Part shown: piece after piece, positions 1 through 64,000 of the stretch | Layout: each line of letters begins with the position of its first letter | How positions within the stretch are numbered: position 1 is the first letter of the stretch | DNA from: Colletotrichum lupini | Lineage: Eukaryota; Ascomycota; Sordariomycetes; Glomerellales; Glomerellaceae | DNA length: 64,000 nucleotides | Direction: 5' to 3' | NCBI RefSeq assembly: GCF_023278565.1 | Contig: NC_064678.1 | Coordinates: 248,001 to 312,000 of the forward strand | Translations under genes and position numbers: made by a program | Notes under the pieces: generated by a model | Told to the model about the DNA's origin: nothing | The model's input: only the letters and a program-made list of their open reading frames with translations | The model's database searches: none

Positions 1-1564
1 GAGGAACAGAGCGCCGTAAGAGCCCCAGATGCCGACGGGGGCGACGTAGGGCAGGATCTCGTCGGGGATGTTCTGAGCCTTGCGGGCCTTGCACCACCAG
101 ATGTGGGTGACGAGGATCGAGATCCAGGTCAAGAGACCGAAGATGGTGGTGAGGTTGACGAAGTAGCCAAAGACAGCCTTGGAGTCGTTGGACACGTTCA
201 TGAAAGCCAGAAGGGCGAACATGGCGGAGAAGCCAAGGGCGTAGATGGGGACACCACGCTTGTCAGTGCGCTTGAAGATGGCAGGGGCGGAGCCGTCAGA
301 AGCAAGACCGTAGAGGGTACGGGAGGCGATGTAGAGATCCGAGTTGGATGCAGAGAAGACGAAGATGCAAATGCAAGCGTTGATGATGTGGGGGATGACC
401 TTGACACCAGCGAGCGTGGCAGCGACGACGAAGGGGGAGGCGGAGGCACCGGTCTGGGCTTTGTTGGCGAAGGCGAGATCCGGAGAGTTGTAAGGAACGA
501 GCATGCCGATGAGGAGGACACTGAAGCAGTAGAAGAAGAGAATACGGTAGAAGGTGAGCTTGATCGCGCGGGGGATCGTCTTGCGCGGGTTTTGAGCCTC
601 AGCGACGGTGACACCGACAAGCTCAGTACCGAGGTAGGCGAAGGTGGCGTTGACCATGCAGGACCAGAAACCATAGAAGCGGCCGGCATCGCCAGTGTCG
701 ATGTACTCCCTGAAAGCACTTGGAGGTTGTTAGTTATGGAAACGAGTTGGTTTGGAGGGTGTAAGTTAGACATACCCAGGGTTCTTCCAGTAGCGGAATC
801 CCTTGCGATCGTGGTCGGGGCCACCGCCCAGAGCCAGGACGAGAGAGAAGATGATGATTCCGACAATGGTGACGACCTTGAAACTGGAGAGCCAGAACTC
901 GAATTCACCGAAGAATCTGATACCGAAGTAGTTGATGCAGACAATGGCGACGAGGAAGATAGCTATGAAGACACCGGGGTTGACCTTTTCACGGTCTACC
1001 CAGAACTGGATAACCAAGGCGGCGGCTGTGAGCTGGTTGGGAGTGACAATAATGTACTTGAACCAATAACTGAAAGGCAAAATCATAGTCAGCACTTGGT
1101 GCGGAGAAAGAATTGAGGTGAAATGGAGGGGGTATTGCGACTTACGTCCAGCCAAGGGCAAAACCGAGCGAGGGGTCGCAGAATCTCGAGGCGTAGCCAG
1201 TGAAACCAGAAGAGATGGGCAGCCAAGCAGCCATCTCACCGAGACCAGCCATGACGAGGAAGACGATGAAACCGACGAGAGTGTACGAGATGAAGACGGA
1301 GCCGGGGCCAGCCTGGGCGAGAGCCTTGCCGGTTCCGACAATGAGACCAGTACCGATGGCACCACCGATGGCAATCATGGTGATGTGGCGGGCCTTGAGA
1401 CCACGGTGCAGCTTCGTGTCTTCGCTGGTCTCGAGACCGCGGATGTGGACATTCTCCTTGAGGTTGTCGTCGTAGGTCTGTGTTTGGTAGCCCGTCTTCT
1501 CGATGTCGTGGCCGCCGTGAGCGCCCTCCGAGGAGGACGCCCGCTTGACAAGGCCGTCGCTCAT
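1..1564 (-). CDS. amino-acid permease (APC family), 3' end off window
   Basis: Plasma-membrane proton/amino-acid symporter of the fungal general amino-acid permease family. Three exons are visible on the minus strand: 1564..1146, 1069..776 and 718..1. The introns are 1070-1145 and 719-775, both with GTAAG/GTATG donors. The joined frame gives 477 residues and runs open to the window edge; the family is usually about 550, so the last membrane segments lie outside. The N-terminal ~55 residues are hydrophilic. GGAIGTGL (about residues 67-74) is the unwound TM1 substrate loop, and GTELVGVTVAEAQNPRKTIPRA-type sequence matches the conserved TM6/loop region. The intron 2 acceptor was set at CCAAG because it restores the conserved KNPGAFREYI; a second in-frame AG lies 8 nt further on. 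The start ATG at 1564 is followed by a typical polar tail. Substrate range cannot be read from sequence. Confidence 0.93.
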
Positions 1565-4500
1565 TGTTGCTGTGTGGCGACTGAGTGCGTCGTACACAGA
1601 ATGGGATGAGACTCTACTTCTGGATTTGGGCGAAGACAGAAGGTTGGGGGATTGACAAGTGAGAGCTCTGGGAGCGAGAGGGATGGGAGAGAAATGAGAG
1701 AGGGCGAGGTACACAACGACGTAGGGAGGGGGGTTCGAGGTTCTTTAATTAAGATTTCAGCGCCGGCTCGCGGGACCAGGGACGGAGGCGCGATAGAGAG
1801 GCTGCCGCATATGAGGGAAGGGTATCCGTCCATAGGTAGCAGCTCGCATCCCGTTTTGACTGACACCCGGCGGCGCCATACCAGCGGGCGAGGCAAGACA
1901 GGCAGAATCATAGCTGTCGCTCACACATACATCCCATGTCGCTCGCAGGTTCGTGGGCTGGACCTGGCCTAGCTTGCTTGGGGGTCTTGATGGAGCCTGC
2001 AAGACTGGGGCACTGGCGTCGTGCGCTAAGATACACCCGTCAAGGATCCCTGTAGGCGTCGCCGAGTGGTAGTCGGAGACGGATGGTGCTTATGGAGTTC
2101 TACATTGTTTTGACTGTTGGTATTACCTTTGGATGTTGGTCGCACTATCTTTCGGTATCTCTTTTACGTTGCGTGTACATGCGTGCCCACAATGGAGACT
2201 ACGGGGACCAAGGTACCCGCACCACGCTCGCGGTTCTTCGCAGGCTAGCCAGGTGATTGTGGAGAGATAGAGGGAGAATGTGTGTGTAAAGGCCGTGTCT
2301 CACAGACAGCTCCTCCATTCTCTCCGTTAAGCCAGTCCAGTCTCTCAGTCAGGGCCCAGCAGTAGTGTACAGTACCGCACTGGTCGAGGAGGGGACTGGA
2401 GGATGAGTGAGGGGAGGGGAATTGTGGTGGAGAAAAAGCCTGTCTACCGGGGTACGAATGGGCCAGGAAACGACAGTACGTAGTAAGACAAGGATAGGCT
2501 GATTCTGTGGATGGAGGGGGGCCGTGGCAAGGGTTCACTTGTCTTGCGGACAGGAAGCAAAGACAAAGGCAGCATGGGCAGTTGAGTTGTGGTTTGTAAT
2601 ATCTGTTGGCTGTGATTGGGCACTGGAAAGTTGCGTGTCCAACGCCGTTCAGCCTTGGCGAGCATCATCAGTGCAGTAAGATGGATGGGTGGCGGTGGGC
2701 AAGTTTGGAGAAGTATGAGTTGGATGTGTGGAGGTGATGGGAAAGCCATAGCTTCAGCGGGGGCTACGCAGTGAGTTGAGATGAAGAGAACAAGAAAGCA
2801 GAGATACGGATACTTGGCAGTCAAAGTCAATCCTTAACGCGGAGTATCGTCAACCGCCGAGCATGAGTCGTGATTCCAAGTTAGCTGTGCCTAGAAACTG
2901 CCCAGCTGTCCAGTCCTTCGCGAAGCCAGTTCACGCCAGTCTTACTCGCTGATAGGAAGAGTTGGGGAAAGCTTAGACGCGACAAGCAAAGGAGGATGAG
3001 CCCCGAAGTGCCTGAGCAAGCGAGACAGACCCTGGCTCGAGATGGGCAACGATCGGTGGTACCAAGAAAACACCAAGACAATGGCCGAATGCGCGGGATT
3101 CCTTCGACGGCCGGACGCAGCAGGTCGATGTGCCAAATTCCAGTTCTGCCACTTCGGTTGCGAGAAACAATTCTAGAGCAACGCCCGCAGAGTGAGCAAA
3201 TCCACCAGGTGGTTTCCTCTAGCAGCTTAAGAATTGTCTTGCATCGAGAGATTTGACCCAGACTGTCGAAATTTCCACCGTAATACTAGTCGTACGGACT
3301 TACGCGATGATGCTTATCTCTGGGGCAAACTCAGTTTACCCTCATCGTTCCTCTTTCTCCCGATTTATCGCCAACAGCGTGAGATCAACAGACCTTCCAT
3401 CACGATCAGGTTACAAGTCTACCAACTACGAGAGAGGTAGTCAGTCCGCCCGGCCACCCGGTACGCCTCTCTCTCTCTCTCTACCCTAGAACTTAGCACT
3501 GCGCAAGGCAGAGTGCGAGGGAGAGACACGGACGGCGTGCGAATATGCAGGCTTCAGCTGTTTCCGTCCCACAGCGTGGGTGTCCCGGACACGGATAAGG
3601 CGTACGGAGTTGGAGTACGGCGACCAGGACGCCAGAACAGGAACCACCACGACCAACACCACCACCACCTCGGCCAGCTCTCGTCAAGTCACAGAGAGCC
3701 AAGAGATAGACGGCTCACGCGATGGCCATCTACTCGGGCAATCTGCGGGGACACCCTCAAGCCACGATTCATACCCTCGCGCCAATCACCGCCAATGGCT
3801 CGTGCCCAGATAGGCTGTTCGCTCGCTGAATCGATCCCAAGTATCCGTACTGCATTTGTTGCTGCTGATGGGCAGCGTGATTTTGCCTTTACTAAGGTAC
3901 TAGCAGGCTGGCAGTATTACTGGGAGAGCCTAGCGGGATCCCTCGAGTCGTCGACCCTGCAAGGGAACAGCCAGTCTTCACGAGGCACTGATAGAGCTAT
4001 CGGCGTGGCCGTCTCTGCCCAGTCTCGATGATGTTAACCTAGGTACTGCAACTGCATGGAAGAATAGACCGTTCGTCGCATCACGTCTGTTCACTGACTG
4101 GCTCTCTGACAGCTCAACACCAAGTGGTGGCTGCGTCTGCCAAAAGCTTAGAAAGCGCGCCACTGCGCCATCTGCGCCATCGTGCCCGTGTCCAAGAACC
4201 GCCAGCGCCTTGTCCATCTCTTGAATCTCTTGTTGCTTCTTGGAGTCTCAACCTCCCGCAGACGACCCGTTGCTCGGCAGAGGGGATGTGGATAGAGCCG
4301 CCGTTGAAGGAAGTCTGCCCCATGATTCCTATTCTCTACCCTTCACCATGTGCCCCTCCACGAGTCCACAGGAACAAATGCCCAGGCCAGAACAGAGTAA
4401 ACGAATACGTACATGTTATGTGAACCTTTTAGGTGTTCAGCTTCACCAGCGGGTCGCCAAATAAGTCTAATCGCGACGCTGACAATAACGCTTATTGATC

Positions 4501-7500
4501 ATATCGTCCGCGTGGGCATTCCATCTTACGTTCTAGAAACGCGCTGCATCTTCCCACCCATCCCCTCTCACCAAGGGCCCCAACCACCATCTTCCCTGCC
4601 ACTCTCCCCCCTCCATCGCTTCTCCAGCTGCTGCCTCGTCCACTCAGAGCCTGGATCAATCTCCCCGCCAAGACGTTTATCTCTGGCCCAAATAAGCAGG
4701 TCCTTATCTCCTCCACATGGCCCCTGTACTCCTCTTCCCTGCCTCGGAGTGGGAACTTGGGAAAGTTGAGCATGGGTTTGCCCGAGCTTATCCTCGCCCT
4801 TGGCCGACTTTGGCTTAGACTACCGATGGGCGACCTCGGATGGCTTGGGACGGTTCGGCCACTTTGCCTCGTCCTGTCAAAGCCTGCCAAAGTCAATGGC
4901 TGGAAATGTCTTGTCCTGGACAAGTCGTAAAGTTGGCTCACGTTCCCGTCTGGCAGTCAGCATTACCTATCCGTACTGCCACTCTGCCATAGAGGCATAC
5001 CTAGACAGAAAAGTCTTGCTAGCATGTTTTGTTTCTTGGGAGCCGGGACTGAATGACCACGGCTGCATTAGCCCCGCGAGACCCCGTCGCTTTTGCTCGG
5101 GCACCTGGCCGCATGCAAGTCCCCTGCCCACCCATTGAGTGCGTCGTACGAATGGCAGAGCGTCCTGTCCTGCGGGAACTATTCCCAAAGAGTCGGCAGC
5201 GTCTCTCCCACATCCCAGCCCAAAGGTCCATTCTGCATTTCTCGGGACTCTCTGCGCAGTAATTACATGCTAGCTGGGGCGTCTGGGCTGACTGGGAAAG
5301 GTCAGCACTTCTCAACTGCATGCGTGATGCGAAAATGAGACTCCAGTCCGCTCTTCACCTCAACGTGAACTGACGATGCGCTGGAATGGCGGCGCCAGGG
5401 CAGATTTGATGTCTGATTGTCGTCACGCAAACGTGGGACACTCGGCCGGATCGCATACCGAAGGGGATCATCGTGCTGCTTCCCTCTGATTGACGAAAAC
5501 AAGCCCAACAGCGCCAGATGCGCCGTTAACTCAGACACCCACTCGCAAAGTGCACAGCCATCCTGGGGGAAGACCCTTTAGCCTGTGGTGCTTGGCGATC
5601 AGCGCGTCGTCTTTGACAAGTTTGGGGTAGGTATTCCCAGCTTGCCAGTCAAGAGACAGTCAATAGACAGTCACACAGTCAGACATCAGACTGTCAGACG
5701 TGATCCATCCCGTTGTCCCCCAAGGTCCCCAATCCTCCGCAGTGCAGGAATACCGTACATGAGTCCCCAAGTCCCGGTCCCGGTCCCACGCGTTGGTCGA
5801 AGATGCAAGCAGCCGACTCGAGGCCGGCTCGCCGTCATCTAAAAGGACCCAGCTCTTAATTCCCGACGTCTGTCCTGGCGCTGCAAGATCTGGAATAGCG
5901 GGCGGGACAGAGCAGGGATACTGCCGGGGGCAAAGGTAGGGTCAATGTGATGTGTCAAGTAGTGGTTGATTCTTCTAGCTAGGTAATGTGGGCAGAAGCC
6001 CCTATGTACAGTTGTGGCTGGTCGCCACCAGTTGTGGCACACAGCCTGTGGCTGTGTAGTGTGGCAGATACTGACTTTGGTACCGTCGGTGAGCAAGTTG
6101 AACGGCTATTGAAAGGCTGAAGTCCAAAGATGTCTCCTCTCCACGGAGCAACTTGTGACGAATTCCCTTCCGTCACCGCGAAACGGGTCTTCCATCTAGG
6201 TACCGTCCAAACAGACTGTGCGAGTCGGTACTATGGTCCCCCGGAACGATGTGCGGGCGTCTGATATTGGTTTCTCTTCTTCTCCCCCCTCCCATTCCCG
6301 AGAAAATCGAAACGGCCTCCGCTCCGGCGCTTCCCACTGTTCTCAGAAGTACGAAAAGTAATCAAAATCGCGCCATTCCCAACGCGCCCCTAACCCGAAT
6401 ATTGTGCCGGATCAGCTTTGCCAAGAGGCCCTAGATGCGGTATTTTACCCATCACTGCTCCGGCGACTCGCATGCGCGCCTGGATTTGATATCTTCTCGG
6501 CCTTGGCCCGGCTAGGCGCCTCGGACAGTCTCCTAGGCCTGCTAGGCAAACCAGTCTGCCGGTGGCTTGCTCTAGTGCTTTGTGTGCCGAAATCTGCAAA
6601 ACACACGCTTGAGGCTGCACTAAGAGACCGACTGAGAATTCGCAACGGCGAGAAGACCGTGGAGTTGTTGAGACCTCACAACTCCTTTATCGAACGACGT
6701 AACTTTTGTGGTCAGTTTTTTCCGCTTTCAAATAACCGTGATAGACAATGCTGGCATAAGTTAGGTAGCCGAAGACGCGAGGTAGCTGTTGCATCGCAGT
6801 TGAATCGATCGTCGATGCAGCCTCTGCAGCCTGAAATAATTGCGAGTTCTCGGGATGCTACCCTGCCTTTCCCCTTGCTCACCCATCGACGGCTACTCAC
6901 GGCCAACACCTCAAAGTTTTTGTGCGTGCCTGAAGGTACTAGGTATCCCCCTTCACTGGCGTCTTCTACGCATTTTCTAGCGTTTCCATGGCCGCCATCG
7001 CCGAGAGAGTAGTTGCTCGTCCCTGGCGCCCCTCGCAAAGTTTTGAAAGTGTGGGAAATAACCCTTCAAAATCTCTGTGTGTGCAGTGGGTCACTTTTCC
7101 CCAGCTCTTCCACATGATGTCTCACGAATCAGTGATGCTTCAAATTGACCAGACCCCAGATGAGACTAACTAGGGCAGTAAGTGCAATATGGAAATTCCC
7201 ATGTGCATTCGGTAATTCCAGGCCTTCTCCAGGTATTCAGCAGCTCTTGGAAAAGCTTGGGACGAACGCACAGTTGGGGAAAAGGAAGCGATGGGGTAAT
7301 GGATTGGTACTATGGAGTAAATTTCTCGTAAGAGGTTGGCATTCTAGCGGAACCTCTGTTGACGCCATTCTTCTCTCCCGCAAACACTCAGGCCGCCCAA
7401 CGATCAGACTTATTGTGCCATCTGTCAAAGAGAGATTCTATTACGTGAAATGGCGGGGAGATTCGTGAATCCGTCTCTTGGCTGTCTTGATTAACCTGGG

Positions 7501-8288
7501 GTATGGGGTAAGGTAGCGAGGGAGGGGTTCAATGGATGAACCGGAGGCCAAGGCTATTATGGTTCTCTCTTGATTCCGGAGCAGTGAGGAGACAATTTTG
7601 ACAGATACTGCGCAGAGCGTTCTGGTGTCACAGTCCTCGCTGATTGAGACACGGGAACTCTTGTTTTCCGTAGGGAAACGGATGGTCTCTAATCCCTAGA
7701 GTAGAGTACAAGATACAGCGGTCAAGAGATCAGCCTCGGCCGCCGCCGCCTTATCGGGAGGGAGGCTGAAAACGCCAGCTGAAGTCAGCCTAGATGAATG
7801 TCTTGACTGCGACGCCCAACGGGACACGTTGCGAAATACAAGGTTTGTTAACGGCATGCAGGACGGGTACGGCTCTCTCATGAGCGTCATTGCTCTTACG
7901 GTCAGTTCCGTTGCCGGTCAGCTGAGGAAAGTTAGTTGCTCATGCCGAAGGGGACATGTCGGCTCTCTCAGAGCACTGCGGTTAGCATTCAGGTGGTCCG
8001 GCGGCTCCCGCAGACCCCCGACAAGTGGGTGGCCTGAGTTCAATTGCGATGCGATCGACTCAGCCTCAGTAGCGTAGCATGCCCAGACTAGATCCGCAGA
8101 CTGTTGAAGTACGAGCGGTCATGTTTGCATGCTGCACTCGTCTGGCACGTGAAGAAAGAACGGATGGCTTCGCATCTGGCAGGGAGTATCATGTCACGGC
8201 AGATAATCTTCCTACCGCTATTGTTACATATGATACAATGTAATATGATTCTATTGTCGTGGCCTAAGCCTTAGCCTCTATCCCGAAG
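1565..8288. other. gene-poor interval, nothing recognisable
   Basis: About 6.7 kb lies between the permease start and the nucleoside-transporter stop. It is GC-balanced, not RIPed, and rich in pyrimidine tracts. It contains many short chance ORFs, none with a recognisable domain, a conserved splice pattern or convincing composition. The first kilobase or so presumably holds the permease promoter and 5' UTR. A non-coding RNA or fast-evolving small gene could be present but cannot be supported from sequence alone. Confidence 0.6.
3467..3482. repeat. (CT)8 microsatellite
   Basis: Eight perfect CT units in the gene-poor interval; a simple-sequence repeat with no associated gene seen. Confidence 0.9.
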
Positions 8289-10275
8289 CTAGCCAGTGTA
8301 CAACATGCCAGCGACGCTCGCCGACGTGAGGGTTGAAAGTACGCCGGCGAATAGGGCAGACAAGGCGACTCGTGACACATCTCCGGCGCGTCCGGGAGCA
8401 ATCTGTGAAAGAACACCGATCTGAGTTCCCAGTGAACCAATGTTGCCAAAGCCCTGCGATTTCTGATCAGTCTTCTACTCTACGTAGGGTTGCGACTCTG
8501 TCAAAAGTTAACTTACGCAGCAGGCATAGGTTGCAATGAGCTTGGATCGAGGTGACATGGAGATGTAAGGTTCGACCTTGCTTGACAGAGAGTTGAAAGC
8601 AACGTATTCGTTGGTGATGATCTTGATTCCAATGAGCTCTCCCACTGTGAGTAGGTCCTTCTTGGGCACACCCAGACACCAAGCGACGGGGTAAAAGACG
8701 TAGCCCAGGACAAGCTGAAGGGTCAATGGGGGATCGTCGATGCCCAAGAACTTGCCAAACCAGCCGAGGATGCCGTTGATGAGGGCGACGAAGGAGATGA
8801 TGCAGAGGAGAGTGGCGACGATCATGCCGGCCACCTTGATACCGAACCAAGCTCCGTTAGCAAAGGCGTGGATGGCGTTGGCAGCCTTTTCCTCGTCATC
8901 CGGAACTGTGATGCTACCGCGAGTGATGCTTTCCTCTGTCTCTGGGTAGCGAAGCTTTGATACCGCAATACTTGCTGGAATAGACATGACGCATGACGAG
9001 ACAAGAACTTGTGCGTCGAGGCCGAGGCCAATGTAACCAACCAGCACGGATCCCGCGATAGTAGCAAAGCCACAGGTCATGACCTGATGGATCTCGGCCA
9101 GCGTAAGGTACGGCACGAACGGCTTGATGAGCATTGCCGATTCACCTTGCCCGACGAAAGGGGTTGCCGTCGCCACCACGGCCTCGGCGCCTGAGACACG
9201 AAGCGACCAGAAGAAGAAGACGGCAAACTTCTTGATGAACCATTGCAGGAACCCGCAGTGATAGAGCAGCTGAACGAGCGAGATGAAGAAAATGATGGCC
9301 GGGATCACAGAAATGAGAAACCAGGTCAGAGCAGATACTTCAGTCGACGTCAAGAACTCGAGACCCTGCTTTGCGAAACCCAGAAGCGTCCGGGCCATCT
9401 CGGAGATGAAGGCAAAGATGTCGTAGCCGACGCCCGTTTTGAGCACGAATACGGCTATGATGAACTGCGTGAGCATCCCGCCGATGACAGTGTGCCAGGG
9501 GATCTTCCTCCAGTCGCGGGAGGTGAGGGTGAGAAGACCGATCATGAGAAGCAGGCCAAAGAGACTGATGGCGCGACTGGCACGAGTGTTCTCTCCTACT
9601 TCCTCAGGGACCATGGAACCGACAAGGAAGACGCCAATGGTGAGAAGCGCAGCAAGAGGCTGGTGCAGCTTGCTGGGGATCATGTCGTACGCTCTGCCAA
9701 CGGTGTGCTTCCAGACGAAGCGCAGCGGTACCATGACGGCAGCGGCAGGGAGCCACAAGGTGACGATGCGTATGGTGATGGCGAGATAGACCAGGAAAGA
9801 CTTCAACCAGCCCATCTTATCGCGCTGGAAGACGAGGCCGACGATCCACCATCTGTCCAGGATTTTTCGGTCAACCGATGCCACCAGACTAGCCACCATG
9901 AAGGGGACATCTGAGAGCATGAGAGAGGTTCTCAACTTACGCTGTGAACAACATCCATACAAACACGTGGATCGGAAGCTTGAACTTCCTATAGAACCGG
10001 GCCACTTTCGCTCCCTTGCCCTTGGCATCTCTCATCGAGTCGGTCTGGTTGGTGCCGACCTCCAAGTCGCTCGTGTCGACGACTTCTTCTCTGTCGCGTG
10101 ACGACTTGCCCGTCTCGTCGCCCTTGGGCGGAAGAGAGCGAATAGGAGGGTCCACACCCGCCTCGCCGCCGGGCCCAATCTCGTTCCCGGACCCTCCTCC
10201 TCCTCCGTGCTTCTCGGACTTCATGTCGGTGCCAGACATGTCCTCGCCCGGCGCTGCTGCAGTAGTAGGACGCAT
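8289..10275 (-). CDS. concentrative nucleoside transporter (CNT/NupC family)
   Basis: Ion-coupled uptake of nucleosides across the plasma membrane. Exons are 10275..9941, 9888..8517 and 8453..8289; the introns are 52 and 63 nt. The joined frame is 624 codons (623 aa), close to eukaryotic CNTs. The first ~95 residues are a hydrophilic Gly/Asp/Lys-rich cytosolic tail, followed by many hydrophobic segments. Diagnostic CNT blocks are the GQGESAMLIKPF segment, the EIHQVMTCGFATIAGSVL segment, FNSLSSKVEPYISMSPRSK, and the last block GFGNIGSLGTQIG, which spans the final splice and confirms it. The intron 1 acceptor TAG at 9891-9889 restores the frame. The gene stands alone, with over 1.3 kb to the amidase. 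It could import purine or pyrimidine nucleosides; specificity is not visible. Confidence 0.92.
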
Positions 10276-11681
10276 GGTTCGCTTTTGGCTTGTGTGCCGT
10301 GCCGTCCACTGCGCACGGGAATGGTGACGAAGTAGGGGGGAGGTTTGAACAGGACGAGCTTTTCAGGGACTGGAGCCCCGTCCAAGAAAAAATTTGGCGA
10401 GTTGTGGAGAGGAATTAGCGGAGCCGGGAGGCGACGTCTTGACCGTGTGGTGATCCAGTAGGAGATGGGACGATGATGCTGGGAGGGGGGAGGTCAGTGC
10501 GAGCTTTTGCTGCGCCCACCGGACGAATATCAACTGAGATTAATGAAGATGCTGGGTCTCTACCGTAAGTCAACGAGAAGACGGTAGGCAAGATGGGATG
10601 AGACAGGAAGCTTAATGCGGCCTGATAATGGGAGGCTTCTCCGGATCCTCCAGCTTCGCGAATGATCGACGATGTTGCACTGTGGCGGGATGGCGGCGTG
10701 TTGCATGTGTTCATCGCCTGACAGCGCGTTGGGGTCTGTCGAGTCGGCCCTTTCTCCGTGTTCCCACTTCGATCCCTTGGCTTTCTTGGGGTTTACTTGA
10801 GCGCCACCCAAACTCGTTCTTGAGAACCGCGGCGACCGCCGTGGTGCATTGAGGTGCTCCGGCTGTCATACGGATACTTTACCGACAACAACACGTGGCA
10901 CCGTGTCTAACCGGTGATTCTTATTACCTTCAAGATACTACCTGCCTACTGTTGCGGGGAAGCTGGCGCTGGCGTATTTCTCCACGAAATCGGTTATGCG
11001 GAGCTAGAGGAAGAAGAGTATTGAGCTACTGGTGAGAGCTAGGTGATGACGTCGCATGTCTTAGTGAAACCGATGATGTCAAATGTGAAAATAAGGTGCG
11101 GCTTAGATGTTGGGATGAACTGATAGGTCGATTGATCTGTTGACACAACGCAGACTGAGTCAAGGCATTGTTGCGACTGAACAAAGTAATGAATGGCGAA
11201 CTCATCCGTCATGCGAGCTGTGATCATCCAATGGCACTCAGGAAGATTAAGTGAGATGAAACTTTCGTTCTGGGACTCTCAGAAAGCTAGTCAGCAGCTC
11301 TGGTAAGCCTAATGTGCAGACTGAGAGTGGATTGCTATTCCCGATGTCGACAAAAAATAGAGTTTCGGGTTCTGGACGGCATAGACGTACGTAGTATCGC
11401 CATGTCGGACAACCCGGCTGGTGTTGAGGGGTGTAACCAGCCGGGTGTATCTCGATGAATCTCCCTCTCGTCAGCTGTCGTGAGAGCCCTAGATCATCAT
11501 TCTATTCGAAGGAACTTTGGCAATGTACAAATCTTGTTGTATTTCCTCCCAAAGCCAGACTATTAATACCTAGTCAAGGCGCTGGTGACCGACGACGTAC
11601 AGGTCCGGGGCACCAGCAGAATCAAACCTTAACAATTACAGTTGCAAGAAATATTCCTATATAAAGCGATTGCAACAGCCA
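10276..11681. other. intergenic, no gene seen
   Basis: This interval is upstream of the nucleoside transporter and downstream of the amidase. It contains no ORF with recognisable features and no obvious repeats; the right half is moderately AT-rich but keeps CpA/TpG, so it is not a RIP tract. Confidence 0.6.
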
Positions 11682-13488
11682 CTAATACCCAGCAAAGTCA
11701 CCAATCTCGACATTAGGCGTGATGTATGGTTGGATCTTGTCCCTCGTCTTGGTCCTCTGCTCATAAGCATAGGCCAGGCTGATGAGCTTTGCTTCGGAGA
11801 ACTTTGCGCCGAGGAAGCTGATACCAAATCTACGACCAGTTAGTATTCGACAGGCAGTTCAACGTACGGTCTACTTACGGGACATGGGGACCAGTATCGA
11901 CGAGGTTACCCCTCCTATTCTTGATCACCGTGGCATTCGCGGGATAGAAACCCAGGGGAACGGTAATCACGGGTGCTCCAACGATAGCGGCCCAGGTGCT
12001 AGAGAAGCTTGTCGGCAAGATGACGGCGTCGAGATTGTGCCTTTCCAGTGTTCCAAATAGCCCGCCCTCGCCACCAAGGAACGCACTCTCTTGCCAGGCG
12101 GCCCAGAATCGCGGGTCGGTGTTGTTGAACCCTTGCTCGTCAAGAGCCTCATCCCAGACACCCGTATTACGATCAGGGTAATCCTCGAGCGCGAATGATT
12201 GCGTGAATTTGCGGACGTCGGCCAGAGACTTCACATTGTTCGGGTTGACTGTGAGGTCAGTGAGATAGGAAGCCAAGTTCGAGATGAAGTCTGCGTTCAG
12301 GACGATGGTTTCGGAGTTTGACGTAGCTAGCTGCTCCGCGGCGGTAAAGTTGGCATTGTCGACAATGACGGCACCAGCCGCCTTGAAGACCTCAAGGGTC
12401 TCCTCAAAGGCATCGGTTTCAGTCCCGGTGGTGTTGTCGGAGAAGAGTTCGATGGCATTACGAGGGATCCCGATGCGAGTTCCTCGCAGACCGTACATAT
12501 CGCAAGCGGCTGGGTAGTCTGGTATCTCGCCATTGTTGGGTATCGCTGACGTGTAGTTATCGTTGGGGTCTGCGCCGGCGATAGCGTGGAGGATGTAGGC
12601 GGCATCCTTGACGGTGCGGGCCATAGGTCCGATGGTATCTTGATGTTCACTAATCGGTATCACCAGGTGCCGGGATGTCAGGCCAACGGTTGGCTTGATG
12701 CCGACAAGATTATTACGTTGAGAGGGCGAGACAATGGAACCATCGGTCTGAATAGTGTGAGTAAAGATGGTCTAGTGCACATGAAGCTGTATCACGTACC
12801 TCGGTGCCCAGAGCCGCAAGTGCGAGGCCAAGATCTGAGGCCACACCACTACCACTTGAACTTCCACTCGGATCTTGCTGGGGATAGTAGGCAGCATAGA
12901 CCTGACCTCCGTACGCGGACCACCCGTTGCTCGTATTGTTGCTCCTAAAGTTGGCCCACTGGCTGAGGTTGGTCTTGCCGAGGATAATCGCACCAGCCTC
13001 TCGAAGCTTCTTTGCCATGAAGCTATCTTGAGAAACCTTGGCACCTAGCAAGACCCATGAGCCCGCAGTGTTATTCATCTGGTCGGCGGTCGCGATGTTG
13101 TTCTTGATGAGGATGGGCATGCCGTGGAGCGGACCCTTGATTGTGCCGTTGGCGCGCGAAGCATCCAGGTCGGCGGCAATTGATAGAGCATCCGGGTTCA
13201 CCTCGGTCACGACATTGAGTGTACTATTCACTTGATTGATGCGGCCAAGATAGGCATTGACAAGGTCGACACTGGTGAAGAGCCCGTTTTCGAGGCCCTC
13301 GGCCAGTTCGTCGAGAGTCACATCTATCAGACCGGGAAACGGTACACCCTTGACTACAGTTCAAGTCAGTGAATAGACCGGACTACAGTTGATATGATGG
13401 CAAGCTCACCCGTCGTCAAGCAGGTCGCAATGCCAAAGATCTTGAGCCAGATCAGGGCGAGAATAATCACTGGGCGATAGGTTGCCAT
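11682..13488 (-). CDS. secreted amidase (amidase-signature family)
   Basis: Amide hydrolase of the amidase-signature (GatA/FAAH-like) superfamily. Four exons: 13488..13410, 13353..12800, 12747..11879 and 11829..11682. Introns are 56, 52 and 49 nt, and all splice sites keep one frame of 550 codons (549 aa), a normal length. Residues 1-24 form a hydrophobic signal peptide (MATYRPVIILALIWLKIFGI...), so the enzyme is probably secreted. Visible catalytic elements are Lys110 in ILIKNN, the cis-Ser in the SGSSSGSG block (about 189-196), and the nucleophile Ser215 in TETDGSI, which lies just after the intron 2 junction. Several N-x-S/T glycosylation sites fit a secretory route. Likely role: release of nitrogen from external amides. 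The substrate is unknown; similar fungal genes also occur near secondary-metabolite clusters, but no such cluster is seen here. Confidence 0.93.
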
Positions 13489-13590
13489 CGTGCCCAAGTG
13501 AGCGAGGGCAAGTCCCGCGATGGTTAGACTTCAGATGGTTGACTTAATCACGAAACATGTTCTCCATCATCCAACCTGGGGTTGCTTTCA

Positions 13591-13597
13591 TTATAAA
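13591..13597 (-). promoter_or_regulatory. possible TATA box of the amidase gene
   Basis: On the minus strand TTTATAAT lies about 105 bp upstream of the amidase ATG, a plausible distance for a fungal core promoter. There is no other support. Confidence 0.35.
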
Positions 13598-16500
13598 CAC
13601 AACTGCCCAAGCCAAGACATCTCTGCGTGCATGCTTAGCTCGATGCAGAGGTGCATCGCGTAGAGTAGTCTGCCGGCACGGCCCCGGAACCCGGCGAGAG
13701 TGATAAGAAACGGCCGGGATCGCGTAGCTTTAGTCAACGCGGAATGATGGTGTATCCAGCCAAGAGAGGCAGCTCATTTTGATAAGAGCCCGGGAGCCAA
13801 AAGTCATGACGTGTACGGAGAGTGAGATTGGGGTATGGAACCTTTTCTCCCCCTTGTACGCAGTGTTAGTCATACCAGCAGACCTCGATACCCCTCAATT
13901 ATTGACAAGGCATTCGCTTAAGGTAATGTACCGCAAGATGAAGTGATCAAGCGGTGGTAGCACGGGATGTTGCACCGAGCGGCTGGAGATGCAGCCACAA
14001 AACCGGTGAGAAGTGAGGGGCACGGAGGATCCTACGGAAGCACGAGAGAGAAGGGGGAGAGGCGCGGGGAACAGGTGCCGGTCCACCGGGGGGCCGCGGG
14101 GGGAAAACCCGCTGCGCTGGTGGAGACTTGGGTGTATGTACGTACCTCCATCCGCTGCCCGGCGTCCTTCCGGCTTATGTCAGCTTACAAGAGGCACCTT
14201 CACTCCTCCCGGTTGATCTTCGGCTCTGTCTCCTTATCTTATCAGCGAGCCCCGACTGGGCACTTTCCCGGCAAGAGGTTTTCCCGCTCGGAACGGCCGA
14301 ACAGCGAGATGGCTTATGTAAGTGCATGATGTAAGTCGAAGGTCCTCGCTTCGATGCTCAGACGCGCCCTCGTCCCCAAACCTCCCCCCCCCCCCCCCTT
14401 CTCTCTCTTCATGAGGCCATCAGCACGACTCGGACGGTACTGACTTTGGCAAAGCATTCGTCACCTCATGTATCCATCTTCTCGTCATACCCCGATCAAG
14501 CCTGTTCCGTAATCTCACGGCATGTGGCCCACGCATCATATATCCAGATTCTGACGTTCTGGCTCGCAGGTGCAGCCTGGAAAGTCTATCTTCTGCCTAT
14601 CTGTCCATACTGGCTACTCAGTCACGATCAGTCAAGAAATCCGAGAGTCAAGACTGCAGAATCAACACTTTCTAAAGTTCTGGCCAAGACTGCGAGAGAC
14701 CAAAAATAGGACCGTGCCAAGAGCCATCTGCAACAGCTCTTCTACAGGTTATGCAGCATCGTCACATACCCTGCGCCACAGAGTCTCATACCATCGGTTC
14801 CTGCATGTTGCGAGTCTCAAAGATCTGCACAAAGATCGCTTACGCAGAAAGCTTCTTTTGCAGCGTGAACCCGAGGAAACGTCCAAGAGTTGACTCTCCG
14901 CCATTCAACGGACCAGGCCGCGTTTGCCAAGTTGACACTGCCGAAGCGTACAACAAATGCATGATATTCCCAGCGGACTAAGCAACCTTGCCTGCGGTAA
15001 CGGCGGAATCTCGCCCAACAGGCTATCAAGGAGACATCACGGAAATCACAAGGCAAAACGATGTGGAGCTGCCATTGGCTGAGCCATCGTACCTGCATAT
15101 CCGCCTCAATAACGTCTTGTCTTCTGATACGCCACCTAGGCATGATTCAGTCTGGTCACTTCAGACGATGTTAGCCCTAACTTCTGAATGAGTAACCTGC
15201 CCGTTGAGCCGGCAAAGCCAGCGTCCCAGCCCCCTGAACAAGTACCTTGGTTTCCACGACTATCAGCAGGCCCTACGAAGTGAGAGGCGCATGAAACGAT
15301 ACCTGCTGGACGTCCATCCTTGTGGATAACTCCCGACTCTCTGGGAGATCGCCGCTGGGGAAGCAGGCAGCTTGGCAGCCCACCTTACCCGCGCCATTTC
15401 ATGCACCAGATTCGTCCGCCACTCATATCCACTGGCGGCTGGTCGCCGCTAGACGTCCGTGAGCGACTGCCGCTTTGCCCATCCAAACTGTCAACATTCC
15501 TTCGCATGAGGTTGCGCAGAGCACCCGATCTTGTCATCTGAGTGGGCTGTGGTGCACCACGGTTCGCTACGAGATGCTCTTTACCACTGCCGTCTGAAAG
15601 GATTCTCCGTCGTTCTCCACGCCAGCTGTCAGGACGTTTCGCTGGCATCCAGGTGAGAGAGCGCCAGTCTTGGCGTACCATAGTACCATATGATATCAAG
15701 GACGACATGAAAATCGACGTCGGTTTTGCCTATGTGGCTCGTGATGCAAGATTGCATCGTATTGCGTTTGCTGAAAACTTTGCTGCAGAGCCGCGGACTA
15801 GTCTAACTATGCTGACCTTAATTCTCACTTTTCCCCCCTTCTCTCCACAACGTGGATTCTTGGATGAAGGACCAGATCAAGGAGATGAATTACGTTTTTC
15901 TCAAGCATGGACCGAAAACTTGAGTTTCTCGGCAAGCGACGATTTACCTCTCAGCCTGCATGTAAACCAACCACGGGCCACGCACTAGACCGTCAGGCTT
16001 TCAAAACACTCTCGAAATGAAGCTAACACAAACTCGCTGAACTATCGTCAGAATCCAGGGAATCGCAAGAGGGCAAGGTTCCCGAAGCTTCCAGCCTGCA
16101 TTCGGGCGAAGTCGAACCGCCGATGTGGTCGCGAGGAGATGACAGCCAACCCTTGGCTTCCACGACCTGGCCCCCTCGTCCCTTTGGCGCCATAGGTAAG
16201 CTTAAGACCAGGACTCCGCTTGCCGAGAGCGTAGAAGGGCAGAGGGGTACTCCAGGCCAGCCTCCAGGACACACCATCTTAAGAGAGGCGCTGAAACGAA
16301 GCGACATCGGACGAGTTGGTCTATCTCGCGTCTTCTTGCAGAATTCTGCTCAAGGCTTACATCAGACGAGGAGAGCCTCCACCCACGAAACGCCCCAGCG
16401 AAACGTCTCTTCATCCTAGAAAGTTAGGAGAATTAGCGGCGCAGGGAGATGCTTCCCACCCTGAGAGAACTCAAGGCGAGCCAGATGCAAGGTAGTATCC

Positions 16501-16956
16501 TCCACCCAACGCCGATCCGGCTCTATGCGGTGCGTGGCTCTCGTGAGGTCGGGCACTTGAGCCGTGAACTCTAGATGCTGTCGACTTGGAGATGCGATTA
16601 CCAGTTTCAGGCACTCGCGAGTCGCCCTTTCCGTGAATGTTAATCGGAAGTCGCGGCCAATGGATCGACGCCCACCCCTTACGGCTGGCAGAATGGAAGC
16701 CATTCCAAGGTTTGGACGAGCATTGCACATCCCTGGGCTCGAGCCTGAATGCATACTCGCTCTTGTTGACTAAACGGAGTATTAAAGAAGAGCTTCATCG
16801 CCAACTACTTATGCGGAAAGGCCAGGCAGGCTCCTCAGTTTACGCCGATACCCTAACGGCAACCTCAGATACGAGTACTCCCCTCCTATCAAGCGCCAAG
16901 CTTGTCTTGGTCACCACCTCCAATCATTTGTTGAGCAAATACCACCATTCACTATA
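13598..16956. other. gene-poor interval with poly-C tract
   Basis: About 3.4 kb with only short ORFs that show no domain or splice-supported structure. It contains a run of 15 C at 14384-14398 beside a CT-rich tract. The right end is the promoter region of the Lys/Pro-rich secreted protein gene. Confidence 0.6.
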
Positions 16957-17950
16957 ATGAGATACTTCACGCCAGCCCTCCTGCTCGCCTCGGCCCTCCT
17001 CGTCGGCATCAATGGTGCTCCGGCGGGGACCGATGTTGTCCAACGAGACCTAGGGTAAGCATGCATTGTGTTCGTCTAGCATGTCTTCCTCAAAGAAACT
17101 AACAAACAGCAGCGAGCTGGGCGCCCAGGCGGACGTGCCGCAGATTAATGGCCCCGTCGCCGCCGCCGCTGTAGAACAGCCCGAGACCGCGCTAGTCGCG
17201 GAAGATGAGCCGCACATCAAGGAGCGTCAGATTCTGAAGAAACTCGCCAAGCTCCTCGGCAAGAAAAAGAAGAAGAAGAAGAAGAAGAAGAAGGCGAAGG
17301 CCGCCAAGGCAAAGGCAAAGGCAAAGGCGAAGGTCAACACTCCACCTCCGGCCAAGGCGGCACCGCCTCCGGCCAAGGTCACTCCGCCGACTCCGCCTGC
17401 CGCCCAGCCTCCCGCCGCCGCCCCTCCCGCTGCTACTCCGTCCAAACCACCCGCTGGCGCGCCCAAACCACCTGCTGCGAATCCCAAGAAGGCCGGCGCC
17501 GCCGCTGGAGCCGGAGCTGCAGCGGCTGGAGGAAATGCTGCTGGAGCTGCCAAAGGTAATCCAAACCAAGGTGCTAAACCCGTCCCACCTGCTCCTGTTC
17601 CCGCCGGCGCAATTGCGGCCGGTTCAAAACCCAAGCCTCCGGCTGGAGGAACGCCCAAGGCGGGCGGTAACACAAACACAAACAACCCGAAGGATCCAGC
17701 CCCTGCCCCTGCTGGAGCTCTCATGGCTGGCGCTCTCGCCGGAGGTGCGACAAATGGGAATAAGCCTGGTGCTGCCCCTCAGACACCTCCCAAGCCGCAA
17801 GCCCCTCCTCCTCCTCCCCAGCAGCCTCAGACGCCTCAGAATCCCGCACCGCAGACACCACAGAACCCTCAAAAGCCCCAAACACCGCCCCCTAAGCCTG
17901 GTGGAAGTGGTGGTTTACCCCTTGCCGTTCCTGGTAGGAATTCTGTATGA
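16957..17950 (+). CDS. small secreted Lys-run, Pro/Ala/Gly-rich protein
   Basis: No known family recognised. Exon 1 is 16957..17054 and encodes a clear signal peptide (MRYFTPALLLASALLVGING, cleavage near residues 20-22). A 55-nt intron (17055-17109) joins in frame to exon 2, 17110..17950, giving 312 aa. After a short acidic segment comes ILKKLAKLLG, a run of 11 lysines (about residues 84-94), alternating K-A repeats, then a long low-complexity tail of Pro, Ala, Gly, Gln and Asn with PPAK, PKPPA and TPQNP units. The charge is strongly basic with no further membrane segment, so the product is predicted to be extracellular or wall-associated. An alternative final intron (GTAGGA at about 17934 to CAG near 17970) would only swap the last few residues. 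Low-complexity sequence makes homology calls weak. Confidence 0.75.
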
Positions 17951-18577
17951 GCTTGTGTTGACGAAATGGTTTTTGCGCAGTTTGAGTCAGCAATCGTTCG
18001 GAGATAGCGAACACACGGGACAAATTACAAGCGACAAGACACTCATTTTCATGCCTCGTGGGTAAACTAAAACTCCATAATTCAATAACTATATTCGGTG
18101 GAACATATTGGTGAGAAAGTCTTGGGCATGTCACTCGGTGAGACTACAAAGGCTTTGGCTTGGCTGGGAAATCCGAGTGTGTGTACATAGGGATGACAAA
18201 GACACGAATGATGACTGGACAACAAGTCGGGTTCTATACCGAAAGTGCTCCAAATGTGTGACAGGCATGATCCTCTGATATTCTGTGCGGTGCCTGGTGA
18301 GTTGCTTCTAGCTGAAGTTTATTGCTCTGATGCAAAGTTACGGCCATTAGAGTAGTTTCAGCTCGCCAATAAGGCACGGTTACAAAGTTTATTCATGACG
18401 CAGGTGTGTCGATGGCGACGAGTCTGCCCAAAGTGAACTTCGCAATGGCGAATGCGACCGTCAAGAGTGGTGCCTCTTAGTCTTCCGATACCGTTTGAGA
18501 TGGTCACGCTCGATCCTGGAGCCTGGGCAGCACCTCTCTCTCATGCCAACCATCCCCTTCGTATCACCCGTTCGGTA
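17951..18577. other. intergenic up to transposon
   Basis: This is the 3' flank of the secreted protein gene. It has normal base composition and no gene. It ends in CCGTTCGGTA directly against the transposon terminal repeat. Confidence 0.6.
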
Positions 18578-18625
18578 AGTCGACCCACCCCCTTTTGGCC
18601 ACCCCCCCCTTTTGGCCACCCCATT
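18578..18625 (+). repeat. left terminal inverted repeat of Fot1-like element
   Basis: 48-bp repeat containing two tandem copies of a C-tract/TTTTGGCCACCCC unit. It matches the right end in inverted orientation with two differences, both GG versus AG, which on the other strand are CpA-to-TpA changes. Confidence 0.9.
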
Positions 18626-18849
18626 AAAACATGGTATTAAAACATCGCCACTAACTACACTCAATTAATTAACTATCTTCTACTGCCACAATAATATAGT
18701 TATTATTCTCCCTAGGTAATTCGACCCCTACGAGTTAACTAGGACTAACTAGACGGTTGCTAGAGTCCTCTTAAGCTTTTTATATCCTAAATATTCGCGA
18801 ACTTAGTATTTAGGTCTATTAGTATACTCTTCTTTTTCCGTAGCCTTAA

Positions 18850-20300
18850 TTAGTTAACTTTAGCTTTTAGAACTTAAATATGGTACTAAGATGCTACTAA
18901 ATAGTAGGCCTGCTCGCTAAATACCTTTTTTACCTTTTTAAATAGTAGTTATTAAGTATTATAGTCTAGACTAAGCTCTATAAATAACTTTAACTAATTA
19001 AAAAGCTCGCTAGCCTTTTTAAGTATTAACTAGTTAATAATAGACGCTACTAATACCTAGTTAATAGCTTTTTTAATATTACTAATCACTTACTTAGTAT
19101 CTATAGTCTTTTTAGTTAGTATAACTAGGTTAGGTAGGACTATTAGATTAGTAAGTAGTCTAGCTATATTAGGGGAATATAGTCCAGTTATTTTCCACTT
19201 ACTTCGTATATTTAATAACGTTAGACTAGCTAAACGAGCTTTTTAATAGTAGCTTAAGAAGTACCGCTTTTTAATAATAATAGAATTATTTACTATATCC
19301 TCCTTACTAAGCTCCTTTTTATACTTAGACTTAATAAGTCTAAAGATAGTTATATTTAACGGCTAGAGGATATAAGAAGTATATAGTAGTAAGAATAGTA
19401 AATAGACGTTATTTTTATAGTATTCCTATATAAATTCTATCGTTATATAACTCCTATAGCTATCTAGAACTAATAGTTGAGGCTTATTAAGTATACTAAG
19501 CCCCCTAAGGGGGGGGGTCTTAGTTTATAATAAGAATACTATTTTTAACTACTTAAAAGCAGTCTTATTAGTCGTCTAGCTATTATCTATTATTATAAAC
19601 TCCTAACTAATATAAAGGTTAAGTTTAAGTAGAAACTACTACTACTATACCGACTTTCCCTTATATATAATTAGTAGTTTAATAGCTCGACTATTAATAA
19701 AAATATACTTAATAATAAATACCTAAGTACGCAAACTAGGCTCTTTTTTTCGCACTACTATAGTCTCTATTTTACTTAAAACTAGGCTATTAAATCCCTT
19801 ACCCTCTAGGATACTAGTCTTATTTATATTATACTTATTAATCTATTTAATATCGCTAATTTCTAGTATATTAAGTAATCTAAACTATAACTTAATTATA
19901 TTAGTAATAGCCCTATTTAAATAACTTGAATCGATAGTACGACTTCTCTAGACCTTAATTAATAAGTTCCTTTTTAAAAAAGCGTCTATCTATCTCTTCT
20001 TAAGAGGATTTATATCCCCTTAGGATCTTAGAACTTACTTAGCGAATTCTATAAGCTATTTATAAGTTAGTATAATACTTAGATTATACTAAATACGAAC
20101 CTATTAGGCTAGCTAGTCTTTTTATTATAGAAGAAGCCTCTAGAGGTCTACGAATACTATTACCCTCGTCTAGTAGCCTCTCTTATAATTACGAAAAGTT
20201 AACTTTAAAACTCTAAACTTAATCGAGGCCTAATTAACTAAGAGACCTCTTTTAATAGCCTTAAGAGCCCGAATAACTTTATTTTCGGTATACGAGACTA
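18850..20300 (-). pseudogene. pogo/Fot-type transposase remnant
   Basis: Approximate limits. In one minus-strand frame the DDE domain is traceable with TAA/TAG replacing Gln/Trp codons: a KGFNSLVLSKIETIVVRKK block (about 19740-19800), then the catalytic-domain blocks around 19440-19620, and a C-terminal tail towards 18900. Catalytic-region His codons have become Tyr and Gly/Asp codons Ser/Asn/Arg, all C-to-T or G-to-A. No active product is possible. Confidence 0.75.
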
Positions 20301-20414
20301 TTATATATCAATAAATAAGTATATAAAAAAGAATTATATTTGGACGATTTTTGTAATTATTATAGTGGTTTGAAAATCGTGGGTAGGGTTTTAATGCGGT
20401 GGCTGGGATGGAGA

Positions 20415-20462
20415 AATGGGGTGGCTAAAAGGGGGGGGTGGCTAAAAGGGGGTGGGTCGACT
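20415..20462 (-). repeat. right terminal inverted repeat of Fot1-like element
   Basis: Inverted copy of 18578-18625. Both GGCC units are GGCT here, as expected from RIP acting on CpA. Confidence 0.9.
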
Positions 20463-22187
20463 TACCGTTCGGTACCATTTAGTGGCCAAACTTATTGTCA
20501 GAGTTGGCCCTGCATAGAGCAAGCAGGCAAGCTCTCTTATCGGGAAAGACGAGGGGAATTTGAAGTGACTGGGCAGAAACTTCCATCGACGGCTCGCACT
20601 ATCAAGCGGCCTTCGGAGATTCGAGATGCTCGGAGTTCTGCTACTTTCATCAAGCATAATGGTGTCCGCGCTTACTTCCCATGGATGCCGCGGATGATCA
20701 TCTGAACTTGAAAATCACAGGTAAAGATGTAGCCCTTTTCCAACTGGCAATTCATCTTACTTCCTCCTTGAAAGCTGGTTCGTAGATGACCACATCCATA
20801 GTCAGTCTGGATGTTTATCGAGGGGCGACTTCAGCGGAAGTTTGCCTAGCTCAGTTTGACCAAAAACGCCGCTCCTCCCCGAGAAGCTTTGCTACTGTTG
20901 AAGCAGGCCACAGCTGGGTACCTACACCTAGTGAAGTCAGCGAAGAATATTGTGAAATATTCCGAGTACAATACGGGCACTGGGGCATGCTACCAAGGGA
21001 TGAGAACGGAGATAACTTGCGCATAACAAACGGCGATTGAATGTTGCAAAAGTCAGCTTATACGCAATGAAACTAATTGTCGGAAGGATTCACACACATA
21101 ATCTTCCGTCGAATTATTGTTCACCTTATTAGATTATCCTGTGAGTTTACATGACAGAAAGAAATGTAGGGCTAGGGCTGACGACACTAAGGTACCTATC
21201 CCTAAGCACCGCAGCGCAGACGGATGGCAGTGTGCTAAATACGTGTTGTTATGATGACCGAATGCGTCTATCTGGCAAGTATTTTCGGTAATTAAGGGAT
21301 ATCAAGTCATGCAGGGCTCATCCCATATGTTTGGCCATACGCAAACAACGTAGTGACAATCTAGGTGGTGCTCCCTCTCATGCCCATAGTCCCTGCCGCG
21401 AAGTCGTTACTCGAGCCGTTTGTATTGCGTGGATCAACTAACCGGACAATCTTGCTGACCATGCACCTATATGAGCACTATATGTTGGTAACTGAAGCTG
21501 TTTACAAACCATAACTGGCGTGTAGGATACGATCTCGTGACTGCGAGTTCTCCAGCCGTCACGAGCAAGTAGCTAGAAAATATCTTTCGACCAACCCCTT
21601 TTGTATCAATCTCGTTCCTAGGTGCATGATTTGAGAGAGAGAGTCTGATAAGTAGCTGATGATCCCTGCTATGGCCAAAGTCCTATTGGGACCTTCTGAT
21701 GCTGATCGAATATTCTGAGAGCAAAAACCGGACACTGATCTTGAATGTACGCGAAAGAATGGAAATGCCCGAAGAACCCAGTAAGAGATGGAATGGGTCT
21801 TGGAATCACAGGCCTTTTGTTCTATCAAAGCCTAGTGCTGCGTCGTGAAACCTCTTAGAGAACGATAATCCTTCTGCGACCCTTGCCAAGTAAGTACGAC
21901 GTGTCAATTGTGCTGGGAAGAGACTACTGAGCTCAAACCGGCGAAAGAACTCAGCATTTTTGTTGAAGACATACTTGTTCGAAATCTGATGGAAAGCATA
22001 AGAGGATCGCAACCCTTGAATCCGTTGAGAACAGCATAACACTGTCGTATACTACTCTGACACTCAATGCGGTCTCGATATTATGCAGCTTTCTACCGCA
22101 TAATGTCTTTTTGAGGATCTTCATTTTCCTGCTGGAAAAGCTTTGAATCATACAATTTCCCGATTCACCAGCTTCAGCGAGTCCAAG
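20463..22187. other. intergenic, no gene supported
   Basis: Un-RIPed sequence right of the transposon. Short ORFs at 20.3-21.0 kb have no recognisable domain. It may hold decayed coding sequence but nothing can be named. Confidence 0.5.
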
Positions 22188-23015
22188 ATGCTTCCACCCG
22201 GTAGTCCAGGCCGTAAGATCCTCAGATTTCTCTTCGGCATCAACGATAGGATCTACAATCTCATGTTCTTCCATGACAAAGGCATCCCAACGGAACATGT
22301 CGACCATACTCTGGTTACGATTATGTTGGGTGACGAAAGCGGAGCAGGAGGCCATCAGCCTCAGATGGAACCATACGACGACCTCAACGCGCGAGCCTTG
22401 AGCTTTCATCTCATCGACATGCTTGGAACACCAGATAAAGTCGAAATGTACAAGGGATACCTGTGTAATAGCACTCCTCGTTTCTCGTTCTGGTATCAAC
22501 TTCGGCCAGGGGCAAACCTTCCACATTTCAAGCCTCCCTTGGAGTACAAGCGGGACGCAATCACCGGACAAGAAGGCCGGGACAAGCACACACAACGTGA
22601 AGTTGACAAGGTCAAGTGGGACAAGATGGCCGACCATGACCCGCGGCCTATTGTAACACGTTCTTTGACGGAGTCTGAGCGAAAGGCCAAGAGACAGAAG
22701 TTGGCCAAGAGACGAGGCACAAACCCTGACATCACTCATCTCATCGTCACCCGCGCTGAGGAACATGCAGCGTCGTCGGTTTGCAACAGTACAACGTCTT
22801 ACGGCCACGATATTGTATCCCTTTACGAGAAAACTTACTGCGATATAACCGTTAAGAGACTCCACAACCTTTGTGACAACGTTTTGAAGGAGAACTGTTT
22901 TGACGTGCAACGAAGGACTCTGATAGGACATGGTGGAATCAATGCTCATGGCGAAATATCTGCAGTCGGTATCTCTCAGAAGCGATATAAAACGGCAGCC
23001 TACTGGGAAGAATGA
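22188..23015 (+). CDS. hypothetical protein, unknown family
   Basis: Not recognised. One uninterrupted frame gives 275 aa from ATG 22188 (MLPPGSPGRKILRFLFG...). The frame is open a further 45 nt upstream without another ATG, so an upstream exon is possible. The product is hydrophilic and soluble, with no signal peptide or membrane helix. A Lys/Arg-rich patch (ERKAKRQKLAKRRG, about residues 180-193) looks like a nuclear-localisation type signal. The C-terminal third has several Cys and His residues (NSTTSYGHDIV, LHNLCDNVLKENC) without a standard zinc-finger spacing. An opposing minus-strand frame of 368 codons overlaps it entirely; the plus frame is preferred because its composition and charge pattern look like a folded protein. 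It sits between two transposon relics in a low-gene-density stretch. Confidence 0.5.
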   Translation: MLPPGSPGRKILRFLFGINDRIYNLMFFHDKGIPTEHVDHTLVTIMLGDESGAGGHQPQMEPYDDLNARALSFHLIDMLGTPDKVEMYKGYLCNSTPRFSFWYQLRPGANLPHFKPPLEYKRDAITGQEGRDKHTQREVDKVKWDKMADHDPRPIVTRSLTESERKAKRQKLAKRRGTNPDITHLIVTRAEEHAASSVCNSTTSYGHDIVSLYEKTYCDITVKRLHNLCDNVLKENCFDVQRRTLIGHGGINAHGEISAVGISQKRYKTAAYWEE

Positions 23016-23440
23016 TCTCAACTCTCTTCGGAAGCTATGAAAGCGATCTGAGTCCACAGAGTGTTGTAGATTTTCACGGGTTTATTCTACTGCTTTCGTT
23101 GGAACTTGAACCTAAGCTATGGATGTTTCCTCTGTGTTGTACAAAAACAAAATCATGGTTGCCAGCGAGAAATTACGCCTTGTTTACCACACTCGGATAA
23201 AGACTCCTGCCGAATGAGTTCCTGGTGGGTTTAAGGGCGTAAGACTTAAGAGTTGCTTTACTAGAACTAGAAACATCATCACCCCTCATTCAATGGGCTT
23301 TTGTCACGAGAAACGCCGAGGAATCCAATCGCTGAGCAGTTTATTTTCAAGCTCATCCATTCAGCTGCCTATCAACTGCCTATTTGGATATGTACTGTTT
23401 AGAACGGTGTGCGCTGCATACATTGCTGAAGAAATAGTGC

Positions 23441-23908
23441 CTACGAGGAAGGTTTGGTGTTCTGAGTCAACCTCCTCAGAGATGCGATCTGGTCGTGACA
23501 AAATCCCACAGCCTGTTGCTTAATGCTATCCTCGTGCTGTTGCTCAACTCGTCTGGCCCCAGATACCCAGGTGACGATCGTCTCCTCAGAACCGGAAGGA
23601 TGAAGCTGCACGGCTGCAAGGACTTCCATTGCCGGACTCGGGCTCGGCTCAAGCACTTCGTACTGCAGCTTGAAGGCGTTGTGGTCGCACACGACGATGC
23701 GCTCATCAAAGTAGGTCTCACCAAAGTAGACGCGGCGGACGGCGCCCTGGCCGTATCCTTCCAGGACTGCGGATCGGGTGCAGCCCGGGATCAGGATCCG
23801 CTCAGCTCCGATCGCTGAGAGAAACGGCCAAATTTCGTTGGCAGGAGCATTGATTGTTTCTGTAACTGAGGCCAGGACGATCCTCCCATCTAAGTCTTCG
23901 ATTGACAT
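23441..23908 (-). CDS. SRPBCC / START-like (polyketide-cyclase-type) protein
   Basis: Single exon, 155 aa from ATG 23908 (MSIEDLDGRIVLASVTETIN). The frame continues upstream to a second Met at about 23983, but the chosen start leaves the normal beta1 strand of the fold near the N-terminus. The pattern TETINAPANEIWPFLSAI, then a PGCTRSAVLEGYGQGAVRRVYF segment, FKLQYEVLEPSP and a long C-terminal helix is typical of the Polyketide_cyc2/Bet v1-like ligand-binding family (about 150 aa). Members bind hydrophobic ligands in a cavity; some act in secondary metabolism, many are unassigned. No partner biosynthetic gene is adjacent. Predicted cytosolic. Confidence 0.78.
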   Translation of the reverse strand: MSIEDLDGRIVLASVTETINAPANEIWPFLSAIGAERILIPGCTRSAVLEGYGQGAVRRVYFGETYFDERIVVCDHNAFKLQYEVLEPSPSPAMEVLAAVQLHPSGSEETIVTWVSGARRVEQQHEDSIKQQAVGFCHDQIASLRRLTQNTKPSS

Positions 23909-24428
23909 CTTCAGTCTTAATACCCCAACATCAGTAGCCGTAACTAATGGCAGAATATTTGTATAATAACTGAGCATATGCACATACCTAAAGTAGGAGG
24001 GTTCTTATCCTACTAGAGTAGGGTGTATTTTTCTTCGCAAATCAATGATTTGTGTCTACAGCTTACTTATTTATTCGCATATTTCTCGCCGAAATGGTTC
24101 TGGATTGAATATGTTTCTTGGTTTCCTTGACGCAACGATATTCGACCGTCAAACGGACGAAAGATGGAAATTTGTAAGCTCTAGAAGCCCTGCGTGTGCG
24201 GAGTCTATACGTGTTTCGGCCTCCTCAACGTACTCCGAAAGCGATAGCGAGAATCCACGTCAATATGGTTTCGCTCTGAAATCTCAGTCGAGAGGATCCG
24301 TGTTTTTCTTTGCAAAGAACTCAGGAATCAGGTTTGGTATAGGTAGTTATCGGCACGGGCAAATTCTTGAACATCCTGCATGTAGTAGTGTTGTCGTCTA
24401 CATACCTTAGCCTTCGGCCACTGCCGTT

Positions 24429-26110
24429 ATGAATGCAACGGACTGTGAGCACGGAGCGCGAAGCAACAATCCCAAAGAGAACGCAAAGATAGTCTTTGAG
24501 AAGAGAAACGGTGCTATAATATTTGGGGCTTCCGGTATCGTGAGTGTCGGATTGGAAGTCCAATTCGACCGCGGCGTACGGCCGACTGCGCAGGGGCCAA
24601 TTGGGGGCCCTATTTACGATTATCGTAGCCAGCCCAACCTACGGTTGGAACCTCCTTTTTACACCTACGCAGATATTCAGATAGTTCAATTGATCTCTTC
24701 GTCAACTACGGTTCGAACCAACTACCCTGTAATAGGGATACCAACAGTGAGCCTCCCAAGTTGCACATTCATTGGCTTTTTCTCCATGCTCAAAATTCTA
24801 GTCTAGCTGGGTTTTGATGCTCGAGTGTCTTAGCTACCTTACCCATCAACAGTCGCCTTCAGTCAATTCATAGGCATAAGCAAGAGGCCTCTGGGCAGGA
24901 AAACGGCACGGTTAGAGGACGATGCGAGACTGAAGATACATACCGGACTCGATCTTACCGATGCTGACTTGACGCTGCAGAGACCAAAGGTTATCCCAGA
25001 GGTTGTGCTGTTGCATTTATACGTTACTGGTAGGTACGACTTCATTTGCTTGATTATCAAAGCACAGCGCACACAAATGGATTGGCCAAGAGACTTCTTG
25101 CAGCGGACACGGGCCATGAAAGTGATCTAGAAAACCCAGTCAAGATCAACGCTGCGATCATCGACAACGGTCTGGAAGCCGTCAAGCATCTATGCCCGAA
25201 CCTCGAAATTGTTTCCCTACAGACGGGCGGAAAGGTGAGTGAAACTCCGGCTGCGATAATTAAGTTTCACTAAAGGCTTCTCCCCTAGGGGTACGGAATT
25301 GTAGGATTCGACTGGCCTCCCGCACCGTGGAAGGAAGACCTAGCCCGCTTGCCAGAACCGTACGCGTCTAAGATTTTCTAGTTCGCCCAGTCCGACGTGT
25401 AAGTAGAGACGCCGCTAACAGTTGGTGGAAATGGGCCGAAGTCAGGCCGTCCTTTTTGGTGAACTTTTCGACAATAGTCGCGCCTCCTCAACTCCCTCAT
25501 ATCAGCCAAATCTGATAAGGCCTACTCTATAGCCTGGATTTCTCTCCCAGTCTAACGTCATAAACGTGGCACAGAGCTCGGGGCGGTATCACTCATTTTA
25601 TCTTTCTACGTATGGTGACGGAGTGTCCTGTCCCTTTCCAGGAACCTAAGAGTCCTGGGCGGCACTGCACACCGATTCTTTTCAAGACCGGTAACCTGTT
25701 TCCATATTCACGTATCCTTGCACTCGTAGGAGACTCATGAGAGGCCATTAAATATCGAAGATGGCGATTCTGTCTCGTGGGAGATGAAGTGGCGATCTAT
25801 TTGCAGCTATTTTGGCCTCAATGGAATTGGGCCACCAGAGCAGCTCACCAGCCAGACATTGGGCATCAACTGTCTCATTGCTCAGAAAGACAAGTGGCCA
25901 GACTAGGTCGTCACGAATGGTCTTGAACGGGGCGCCCTCGGAAACGTTGATTAGGATATACTAACTGTCATTTTAACCTCGCCGATTCCTATCGACTATG
26001 GCCTGACGGCATCTCGAGACATTGGGTTCACTGAGAGTCTAGAGCCGGGGAGAGGCTACATCCTAGCTTTTGATCGACTTGTAGAAGCAAAGTTTCTGCC
26101 GCGTTACTGA
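24429..26110 (+). pseudogene. PRISE/SirQ-like NAD(P)-dependent reductase, decayed
   Basis: Remnant of the short-chain dehydrogenase subgroup that includes plant progesterone 5-beta-reductase/iridoid synthase and fungal SirQ-like proteins. Pieces in order on the plus strand: an N-terminus reaching the Rossmann motif GAIIFGASGI (about 24508-24540); LDLTDADLTLQRPKVIP (about 24945-25000); a stretch with AAIIDNGLEAVKHLCPNLE and LQTGGK (25150-25235); GIVGFDWPPAPWKEDLARLPEP (about 25300-25360) then a TAG; FPGT..SWAALHTDS (about 25640-25680); YFGLNGIGPPEQL (about 25808-25845); and a C-terminus PIPIDYGLTASRDIGF...FLPRY ending TGA at 26108-26110. The frame changes several times and in-frame stops occur. 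A solo LTR sits immediately after the GASGI motif. No functional enzyme is expected. The family would normally be about 390-420 aa. Confidence 0.8.
24545..24746 (+). mobile_element. solo LTR of the Copia-A family (not RIPed)
   Basis: The 202-bp sequence begins TGTCGGATTGGAAG and ends GGATACCAACA (TG...CA), flanked by a perfect 5-bp target duplication GTGAG (24540-24544 and 24747-24751). It aligns along its whole length with the two LTRs of Copia-A (34294-34498 and 41507-41711). The differences are mostly C in the solo copy where those have T, or G where they have A. It arose by LTR-LTR recombination or a one-LTR loss, and it escaped RIP. Confidence 0.93.
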
Positions 26111-28201
26111 CAAATTGAAACTCAGCTCGACTGGCTGGCCAGGGTGCAGAGATTCTTTCAGCCTCAAGTATTGTCAAAAAGTCCAGGGAAGCGGATCCAG
26201 AACCCTACGGTCTTCAAGTGAGCTCATCATGCGAGCGATTAGTAGACCGATATAGGCATAGACTAGTTTACATTGTTAAATATTTACACATCCTAGAGTT
26301 TCAAGACAGCCAATTCTGCGAAGCCGTGAGTTGGTGCTTGGTTCATGGCTGACCTATATGACACAAGAGAATGCGGAAGGGTACTTGGTGATGGTAAGAG
26401 GGTTGCTGCACCCTAGATGGAAGACAGAACTCAGTGGGAAGCAAAAAGGTGATCCGCCTCAACAAGGGGATTGTGATCTACAACTAGCTTGATTGTGGCT
26501 AGGTTGGCATTGAGGATTGACTTTCATAGAATCGAGCAGGTCTGAACAAGCCGTAACTTATAGCCTACACTTAGTCGTGTAATCAAAAGCAATGATATGG
26601 CTTCCATTCGGCGATGACATCCGTGAGGATAGGGCGGCAGGGGGGCTGCTTGTCGAAAACCCCTCCTCAGTCCGCCGTAACTTATCAGTTTCGAAACATT
26701 TTATATCCATAAACGAAGAAAGAAGAGCCTTAGTATGCTCTAACTCATGTCCCAGAGCCTTGTGGTTTCTAGAGCAGAATTATTTCACTTAACCTGATAT
26801 CATTTTTTAGTGCCCCGCCACGTAGACTCAACTTCTAAAGAAAGCCTCCAGTGAACGAGAGTCATTTGAGTCCTTTTCTAGGGAACCAGGCTTGACCGCT
26901 CTGCCTCGTATTCATATAAACGGGTGTAAGTTAACATGAACGAGAAGAATGCTCCGCACTCTGTCCAACACAAAATCAGTAATTGCATGCGCGCTTAGGT
27001 GTTTCCTTTCGCACAAAGTAGCAGATTGTGATCAATCACAGTACGATGGATTGTATACCATAGAGTAATTATCTTACCTTGCGTGTCAACGAGTTCAAGT
27101 TCCATACGCCAATCAGGGTTGTAAAGACCATGAATCGAATTTGAAGCTTGAAGCAGGGGTCCCCTAGATCAATAGGCTTGGGCCGAGGGCCCGCACCCAC
27201 GGGATCCTGAATCAATTACCATGAACTATCGAAAGATGCTTTTGGATCGGCGGATATCAGCCAAATGTAACGTGTAGGTTCTGACTGACAATAAAGTCTC
27301 GGTCATCGTCGACCTGGCGATCACCAAGATAACTTTCTTTGGCCTTTGCTTGGCGCTAGCAAAGGAATGCAGATTTGCATCTTCACTTGCACCTGGCAAA
27401 TTATGAGAGAGAGCACATTGCCATCCAATTCTCCATGTCAGATGGCCTGCAAGTCCTAGCCCGTTTCCCCAGTCCTTTGACGTGAGCTGTCTAATCCATC
27501 AAACTATGCATATACCAATGGGGCAAAGAGCCGAGAGCCCACGTGAAGACGGATTCTGGTACTCACTTGCCGATCATTGGCGCAATTCTTTGCTCCATCG
27601 GGAAAGCAATGCGGCGTCTTAGGCATGAAGTACGGACCACCGAGGCCAGGCGTTCGAGCACCATATTAGATTCCAACTGGGATGCACGCTGTACGCTTGA
27701 AGGTTTCAGCAGAAACACCAGACGACTTGTTACAGGAAGGACCGCCTCAGAGGAACTCTGTCTTCACAGGCAACCAGAGAGATCGAGACAAGTGACAGGC
27801 CATCCTAGTTAAATTTTTGATCATTGAGAGTGGCCGGTGGCAATTCATCAGGGCAAAATGACGATACCCAGTCCTGAGGCGGAACTTTCGCCCGATGAAG
27901 TAGCCGAATTGTTGGAAAGAAAGACAGGTTTGTGAATTAGGGTGTTCGTAGGCCCGCCTCATCAAAATATGATGAGTCGCTCTGGCTTAAGTATTGATCG
28001 CTCAATGACTATTGTTTGTGTTTCTGAGGTCTACATGTACGCACCGTGACAGGTGGAGGCCGCTCTCTCAAATGCAGACGCTGACGAGAACCGTTCTGGC
28101 GCGGTTGATGGTTCGTGTATGTCTAGAACGCCTCGCTCAAAAATGCAAATCAACGTCCCTCGTGGTCATACCCCAATAATAATCGGTAAGAAGAATAGGC
28201 T
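26111..28201. other. intergenic, no gene supported
   Basis: About 2.1 kb with only short ORFs. A short frame at 27858 (MTIPSPEAELSPDEVAELLER) followed by a GT could be a first exon, but no continuing exon is convincing. This may be more decayed coding sequence like the neighbouring pseudogene. Confidence 0.5.
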
Positions 28202-30393
28202 TTAGGCTTTTTGCCGGTCTGGATGATCTTGTACACCAACCTTTGACCTCCTCTTCTCTCTCTGAGCCCGCCACTTGGGCCCCCAGAATTGATTGACAAC
28301 CTGAATGGGAGACACAGCTATGACCGCCATGCCGAGGACAAGGAACGCGGTGCCAGGGCCAACGGCGTTGAGCATCTGCTCTGCGAATGCCACGCCGAGA
28401 GCTGCCAGCCCGCAGCGGACCACATTGTTGATGGCTGTGGCACTCGCGCCCTCACCGGGACAAAGATCCGAAATGATGGTCTGGTTCAGCGCAAAGATGG
28501 CGTTCGCCGATGCGGCAATAAGAAATTGCATTGTCAAGGGCAACGCAATCCATCCCGGTCGGGATATTGCATTAGGATACGCCAAAGAAAAACCGTAGCC
28601 GACGATAGAGGCAACGAATAGGAAGACTATCCACGGGAGGCGTCTCAGACGGGCCTGCTCCAAAGGGAAATCCGGCGCAATATCTTTGGGTGACAGTTCC
28701 TCGTCGTAAGGGATGTTGTGGGTTTCCTTGTATTTGGTCTCAACGGCTTTGTAGTCTCGAGTCAGAAGTTTGCCCGCAAACACGGAGCCGACAATGGTCC
28801 CAATTCCTACCCACACAGGTCAGTCACGTCCGGACAGTCCCGCTTCCATCGGAGTTCAAGCCATCCAATCAGTGTTTGATGTTCGGAAGGAGTAGTTTCT
28901 ACTGACCATTGGGTATGAATGCTACACCAAGAAGGAGTTCGTTCAGTCCGAACCGCTCCTTGAACAGTGGAGTTGTGCTGGTCGTTACCATGTTCCAGAT
29001 GGCATAGATCACACCACCCCAGACGAGGTTGATCACCAAGTCCTTCTCTTTGAAGAGCTTGAACGGCCTCAAAAAGGTCCAAATGGTAATCTTGCGATTC
29101 AAAGGTCCATCTGGATCCTCCATATACTTCGGCTCCTTGGTCACATATCTGTAAAGCGGCTTGTAGATGATGCCGTTCAGACGGAGGGATCCATTGCCAG
29201 CAATAGTTCTCAAAGTCTCTGGTAGGAATACCATGATAGTGATGAGAATCAGCGACGTGGCGATGAGCAAGAAAACAAACACGGATCGAAAGCCCAAGGA
29301 ATTGGCGAGAGCACCTCCTAACAGCGGGCCGATCGCTGTGCTGAAATTTCGGACTACAAAGAATTAGATGCCGTTCAAGACCCCGGCGGAGAGTACCACG
29401 ACTCACTCGCTTGATAGAAGCTGATGTATGCCCCCCTTTCGGCCGTCGGAGAGATATCCTGGATAACGCCGTTGCCTGTCACACCAGACACGTTAGCTGC
29501 CAAGTTTGGAAACTGAAGAGACGGCTACGACGGAACACCTACCGATACTAACAGTTGAGGCACTTCCTGCAGCTTGGAGGCCCCGGAAAATGAGTAATAC
29601 CGCGTAGTTTGGCGAGAAGCTCAACGCGATATTGGCGCCAATGTAAACGCCCATGGAAGCGATGTAAGTTGGTCGCCGGCCGAGCGTGTCAGACATGGGG
29701 CCCCATATCAGCGGTGTAACGGCTTGCATGATCAAGTAAGACGTGATTGTGAGTGACACTTGTGATGCGCTAACCTTCAGCTCCTGGATCGTACGTTAGC
29801 ATCTGCCGGGCGCGTGAATTGCTTTGAAAGAATGACGGATAGTTTCCACTCACCTTGGATATTGCATCCAAGGAAGGGTTGTAAATGTTGGACGATAACC
29901 CGGAGAAGAGACCCGCAGAAGCAATAATAACTAGAATAAACCACTTGTGCCTCTTGGTGAAGACCGAAAACGGTTCATCATTACCATCATTGTTGTCGTC
30001 GTCTTGCTGACTCCCCATCTCATTGGAATCGTCGAAAGGATTCCGGTCTTGGCCTCCACGTCCCTCGTCATACTGATTGTACTGAGAGTCTTCAAACGAC
30101 TTGGTGCGGAGCTCTCCAGTGCTGCTATCCTTCTGCCAGGTCCTCTTCCGGATGGGCGGCGGTCTCAGCGGCAGAATGTTACGGCCGCGCGGGGCTCCTA
30201 GTCGGATGCTGGTGCCGGCCCGAGATAACCGAGTGGGAAAGGCCTTTTCGTCATAGTATCGGTCCGGCATGTACTCGTAGTCATGAGCGAGAAAGTTGTA
30301 CGCTGCAGCTGATGCAGCAGTCAGACTTCCGAGCAGTCCCCTCCTCACGTCCGGTCGCGGCGGCGGCTGCGGCTGTAGCCGATTGGGATTCAT
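28202..30393 (-). CDS. MFS transporter, DHA1 drug:H+ antiporter type
   Basis: Twelve-helix major-facilitator protein related to fungal multidrug/polyamine exporters. Five exons: 30393..29854, 29783..29543, 29475..29407, 29353..28907 and 28806..28202. All splice sites keep one frame, 634 codons (633 aa). The first ~150 residues are a cytosolic tail rich in Pro, Arg, then Asp/Gln/Asn (RGGQDRNPFDDSNE...). TM1 follows, with LFSGLSSNIYNPSL, then motif A GPMSDTLGRRP in loop 2-3 and the DHA1 motif C region IGPLLGGALANSLGFR. The long central loop carries PDGPLNRKITIW. The second half has the LNQTIISDLCPGEGASATA block typical of the QDR-like subgroup. The likely role is efflux of toxic or cationic compounds; the substrate cannot be deduced. 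No neighbour suggests a cluster role. Confidence 0.92.
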
Positions 30394-31614
30394 AGCTTAA
30401 TTTGACTCTGAATCCCTTTCTATTTCGTCGGTTCAAGAATGAAAGAAATCAAAGTATGGAAGACCAGATCTTGGCCCCGTGGACAGTTGCTACGCTCGGT
30501 TATCTCATGCATATAAAGAACAATACTGGCCAAGTCCACCGGCTGGTCTGGAAGTCCAATTCAGCTTTCACCGCCACGCTGTGACGCAGCCAGCTAGTAT
30601 TCATCATCGTCCTGACGTCAATTAGAGATCGCGAACACGGCTGAACGAGCTAAATCGAATTTCGATAATCAGCTCGAGAAAGAAACCTCCAAGTTGAAGA
30701 GAGGACCAGGTTTACCCTCGCGCGAAGTGGTCCGGGGATGCCTGCGACTCCTCGCACGGCCGCCCACCCCAAATGCACGAGAAGCGCAAGGAGGCATGGG
30801 AGGCTCAAGAGGTTACAGAAAATGGTTTCGCAAAACACTGAAGCTATTGGTCGTCCCATCTTCTAGACCACTTCTGCCTCCTTTGTGAAACAACGAGGCT
30901 GCTTCGACGCCGCGTCGTAGTCATCGCCAACAACGAGTCGACGCTTCGAAGTCTATCTATGGCTCTCCGACCCCCTCCACCCCCCTTCTCCTCTCAACAC
31001 AAACAGTAGGGGAACTTTAAGGGCAGAGGAAACAAACCGGAGCAGAGAAAAAGAGAGGGTCGGGGAGCGCACGTTCACCTAATGGGCCAAAGCCGGCCCT
31101 TAATCGATCACCTTCTTTTCCTATTGTCTCCGGCAACCGTGTTAATGACACCGAATTCCCATCATTTCTACCCGTCAGTCGGAAACTTGACGCACACTTG
31201 CCCCTTTGGGACACATCTCAACCCCGTAGACCAGCGCGAAAAGGCCCGGGCCCGAGTGGTGGCGCCTCGGCCTCCAAAGTTTGACACGAGCCAGAAGTCA
31301 AATGATGGATGGAACTAGCAGAGACTGACAGAATGGACGAGCACAAGGCCTGAATAAGAAGTGCATGGGTTCCACCTCGCTCGCTACCCTGGCCGCTGCC
31401 TTATCTAGTATCCCAGGACCCTTTCTCTCGGTTATTCGCAACCGGGCTAGCACGACAAGCGCATCTGTGATACGCTTGACAAGTGCTTCACGACCTGTCG
31501 GCTCACCTACCGAGGCAGAGATGTTTTAGACAGTGAATCGACGTACCGAGCAAAGTAGAAGACCGACTAGCCACTCCAGCAACAACATTACCGGCGTGGA
31601 GGGTGAAGCAAGTG
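30394..31614. other. intergenic, divergent promoter region
   Basis: This interval separates the MFS start and the plus-strand Pro-rich gene. A short frame from 31364 (MGSTSLATLAAALSSI) looks signal-peptide-like and could be a first exon of the next gene, but no good donor links it to that gene. Confidence 0.45.
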
Positions 31615-32459
31615 ATGGATATGGGAAACCGTAACGTCGCCAAGCGCGACAAGGAAGAGGAGGAGGAGGTTCAAGATGTTCGCCGACAAATGCAAGACGC
31701 CGAAGCAGCCAATGCTCAAGCTGTTGCCGCAGGAGCTGCAAAGCAAGCGGGCGCGCCCAATGCCAACGCGCTCCCTCTCGATCCGAACCAGCTTCTCTCA
31801 GTCCTAGGTCTACTCAGCGGTCAACCTCAAGCCACGCCGGCGGCGCCTGGACAGCCTGTGGCTACAGGAATGCCTCCGAACAACAATGCCAACGTACCGA
31901 CGGTCACCATCTTCGTAACGGTGACGCCTCCAGCTGCGACACAGACCGTGATGATCATGGTCCCGACAACAGTCACGGTGACTGCGACACCAGTAGCGCC
32001 TCCCCCAGTTAATCAGCCTCCTCCTCCACCGCCAGCTCCGCCAGTCCAGACATCACCGCCGCTGCCGCCAGCAGCACCGCCGATGAGCACTCCGCCACCT
32101 CCTCCTCCGCCGGTCGTCGCGCCCCCACCACCTCCACCACCTCCTCCAGCCAGCGGGCTCACGATGCCTCTTGTTGGAGCTAGCCCGTTCCCGATGCCGC
32201 CTCCTGCGGCGTCCGTGTCTGCGCCCATGTCTTCAGCTTCATCAACAGGAACTCCCAAGGGAGCCGGCGGTACTCCCACAGCTGTAGTATTGTTGGGTGT
32301 CTTCGGCGGTGTTGGTAAGTCAAGCTTGACGAAGCTCAACTGGTAAGTTATTCGCTAACAGAGAGCCTAGCTGGTGTGTCCCTCTTAGCAATGGGAGCAT
32401 TCGTATATGGTTTGATGAGAAGAAGAAAGAATAAGTCTGAAGCAGAGGTAAGCATCTAA
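31615..32459 (+). CDS. Pro-rich single-pass membrane protein, N-terminus uncertain
   Basis: No named family. Exon 31615..32314, a 56-nt intron (32315-32370), then 32371..32459 gives 262 aa in one frame. Order: a charged N-terminus with NVAKRDKEEEEEV (a possible KR processing site), an Ala/Gln-rich helix, a leucine segment LDPNQLLSVLGLLSG, a Val/Thr-rich part (TVTIFVTVTPP, TVMIMVPTTVTVTATP), long polyproline runs, a Ser/Thr/Gly stretch, then a transmembrane helix VVLLGVFGGVAGVSLLAMGAF that is completed across the intron. The stop-transfer is RRRKNK with a short tail. The frame is open upstream of ATG 31615 to a stop at 31534-31536, so a signal-peptide exon may be missing. A GTAAGC at 32448 allows an alternative C-terminal tail. 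Likely a plasma-membrane or wall-anchored protein; function unknown. Confidence 0.65.
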
Positions 32460-32869
32460 TGGATTCCTGAATATCAGCTAGGCGCTGACGAGTTGTTAGA
32501 CTGCGAGCGTCCAGAGTATGCAAATTGGAAGGCCAATGCCCTCCTGAGTTCTTCAACAGAACCAGTGGGGTGTGGCGTTGTAGACTTTTCCCAGATTATT
32601 GGCGGTGTCATCAAGGCAACTTCATGGTCTAGAGTTGATAGTAAAATTCGGACATACCCCAACACACCAGACGGCAAAATTTCCCGGTTACCTCAGGCGA
32701 GGGAAAAGGCAGGTATCTGCTGGATTTCCGCTTCTCCCATTCCAGTTACTTCATGTAAGATCAGAAGCGTTGGAAATTTTGGAATACAATTATTGTCTAT
32801 TGTTTAATATTATACACTCAAAAAATCCGCTGGGCGTAATCGTGATGAAAAGACACACTCACCGCATAA

Positions 32870-33850
32870 TCATGCTGGTGGCTGAGGCAAGCCGTCCCAT
32901 ATCTCTTTCAACCATTCGGCGACTTTGGCGGCGATGATCTCGCTGTTCTTTTCCGTAGTGCAAAAAGCGTGAGGAAGTCCCGTATCGTCAATCTCAACCC
33001 TCGCCCAACCGTTCTCGATGTGCTTCTCTCTGGCTCTGATGAAGTGGTCCCTGAAATGGTCTCCAACCCAGTGATCCTTCTTCGCGAAGAAGAAGAAGAA
33101 TCTAGGAGCAGCTCGCTTGCCGTTCCCCACATCGTCCTCTTCAACCTCCCAGAGTTCCTTATCCCACTTCTCCTCGGTAATCACTTTCATCTCATCTTTG
33201 CCCATGTGAATGGCTTGCCATACTCCGTCCCGACTCTTCAAGAAACTGGTCGTGACATCTGCTGCTTTGGGACCCATGCCTAGGACATTGCCCACGAACC
33301 ACCGGAGCGCGACCGCCGGCCAGAGGTTCAAAAACTTTTGTGCGATCACGTGTGCGGTATTGTCGAGGAATGGCGTCGTACGAATGAGTTCCATTTGCTT
33401 TCCGCTCGGCGATTTGGAAATATGTGTGACCGTTGGGAAGAGCAGCATGCCCGTGAGAAGCTTGAGATGGGGCGCGCGCGAGGGATCCTTTAGGTGCCGG
33501 TGGAAAATCTCAAGGGCAATGTAGCTACCGACAGAATGGCCCGCGATCACGACAAAGTCATATGGCTCGCCCTTCTTGCCCGGCGAATTGCGCGAAGAGT
33601 CTGTCCGCCGCAATGATGCCAAATGGTCAAAAACAAGCTCAATCTGATGTTCCACATCATACGGCGGGCTGTCTTTACTGAACGGCTCGTGGCTGTCATC
33701 TCTAAACCCAAACAGATCGCGGCCGTGGACGTGAATGTGACCGTCGGCCCAGCCGATGCGGGCCTTGAGCGCATCGAAGAAGTCGGTGTAGTAATCGACA
33801 AGCCCTGGGTTGCCGGGAATGAAGAAAAAGAGGCCGTGTCCCGTCGCCAT
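32870..33850 (-). CDS. LDAH-type lipid-droplet serine hydrolase (alpha/beta fold)
   Basis: Single exon, 326 aa, of the lipid-droplet-associated hydrolase family (Pfam LIDHydrolase). ATG 33850 (MATGHGLFFFIPGNPG) is chosen because the family begins directly at the oxyanion-hole motif IPGNPG (residues 11-16). The frame is open further upstream, but that part is low-complexity with a KKKK and TLTHTRTQT stretch and is probably 5' UTR. The nucleophile is Ser106 in AGHSVGS (GxSxG), the acid is probably in the AKKDHWVGD segment, and the His is about residue 294 in GLPHAFC. Family members sit on lipid droplets and are thought to act on neutral lipids or sterol esters, although activity is debated. Convergent with the Pro-rich gene, about 410 bp between stops. 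Confidence 0.9.
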   Translation of the reverse strand: MATGHGLFFFIPGNPGLVDYYTDFFDALKARIGWADGHIHVHGRDLFGFRDDSHEPFSKDSPPYDVEHQIELVFDHLASLRRTDSSRNSPGKKGEPYDFVVIAGHSVGSYIALEIFHRHLKDPSRAPHLKLLTGMLLFPTVTHISKSPSGKQMELIRTTPFLDNTAHVIAQKFLNLWPAVALRWFVGNVLGMGPKAADVTTSFLKSRDGVWQAIHMGKDEMKVITEEKWDKELWEVEEDDVGNGKRAAPRFFFFFAKKDHWVGDHFRDHFIRAREKHIENGWARVEIDDTGLPHAFCTTEKNSEIIAAKVAEWLKEIWDGLPQPPA

Positions 33851-34293
33851 TGTCTGTGTTCGCGTGTGTGTAAGAGTGTCTTTCTTTTTTTTTCTTGCGC
33901 TTTGGTGAAGCCGTCTTGCAACACAGCACGGCCCGCACAGATTCTGTCGGCTCTGTGCCGAGAGTTGACGTCGTCTAAAGTCGAGAAGCCCGGCAACGAG
34001 AGGCGGAACTTTTGGAAAGGAGGTTGAAGGGCGGGAGATCCACCTCGGCAATGAATCGCGAAATTGGTGGGCAGTTTCCACGCGTTGCATTAGTGTCGGA
34101 GATAATGCGCCGTCGGCGTTTATCTCACTACGTGCTCGACGGTACGTACCTCGATTCTGGTGATGGCTTCATTTCGCCGAGCACTGGTGATGTAACGATT
34201 GCACACCCCGTACTTTGTTGAACATAATTCACTTGAGATTTATTCTTGTCCATGGTCGCCTGTATTCTGCTTATAGTCGCCGGAACCTGAGGG

Positions 34294-34498
34294 TGTCGGA
34301 TTAGAAGTCTAATTCGACCGCGGCATACAGCCGACTACGCAGGGGCCAATTAGGGGCCCTATTTACGATTATTATAGCTAGCCTAACCTACGGTTAGAAC
34401 CTCCTTTTTATACTTATTATATAGATATTTATATAATTTAATTAATCTCTTCTTTAATTACGATTCGAATTAACTACCCTATAATAGGGATATTAATA
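34294..34498 (+). repeat. Copia-A 5' LTR
   Basis: Starts TGTCGGATTAGAAG and ends GGATATTAATA. The outer (5') part is only lightly mutated relative to the solo LTR; the inner part is heavily mutated. Confidence 0.95.
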
Positions 34499-37400
34499 CT
34501 AATTAATAATTAAATTTTACTATCGTAAATTAGTAAGGTATTTTATTATATAAAAGAGACGACTTCTTAATACTATACGGGATAGGAGATTCGTACTAAT
34601 TAACTTTATAAAAATAAATAAAAAAGGAGACGATTCTTAAATACTATATAAAATTAAGTAATTATAGCCCTTTATTATTTATAAAAGGTCGACGTTTACT
34701 ACGTTAAACTACGTTAATTAATAAAACTACTTAAATAACTAGCCTTTTACCGTCGCCCTAAGTAGCTTTTTTATTAAACGACTTTTCTATAGCCGGCCCG
34801 TAATTAAAAATTAACTAATTAAATTAATAAAAAGAAATACCTACGTAATAATTACTTATTTAATTAATTAGCGCAACGAACGAGTTTAATAATATAATAT
34901 AAAAAAGCACTACGTAATTAAAAAAAGGGATTTTTAAATATAAATATTTTTATTTAGTAACGAAAGTAACTTTATAAGAGTTATTAAGCTAAGAGATTTA
35001 TAGTATATAAAAAAGTCTATTATTATAAAGATTTTATAAATATAACTTTAAGCTTATAATTTAAATAACCTCTTTATAGCTCCCTTAACTACCCCCCGAG
35101 TATTATTTAAGAATATAATATAAGGGATAGTCTAACGAGGGAAGAGGGGATTTAGAGGTCCTAATAGTATTAAGTTAAGAATATTACGGATCTTAGAAAT
35201 TAATTTAAAAAGAAAGCGGCTACCCTAAAGTAGTCTTATAACCTCTTATTAAAATTATTATTAACTTAAAAAAAGGCTAAAAAGACGAGGATTTAAAGAG
35301 AAAAAAAAAAGAATCCTCTAGAGGGCCGTTAAAGGGCTTTTTTTATACTAGCTCCCGGCGCGAGATTACTAATTTTAAAAAATTAACTAAGTAATAAAAA
35401 AGATCGCTAATAAACGATAATTACCTAACTATAATTAAGCTATAAAAAAACTACTTAAAAATATAAAATAGGGTATTAAGAGGTTATAAAAAATAAGATT
35501 TTTAAAGTATTTAACCCTATTACGTACGAGTAATAAGTAGGTATTTTTAATAAGTTTTTAAAATCTATAATTTTATAAAAAAGAGGGCTTAATTTTATTA
35601 ACTATACTTAATAACTCATACGGTTTTTAATAGCCTATATAGCTCTTTTATAAGCTATTTAGTATCTATTTTTAACTATTCTTACGGAATACCGCCCTAA
35701 AGAAAGTAGGTTAAGAAAAGAAGCTATTTAAAAATTATAAAAAATACGAGGCTTAGGAAGCTAGAAGTATATAGAATAGCAGAAATTAATAACTAATAAA
35801 AATCCCGAGACTAATTACTATATCTTCTTATAATAATATAAACGTTTATTACTACTATTATAAAAAAGAACTACTAAAACCTACCCTTTTATATTAAATA
35901 AAAAAGAGGATCCTAGTAAGTATAATAGCTAATAATTAAAAAGGTAGTAATAATTACTAAAAATAATAAAAACGAGAGTAATAACGAGATAGTAAAAAGA
36001 AGCGGGAATTTCTTAGACCTTAATAAATTTATTAAGTAGTAAAAGTACGGATTTATTATAACTAGCGCGCGGATTAAATATATCCCTATTAAAATTAAAT
36101 ACGCTAATAATTATTAATATAAGTATAAGCTAAAGTACGACCCTTAATAAGTTAGGGTAAAAAAAAAGAGGACGAAACCCGATCCTAGATAGAATCCTAA
36201 TCCCTTATAAATAAATAAATATTAACTTAGATTATTAAGGGACGTAAATATATAGAATTATAGATTAGCCTAACGGTAAGTAAATTAACGTAATATTAAT
36301 TTATTTAACTAAGGTTTATAAAAAAAAGGGGCTATAGGGGTAACCCCTATTTTATAAAATCGTAAATAACTTTAACCACTAGCTAAATAAATAATTCGCG
36401 AGCGCAAGCCTAAGAATTATAAAAGTAGTTAATAAATTCCTCTATAAATAAGGGGTATTATTAGTATAATTATAATCGTAAGAGCTATATAAAATACTAA
36501 TAATAATAATTATAAAAGAGGAATTCGTATTATAGAACTAGGTATAGGTTAATAGAGCGTATAATCGCTTTAATAAATTTAAAAAAAGGGTAAACGACTT
36601 AAATTTCCTTTTTATAATTACTAATAGAAATCTATTGTTATAAAAGGATATACCGGGGCAAAATATAGTACTAGAAGTACGATAATTAATAATTCCGCTT
36701 ATTTCGATTTATAACTCGTTACCGCTACTAATACGAAATTCGGTACCGATCGGCTAATAAGAAATGAGGTAAACGACCCGAAGTTATTAATAATATATAG
36801 CGACGTAAGGATCGTATATAGATATTAAAAATCTAGTAATAAATACGAGGTAATTTATAAACTTTAAAAAGATCTTTTTAAAAGAGAAATTATACTCTAG
36901 GGGGAAGTATAAGGTCTTATAAGAAACCTTAACGATATTTTATAATTATTATAAAAAAGTCGGAATTAGGGAACACTAGTACTATTTGGTAATTAATATC
37001 GTACTCGTAAGTAAAGTTTTTAATTATTATTACGAAGCGGTACGTAATTTTAATTAAAACGACTTTTTTTAATATAATTAACGTAATCCGAAGCCGTTTT
37101 GAGACTTACGATAAGAACTTAGAGCTCCTATTTAAGTTACGAGCGATTTCTTTTATATTTATAGCTAGGATAATAAAGAGTAAATCGTAAGTAAAGATTT
37201 TTAAAGAGCTTATTAATCGAATTAATAAGCTAATAAAAACCTAGCTAAATAAAGAGATAAATAAGCGGAAAGTCGGATATTTTTATATTATAATCTAATA
37301 TATATTAAAAGTAAAAATAACCCTATATTAAGTACTTAAAGACTATAAAACGCTCTACTTAAGGCTAAGATTTAGTTTTAATATTAAAACGAGAATGCTA

Positions 37401-38459
37401 TACTAAACTTATTTCTAAGTATATAACGGCCCTTATTAATAATATTAAGTCGATCGAACGTATAATAAAAAAAGAAAAGAGGCTAGATATAGTAATTATT
37501 AATAAGGAGGCCTAGATTTATTAAATAAGTAAAGATTTAACTTATAAGTAAGGTAATAGAAGAGGTAATACTATATTTATAAAAAAAATATTAGTTAAGT
37601 AATTACTCTAAAGAAGAGCGTACTAAATTATGTAAATAATATAAAAAGTCGAGGGTAATAAATAATAAAACTAGCCCTCGTTAGTTTAACTAATTCTTTA
37701 TTATATATAAAAGTAAATCCGGGGGTATAGAACCTAACAACGGTAGCTAAAGTAGCGGCCTAAAGTATATACCCCCTATAAGAGATTTAAAAAATAAAAA
37801 AGATCTTACCCCTTATATTAACGAATTAGATTATAACGAAATTAATAATATTAATTACTCTTTTTTTGCCCCATTAGCCTTTAGAAAATATACAAAGCTA
37901 AACGAATAGAGGGTAATAAAAGCTCTTAATAAGTAGGCTTTTATTTATAAATAGTAAGGGAAGGTCCTTTAGATAACGGATATAGAAGTAGCTAAAAGGG
38001 CGAATTTAATAAGGCTAAAGCCTATTTTTTAAACGATTAAAAAAAAGACGCTATTTCTTTTAATATTTAAAAAAAAAAATTATAGTACTAAGTAAATCTA
38101 GGGGTAGCTAGAGGGGTCCTTTTTATACTACCTAAATCCCTCGAATACTAAGCTTATATAAGTATTTTATATAAATAAAAAGTACGGCCTAGATAATTTC
38201 TATAAGATTATCTTAAATACTAGGGTATTATAATAGTTAACTAAAAGAAAAAGGTAATTCTAAGTGCTATAAAAGATCGCGCTAATAATACTTAATATAT
38301 TAATAGTAAGTATTATAAAAATTAGTTTTAGCCTAAGTAAGGAAATCGTCGCTTTAAGTATAATAAAAATAGAGACGTATTTTAGAACGATAATTTTTTA
38401 TATTTTACTTATTAATACCTTATTTTTTTTATATTTAAAAGATATAGATTAACTAAGTA

Positions 38460-41370
38460 TTATATTTAATAATACGAAGAATAGAATCTTTAGTAATAAG
38501 TACTTTAAGATAGTTAAATAACGATAGGGGTATACGTTTATAAAGCTTATTAATAATATAAAGTTAATTAATTACTTAACGAAAAGTGAGCTTAGAAAAC
38601 TATATTAAAAATTCGGGTACCCGTTAGTTACGAGGCTATATAACTTCTTAAAGTAATTAAGTAATAATAATATCGAAATAGGGGCGCTAAAGTAGTTAAC
38701 GAAAGTATATTACTAATACTAAATAAATGCGCAGAGCCTACGTAAATTTAAGTTTAAATTACGTAATAAGCTTAACTTTAACTAGGAAATTATTATTAAT
38801 ATCTTCTATTTAAATAGTCGGCTAGTATTATATATAATCGACGTAGCTATATCTTTTTAAATAAGGTAATTCCTCTAAGATTTATAAGTAAAAATAGTAT
38901 AAGTAGCCCTATAAAAAAGCTAGATTAATATATATTAGGGACCGCTAAACGGCATTAAAACTAACGTTAGTACTAGCTTTAAGTCGGTAGAATTTAGGGA
39001 TAATACGACGGCTTATAGTATATAGCTAAAAGTCGTACTCGTTAAAGCGTACTATAGTATTAAAAAAGTAAAAAGGGCACACTAGTAATTAAAAAGGGCG
39101 TTTAGAATTATTAAAAAAGAAAATCCGGATTCTATTAATAACGAATACTTCTAAATAGTACTTAAATATTATAACGATATTATAGGGCCTAATAGACTTA
39201 TATTAACGCTATTAGTATTTAGAGTATATTTAAGAACGACTTTAGCCTCGCTACTATTACTAAGTATAAGCTAACGAGCCTAAGTAGTTAAAAAAGTAAT
39301 ATAAGTACTGCGCGAAGTAAATATAAAAAAGTAAGTTAATAAGGTAATTATTACGCGCAATAGGCCTAATATAGGGGGTAATTTAGATATATTACTAAAT
39401 TTAGATATACGAATATAATATAAAATTACTTAATAATAAGCTAGGCTATATAAGTTAATTTTTATTAACGAGCGTTTTTATATAGTTATAAGAGATCGTA
39501 ACTAGCTACTCGAAGTATTAATTATAGTAGTTAGACCGTATTATATAGATCTTAATAAGGTAATTTCTAACTTATAAAAAGAAGAAGAGCTAAGGGAAAC
39601 TATATAACCCGTAGTAAAAGCATAAGAAATTATCCTTAACAAAATCGTCGTAATAGTACTAATAGATAATAAGGAAAAGGAAATTATTAAAAGGGTACTA
39701 ATATTACTAGTAAGACGTCGTAGAAAACTATAATAGTAAGCCCTAATGCGGTAATTTATTATTAATAACGAAGTAATTAATACCTTTTATATAATAAAAG
39801 AAAAAGCCGATTTCGAGCTAGTAGTTAAACTATATAAGGAAGGCGTAATTATAACTACTAAAAAGCCGTATAAAGGATTAGATCTTATTAAAGTAAATAC
39901 TCTTCGTAATCGAGGGGTCTATTAATTTATCCTATATAACCTAAAAAAATATATAAACCTCTATATATTTAAATTACGAATAGTTCGTAAAATTAAAAGG
40001 AAAGGAATATCCTAGTTATATAAAAATTTTAAATACGTAATTTAGGGGTATAGCAATGTTAAAAAGGCGACGCTACTTATATAATTACTTACTATATAGC
40101 GCTATAGCTAACGATTAATAATAATACTAATAGTATCGCTACGGAAGAAGGGATACGAGATTTAGAGCCGTAATATTACCTAGGCTTATACTTAATTAAC
40201 TATAAGGCTTATAAAAAAAATCCTAGCCTATTTACTAAAGGAAATAGCTAATAAGTACTTAGAAAGTACGATTATTAAAGTACTTAAGCTACTATATAGG
40301 CTCGTAAAATCGGGTACTTATTAGTAAGCTACTTACTACGACTTTTTATATTAATTAATTATTAATAATTACCTCTACGTACGACCCGTGCTTACTAATC
40401 GCGGAATATAAAAGTAACTAATTTAAGATTATTAAAATATAGACCGACGATATATTAGGCCTATTTAATATTAATTTTATCAAAAAAAAGGATAAAGAGC
40501 TTTAAAAAGCGGGCTTTATAATAAAGCTAAAAGAGGTCTTTATAATAAATACCCCCTTAGTATTTAATAATAGGATTTTTATAATTAAAAAAGAAACCGT
40601 CGTTTTTTAATAAAAGGGGTAGGGCGAGAAGATTAACCTCGTTAATCTAAATATAATTAATATTAAAAAGTAGTATAAAACTAAGCTCGTGCGAGGGGTA
40701 TATATTATAAATATTTATTAGCCCGAGGTAACTTTTAATTATATTAAAGTAGCGTAAGTTATAGATCTAACTAAACAAAACGTCGAGGTACTTAATAAGT
40801 AGTTTAAGTAGTAGTAAACGAATCTTAATCAAGGTCTCGTTTACTACCTAATCGACTTTATAACTAATAAGCTCTATATCTTCGTTAATAGGTTATTTAT
40901 AAATAATAACGACCTTATTTCGTAGTTAAGGTATATTATTATCCTAGTTAACGAGAGTATAAGTAAGAACGAATTTACTATATATAGTAATATAATTTAC
41001 TACTTATTAACTAAAAATAAGTAAGTAATAAGAAGTATACTAACGTTAAAAGTCTACGGTATAATTAACGACGTTAACCTCTCTTATATAATTTTAATAA
41101 TACTAAAGAAAATTACCGATCGAATTAGCCTTCTACTTATTTTAATAATTATTTATACCAATTCTTACTTACTATATAAATACCTCGTTAAATTAAAAAC
41201 GACGAAGGAAAAGAGGCTTATAATTAATATTATAGCCCTTAGGTAATCGTACGAAAGACGCGAAATACTTAAAATCCGTTAGATTAATAATAAAAATAAC
41301 CTTGTAAATACTTTTATAAAAGTAGTACTAAATAAGGGATTAAAATAATTCGTAAGTAGTAGAAAAGTTA
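38460..41370 (+). pseudogene. Copia-A pol remnant: integrase, RT, RNase H
   Basis: Read through RIP stops on the plus strand. The integrase zinc region (about 38575-38720) shows LRKLYQKFGYP...., where the HHCC histidines are now Tyr. The integrase core and its C-terminal patch (about 38960-39240) include AYSIQLKVV and YYNDIIGPNRLILTLLVF, characteristic of a fungal copia clade. RT blocks occur at about 39820-40200 (FILYDPKK-like, then QSPTIQRYSQRLII) and about 40440-40560 (QTDDILGLF, in the place of the usual YVDD). RNase H at about 40870-41300 includes NNNDLISQL and TKEKRLIINIIALRQSYERRE. Limits are approximate; no product is possible. Confidence 0.85.
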
Positions 41371-41506
41371 TTATACAAATAGAGGGATAAGTTATATAAA
41401 AAGAGTAGAAAAAAGGGGGAAAAAGAGACGACTTAATAAACGGGCCCGAGGTCGAATTATACCTTTAACCGTAGCGGTTAAATTAATAAAAAAAAGAGAA
41501 AGTTAG

Positions 41507-41711
41507 TATCGGATTAAAAGTTTAATTTAACTATAGTATATAGCCGACTATATAGGGGCTAATTAGGGGCCCTATTTATAATTATTATAGCTAGCCTAAC
41601 CTATAGTTAAAACCTCCTTTTTATACTTACTACGTAGATATTTATATAGTTTAATTAATCTCTTCGTTAACTACGGTTCGAACTAACTACCTTATAATAG
41701 GGATACTAATA
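41507..41711 (+). repeat. Copia-A 3' LTR
   Basis: Starts TATCGGATTAAAAG (TG changed to TA) and ends GGATACTAATA. Here the inner (5') part is heavily mutated and the outer end is milder, the mirror image of the 5' LTR. Confidence 0.95.
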
Positions 41712-41842
41712 GAGGGATCGTACTAAACGTATTGAAGGCATGCTTCTTCCGCGTGTGCCCAGAGAGATGTGTATCTAATTATACCCACGCCGTACATTAT
41801 GTCTTAACAGAAAGGTCTTCTCTTCGAATTCGATCAGCCGCA

Positions 41843-43597
41843 TCAGAACTTAAACCGGAAACTGGGATGCATCCATCCAAGTCTAAACTCGTGCTCTTCT
41901 GCCGATTGGCCGTCCCTTTGACTCTCGTCTAGTCGAAAATCGCGCTGGCCTCGCGACTGTTTCTCGTTCTCCCGCTTCATATACAGGGGCAAAAATATTC
42001 CTATCACCAATAACACAACCAGGCAGCCAAAGTTGATGAAGTGCCCTTTGAGATATCTGAGAAATGACAGAGTCAGTGAACGGACACGCGCAAGAGTATC
42101 CATGAGGGCAACCTACCTGGGCGCTTCATCTTTGATGTAGGTGAAGGAAGCGAGAAAGGCAGCCGAGTTTCCGATTGACAGTAAGAAACCCAAAGCAACG
42201 GCACGGACATAGTGCGGTGATGCATTGATACTCATCCATGTGAGCGCTAGAGGAGGTGTTGCGTTGACTGACATGGCGACGAAAAACGAGCCAGCGTACT
42301 GAACCTTGATATTCATGTAGAACGGTGCCGGACCGATGTGGGCCCCAACGATCATCAGGATGTACCCGAAAATGCCGGTCATACTGCACACATTCAAGGG
42401 CAGCGCAGTCTTTCCAGACCGACGACTCCAGAACGAGATGCCAATAGTGAAGATCAATGCCGCAAAGTTGGGGGGAGCTGTCATCAACGATGCCTGCAGC
42501 TTTTTGTATCCCATGGCAGATATAATCGTCGGGAAGAACATGGAAAAGCTGTAGATGGCCTGGATAGAGCAGAAGCTTCCGAGAGCCATCAGAATGGTGA
42601 TGACATTAAGGATTGCCCCTGAAATAGTTTTCCATGTAAGAGGATCCTTCTTATTCTGGAGCCTCGATATACCACCCTGTCGATCATCTGATGCTGATTC
42701 TTGGTCGGACAGGCGAGGATTGCCGAGATAGTGCCATTGATCTTGACATTGCATTCTCGCAACAGCCAGAGCCCTTTCAGTCGGCGAGAGAAATTTGGCG
42801 CCAGCAGGTGTGTGTGGCAAGATAAAAAGCAGCAGGAGGCCCAGCAAGACGGTCAAGGCCCCTTCAATGAAGAAAATCCAAGGCCACCCGTCATAGCCGC
42901 GGACCTTAATCTGTCCAAGTCCAGCAGCCATCAAGCCACCGAGAAACCCAGCAAGGGCGGTACTCGAGTAGAACAAGCCCACACGAAGAATGAGCTCATC
43001 GGCAGTGTAAAAGAAGCCAAGGTATATCAGAACACCACCAAGGAAAGAGCTTTCGGTTAAGCCAAGGAAAGCGCGCGTAATGCAGAGGCCGACGAAGTTG
43101 GTGATGAAACCGCTGAGAGTGGTAACTATCCCCCATGAGATGATCAAGAGCGGCAGCCATATGGCACCTCCGACACGGCGTACGGCTAGGTTTCCCGGGA
43201 TGTTGAACAGTATGTTGAGGATGAAGAACATTGCCAGAGCTGCATTGAATTGGTTGCCAACCAGCTTGAGGTCTCGCTCGAGTCCATTGATACGAGCGAG
43301 AGCAATGTTGCTCTTGTCGAGGAAGAAGAGAAGATGTGCAAGGAACATAGAAGGTACCAGCCTGTGATCGAACTTGCGGACCAGGCTCGATCGGATCTTC
43401 TCTTTCTGCGCAGCGTTTCTTGGGGAGATGGAATCGGTATTAGTGTCGCTTGTTGTTTGTCCGATAGCATCACCGCACTTCTCCTCATAAGAACCGGTAG
43501 CATCAAGACCAGCTCCATCAATTTTGCCATCTCTGCTCAAGTCATGGTCTGCCGGCGAACATTTGCTGTCGTTGGAGATTCCAGGACCTTTCGCCAT
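41843..43597 (-). CDS. MFS transporter, anion:cation symporter (Dal5-like) family
   Basis: Proton-coupled uptake permease of the fungal ACS family (allantoate, nicotinate, pantothenate, carboxylates). Exons are 43597..42117 and 42056..41843; the 60-nt intron has donor GTAGGT and acceptor CTCAG. The frame is 565 codons (564 aa). ATG 43597 (MAKGPGISND) is the first true ATG. An ~85-residue hydrophilic N-tail is followed by KFDHRLVPSMFLAHLLFFLDKSNIALARINGLE, the ACS hallmark after TM1 entry. RAFLGLTESSFLGGVLIYLGFFYTADEL is the TM4-5 signature, and WPWIFFIEGALTVLLGL the TM6 block. The C-tail is polar. The 3' end lies only 131 bp from Copia-A's duplicated target site, so its terminator region may be influenced by the silenced element. 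The substrate is not deducible. Confidence 0.92.
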
Positions 43598-46013
43598 TTC
43601 AAAAGACAATTATTTACGTGAAGGGAGAAATTGATTGAGAGATGGTTCATAATTTGGGCTGTTTGCTAGTGGCAAGTCTAGAAACTTGAGCTTGAGGGGT
43701 AACCTCCAACTCTAAACTGAAGCGATTCCACGGCCTTGATAATGAATGGGGATAATTGCTCCGAGGTTAGTGACACAACTCACCCGAGAGGAAAGACTGG
43801 TCGGGATGTGCCACTGGCGCTCCTTTTCACCAACACAGAATGGTCCTCAACAGTATTGGCATTTCGACACGGCCAATCAGGTCTGTTGGCCACCGCCGCG
43901 ATTCTTCTCTCATTGTCTGGATACGACCTACCACATGGCCTTGTTACCTACTTGGCGCATCTAGGCATCAAGGATAAAGTAAACACCTTCACTTCTTGAT
44001 CTGCTTGAACAAGGGAGTAACCGAAGCAAATTGATTGTTACGACAACAAACACGCAGGCACCCCTTTCTGCATCCCCCGTCAATCACGGTATCATATCTG
44101 CGATCTAGGCAACTTAAACACTATGGGACTGCGCAATAATGACACCAATAAGAATGACTTTCTCTCGCCACATTTCGCTCCTGTGTTGGTCAACATACGG
44201 GTCGACGCATGTCCGAGGTGATGCAGTGATCAAGAGCCAATATTTGTGCGACAATCTGGGAAGCCACAATCGGGTCACTGCCTTAGCTTGTGTAACACAT
44301 CTATCTGTTTTTTTGGTTGACTACCCCTGGTTTTCCTGAGATACACGGTACTCTCTAAATGATGTGCAAATGAAGTGATCATTGAATTTATGCGGAATTG
44401 TTGATGATTATACATCATCTTGTATGATAATCATACCAGATAGAGTAAGGCAAGAATATGACGCAGGCTGGACAAATCAATTCTGCTTGATTGACCTCTT
44501 TGTTTGTGGTACATCTTCATTCACCATCAGGTGTGGTTAGAATGAGTACCTCATGTTACAAAAATGCTTCCATGATTCACCGCCGTTTCGACAGGGCGTC
44601 CGAGACTTCACCTTTGTTGGTCTCACGGAGAAGAGATGCCTCTACTTGGCACAGTTTCTGGTTGGTCGTTTTCGCAGAACCCCAGCACGAGAATCGATAT
44701 TTCGAAAACAGCATCCAAGACTGTCTCTACTTCATGCAATCTTCTAGGCTTTTCTACAATCCTTGATGGGCGCCGGGCACCCGTGCTGGCTTCATCGGAA
44801 GCGACACCAATTTTCGCCTTAAAATTGAGTCAGGAAACGTCACACGACCAACTAGTGATCCCGCGATCATGGCAGCTGTCTTGGAATTTGAGATCATCCT
44901 TGTTCTCGAACGATTGCGAGAACGATTCCCAGAGACCAGAGATCGTGGCAACCTATTCCTATGCCCGTCCTGCAATGCGAAGCGCTCTGCATCAGCAAAC
45001 TTGAATGCAACAAGGCTCGTAGATTCCCATCGTCACGCCAGGTAAGCCAGCAGCCGCTACGATTTACCGATATCCAGAGTGTCCATCAAGAGTCAAACTA
45101 TTGCCTAGACCTTTCTTGATGGTCGTTGTTCATGATGGACATCATTTTCAACTCTAAATCTTGACGAAGTCTCTCATTCCGACAAAATCACTTTCCTATA
45201 TTCCTTAATCTTCGAATTTTATCTGTTGAAATGTAATCTTGAATATACTTCTTTTACTCGGTATTCTGCTCGGTAAATAGTTGACGAGATGAAGTCGATG
45301 CGAGATTCAAAGCAATCAGAATCGAGAGTGGTTTCGCTGGTTTCATTCTCCACGCGGTGAATCGAAACTCCTATCTTATCACCATCATCCTCGATCTCGT
45401 AGAGATCACTGTACTGTCATTACATAATAATGTTCCAGATCACTTACTACGTTTCTTACAGTCGTCATTGGCTTCGTGTTCTCGCTCAAACTTTCGGGGC
45501 CTTATGGGTCGGAATGGGAGTAAAGGCTTCGGTTTCGCAAAACGACGCCGCAACTTGGCTTCTCCAGTGACTCGGCCCAGTGGAGCAAGTCCGATCGCCT
45601 CTTGTATCTTAGCTAAGACTGGGCCGAGTCAACTTTGAAATGGGTGTGTTTAACACCGTCAGCGAATCATCGGCAAGGAAAACCGCCTCCTCTCCTCGTC
45701 TGCGTGTGTTAGTCAGGAATGTTTCCGACCAATACTCCGCTAGCGCTGCGCGTCTGCCTCCGAGAAAGGAACCTTGGAACCCTGGAACCCCAGATCCTCC
45801 GGATAATCATCGGCGGAAGCCCCCCCGCCCAGTTCTCGTTCAAGCGAAGTCACCAGACCACTCTCGACAACCCTTTTGTTATCATGGAAGCTGTTCTTCT
45901 TTCCAACGAGTTCAATTAATGGTTCTCGTCCGGCGTTCTTTAAAAGCCAATCCGTTTGTACACAGAGTTTAGAGAATCAGGTTGCGCTGGTGACTGGCCA
46001 ATACCCCTTCAAG
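43598..46013. other. divergent intergenic region between two MFS genes
   Basis: About 2.4 kb, no gene supported. It contains a perfect 14-bp inverted repeat (listed separately) and an imperfect palindrome near 44403-44435. Probably holds the promoters of both transporters. Confidence 0.55.
45568..45631. repeat. 14-bp perfect inverted repeat
   Basis: TGACTCGGCCCAGT at 45568-45581 and its exact complement ACTGGGCCGAGTCA at 45618-45631, separated by 36 nt, about 380 bp upstream of the MFS start at 46014. It contains TGACTC, resembling a GCN4/CPC1-type half of TGACTCA. It could be a paired binding site, an RNA hairpin, or a relic of a small inverted-repeat element. Confidence 0.8.
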
Positions 46014-47681
46014 ATGTCGCAAACCGTCACCGAGGCGCGGTCCGAGGCGCGGCACCAGAAAACCTTCACTTCGGAACCCTATGAGCTCGGCAGACTGAGC
46101 TCCAGCGGTCGCGCACTTGGGACTGCCTCACCGAAGGAAGATGGACCCGAAGAACATCAATCGTCGGATGTGCCCGACGACACTCCTCCAACAAATGCTC
46201 ATGGACCTATCGAACGATGGAATTCGCCAAGGGGTAACATGGGAAGACTAGGCTTTGCTTTCTTCTCGTTTGCCATTGCCGGTATGAACGACGCAGCAGT
46301 CGGTGTAAGTGGTCGTTGATATGCCGATAAGTTGTAGATAAGTAGTCACTAACATAACACCATCCTTCAGGCTTTGATTCCCTACGTACGTTAGCCTCCT
46401 ATGCGCTCTGAATATTAGAGGATCTGTAGTGGACTTGACATTCTAATTCTTTTCCAGCTTGAAACCTACTACGAACTCAGCTACACTATCGTCTCGTTGA
46501 TCTTTCTGACTCCCTTCGCCGGTTACTCGGTCGCAGCATTCACCAACGCTAGGATTCATCAGAAATTTGGTCAAAGAGGCGTGGCCATCATGGCCCCTCT
46601 CTGCCACATCATCACATACGTCGTCCTGGCTTTGCATCCTCCTTACCCAGCACTTATCGTGGCCAATATGGTCAGCGGATTCGGCAATGGACTGACTGAT
46701 GCGTGCTTTTGCGCCTGGGTTGGCGCCATGGACAAGGCAAACACGATTCAGGGATTTCTGCACTCTTTCTATTCCGTTGGAGCTCTCGTGTCTCCACTGA
46801 TCGCTACTTCGATGGTGGTTACTGCCAAGCTGCCTTGGTACAACTACTACTATGTAATGGTGGGTCGAGTGCCACTTGGCCGGCGCCGTTGGTATTAAAT
46901 ACATGTACTAACAACTCGTAGGTCGGTGCATCTGTCCTCGAACTGGTCGGCCTCACTGTCACCTTCTGGCAAAAGACCGGCGCTATGTATCGCGCGGAGC
47001 ACGCGCACGAGAACGAGGGTAACGGGGGTGCGGGTACCAGAATCGCACTCAAATCCAAAGTTACCTGGCTTTGTTCCATCTTCTTCTTTGCGTACATGGG
47101 TGTCGAAGGTAGGACGTCATATCGGTATGGTGTTTGAAAGGTGCTAACTCGACTTCTTAGTTGGTCTCGGAGGCTGGATCGTAACATTCATGTTACGCGT
47201 TCGAAAGGCATCCGCCTATGCGTCTGGTATTTCTGCGACTGGATTCTGGGCAGGCCAGGCCCTGGGACGTGCTACCTTGGGCTTCGTGACAGAGCGTTAT
47301 GGAGAAAGGCTTTGCATCAGCATTTACATCGCCATCTGTCTCGCCCTCCAGCTTCTCTTCTGGCTTGTTCCCCAGTTCATCGTTTCAGCCATTGCGGTGG
47401 CTTTCCTCGGGTTCTTCCTGGGGCCGATGTTCCCTGGAGCAGTCATGATGACAGCCAAGCTACTCCCGAAGCACATCCATGTCAGCGCTATTGGCTTTGC
47501 CATGGCTATTGGTGGTACTGGTGGAACGGTTTTTCCGTTCATCATTGGCGCGATTGCGACAAGTAAGGGTGTTGCTGTACTCCAGCCGATTGTCCTGTCG
47601 CTGATTGCAGTCGTGGCTATCGTGTGGCTTTGCTTCCCTCGCATCAAGAAGCGGGATGAGAACATTATGTCTGGTCTATAA
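46014..47681 (+). CDS. MFS transporter, BSC6-like
   Basis: Membrane transporter resembling yeast Bsc6-type MFS proteins; substrate unknown. Exons are 46014..46304, 46371..46385, 46458..46859, 46922..47108 and 47161..47681. Together they give 472 codons (471 aa) with every junction in frame. Exon 2 is only 15 nt (Ala-Leu-Ile-Pro-Tyr) and completes the first transmembrane segment, GMNDAAVG-ALIPYLETYYELSY. The N-terminal ~75 residues are hydrophilic and Ser/Glu/Pro-rich. Other marks are a FLTPFAGYSVAA helix, NARIHQKFGQRGVA in the 2-3 loop (motif A-like), MVSGFGNGLTDACFCAWVG, and in the second half GFWAGQALGRATLGFVTERYG (motif A-like repeat) and AMAIGGTGGTVFPF. Convergent with the pectate lyase, 363 bp between stops. 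Confidence 0.9.
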
Positions 47682-48937
47682 AAAAGAGGTATAACAAGGC
47701 GCTGTCCTTGATTGTACAATTGCCCACGTAATTTGTTGCCGAGCCATAGATGTAGGTAGATGAAAGATAGAGCTCATCGATCATTTCACCACAGACATAC
47801 TGCAGTGGGAATCAATTTGGGAGAGAAGCTTCTGCTCAGTTTAAAGAGTAAACCGCACAATTATACACAATGCCTCCAAATAACCCAGCTCTGGCAAACG
47901 GTCGGACCCCATATGTACACAACAGGGGCGTATATCAACAGACCAGCAGCGTTGCGCATATACACTGAGTCAAGTATGTACAAAGAAATATCATTTCATC
48001 CCACCATACCATAATTACGACATCCAAACCGGCTGATGATCCAATTACAACTTTTGGCCAGCAGCGCCGGGGACGGAACCAGCAACCTTGCCGGAGCCGA
48101 GGGCGGCAATCTTGTAAGGCAACGAGGCAGAGGTGAGGGTTCCCTTGGGAACGGAGTTCTTGGAGCCACCGAGGTCGACGTCCTCAGCGACGGCGTATCC
48201 GGTCTCCTTGGAGTCAGCGAAGAAGATGGCTTCGGCGGGGCAGCTGTTAAAGGCGGTGCTCTGGACAAGGACCTGGGCACCCATGCGGGAGTTGATACCG
48301 GTGAGCAGGAGCTTGTCGTAGTATGAGTTGACGACGTGGACGGTACCGAAGCGGACGAGAGGAGTACGGGAGTTGATGTTGGTCCAGTGGTTGTTGGCAT
48401 AGGTGACGTGAAGCTTGCCCTTGTCCTCGCTGCCGTTGCTGTCAGAGTGACCGACCAGGGATCCCTTCCACTGTATTATCGTTGTTAGTTTGGAACTTGT
48501 TGAGAACCAAGAGACAGAAGCCAAGATCATAACAGGACTTACGTGGTCGTGGAAGTAGACGTTGGAGACCGTGATCCAGTCAGCACCGTGGGAGATGTCG
48601 AGGAGACCATCGAGGTCATCCTTGCCTCCGCTCAAGTCACCAGAAAGGTCGCAGTGATCAACCCAGACGTTGGTGGACTCATCGATACCAATGGCATCAC
48701 CATTGCTAGCCTTGACACCGCCGATCTTCAGGTTGCGGATAATGACGTTCTTGACCTGGCGGACGTACAGGCCAACGTTGTTGAGGGCTACAGAGATATT
48801 GACCTTAGTATAACAGTGCGTAAGAGGCGGTAATTGTAACCTTCACGATACTTACAGCTGCCCTTCTCTCCGATGATAGTCTTGTCAGAAGAAACGCGGA
48901 CCTTGGCGCTGCCAGAGATGGCCCCGGAGATGATTAT

Positions 48938-49114
48938 TGTCACGTAACAGGGATAGTAATCGCACCTCACAAAGTGCCCGTTACGTGCTAAATCACGTGT
49001 CTATCTTAGATATCGTGTATATAGACCTTCTCCTTTTATTTATTTCTACTTTAATAATTAAGCTACTTTTATTACACTCCGTATGCCCATTACTACGTAC
49101 TATAACTCGTAATA
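48938..49114 (+). repeat. Copia-B 5' LTR
   Basis: 177 bp. The first ~35 bases keep CpA/TpG (CACG, AACAGG, CGCACC), while the inner end is saturated with RIP-type changes. Confidence 0.95.
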
Positions 49115-49130
49115 GTTATAAGCCTAGCTC
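49115..49130 (+). other. Copia-B primer-binding site, initiator-tRNA-Met half type
   Basis: GTTATAAGCCTAGCTC lies immediately after the 5' LTR. Allowing two RIP transitions (TpG to TpA, CpA to TpA), GTTATGAGCCCAGC is complementary to the anticodon stem-loop of initiator tRNA-Met (GCTGGGCTCATAAC). Copia and Ty5 are known to prime from a half-tRNA cut in this loop. Confidence 0.65.
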
Positions 49131-50479
49131 TTAATTAAGACCCTATACTACGATAACGTACTTATTAATACGATTCTTACGATCTCTTTAAAATAACCGA
49201 CTTACTCATACCTACTTTAGCCTAAGCTAAACTAACTAGCCGCGATAGTTAAATTAAATAGTTTAACGTACTTCGCGCTATAAATAAGGGTGTCGGGGTT
49301 TAGAAATACGTCGACCTAAACGCTTTAAATTCCGACGCATTCCTCGACCCCTCTATAGCGCTTACTTCGCCCTTAGAATTCGGACGATTAGTCGTAACCC
49401 GTAATAAGAAAGAACTACGAGCCTACTAGGCCCGTTATAAAGTATTCGAGAACGACTAAAAAAACTAAGAAATCCTCTGCTAATAGCTTCTAAATATAAC
49501 TCCTAGTACGAACTTTTTAACTTCTTTAAGTACGAGTAACCTATAGAACTAAGCCGGGTTTTTTTTTACGAAGCTAGCTATACTACCTACTTTACGTAGA
49601 TAAATCTATCCTTATACCGTACTTATAAAGAGGATCTATACGCTCGAGAGTATTTAGAAATAATAGGAGCTTAACGCTAAATACGAGTAACTTATAGCTT
49701 ACGAACATAATATTATTAATACGTATATTAAAGTCCTCGCCTAGTGGTTAGTAAAATTAGTTAATGCTATATTATACGAATACGTATTTTAGAAAGCTAC
49801 TAAGAACGGCGCTAAGTTTAATATATAACGAATCGTTAAATATTTAAAATAGGAATTTGCGCCCCCCGAACTAGTAGTAAGGAATACGGTTCGAGAAGAA
49901 TACTAATAAGCCCTTAATAAAACGAGGACCGGAATTAATTCCTAACGCTAATATAAGGAGTAATAGTCCGCTTACTTCTAAACTAAAACGTATAATATTT
50001 TAGAAATTAGTAAAGAGATCGCTATACTTAACTTCTTAGTTATGGTTAAGTCTAGACTTAACCCTATATAGGGCTAACGTATATATAAGACCTTTAGTAA
50101 ATTAATAGCCTTCGGAACGTATACGAGGACCCTCGAGGAGATTGCGTATATATTTAGCTTAGTAACCTAGGATATATATACTAAACGACCTTTAGGTTAA
50201 AGAGGGGCTTATTCTATTTTTACTAGACGCTCTAACTTAGTTAACGACGTAAATAATAAGGGTAACGTTATATACTTTTATAATCGCGCATACCTATAGC
50301 GCCCTATGGCGTATTAAAAATTAGAATAGGTACTTATAGGCCGAAATACTAGTAAGTTACTAATACGAATACTAAGGAGCTATATAGAGGAAGTCCTCGC
50401 TACTATTAAATTAAGTAAGTAGAAATTACTCTACGGTAAGCTTAAGAAAGCTAGTTAGCTAAGGAACGATAGAACTCCT

Positions 50480-53400
50480 AAGAAACCTGGGTTTCCGAAA
50501 GGATCCTCTAACTAACCCATAGCGAGCTTATTAGCAGACTAGGACGAGGGCTACGTAATCGCTATATTTATAAAAAGTTAGGACTTAGAGGTAAACGTAA
50601 TTTTTAGTACCCCTATAAGTAGCGCTTACCCCCTTTCTTAGAGTACGGTAATAAATAGCTATAGAGTAATATATCTAATTAACGATAAGAGCCTATTTAA
50701 ACCCGAGAGTTGCGTACTATTAGGTAATAAAGACTACGTTAAATTAGGAACTACTATACTACTTATTACCGCACGCAGTACTCATATTATAAAGGGCGTC
50801 CTAGACGGACCTAAGGGAAAGGGAACTTACGATCTAAAGCTCTAGAACGTTACTTATATTAAGGGATTTTATGTTAATATAGTCTTAAAGACTTTATTAA
50901 ATAGAAGCGCACTCTAGTACTACGGTCTAGATTATATTTTATAATAGGGAACGCTTTATAAGAGTACTATCAAAAAGCAGCTTATCTAAAAGAATAATCT
51001 AGTCTTCCTTAAATATAAGCTCCTCTAATCCTATCCTTCTTCTACAAACCTTAAGCGTATCCTATAGAGCCTAGCTAGTATTATACTACTAGTTAGTTAT
51101 AGAAAATTCCGTCGCTTATATTAACGTACTTATAAGAGGTTTAATAGCGCGCTCCTCTAGCACCTTAAAATAAGTTATCTCGGACCTAATACTCTTTATT
51201 AATTACTATATAAGACTCGAGGTATGCGTATTAAACCTCTATTATAAGTTAAGTATAAAGTATATATATTATCCGAAGCTAAGATAGTAATCTTAAGAGG
51301 ACCACCCTCGAGAAGAGCCTCACGGCTATAGTACCGTATATACTAGGATCTTTTCTATTTCGAACTATTTTTTAATAAACGATAATATATACTCATAGCT
51401 TCTGACGAATATAGTAAGTAGCTCAGGGGGTTCCCTTTAAGGATAAAAATAGAGGAGGAAGTGCTTTTCGTATTATAGAGCCTCGAGGTAGCGATTCGTT
51501 ATTAAAAAGGGACTCTAATTTACTTCTTTAAAAGTAATAATAAGACCGCTCTTTTAATTATAAACGTTAGACGCGTATATAAGACGTAGTATAGCGAGCT
51601 AAGAATCGGAATAAAACTTCTATTTCTATATACGAAGGAACCCGTGGGTAACGCTAAAAGAGTAAGTTAACTCGTAATTGCTAAAGCTCGTAAGATGCGC
51701 CTTTTTACGAACCTCTTTATAAATCTATAGGACGAAATAGTACTAGCGGTAATCTTTATCTATAATATTACCCTACGGGAGGCTAATAAAGGAAATTTGC
51801 CTATTATAATAGAAATTAACTAGCAGAAGCGGTATTAACGCTAGTAATAAACGGGTTACTAAGTATAGGATTCTAAACCGGTTACCCCGCATTTCGGTAG
51901 CCTCTACGCATATAGCTACTAAGCATACCCTCTTTATAGGGATCGTAAGAGGGGCATATGTTAGAAGGAGTTTAAAGTGCTTCCCCGCGGGCATATAGGA
52001 TACCTAGTTAGATATATATTAGAAACGCATAACTTATATAGGGTCTAGGTACCCGCGCTCGAGTAAGTATTTATTATAAGGAATATTAAGTTTAATAAAA
52101 AAGTCTTTTATAATCCTATACACGAGGAATAAGCTATCGTAGGTAAGTAAGTAAATCTGGTAATCTAAGAGATATAAGAACTCTTTAATACTAACGATAA
52201 GTTAATTCGAGCACTCGGGGAAGTAGATCTGGACTTCGGAAATACTAATACTTAAGATAACTTTATAGTCGAGGATAGTATTATTATTAGATTTTTAACT
52301 ATTTAGGACGCTAAGTAACTAATAGACGTACTCTAGGGTATAGTAAATAAGGCTAAAGAGGCTAATATAGTCTTACTATTATTACTAACCCCTAAAATAA
52401 CCCCCTTGCGCGAGCTCGGGGGTAGGGGTAAAAAAGGGGATATAATAACTAAGTTATAAACGGCTCTGCGCAGTCTATAGTCCTCTTTACGAGCGCTTAT
52501 ATATACCGCGGAGGTTCTCGAGTTTTTAATTCTTAATAGCTCTTAATAGAACGCTAGAGTACGCAGTAGACGAGGTACTGATTATAAAAAAGTAATTCCT
52601 AACGCTAAAGTCGACGTTAATAAGGAACCCTTATAATAAACCTCTACTATTATATAAAAACAGAGCTTATAAGAACCGCCTTATCGAGTACTAAGTAAAG
52701 CTCTGTTAGGTCCTAGACGTTTAAACCAGGCCCGCAGACCTCTATAACGCTTTAATAATAATATCTTCGCAACACTCTTATATTTAAATATAAGAAACGG
52801 CAATTACTATAACTATCTCTAGGACTACTTTTTCTCTACCTTTATACCTAATTAGCAAAAAGCTATAGAAGAAAGTAGTATAGGATATATAATACTCTAT
52901 TAAATAGTAAAAGGAGTAGTTCATAAGACCTACCTAGAGCGCTCCGGAGGAGTTTAAAAACTACGACTTACTAAAGTTAACTTCTAGAGCCTACTAAAGA
53001 AGTTTAGTAATATTAAACATCTCCTACCGCAACTATAGAAGTTACTTAGGGATGCTATGGATATAGAAATGAAAAAGCTAAGGGATATTAGTATATAGGA
53101 AGAGGTTAACCGTAATCCTAAATAAGGGATCTTACTTTTATTAAAGTAGGTGTATATTTATAAGCACGACGTTAATAACGAGGTTAGTAAGGTAAAAGCA
53201 CGTATATATATAAGGGGGGATATATAACTACTTAACCCCTTATAAAATACGTACGCTTCGACGCTCGCCGTAAAGGCCTTTAGGCTTATAATAGTAATAG
53301 CTACCTAATTCGACCTTAAAGTAGACTAGTATAATATTATTAACGTATTCCTTAACGCGCCTCTTAAGAGCGAGAAGCTAGTAATTATTAAACTCCTAGA

Positions 53401-54560
53401 GGGATATAAGGTTACTAGTAAAATAAATAAACTCTAACGCGCTCTATATAGCCTCCGAGACTTACTAATTCTTTAGTTCTAAACTTTTACCTCTATACTC
53501 CGTAATATAAACATAATATATAGCTACGAAGAGATCTATATTTACTAAACCGTAAATAAGAAGGTAATACTAGTATTCTACGTCGATAACTTTATTATTC
53601 TATACTATCGAGACGACCGAAAAGCGGCTTAGGGGATCGTCGATAGTATAAAAGAATATATTAACCTTAAAGAGAATAGACCGATTAATTACTTCCTTAA
53701 AGTGCGGATTTTACGAGACCGTACTACTCGCAAGGTTTACTTTATTTACGACGCATATATTGAGCGAGTTACTAAGCGCTTCGACCTTATAGATTTACTA
53801 TATCTAGCTACCCCTCTTCCTTAAGAAGAGTTTAAACTAAACGAGGGGTAAGTAATAAAGGAGGAAATAAAGAGCTACTAAGAGAAGGTCGGGAGTATGC
53901 TTTATATAGCTATTATAATTAAACTAGACGTCGCCTTTACTTATTCGCAATTATTACGGTTCTTAACTAACCTAAGCGCAACCTATATCAAAGTAATTAA
54001 CTACTATATCTAATATCTCTATATAACGAGATATCTTACGCTCTACTACGGTAGTATACCGAGTACGCAATTATTACTTCTAGCTAGAGATACTAGCTTC
54101 GTAAATAACAAGGTAACACGACGATTATTTTAAGGATATATAATATTCTTTTTTAGTAGCCTAATTTAATAAAAATTAGTACGCTAAGCGATAGTTACGA
54201 CGTTAACTACCGAAGCTAAGCTTCTTTACCTTAAGGAAACCGTAAAAGAGACTATAGCTCTAAAGCGCCTTTTTAAGGATATTACCCTTAACCTAGGAGA
54301 AGTATAGTTAGTTAACTACGATAATTAGTAAACAATTCGACTCGTCGTGGGGGAAGGAGAAAGAATAGCTACTCGACTTCGCTATATTAATATATAGAAT
54401 ATATAGCTAAAATAAGAGCACGCTAGAGGTAGCTTCGAGGTTACTTATATATTAATAAAAAATATGCTAGTAAATAGACTTACTAAAAACCTTTTACGAG
54501 CTAAGTTTAAATATTTCCGTATACTTTTTAACCTTTACGATGCGCGAGAAGCTATTATAA
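50480..54560 (+). pseudogene. Copia-B pol remnant: protease, integrase, RT, RNase H
   Basis: Plus-strand frames with RIP stops. A protease-like region with a LQNVTYIKGFYVNIV block lies at about 50840-50890. The integrase core is at about 51330-52010 with IASDEYSKQ and AKARKMRLFTNLFINLQDEIVLAVIFIYN. RT is at about 52900-53850, with VFYVDNFIILYY at about 53570-53605 (YVDD changed to YVDN) and then ILRDRTTRKVYF and DAYIERVTKRF. RNase H is at about 53900-54540, with YTTRYLTLYYG, TTSTTEAKLLYL and YDNQQTIRLV, then RLRYINIQN. Limits are approximate. Confidence 0.85.
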
Positions 54561-54959
54561 ATAGCTAAAATAGTTAAAAATAATTAATTTGGGCTACGCT
54601 TAGAAAAACTTAATGCTCGAAGGTAGACGATAGACGGAACCTAGAGTGCGGCCCGGAGGCCTAAAATAAATAAAATAACCTTACTCCGTAGGGTATACGT
54701 ATATAAAAATAAGACCTAGGCTTATGCTTATTATTTAAACTCTTAGTTTATAAAGTACGCGATTATTAGGAGTATAGTATTATTAAAGAGGAGGGTTAGT
54801 ATGCGTATTAAAAAACGCGTTTTGCGTACCTCGAAGTTTATAAAGCTAGGAGTAGTGGGGGTAGCGGGGGGCGCGGGAGCCGGAACGATTATTAAGTTAA
54901 CGACTTAGGGTACGGAAGCGGGCGGCGCGATAGGAGGTTAGTTATAAATAATTATAATA

Positions 54960-55860
54960 AGTACAAGAGAGGACTAGGGGCGCGCGTTAAGGAAGTCCTC
55001 TATATAAAAGCCGATATAGTTCTCGTATATCCTCTAGTTATTATATATTTAGCGGACGATATTACGGAGCTTAGTAATATCCTATTAAAACTATAATTAG
55101 AAGTGCGCTTCTTAATAATAAAAAAGGATAATATACTTACGAAAAAGGGAGCGCTATTTATAATAGCCTCGGTAAGGGCCTAGGCTATTAGCCGTAAAAC
55201 GACTAGTATATCGATATACCCTTTAACTAAACGGCCGTTAAAGTAGCGCGTATATTAGCTATTACTTCTTATAAAATAACGACTATTATCCTTAGTATTA
55301 GTATACCGGAGGGCTACTTTAAAATAGGGTAGGTACTAGATCTCCTATTCCTTAAGAGCCTCTCCCTTAAGCTTTTTAGGGACTAAGTATACGTTAAATA
55401 GGCCTAGAATAGTAAAGAGAACTATACTTACTACGGGGGGTACCTTAGCCTCTTAGCGTTCTCTTTTACTTCTTACTACCCTTTTAGGAAGAGCTAGCCT
55501 TGCGTTTTTTAGACCCTAGAATAATATTAAATATAAACTCCTAAAATAATAAGCATACGACATACCCTTTTTAGAGGGCTTATTATCCGAACTAGTCTTA
55601 TCCTTACTCTTAAACTCCGAGGGGGGGATAGGTAAAAGCCCGTTAGAGCTCTTATTACTACTATTTACCTTATTATTGCCCTTATTACGGCTGCTAAGGA
55701 GAGCCTCGAACTTAATAGAATCCTCGGCATCTCGACTAGTAGCCTCGATATCTTCTTAGCTAGGGAGGGAGAGCTCGGTAGCCAGGCCCTAGTAGGCGGG
55801 TAGGAGGTCGCGGGGGGGGGTAACGACCCGGAGGGGCTCGTTAATATTATTGCTTATTTA
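54960..55860 (-). pseudogene. antisense coding-frame remnant inside Copia-B, unknown product
   Basis: Between RNase H and the 3' LTR one minus-strand frame reads about 300 codons with only about eight stops, all TAA/TAG derivable from Gln or Trp codons by C-to-T or G-to-A change; neighbouring frames have far more stops. Segments look protein-like: SQEDIEATSRDAEDSIKFEA (first residue restored from a stop), FKSKDKTSSDNKPSKKGMSY, and VPPVVSIVLFTILGLFNVYL, which is hydrophobic. No family recognised. It could be an extra element gene, a captured host gene, or part of a nested older element. Ends are approximate, and a poly-C tract near 55810-55820 may hide a frameshift. Confidence 0.45.
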
Positions 55861-56339
55861 AACTCTTAGTAAACCGCATAATACGTATATAAAAAGTATT
55901 ATAAAAATTGCGCAAAACTTATTATTACTTCTAGATATATTAAATATTTATATTTAGAATAAAATTAGTAAACGATTCGATAGCGTAGGCGCGCGCGCGT
56001 AGTAAACGGGGGTACTTATAGTAATTACGAGAGGTTAAAAAGAGGAAGAAAAATAATAGCTAGGCGACGCTACGAGAATTTAGATATACGCAAGGCGGCT
56101 AGGTAGCCTCGCCCTTAGTAATTTATATATTAGAAGTAGTAGAATACGCGCTATTCCGGGTTAGGATTCTATTTATTTTAGATAAAGGGATATATTTATA
56201 ATAAACGCAGTTTAAAAGACGCGTATCCTTTGCGCTTAATTTTCCTTTGTTTATATTCGACTAAATTAGGCCTTTATAAGGGCATTTAGAGATTCTATCT
56301 TAGGCACAATAGCTCCCTAGCGGTAGTAATTAGGGGGTA

Positions 56340-56516
56340 TGTTACGTAATAGGGATAGTAATCGTACCTCACAAAGTGCCCGTTACGTGCTAAATTACGT
56401 GTCTATCTTAGATATTGTGTATATAGACCTTCTCCTTTTGTCTATTTCCACTTTGATAGTTAAGCCACTTTTATTATACTCCGTATGCCTATTGCTGCGT
56501 GCCATAACTCGTGATA
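56340..56516 (+). repeat. Copia-B 3' LTR
   Basis: 177 bp, no indels against the 5' LTR. The start carries T where the 5' LTR has C, but the last ~90 bases retain G/C where the 5' LTR has A/T. Confidence 0.95.
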
Positions 56517-56943
56517 ATTATGGTAAGGGGACCCTCCTTCTTAGCGGTAGCAACGAGCTTATCGACAGTCTTGACGGTAACACTGGAGCCGCCGGCACCA
56601 CCGATGGTACCTTCGCTTTGGGTGCAGTAGCCGATGTTGCAAGCCTCGGCGGCCTGGCGGAGAGTAAGCTCGTTGCGGGCGGTGACGATGTTGGCAGGCG
56701 AAGCCGCGGCCAAAGCAGCCATGAATGTGACAGCTGGAAACTTTATCTTGGTGGTGTTGAGTATCTTAGGTAAATAGGCTGGGTAAGGAATCGGTTCGGA
56801 TGATTAATAGGTAAATGTCGTGAAGCGGGTGACTAGCACTACCGAAGTTGATGGAATGGGATGAACAGGAAAGAGAATGAAAGACTTGAAAGGCGCGATG
56901 GAGAGAAAGAAGAACTGCTGGTCCGACCTATCGACGGCTGAGT

Positions 56944-56951
56944 CTTATATA
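56944..56951 (-). promoter_or_regulatory. possible TATA box of the pectate lyase
   Basis: TATATAAG on the minus strand lies about 200 bp upstream of the ancestral start position; spacing and sequence are plausible, nothing more. Confidence 0.4.
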
Positions 56952-59900
56952 TGAAATACAAGCGCCGGATTCCGTTTCTCGTTTAAAGTGAGGTAAGATG
57001 GCGCCATTGGTGATTGTGGGAACTTGCAAGAAGGCCAGTCCACGGCTCCACGTTGACAACTGCATTGCTGGGCGTTTCCAACTGAGCGCATCCCTTGAGC
57101 TCGTCGAGACCCTTGTTTATTTCGCCTTCTGTGTAGTCCAAGATGATCTTACAAACATGACAGGGCATCGGAGGGACTGGACGAGGATTCCGTCGATAAA
57201 GACGCCTTGGTCGAAGGATACAGCAAGAGGTGATTGGCCTCTAGCGCGCCGGTTACATTGACATGAACGACGCGAGTAAGGAAGACCGATGTCTTGGCCC
57301 GTCCCATGACGGCCAGGGTACCAAAACCAGAGAACTGGGCGCAACTTCATTTCCTAAAAGAACGTGAGAGAATGGCTGCTGTCCGATATTGCCCGTCTTC
57401 TGGTATGGCCTGGTGTGGTTGGGGAGTGCAGGGGTTGCGAATAGGCTCATTCGGCTGTTGCTGGCAGGGCCTAGTTGAACCCACCGAGGGCAGAAGACCG
57501 AGCCAGTGCCCCCCCAGCTGGGCAGCCGTCCGCAGTAACGCTGAAGGTGTGACCCTGCGCTAGAGTTGTACAGCTGCTATGTTTCGGATCAGCAGGGTGA
57601 GTGGCTTTTGCGCGCGGCACCCCGGAGATAGATGAACGCCAAGATGCTGTCTAAATGAACGAGGACTGGTCGTTGGAGGAATAACTCAAAGCAGAGCGTC
57701 GCCGTGTGCAGAGCGGATGGCGCCGCCTATCTAAGAAGATGCGCTGCTGATCTGATGGGGGTTATTGTCATGATGTGTGGGGGGATGACCCCTGGCCTTG
57801 TTGCTCATAGCGAGTTGCCAACGAGTTGATGACCGGCTCCCATCTCTTTACACCTTTTACCTCACGTTGAAAGCCCATCTTACGGCGAGTTCTCAACTAT
57901 AGAGGAACACAGATGCGAAACGAAACTTCTATATCTTACTTCCTTGTAACTTCCCGGCACTTTGCGATCACTTCGCAGCGAACTTTATCACTCTCAGACA
58001 GTATGCCCGTCATGATGCAAGAAGTGAGGGGGGCGGTCATTGACCTGTGCATCTACCCGCAACCTTGGCATGTTGCACTATTGAAAAGGGGGATTAGCTG
58101 CCAAGAATGCGAATATTGGCATTCTGCACTGCCAAACTCTGCTTTCCAATCATCGTGCAGTTCAACTGCCTACTCCACCATTTTCTCACTTCTTACCAAG
58201 CACGAGAACAGAAGACAATAGCGGCCTTGTGTTGCCCATTCAAGGCGGGCGTATCCCGTGGCCTCCTCCTCGCCTCTCACGAGTCATCGATGCACCAACG
58301 TACTCAATCCAACTGAGCCGATAGCGCCAAGACGTCTATATCGAACCAACCTTGGCATTCTACAACGCAGGAGATTGGAACCTGAACATCAAACGGCTCG
58401 TATTCGATCGGCAGAAATCCACAATCAAGGGGAGAACGTCTTGCTCTCAAGAGAAAGGAGAGAGCAAGATCCGCTAAATCAAGAACTCAGCTGGTAGCTA
58501 CGTCTAGCCAGACGTATGTCGGGGGAAGATCGTTGTCAACGAATACAATTCAAGGTCGGTTGCGATGTCTGGTCAGACCCAGCAGGTCAGCACTCCCTCT
58601 AGCCTTTCAACGACTCCATAGCGTCATGTATGCCTTCTGTACTAACCAATGCCGAAAAGGTTAGCACCTGCGGTGACACCATTTTGTCTTAGGATCTCTT
58701 TGCATAGCGACGGCTACCGGAATCCTTCTCGATATCGACCGACGGTTGCATCTTGCCGAACTCTTCAGATCGCCCGGGTCATGTGGCAATCTTCGCCATT
58801 GACTTATTTTGCACGAATGAAACTGTTTCCTCCGTCTCCGAATGACCATACGGAAAAGCCACCGACATGCCTTGAAGAAGAAGGTGGGTTGATCAAAGCT
58901 AACATTACATCCATCTAAGGATTCCACTCCACTGTAAGCGATTTCCGGTTAAATTCAATTTGCTGCATTGATTCGACTCAGGCACAGTATCCGCATTGAT
59001 CGAGGAAGGAAAGGTGACCTCGGACGAAGAATCAAGACCATCAATGACGACCTCAATAGCTATTTTTGTGTTCTTGATCTGCATCTCGAGAGATATTAGA
59101 TGATCATCAGAAGCGAAATCGGCGCTTTGCTCAGTCTCGTATTGCTATGAGCTTCGAATCAGTTGCCAGTCTGCTAATAGGTTGAGTAATTGTCAGCGCG
59201 CAGACTGAACAGCATTCAGGATGCTTGCCACACTTTTAAGGGCTTATGTCTAGAAGCATAATACGTCTCGGAATCTTGGTATTCTTTGTTACTTGACGCA
59301 TGTGTCTCGCTACATATCTTCGTGGGCTTTGCTAACGGCTCGTCGCTTTAGATACTTCCAGAGGTGTTTTTCCGAGCATCCACTGGTCTTCAGTTGACTA
59401 TCGATACAACTCCCCTATCTCTCCGATAGTCGAGCAGCCTGATTTGAGAACGTTTCGATGCTATGGCCCAAGTTCTCGTCCATCATCCATGGGTACTGGC
59501 AGCACACGTATGAGTGGCCTAACAGGACATAGAACGGAGTCATCCCATGCTAACCAGTGGTCTCCTCGGTCGTCCGGTACTATGAGACATAAAGGCCTCT
59601 ACCTAAACATTCCCTCTTCTTTTCCCGTCAACTCTCATGCAATGGTTGGCAACGACCTATTTTCTTTCGGTCTAATTACCTCTGCGTGTCAAATTCGCAT
59701 TTTATCACCACACAAACCCCTTTCGGATAAAGATGAGGCAGAGAAATGTTTACGATCTGGTTGCCTGGTCATGAGAGACCAAGAAATAAAGCACTAGAGC
59801 AAGAGTCCACCACCTGCATATGCGTCCTCTGTTCTCTAATCCTACCACTCTCTCGATGCCCTTTAACGGCAGCAAATATCCCACAAGCGCATCATTCAGT

Positions 59901-60550
59901 ATACCACCAAGCGGGTGTCATATCGGTCTAGGCGGCCGAGCTCAGCCTCATCTTAGATACCTACCCCGAAGTCGACATTGATAGCGACCTGGGTTATCGC
60001 AAAGTAGTAAGTTCAAGCTCCAGCGCCGCTAGTAGGGGTTCGCCTTGCTAGATACGGCTGTGGGGAGACGCTTCCTTCACCGAGAATCCCTACTCAACCT
60101 TTTAGTGCCAAGGTTACGTGACCTTCACGTCACAATGCAGTGTCCCTCGGATGTAATGAAGAGTCAGGAGCACAAGAGTGCGCTTGGTCTCAACTCTCGA
60201 GTTGGTCTTCTCTTTCGTCGGTATAAAAGTCTATCGTAATTTAAGGTTATCGGGGCTTCTAGCGTTGGCGATGGTTGTAGATAACGTAGGGAGCGGACGA
60301 CATAAAATGCGGGGTCGGTCCGGCGCCGGTCACGGGTCTCACGGGTTGAATCGGCTGACCCCTGCTTCCCCTCACATCGCCGTCGGCATATCATGACGAA
60401 AGAAAGATAAGAATGCTGTTGGCATATCACTCTTGTTCATTCCACGGCTTCCTTACGTCTCAATACACCTCTCAAGTTTCTCTGCCTTTGTTTTGAGAGA
60501 GTACGGCTATAGACCCATTTCACTTTGAACCTCATTCCTCTCAATCAAAC
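56952..60550. other. gene-poor interval, nothing recognisable
   Basis: About 3.6 kb upstream of both the pectate lyase and the MetX-like gene. Not RIPed. Only short ORFs without domains. A TATAAA-like site (about 60222-60227) lies about 325 bp upstream of the next gene. Confidence 0.55.
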
Positions 60551-61667
60551 ATGTCTGATATCAAGAAGTACCAGCTTGGAGACTTCGCCCTCCAAAGTGG
60601 TGGCTCATTGCCAGGAGCATGGATCGCATATAAGACATTTGGCGACCCATCCCTTCCAGCGGTTGTCTATCCTACCTGGTACTCCGGCGCTATTGCGGAC
60701 AACGAATGGCTAGTGGGAGACGACAAGACCTTGAACCCGAAAGACTATTTCATCATCATTCCGGCCCTGTTTGGCAACGGACAGTCCGTCAGCCCTTCCA
60801 ACTCAGACATCAATCCATTTCCCGACGTGTCTTTCTTCGATAACGTGAAGGCGCAATACGAATTGGTTACCAAGGAACTCAAGATCACCCATCTCAGAGC
60901 CGTTCTAGGATGGTCTATGGGCGCGGCTCAATCTTTCCAATGGGCGACGCAATATCCCGACTTCTTGGATATCGCAGTCCCATTTTGTGGCGCCGCGAAG
61001 TGCGCCCTACACAATCAAGTCTTCTTGGAAGGCGTCAAGTCGGCGCTTCTCGCGGCAAAGAAGACCAGCTCAGCCGGCAGTACGTTAGGACGCATTGCAT
61101 CAACCGGGGACAAGTCTGCCAGGGTCTGGTCAGACGAGGAGAAGCAAGTTGGCCTGAAAGCTTTTGGTCGCGGGTACGCCGGATGGGGCTTTTCCCAAGC
61201 ATTTTACCGACATGAGCTGCACAAAAAGTTTTACGGAGCCAAGGATCTCGAGGACTTCATGCAATCGTTTTGGGAGAAGTGGGCTCTTAGCAAGGACCCG
61301 GAGAACTTGCTTGTCATGATTCACACGTGGCAAAGTGCCGATGTGAGCAATCAAGAGCCATACAATGGCGATTTCAAGAAGGCCATGGCGAGCATCAAGG
61401 CTAAAACTTTGGTGCTGCCCTCCAAGACTGATCTCTACTTTCCGTAAGAATCTCGCTCTAAATACCGCCATGACTAGTACTGACAGTTGCAGGCCTGAGG
61501 ACTCTGAGTATGAGGTCGAGTGTATGAGTGAAGGCGTCGGTGAACTGGCTGTTTACCCTTCCATTTGGGGCCATTGGGCTGGAGGGCCCCCGGGGAACTT
61601 TGAAGATGTGAAGTGGCTAGACGACAAGCTGAAGAACATCTTCGCTATAGCGCCAAAGAGGAGTTAA
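60551..61667 (+). CDS. MetX-like alpha/beta hydrolase (homoserine O-acetyltransferase family)
   Basis: Exons are 60551..61443 and 61493..61667; a 49-nt intron (GTAAGA...CAG) splits the TDLYFP-PED segment. 356 codons, 355 aa, normal for the family. Alpha/beta-hydrolase fold with a complete triad: nucleophile Ser122 in GWSMGAAQS (GxSxG), acid Asp294 in SKTDLYFPPE, and His325 in IWGHWAGGP. The N-terminal YKTFGDP and PTWYSG pieces match the MetX strand and oxyanion region. True homoserine acetyltransferases have additional conserved residues and are usually longer in fungi, so an esterase or acyltransferase role with another substrate is equally likely. No targeting signal. Convergent with the carotenoid oxygenase, 263 bp between stops. 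Confidence 0.88.
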
Positions 61668-61930
61668 AGAGGTCCAGGAGTTGATTGCGAAATATGCGGG
61701 GCATGGCGTCGTGACCAAATTGTGTCTTTTCGCTAAAAGCAATAGTTAATTTGTGCACTTTACCAGGAAAGAAGACACCGCCTCTTCCTAAGTCCTATGC
61801 CGGTGTGCTATTTCAACTATCTACTAATGAGATGTAAGAGACAGACATATGTTACTGTAACCACCAAGAAGACATTCAGTCTCTCACTTTCTGAGGTCTC
61901 TACACACTGGACCTTCCTGCCATTGTCCCT

Positions 61931-63714
61931 TTACTTTCGTAGGGCTGGCTGAACGGTGATACCCTCAAACTTCTGCCGAATCTCTGTAGTTACGCCAGAC
62001 ATATCGCAGAGATCTTTATCATGCAACATGTCCGAGCGGGGCACCCAACTTCCATGTATGCCATTGCGTAGCCGGAAAGGTAGTTCAATTATTGCCACAG
62101 GGCCTGATTCAATATCTTTGGCGTCGAGGATCAAAATGCAGGACAGTCTGACATCTCGTCTGTTCGCGATGGTCACAAGAAAGCCGTCTCCTTCCGCAGC
62201 TTTGAAAATGTTAGTGAACCCATCACTCGTCTGATGCCTGTTGCTCAATGGAATATTTACCCTCCGGGGACCTTGGTAAGAAAGCTACCTCATGTAGGGA
62301 AGTATGTTCCCCCGCAGACCAGTGATCATACTTCCCGGTGTTGATATCTGCAGCTGCAATGGTGTTGTAAGTCCCACCGACAGGACTGTACTTGGCCTTT
62401 GGATCGTGAACGCAAAGGAACAGTTTGCTGTACGCTTTGGTTGCGAATCTTTCATCAACCTTGGGCATTTCGCCATCGAGGGCGACGAGCTCGGTCGGCT
62501 CAACTTGGAAGGTTGTTGCGTTGGGATCGAGCTTCCAGCGCACATAGCTACTAGCAGGTTGTCCCACCGCTGCTTTACCGCTTGGGTGAGAGAATGGGTC
62601 TTCGCCTCGTGGACTAAAGAACCAAAACTAGTGCACAAGTTAGAGAATGCTTTTAGGAGATAGTCCTACAGACTGCGCACCTTGTTATGGTGGGTAAGGG
62701 GCGCGTCGAGGTAAACACATCCGTCTTCGCCTTCGAACGCGTTTCCGGTGTGTCCGTAGAAGGCGTTCTTGAAGTTGAACCACCGAACATCTTCAGGTTT
62801 AGGGTTTCGCCGCGGCAGAAGACCAAAGGTCAGGGTCTTGTCCTCAGCCCATGCGAAATGCTTCGATCCTTGCTGCAGTATTTCAACTGGCTGTGTCTCA
62901 AGTGGAATGAGTACGAATACGATCCAATTCTTGGTCGCTGCCATATCGTGCATCATTCCCACATACGGCGTCTTAATCCAACATTCTTCGAGCTTCTCCC
63001 CGTTCTTATCGAAGAGATAGTATGCAACATCATTTGTCGCATCGCCTTTGGCTTCATAGCCCATGGTGATCAGTTCTCCATTGTCAGGGTCAATTTTCGG
63101 ATGCGCGGTAAAAGTTGGAGCTGAGTACTGCCCATGAAAGTCGTACAATCCTTCAGCTTTGAATTAGTTGCATGTAGAGAACAGGCATGCATTGGTCAGT
63201 TGAGTGACGATACCTTACCTCTGGTTTCAAGGGAGTCCGGGTCCATTGCGTACGGCCTAGAGTCTTCTTTCAATGCCAGTAGCTGATTTTCGAAATACAC
63301 AATGTGAGTGTTCGCAGTGGAGTGAACCTCATGCTTCACTCTTGGGTCGTCTGAGTAGCGGTTTCGATATTTGCCAAAGACTGACTGCCTCGCTGCCCTC
63401 TCAATGTTAAACTTGGCAGTGCGCACATACTTCTGCTTGAAGTCGGCGTGGCCGTGCCTGATTCGAACTGCATCTATGGCGCCATCCCCGTTGATGAAAA
63501 CATCGTCTTCGTAAAGAGGGGCCCAAGACCAGTCGGGCATGCAACGGTAGTATGTTCCGTCTATCTCTTGTGGGATTGAACCGCGGACAATGCAATTATA
63601 GACTTCCGCTTCGAAACGGCAAGGTGCTTCTGGTCCATCAAAGAATGGCGTTGGAGGGAAGTTCGTCTCCTGTTGTGCCTTGAGAGACCTCGAACACTCA
63701 GAGAGGTTAGGCAT
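61931..63714 (-). CDS. carotenoid/stilbene cleavage dioxygenase (RPE65 family)
   Basis: Non-haem Fe(II) dioxygenase that cleaves C=C bonds of carotenoids, apocarotenoids or stilbenes. Four exons: 63714..63219, 63156..62681, 62627..62261 and 62199..61931. Introns are 62, 53 and 61 nt, and all junctions are in frame: 536 codons, 535 aa. The four iron-binding histidines are visible: His184 (TFTAHPKID), His235 (GMMHDMAA), His301 (YGHTGNAFEG) and His495 (IHGSWVP), with the spacing of the seven-bladed propeller fold. GTYYRCMPDWSW near residue 53 and GDGAIDAVRIRHG near 76 match the N-terminal blade. It resembles the fungal lignostilbene-dioxygenase-like subgroup more than torulene/beta-carotene cleavers, by inference. 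No carotenoid biosynthetic gene is adjacent in the window. Confidence 0.93.
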
Positions 63715-64000
63715 GTTGCTATCTTGATTTGTTTAAACCTTGGGGATGCCCATTGGATTCGTCCGTCTTTCGATGAATAGTTATACTACCAAATGACTTA
63801 TTCGGGTGGCCCGGCATTATCTTAATAAACGTCTTCGGTTTTACTACGCTACTTCTGGTAACCGAGACCGACTACGAGTAGTTGCAATCGAAACACCATG
63901 GTCATCATTGAAAAGTACAGTAATCGATTCCCAGGCTTTTCCTCCTTGACGCTTCAAACTCTGTATCATCTGCCGAACAGTGACGCTGCCACACTTTCCA
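63715..64000. other. upstream flank of the carotenoid oxygenase
   Basis: 286 bp to the window edge, no coding feature seen; presumably promoter/5' UTR. Confidence 0.5.

What the first reader, a model, noticed from the sequence alone, without database searches (positions are those of the whole stretch)
48045..56746. Pectate lyase split by a 7.6-kb copia element, reading frame otherwise intact
With one copy of the ATTAT duplication and the element removed from the count, the four coding pieces give 326 in-frame codons with no stop, intact splice sites and PL1 catalytic motifs. So the insertion is recent relative to decay of the gene, and the strain has lost one pectin-degrading enzyme by transposition. 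Presence/absence of the insertion could vary between isolates.
Basis: partly seen in the sequence, partly recalled or inferred. Interest (0 to 1): 0.75.

Follow-up and report, generated by a model that had tools for sequence, protein, structure and literature searches.

The report
Pectate lyase broken by mutated retrotransposon
In a plant-pathogenic fungus, a pectin-degrading enzyme gene was cut in two by a copy of a common mobile element, and the smaller piece has also lost its start signal, so the gene looks dead in two ways; this is a well-resolved example of a familiar kind of gene loss.

Summary
A 7,579-bp LTR retrotransposon (48,938-56,516, plus strand) sits between a perfect ATTAT duplication inside a four-exon PL1 pectate lyase gene on the minus strand. 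The pieces sum to 978 nt (326 codons with stop) and abut residue-exactly on an intact Colletotrichum relative. The genome is most likely C. lupini (inferred).

'Reading frame otherwise intact' is not right. The start codon is gone. Exon 1 differs from that relative at 6 of 75 codons; exons 2-4 have no change that can be placed after the insertion (0 of 249, p=0.00013). All 6 fit C:G to T:A transitions, as if repeat-induced point mutation (RIP) had spilled from the element, but flanks of other copies show no general spill.

In 20 complete copies the LTR pairs differ by 422 transitions and 0 transversions, 80% at CpA: RIP acted after insertion, in a fungus described as asexual. At least 4 of 19 other complete copies appear to cut genes. 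So: ordinary gene loss by a gene-interrupting, RIP-scarred Copia family. LTR divergence cannot date it; variation among isolates is untested.

The parts
56522..56746 (-). exon 1 of the PL1 gene (75 codons), initiator codon lost, 6 codons differ from the relative P0002
48856..48937 (-). exon 2, includes the left copy of the target duplication
48543..48787 (-). exon 3
48045..48470 (-). exon 4 with stop codon
48933..48937 (.). target-site duplication ATTAT, left copy
56517..56521 (.). target-site duplication ATTAT, right copy
48938..49114 (+). 5' LTR (177 bp)
56340..56516 (+). 3' LTR (177 bp)
49115..49128 (+). primer binding site: 12 of 14 bases complementary to the anticodon arm of the genome's tRNA-Met, the two others RIP-type differences; the copy L015/L046 matches 14 of 14
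   Evidence: bases counted by eye
56328..56339 (+). purine-rich tract before the 3' LTR
   Evidence: read by eye
53153..54556 (+). decayed Copia-type pol region (tblastn match of an open Copia frame that bears RVT_2, 23.6% over 509 columns, E=5e-18)
56489..56722 (-). open frame identical to the public 77-aa protein P0121: exon 1 from an internal Met, read about 8 residues into the LTR

Best explanation
A Ty1/copia-type retrotransposon of a multi-copy family inserted in antisense orientation after codon 75 of a four-exon PL1 pectate lyase gene, duplicating 5 bp (shown by the anatomy). The family was then mutated by RIP (shown by LTR comparison). RIP or a RIP-like process probably also hit the 225-bp first exon beside the 3' LTR, removing the start codon (inferred). 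Promoter, signal peptide and start are now split by 7.6 kb from the catalytic part, so no enzyme is expected from this locus (inferred). The event is one of several apparent gene interruptions by this family.
For: The pieces match the relative P0002 at residues 1-75 and from 76 on, with no gap or overlap. TSD and LTRs. Of 29 other copies examined, 19 have both LTRs at the expected distance; 18 of these 19 have identical 5-bp TSDs and 1 differs by one transition. LTR pairs of these 19 plus the window: 422 transitions, 0 transversions, 336 at CpA, against 109 of 983 unchanged C sites at CpA. tRNA-Met primer site. Copia pol match. Exon 1 differs at 6/75 codons, exons 2-4 at 0/249 that can be placed after insertion (p=0.00013; with the one pre-insertion difference counted 1/249, p=0.00075; with all three differences from P0002 counted 3/249, p=0.006). 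All six are compatible with C:G to T:A. Exon 1 with about 650 bp upstream finds only itself in the genome, so no duplicate was found that would make it a RIP target.
Against: The RIP-spill step is weak. Exon 2, beside the other LTR, has no post-insertion replacement. The composite RIP index in 36 flanks of 18 copies is not raised near the element (Wilcoxon p=0.23; 5' side alone p=0.14, 3' side alone p=0.97). Only 4 of 6 exon-1 changes are in CpA context (context read by eye; binomial p=0.02 against exon composition), and at only 4 of the 6 positions do all aligned relatives that reach them agree. No fungal DNA relative was available, so silent changes could not be counted. Three short frames of the element gave no Pfam hit.
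Confidence: 0.9

Rival explanations
1. The gene was already a pseudogene (start codon lost) before the element landed, and the element inserted into dead DNA.
For: The start codon is lost, and one difference from P0002 lies inside the duplicated 5 bp and is present in both TSD copies, so it predates insertion.
Against: Exons 2-4 show no other change specific to this lineage in 249 codons; the excess is confined to the exon beside the 3' LTR.
Confidence: 0.2
2. Exon 1 changes reflect ordinary fast evolution of a signal peptide and linker, or relaxed selection after insertion, with no RIP.
For: The N-terminal region is more variable among relatives; other copies show no general rise of the RIP index near the element.
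Against: 6 in exon 1 and 0 after insertion in exons 2-4 on this branch, against 0 and 2 on the P0002 branch (polarised by eye); all 6 fit one mutation class and include the start codon.
Confidence: 0.3
3. Assembly artefact: two unrelated contigs joined through a repeat.
For: The element is highly repeated and reads were not available.
Against: Perfect 5-bp TSD, exact residue continuity of one gene on both sides, same anatomy at 19 other copies.
Confidence: 0.02

Closest known systems
Fungal PL1 pectate lyase B (C. costaricense P0002; solved relative 7bbv)
   Same: Same family and length; 315 of 324 codons compared give the same residue as P0002
   Different: Here split by a retrotransposon and without its start codon
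Copia LTR retrotransposons, with Gypsy the most common TEs of C. lupini (PMC11645255, section 8 read)
   Same: LTRs, 5-bp TSD, tRNA-Met primer site, Copia pol remnant, high copy number
   Different: 172 to 282 stops per forward frame; LTR pairs diverged by RIP. A second Copia family in this genome keeps long open frames
RIP of Colletotrichum repeats (C. truncatum, PMC6180176, passages read)
   Same: C to T transitions in LTR elements of a fungus without a known sexual stage
   Different: There the Copia families prefer CpT and no RID gene was found; here CpA is preferred and C5-methylase loci exist, not assigned
RIP leakage into single-copy DNA beside transposons (Cladosporium fulvum, PMC9453070, passages read)
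   Same: C:G to T:A changes in single-copy sequence next to RIPped repeats
   Different: One-sided here, seen only through protein comparison, not shown for the family as a whole

Membership tests
PL1 pectate lyase | PF00544 above cut-off | tested here: met
   126.7 bits against 24
PL1 pectate lyase | best sequence match among solved structures is a pectate lyase | tested here: met
   7bbv pectate lyase B, E=3.2e-77
PL1 pectate lyase | functional start codon | tested here: not met
   homologous Met absent; what is filed under PL1 is the broken gene's pieces
PL1 pectate lyase | pectate lyase activity | not testable with these tools
   no assay; split gene
Ty1/copia retrotransposon | paired LTRs and 5-bp TSD | tested here: met
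Ty1/copia retrotransposon | primer site from the tRNA-Met anticodon arm (copia/Ty5 habit, recalled) | tested here: met
Ty1/copia retrotransposon | Copia-type reverse transcriptase | tested here: met
   tblastn E=5e-18 to an RVT_2-bearing frame; but the element is not among the 53 RVT_2 matches, and Pfam on 3 short pieces found nothing
Ty1/copia retrotransposon | integrase upstream of reverse transcriptase | not tested
   frames too decayed
RIP | C to T transitions at CpA in repeats | tested here: met
   422 transitions, 0 transversions, 336 CpA
RIP | RID-type C5 methylase in the genome | tested here: inconclusive
   four PF00145 matches at three loci, not assigned to RID or DIM-2
RIP leakage into exon 1 | excess C:G to T:A beside the element | tested here: inconclusive
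   exon 1 positive, general flank test negative

The most novel reading that the evidence does not exclude
A fungus described as asexual ran RIP after this Copia family had spread into its genes (20 of 20 complete copies scarred after insertion, no transversion). One-sided spill of that process into a single-copy neighbour removed the start codon of a pectate lyase already split by the element, while a second Copia family with open frames expanded later and largely escaped RIP. The genome would then record a switch from RIP-competent (probably sexual) to RIP-free life.
Probability: 0.3. Interest if true: 0.55.

Novelty: new member of a known kind. Interest (0 to 1): 0.33.

Why it matters
It shows, copy by copy, a Copia family breaking enzyme genes in a crop pathogen and being mutated by RIP afterwards. 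That bears on how host-specialised, presumably clonal fungi lose enzymes, and on whether their ancestors had sex recently. It also warns that public annotation turns such pieces into small 'proteins', and that LTR divergence in RIPped families must not be used as a clock.

Tried and rejected
Rejected: dating by LTR divergence (all differences in 20 pairs are transitions). Rejected: exon 1 as a duplicated RIP target (one hit, itself). Rejected: a second copy of this gene in the genome (best other DNA match 74%; the protein P0002 is 53% identical to that paralogue). No general RIP rise in flanks of other copies. The phytase search meant as a second spill test listed no acutatum-complex orthologue among its best 120 of 964. 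GC3 of exon 1 (0.65) against exons 2-4 (0.74-0.79) was not pressed as evidence, because the paralogue has 0.92 over its whole length and no first-exon baseline was made. Rfam found nothing in the window at gathering scores. Variation among C. lupini isolates was not tested: by their descriptions the other DNA collections hold bacteria, archaea, phages, plasmids, viruses and metagenomes, so I ran no scan of them, and the genome tool says that G000 has no relatives there. Eight paper searches, judged on listed titles and abstract starts only and some of them cut short (20 of 90, 10 of 68, 10 of 39), showed no report of this insertion; the open-licence library holds only part of the literature, and supplements could not be read.

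Full report
What the window is. The eight best protein relatives of the lyase are all from Colletotrichum, led by C. fioriniae and C. costaricense. The whole genome has 63,443,975 bases in 12 contigs. A 2024 study gives 54.5-63.4 Mb for C. lupini and names CLUP02, a lineage II-A strain, as the one with most TEs (20.59%) (PMC11645255; passages, section 8). That the genome is a C. lupini, perhaps that reference strain, is an inference from size and relatives.

The gene. Exons on the minus strand are 56522-56746, 48856-48937, 48543-48787 and 48045-48470, with GT-AG introns between the last three. Exon by exon against C. costaricense P0002 (325 aa, standing for a cluster of 37 sequences) they cover residues 1-75, 76-102, 104-184 and 185-325, residue 103 being split by an intron. 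The insertion point lies between residues 75 and 76 with no gap or overlap. PF00544 scores 126.7 bits; the closest solved sequence is pectate lyase B, 7bbv. WVDHCDLS and RTPLVR are present in the translation (read by eye; that they are PL1 motifs is recalled).

The element. A 182-bp direct repeat resolves into LTRs 48938-49114 and 56340-56516, flanked by ATTAT on both sides. The primer site after the 5' LTR matches the anticodon arm of the genome's tRNA-Met at 12 of 14 bases here and at 14 of 14 in the copy L015/L046 (by eye). A purine-rich tract precedes the 3' LTR, and a decayed Copia pol region lies at 53153-54556; the forward frames carry 172, 257 and 282 stops. The element lies in antisense to the gene. 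Its GC is 35% and its composite RIP index +1.65, against -0.43 to -0.72 in six gene-like stretches of the window, -0.13 in the block of exons 2-4 and +0.13 in exon 1.

The family. The left LTR as query gave 40 scored matches out of 280 candidates, a capped list. Thirty were fetched, one of them the window's own. In 31 LTRs compared (29 other loci plus the two of the window) all 46 variable columns are C/T or A/G. Of the 29 other copies, 19 have a 3' LTR at the expected distance and 10 do not; 18 of 19 have identical TSDs and one differs by a transition. In 20 complete copies (with the window's) the LTR pairs differ by 422 transitions and 0 transversions over interior positions, 336 of 422 at CpA, against 109 of 983 unchanged C sites. 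LTRs of one copy are identical when it inserts (established for LTR elements), so these differences arose after each insertion: RIP acted on every one, and the absence of transversions argues for low ages. With the rate 1.05e-9 per site per year quoted in PMC6180176 (passage), and assuming that one third of substitutions are transversions, 0 in 3,500 paired sites bounds the mean age at roughly 1.2 million years.

Does the family break other genes? Thirty open frames from the flanks of the 19 complete copies were scanned with Pfam, a selection from those listed, so the count is a lower bound. Two copies have pieces of one Pfam domain on both sides: a zinc carboxypeptidase (L015/L046) and a phytase (L036/L071). 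Two more have a domain-bearing frame that runs into the element from one side and no Pfam hit on the other: a zinc-binding dehydrogenase (L022) and a calcineurin-like phosphoesterase (L028). So at least 4 of 19, plus the lyase; for the other 15 nothing was shown either way. I tested no expectation for random insertion, so this is no evidence of a preference for genes.

The codon at the conserved start is no start codon. All 6 of the 7 aligned relatives that reach this position have Met (P0001 begins later). The protein P0121 (77 aa, on a 6,820,665-base contig, the length of this contig) is identical to the local frame, lacks the first 8 residues of the relatives' signal region and ends about 8 residues inside the LTR. 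Exon 1 differs from P0002 at 6 of 75 codons. Exons 2-4 differ at 3 of 249: at two of these most other relatives side with the window (5 of 6 and 4 of 6), so P0002 has changed; the third lies in the 5-bp duplication and is in both copies, so it predates insertion. Without these three the contrast is 6/75 to 0/249 (Fisher p=0.00013); with the pre-insertion one it is 6/75 to 1/249 (p=0.00075); with all three it is 6/75 to 3/249 (p=0.006). All 6 can be made by one C:G to T:A transition each; 4 of 6 stand in CpA context (by eye). At 4 of the 6 positions every aligned relative that reaches them agrees; at the other two only some do.

Is it RIP spill? For: the mutation class, the position beside the 3' LTR, no second copy of the exon-1 region found, one TSD of another copy altered by a transition, and a RIP index of +0.21 in the window's 3' flank, sixth highest of 40 near flanks. 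Against: no such change in exon 2 on the other side, and no general rise near the element in 36 flanks (median -0.51 near, -0.48 far, p=0.23; L020 left out because its 5' flank is itself RIPped). I put it at about 0.5.

Consequence. With start, signal peptide and promoter cut off by 7.6 kb, no secreted lyase is expected (inference; no transcript data were seen). PF00544 matches fall at 11 further places (E from 6e-43 to 4e-4, introns not modelled); the nearest in DNA is about 53% identical to P0002 in protein. Redundancy is likely.

Novelty. Insertion of Copia elements, RIP in Colletotrichum repeats (PMC6180176, passages) and RIP leakage (PMC9453070, passages) are all known. This is a well-resolved new case. 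The less ordinary part is the family-wide RIP after insertion in a species that the 2024 study calls asexual and presumably clonal, though the same study does not rule out rare sex (passage). The word searches for 'RIP' and 'repeat-induced' in that study's main text found nothing. Beside it stands a second Copia family in which 20 of 53 RVT_2 matches lie in 1,438-aa open frames, and two copies are 99.8% identical over 3,700 bases.

Noticed in passing
L075, L076 and (own genome): A second Copia family with many similar copies: 20 of 53 RVT_2 matches in 1,438-aa open frames, two compared copies 99.8% identical over 3,700 bases. Looks like a later burst; its composition (GC 32%, RIP index +0.44) is nevertheless AT-rich.
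   Followed up: partly
L046 / L015 (C10, about 2.07 Mb): Another copy of the same element splits a zinc carboxypeptidase (M14) gene, domain pieces on both sides.
   Followed up: partly
L036 / L071 (C6, about 1.07 Mb): Another copy splits a phytase gene with EGF-like matches, domain pieces on both sides.
   Followed up: partly
L022 and L028: Copies with a zinc-binding dehydrogenase frame and a calcineurin-like phosphoesterase frame running into the element.
   Followed up: partly
window 34500-41800: 7.3-kb block of 26% GC and RIP index +1.5, probably another RIPped repeat; no LTR start of this family there within 3 mismatches.
   Followed up: no
window 19001-20000: Short AT-rich block (27% GC).
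   Followed up: no
window 56489-56722: A public 77-aa protein is made of the lyase fragment and LTR sequence.
   Followed up: yes
window 46419-47681: Major facilitator transporter gene beside the lyase (PF07690 on two frames).
   Followed up: no
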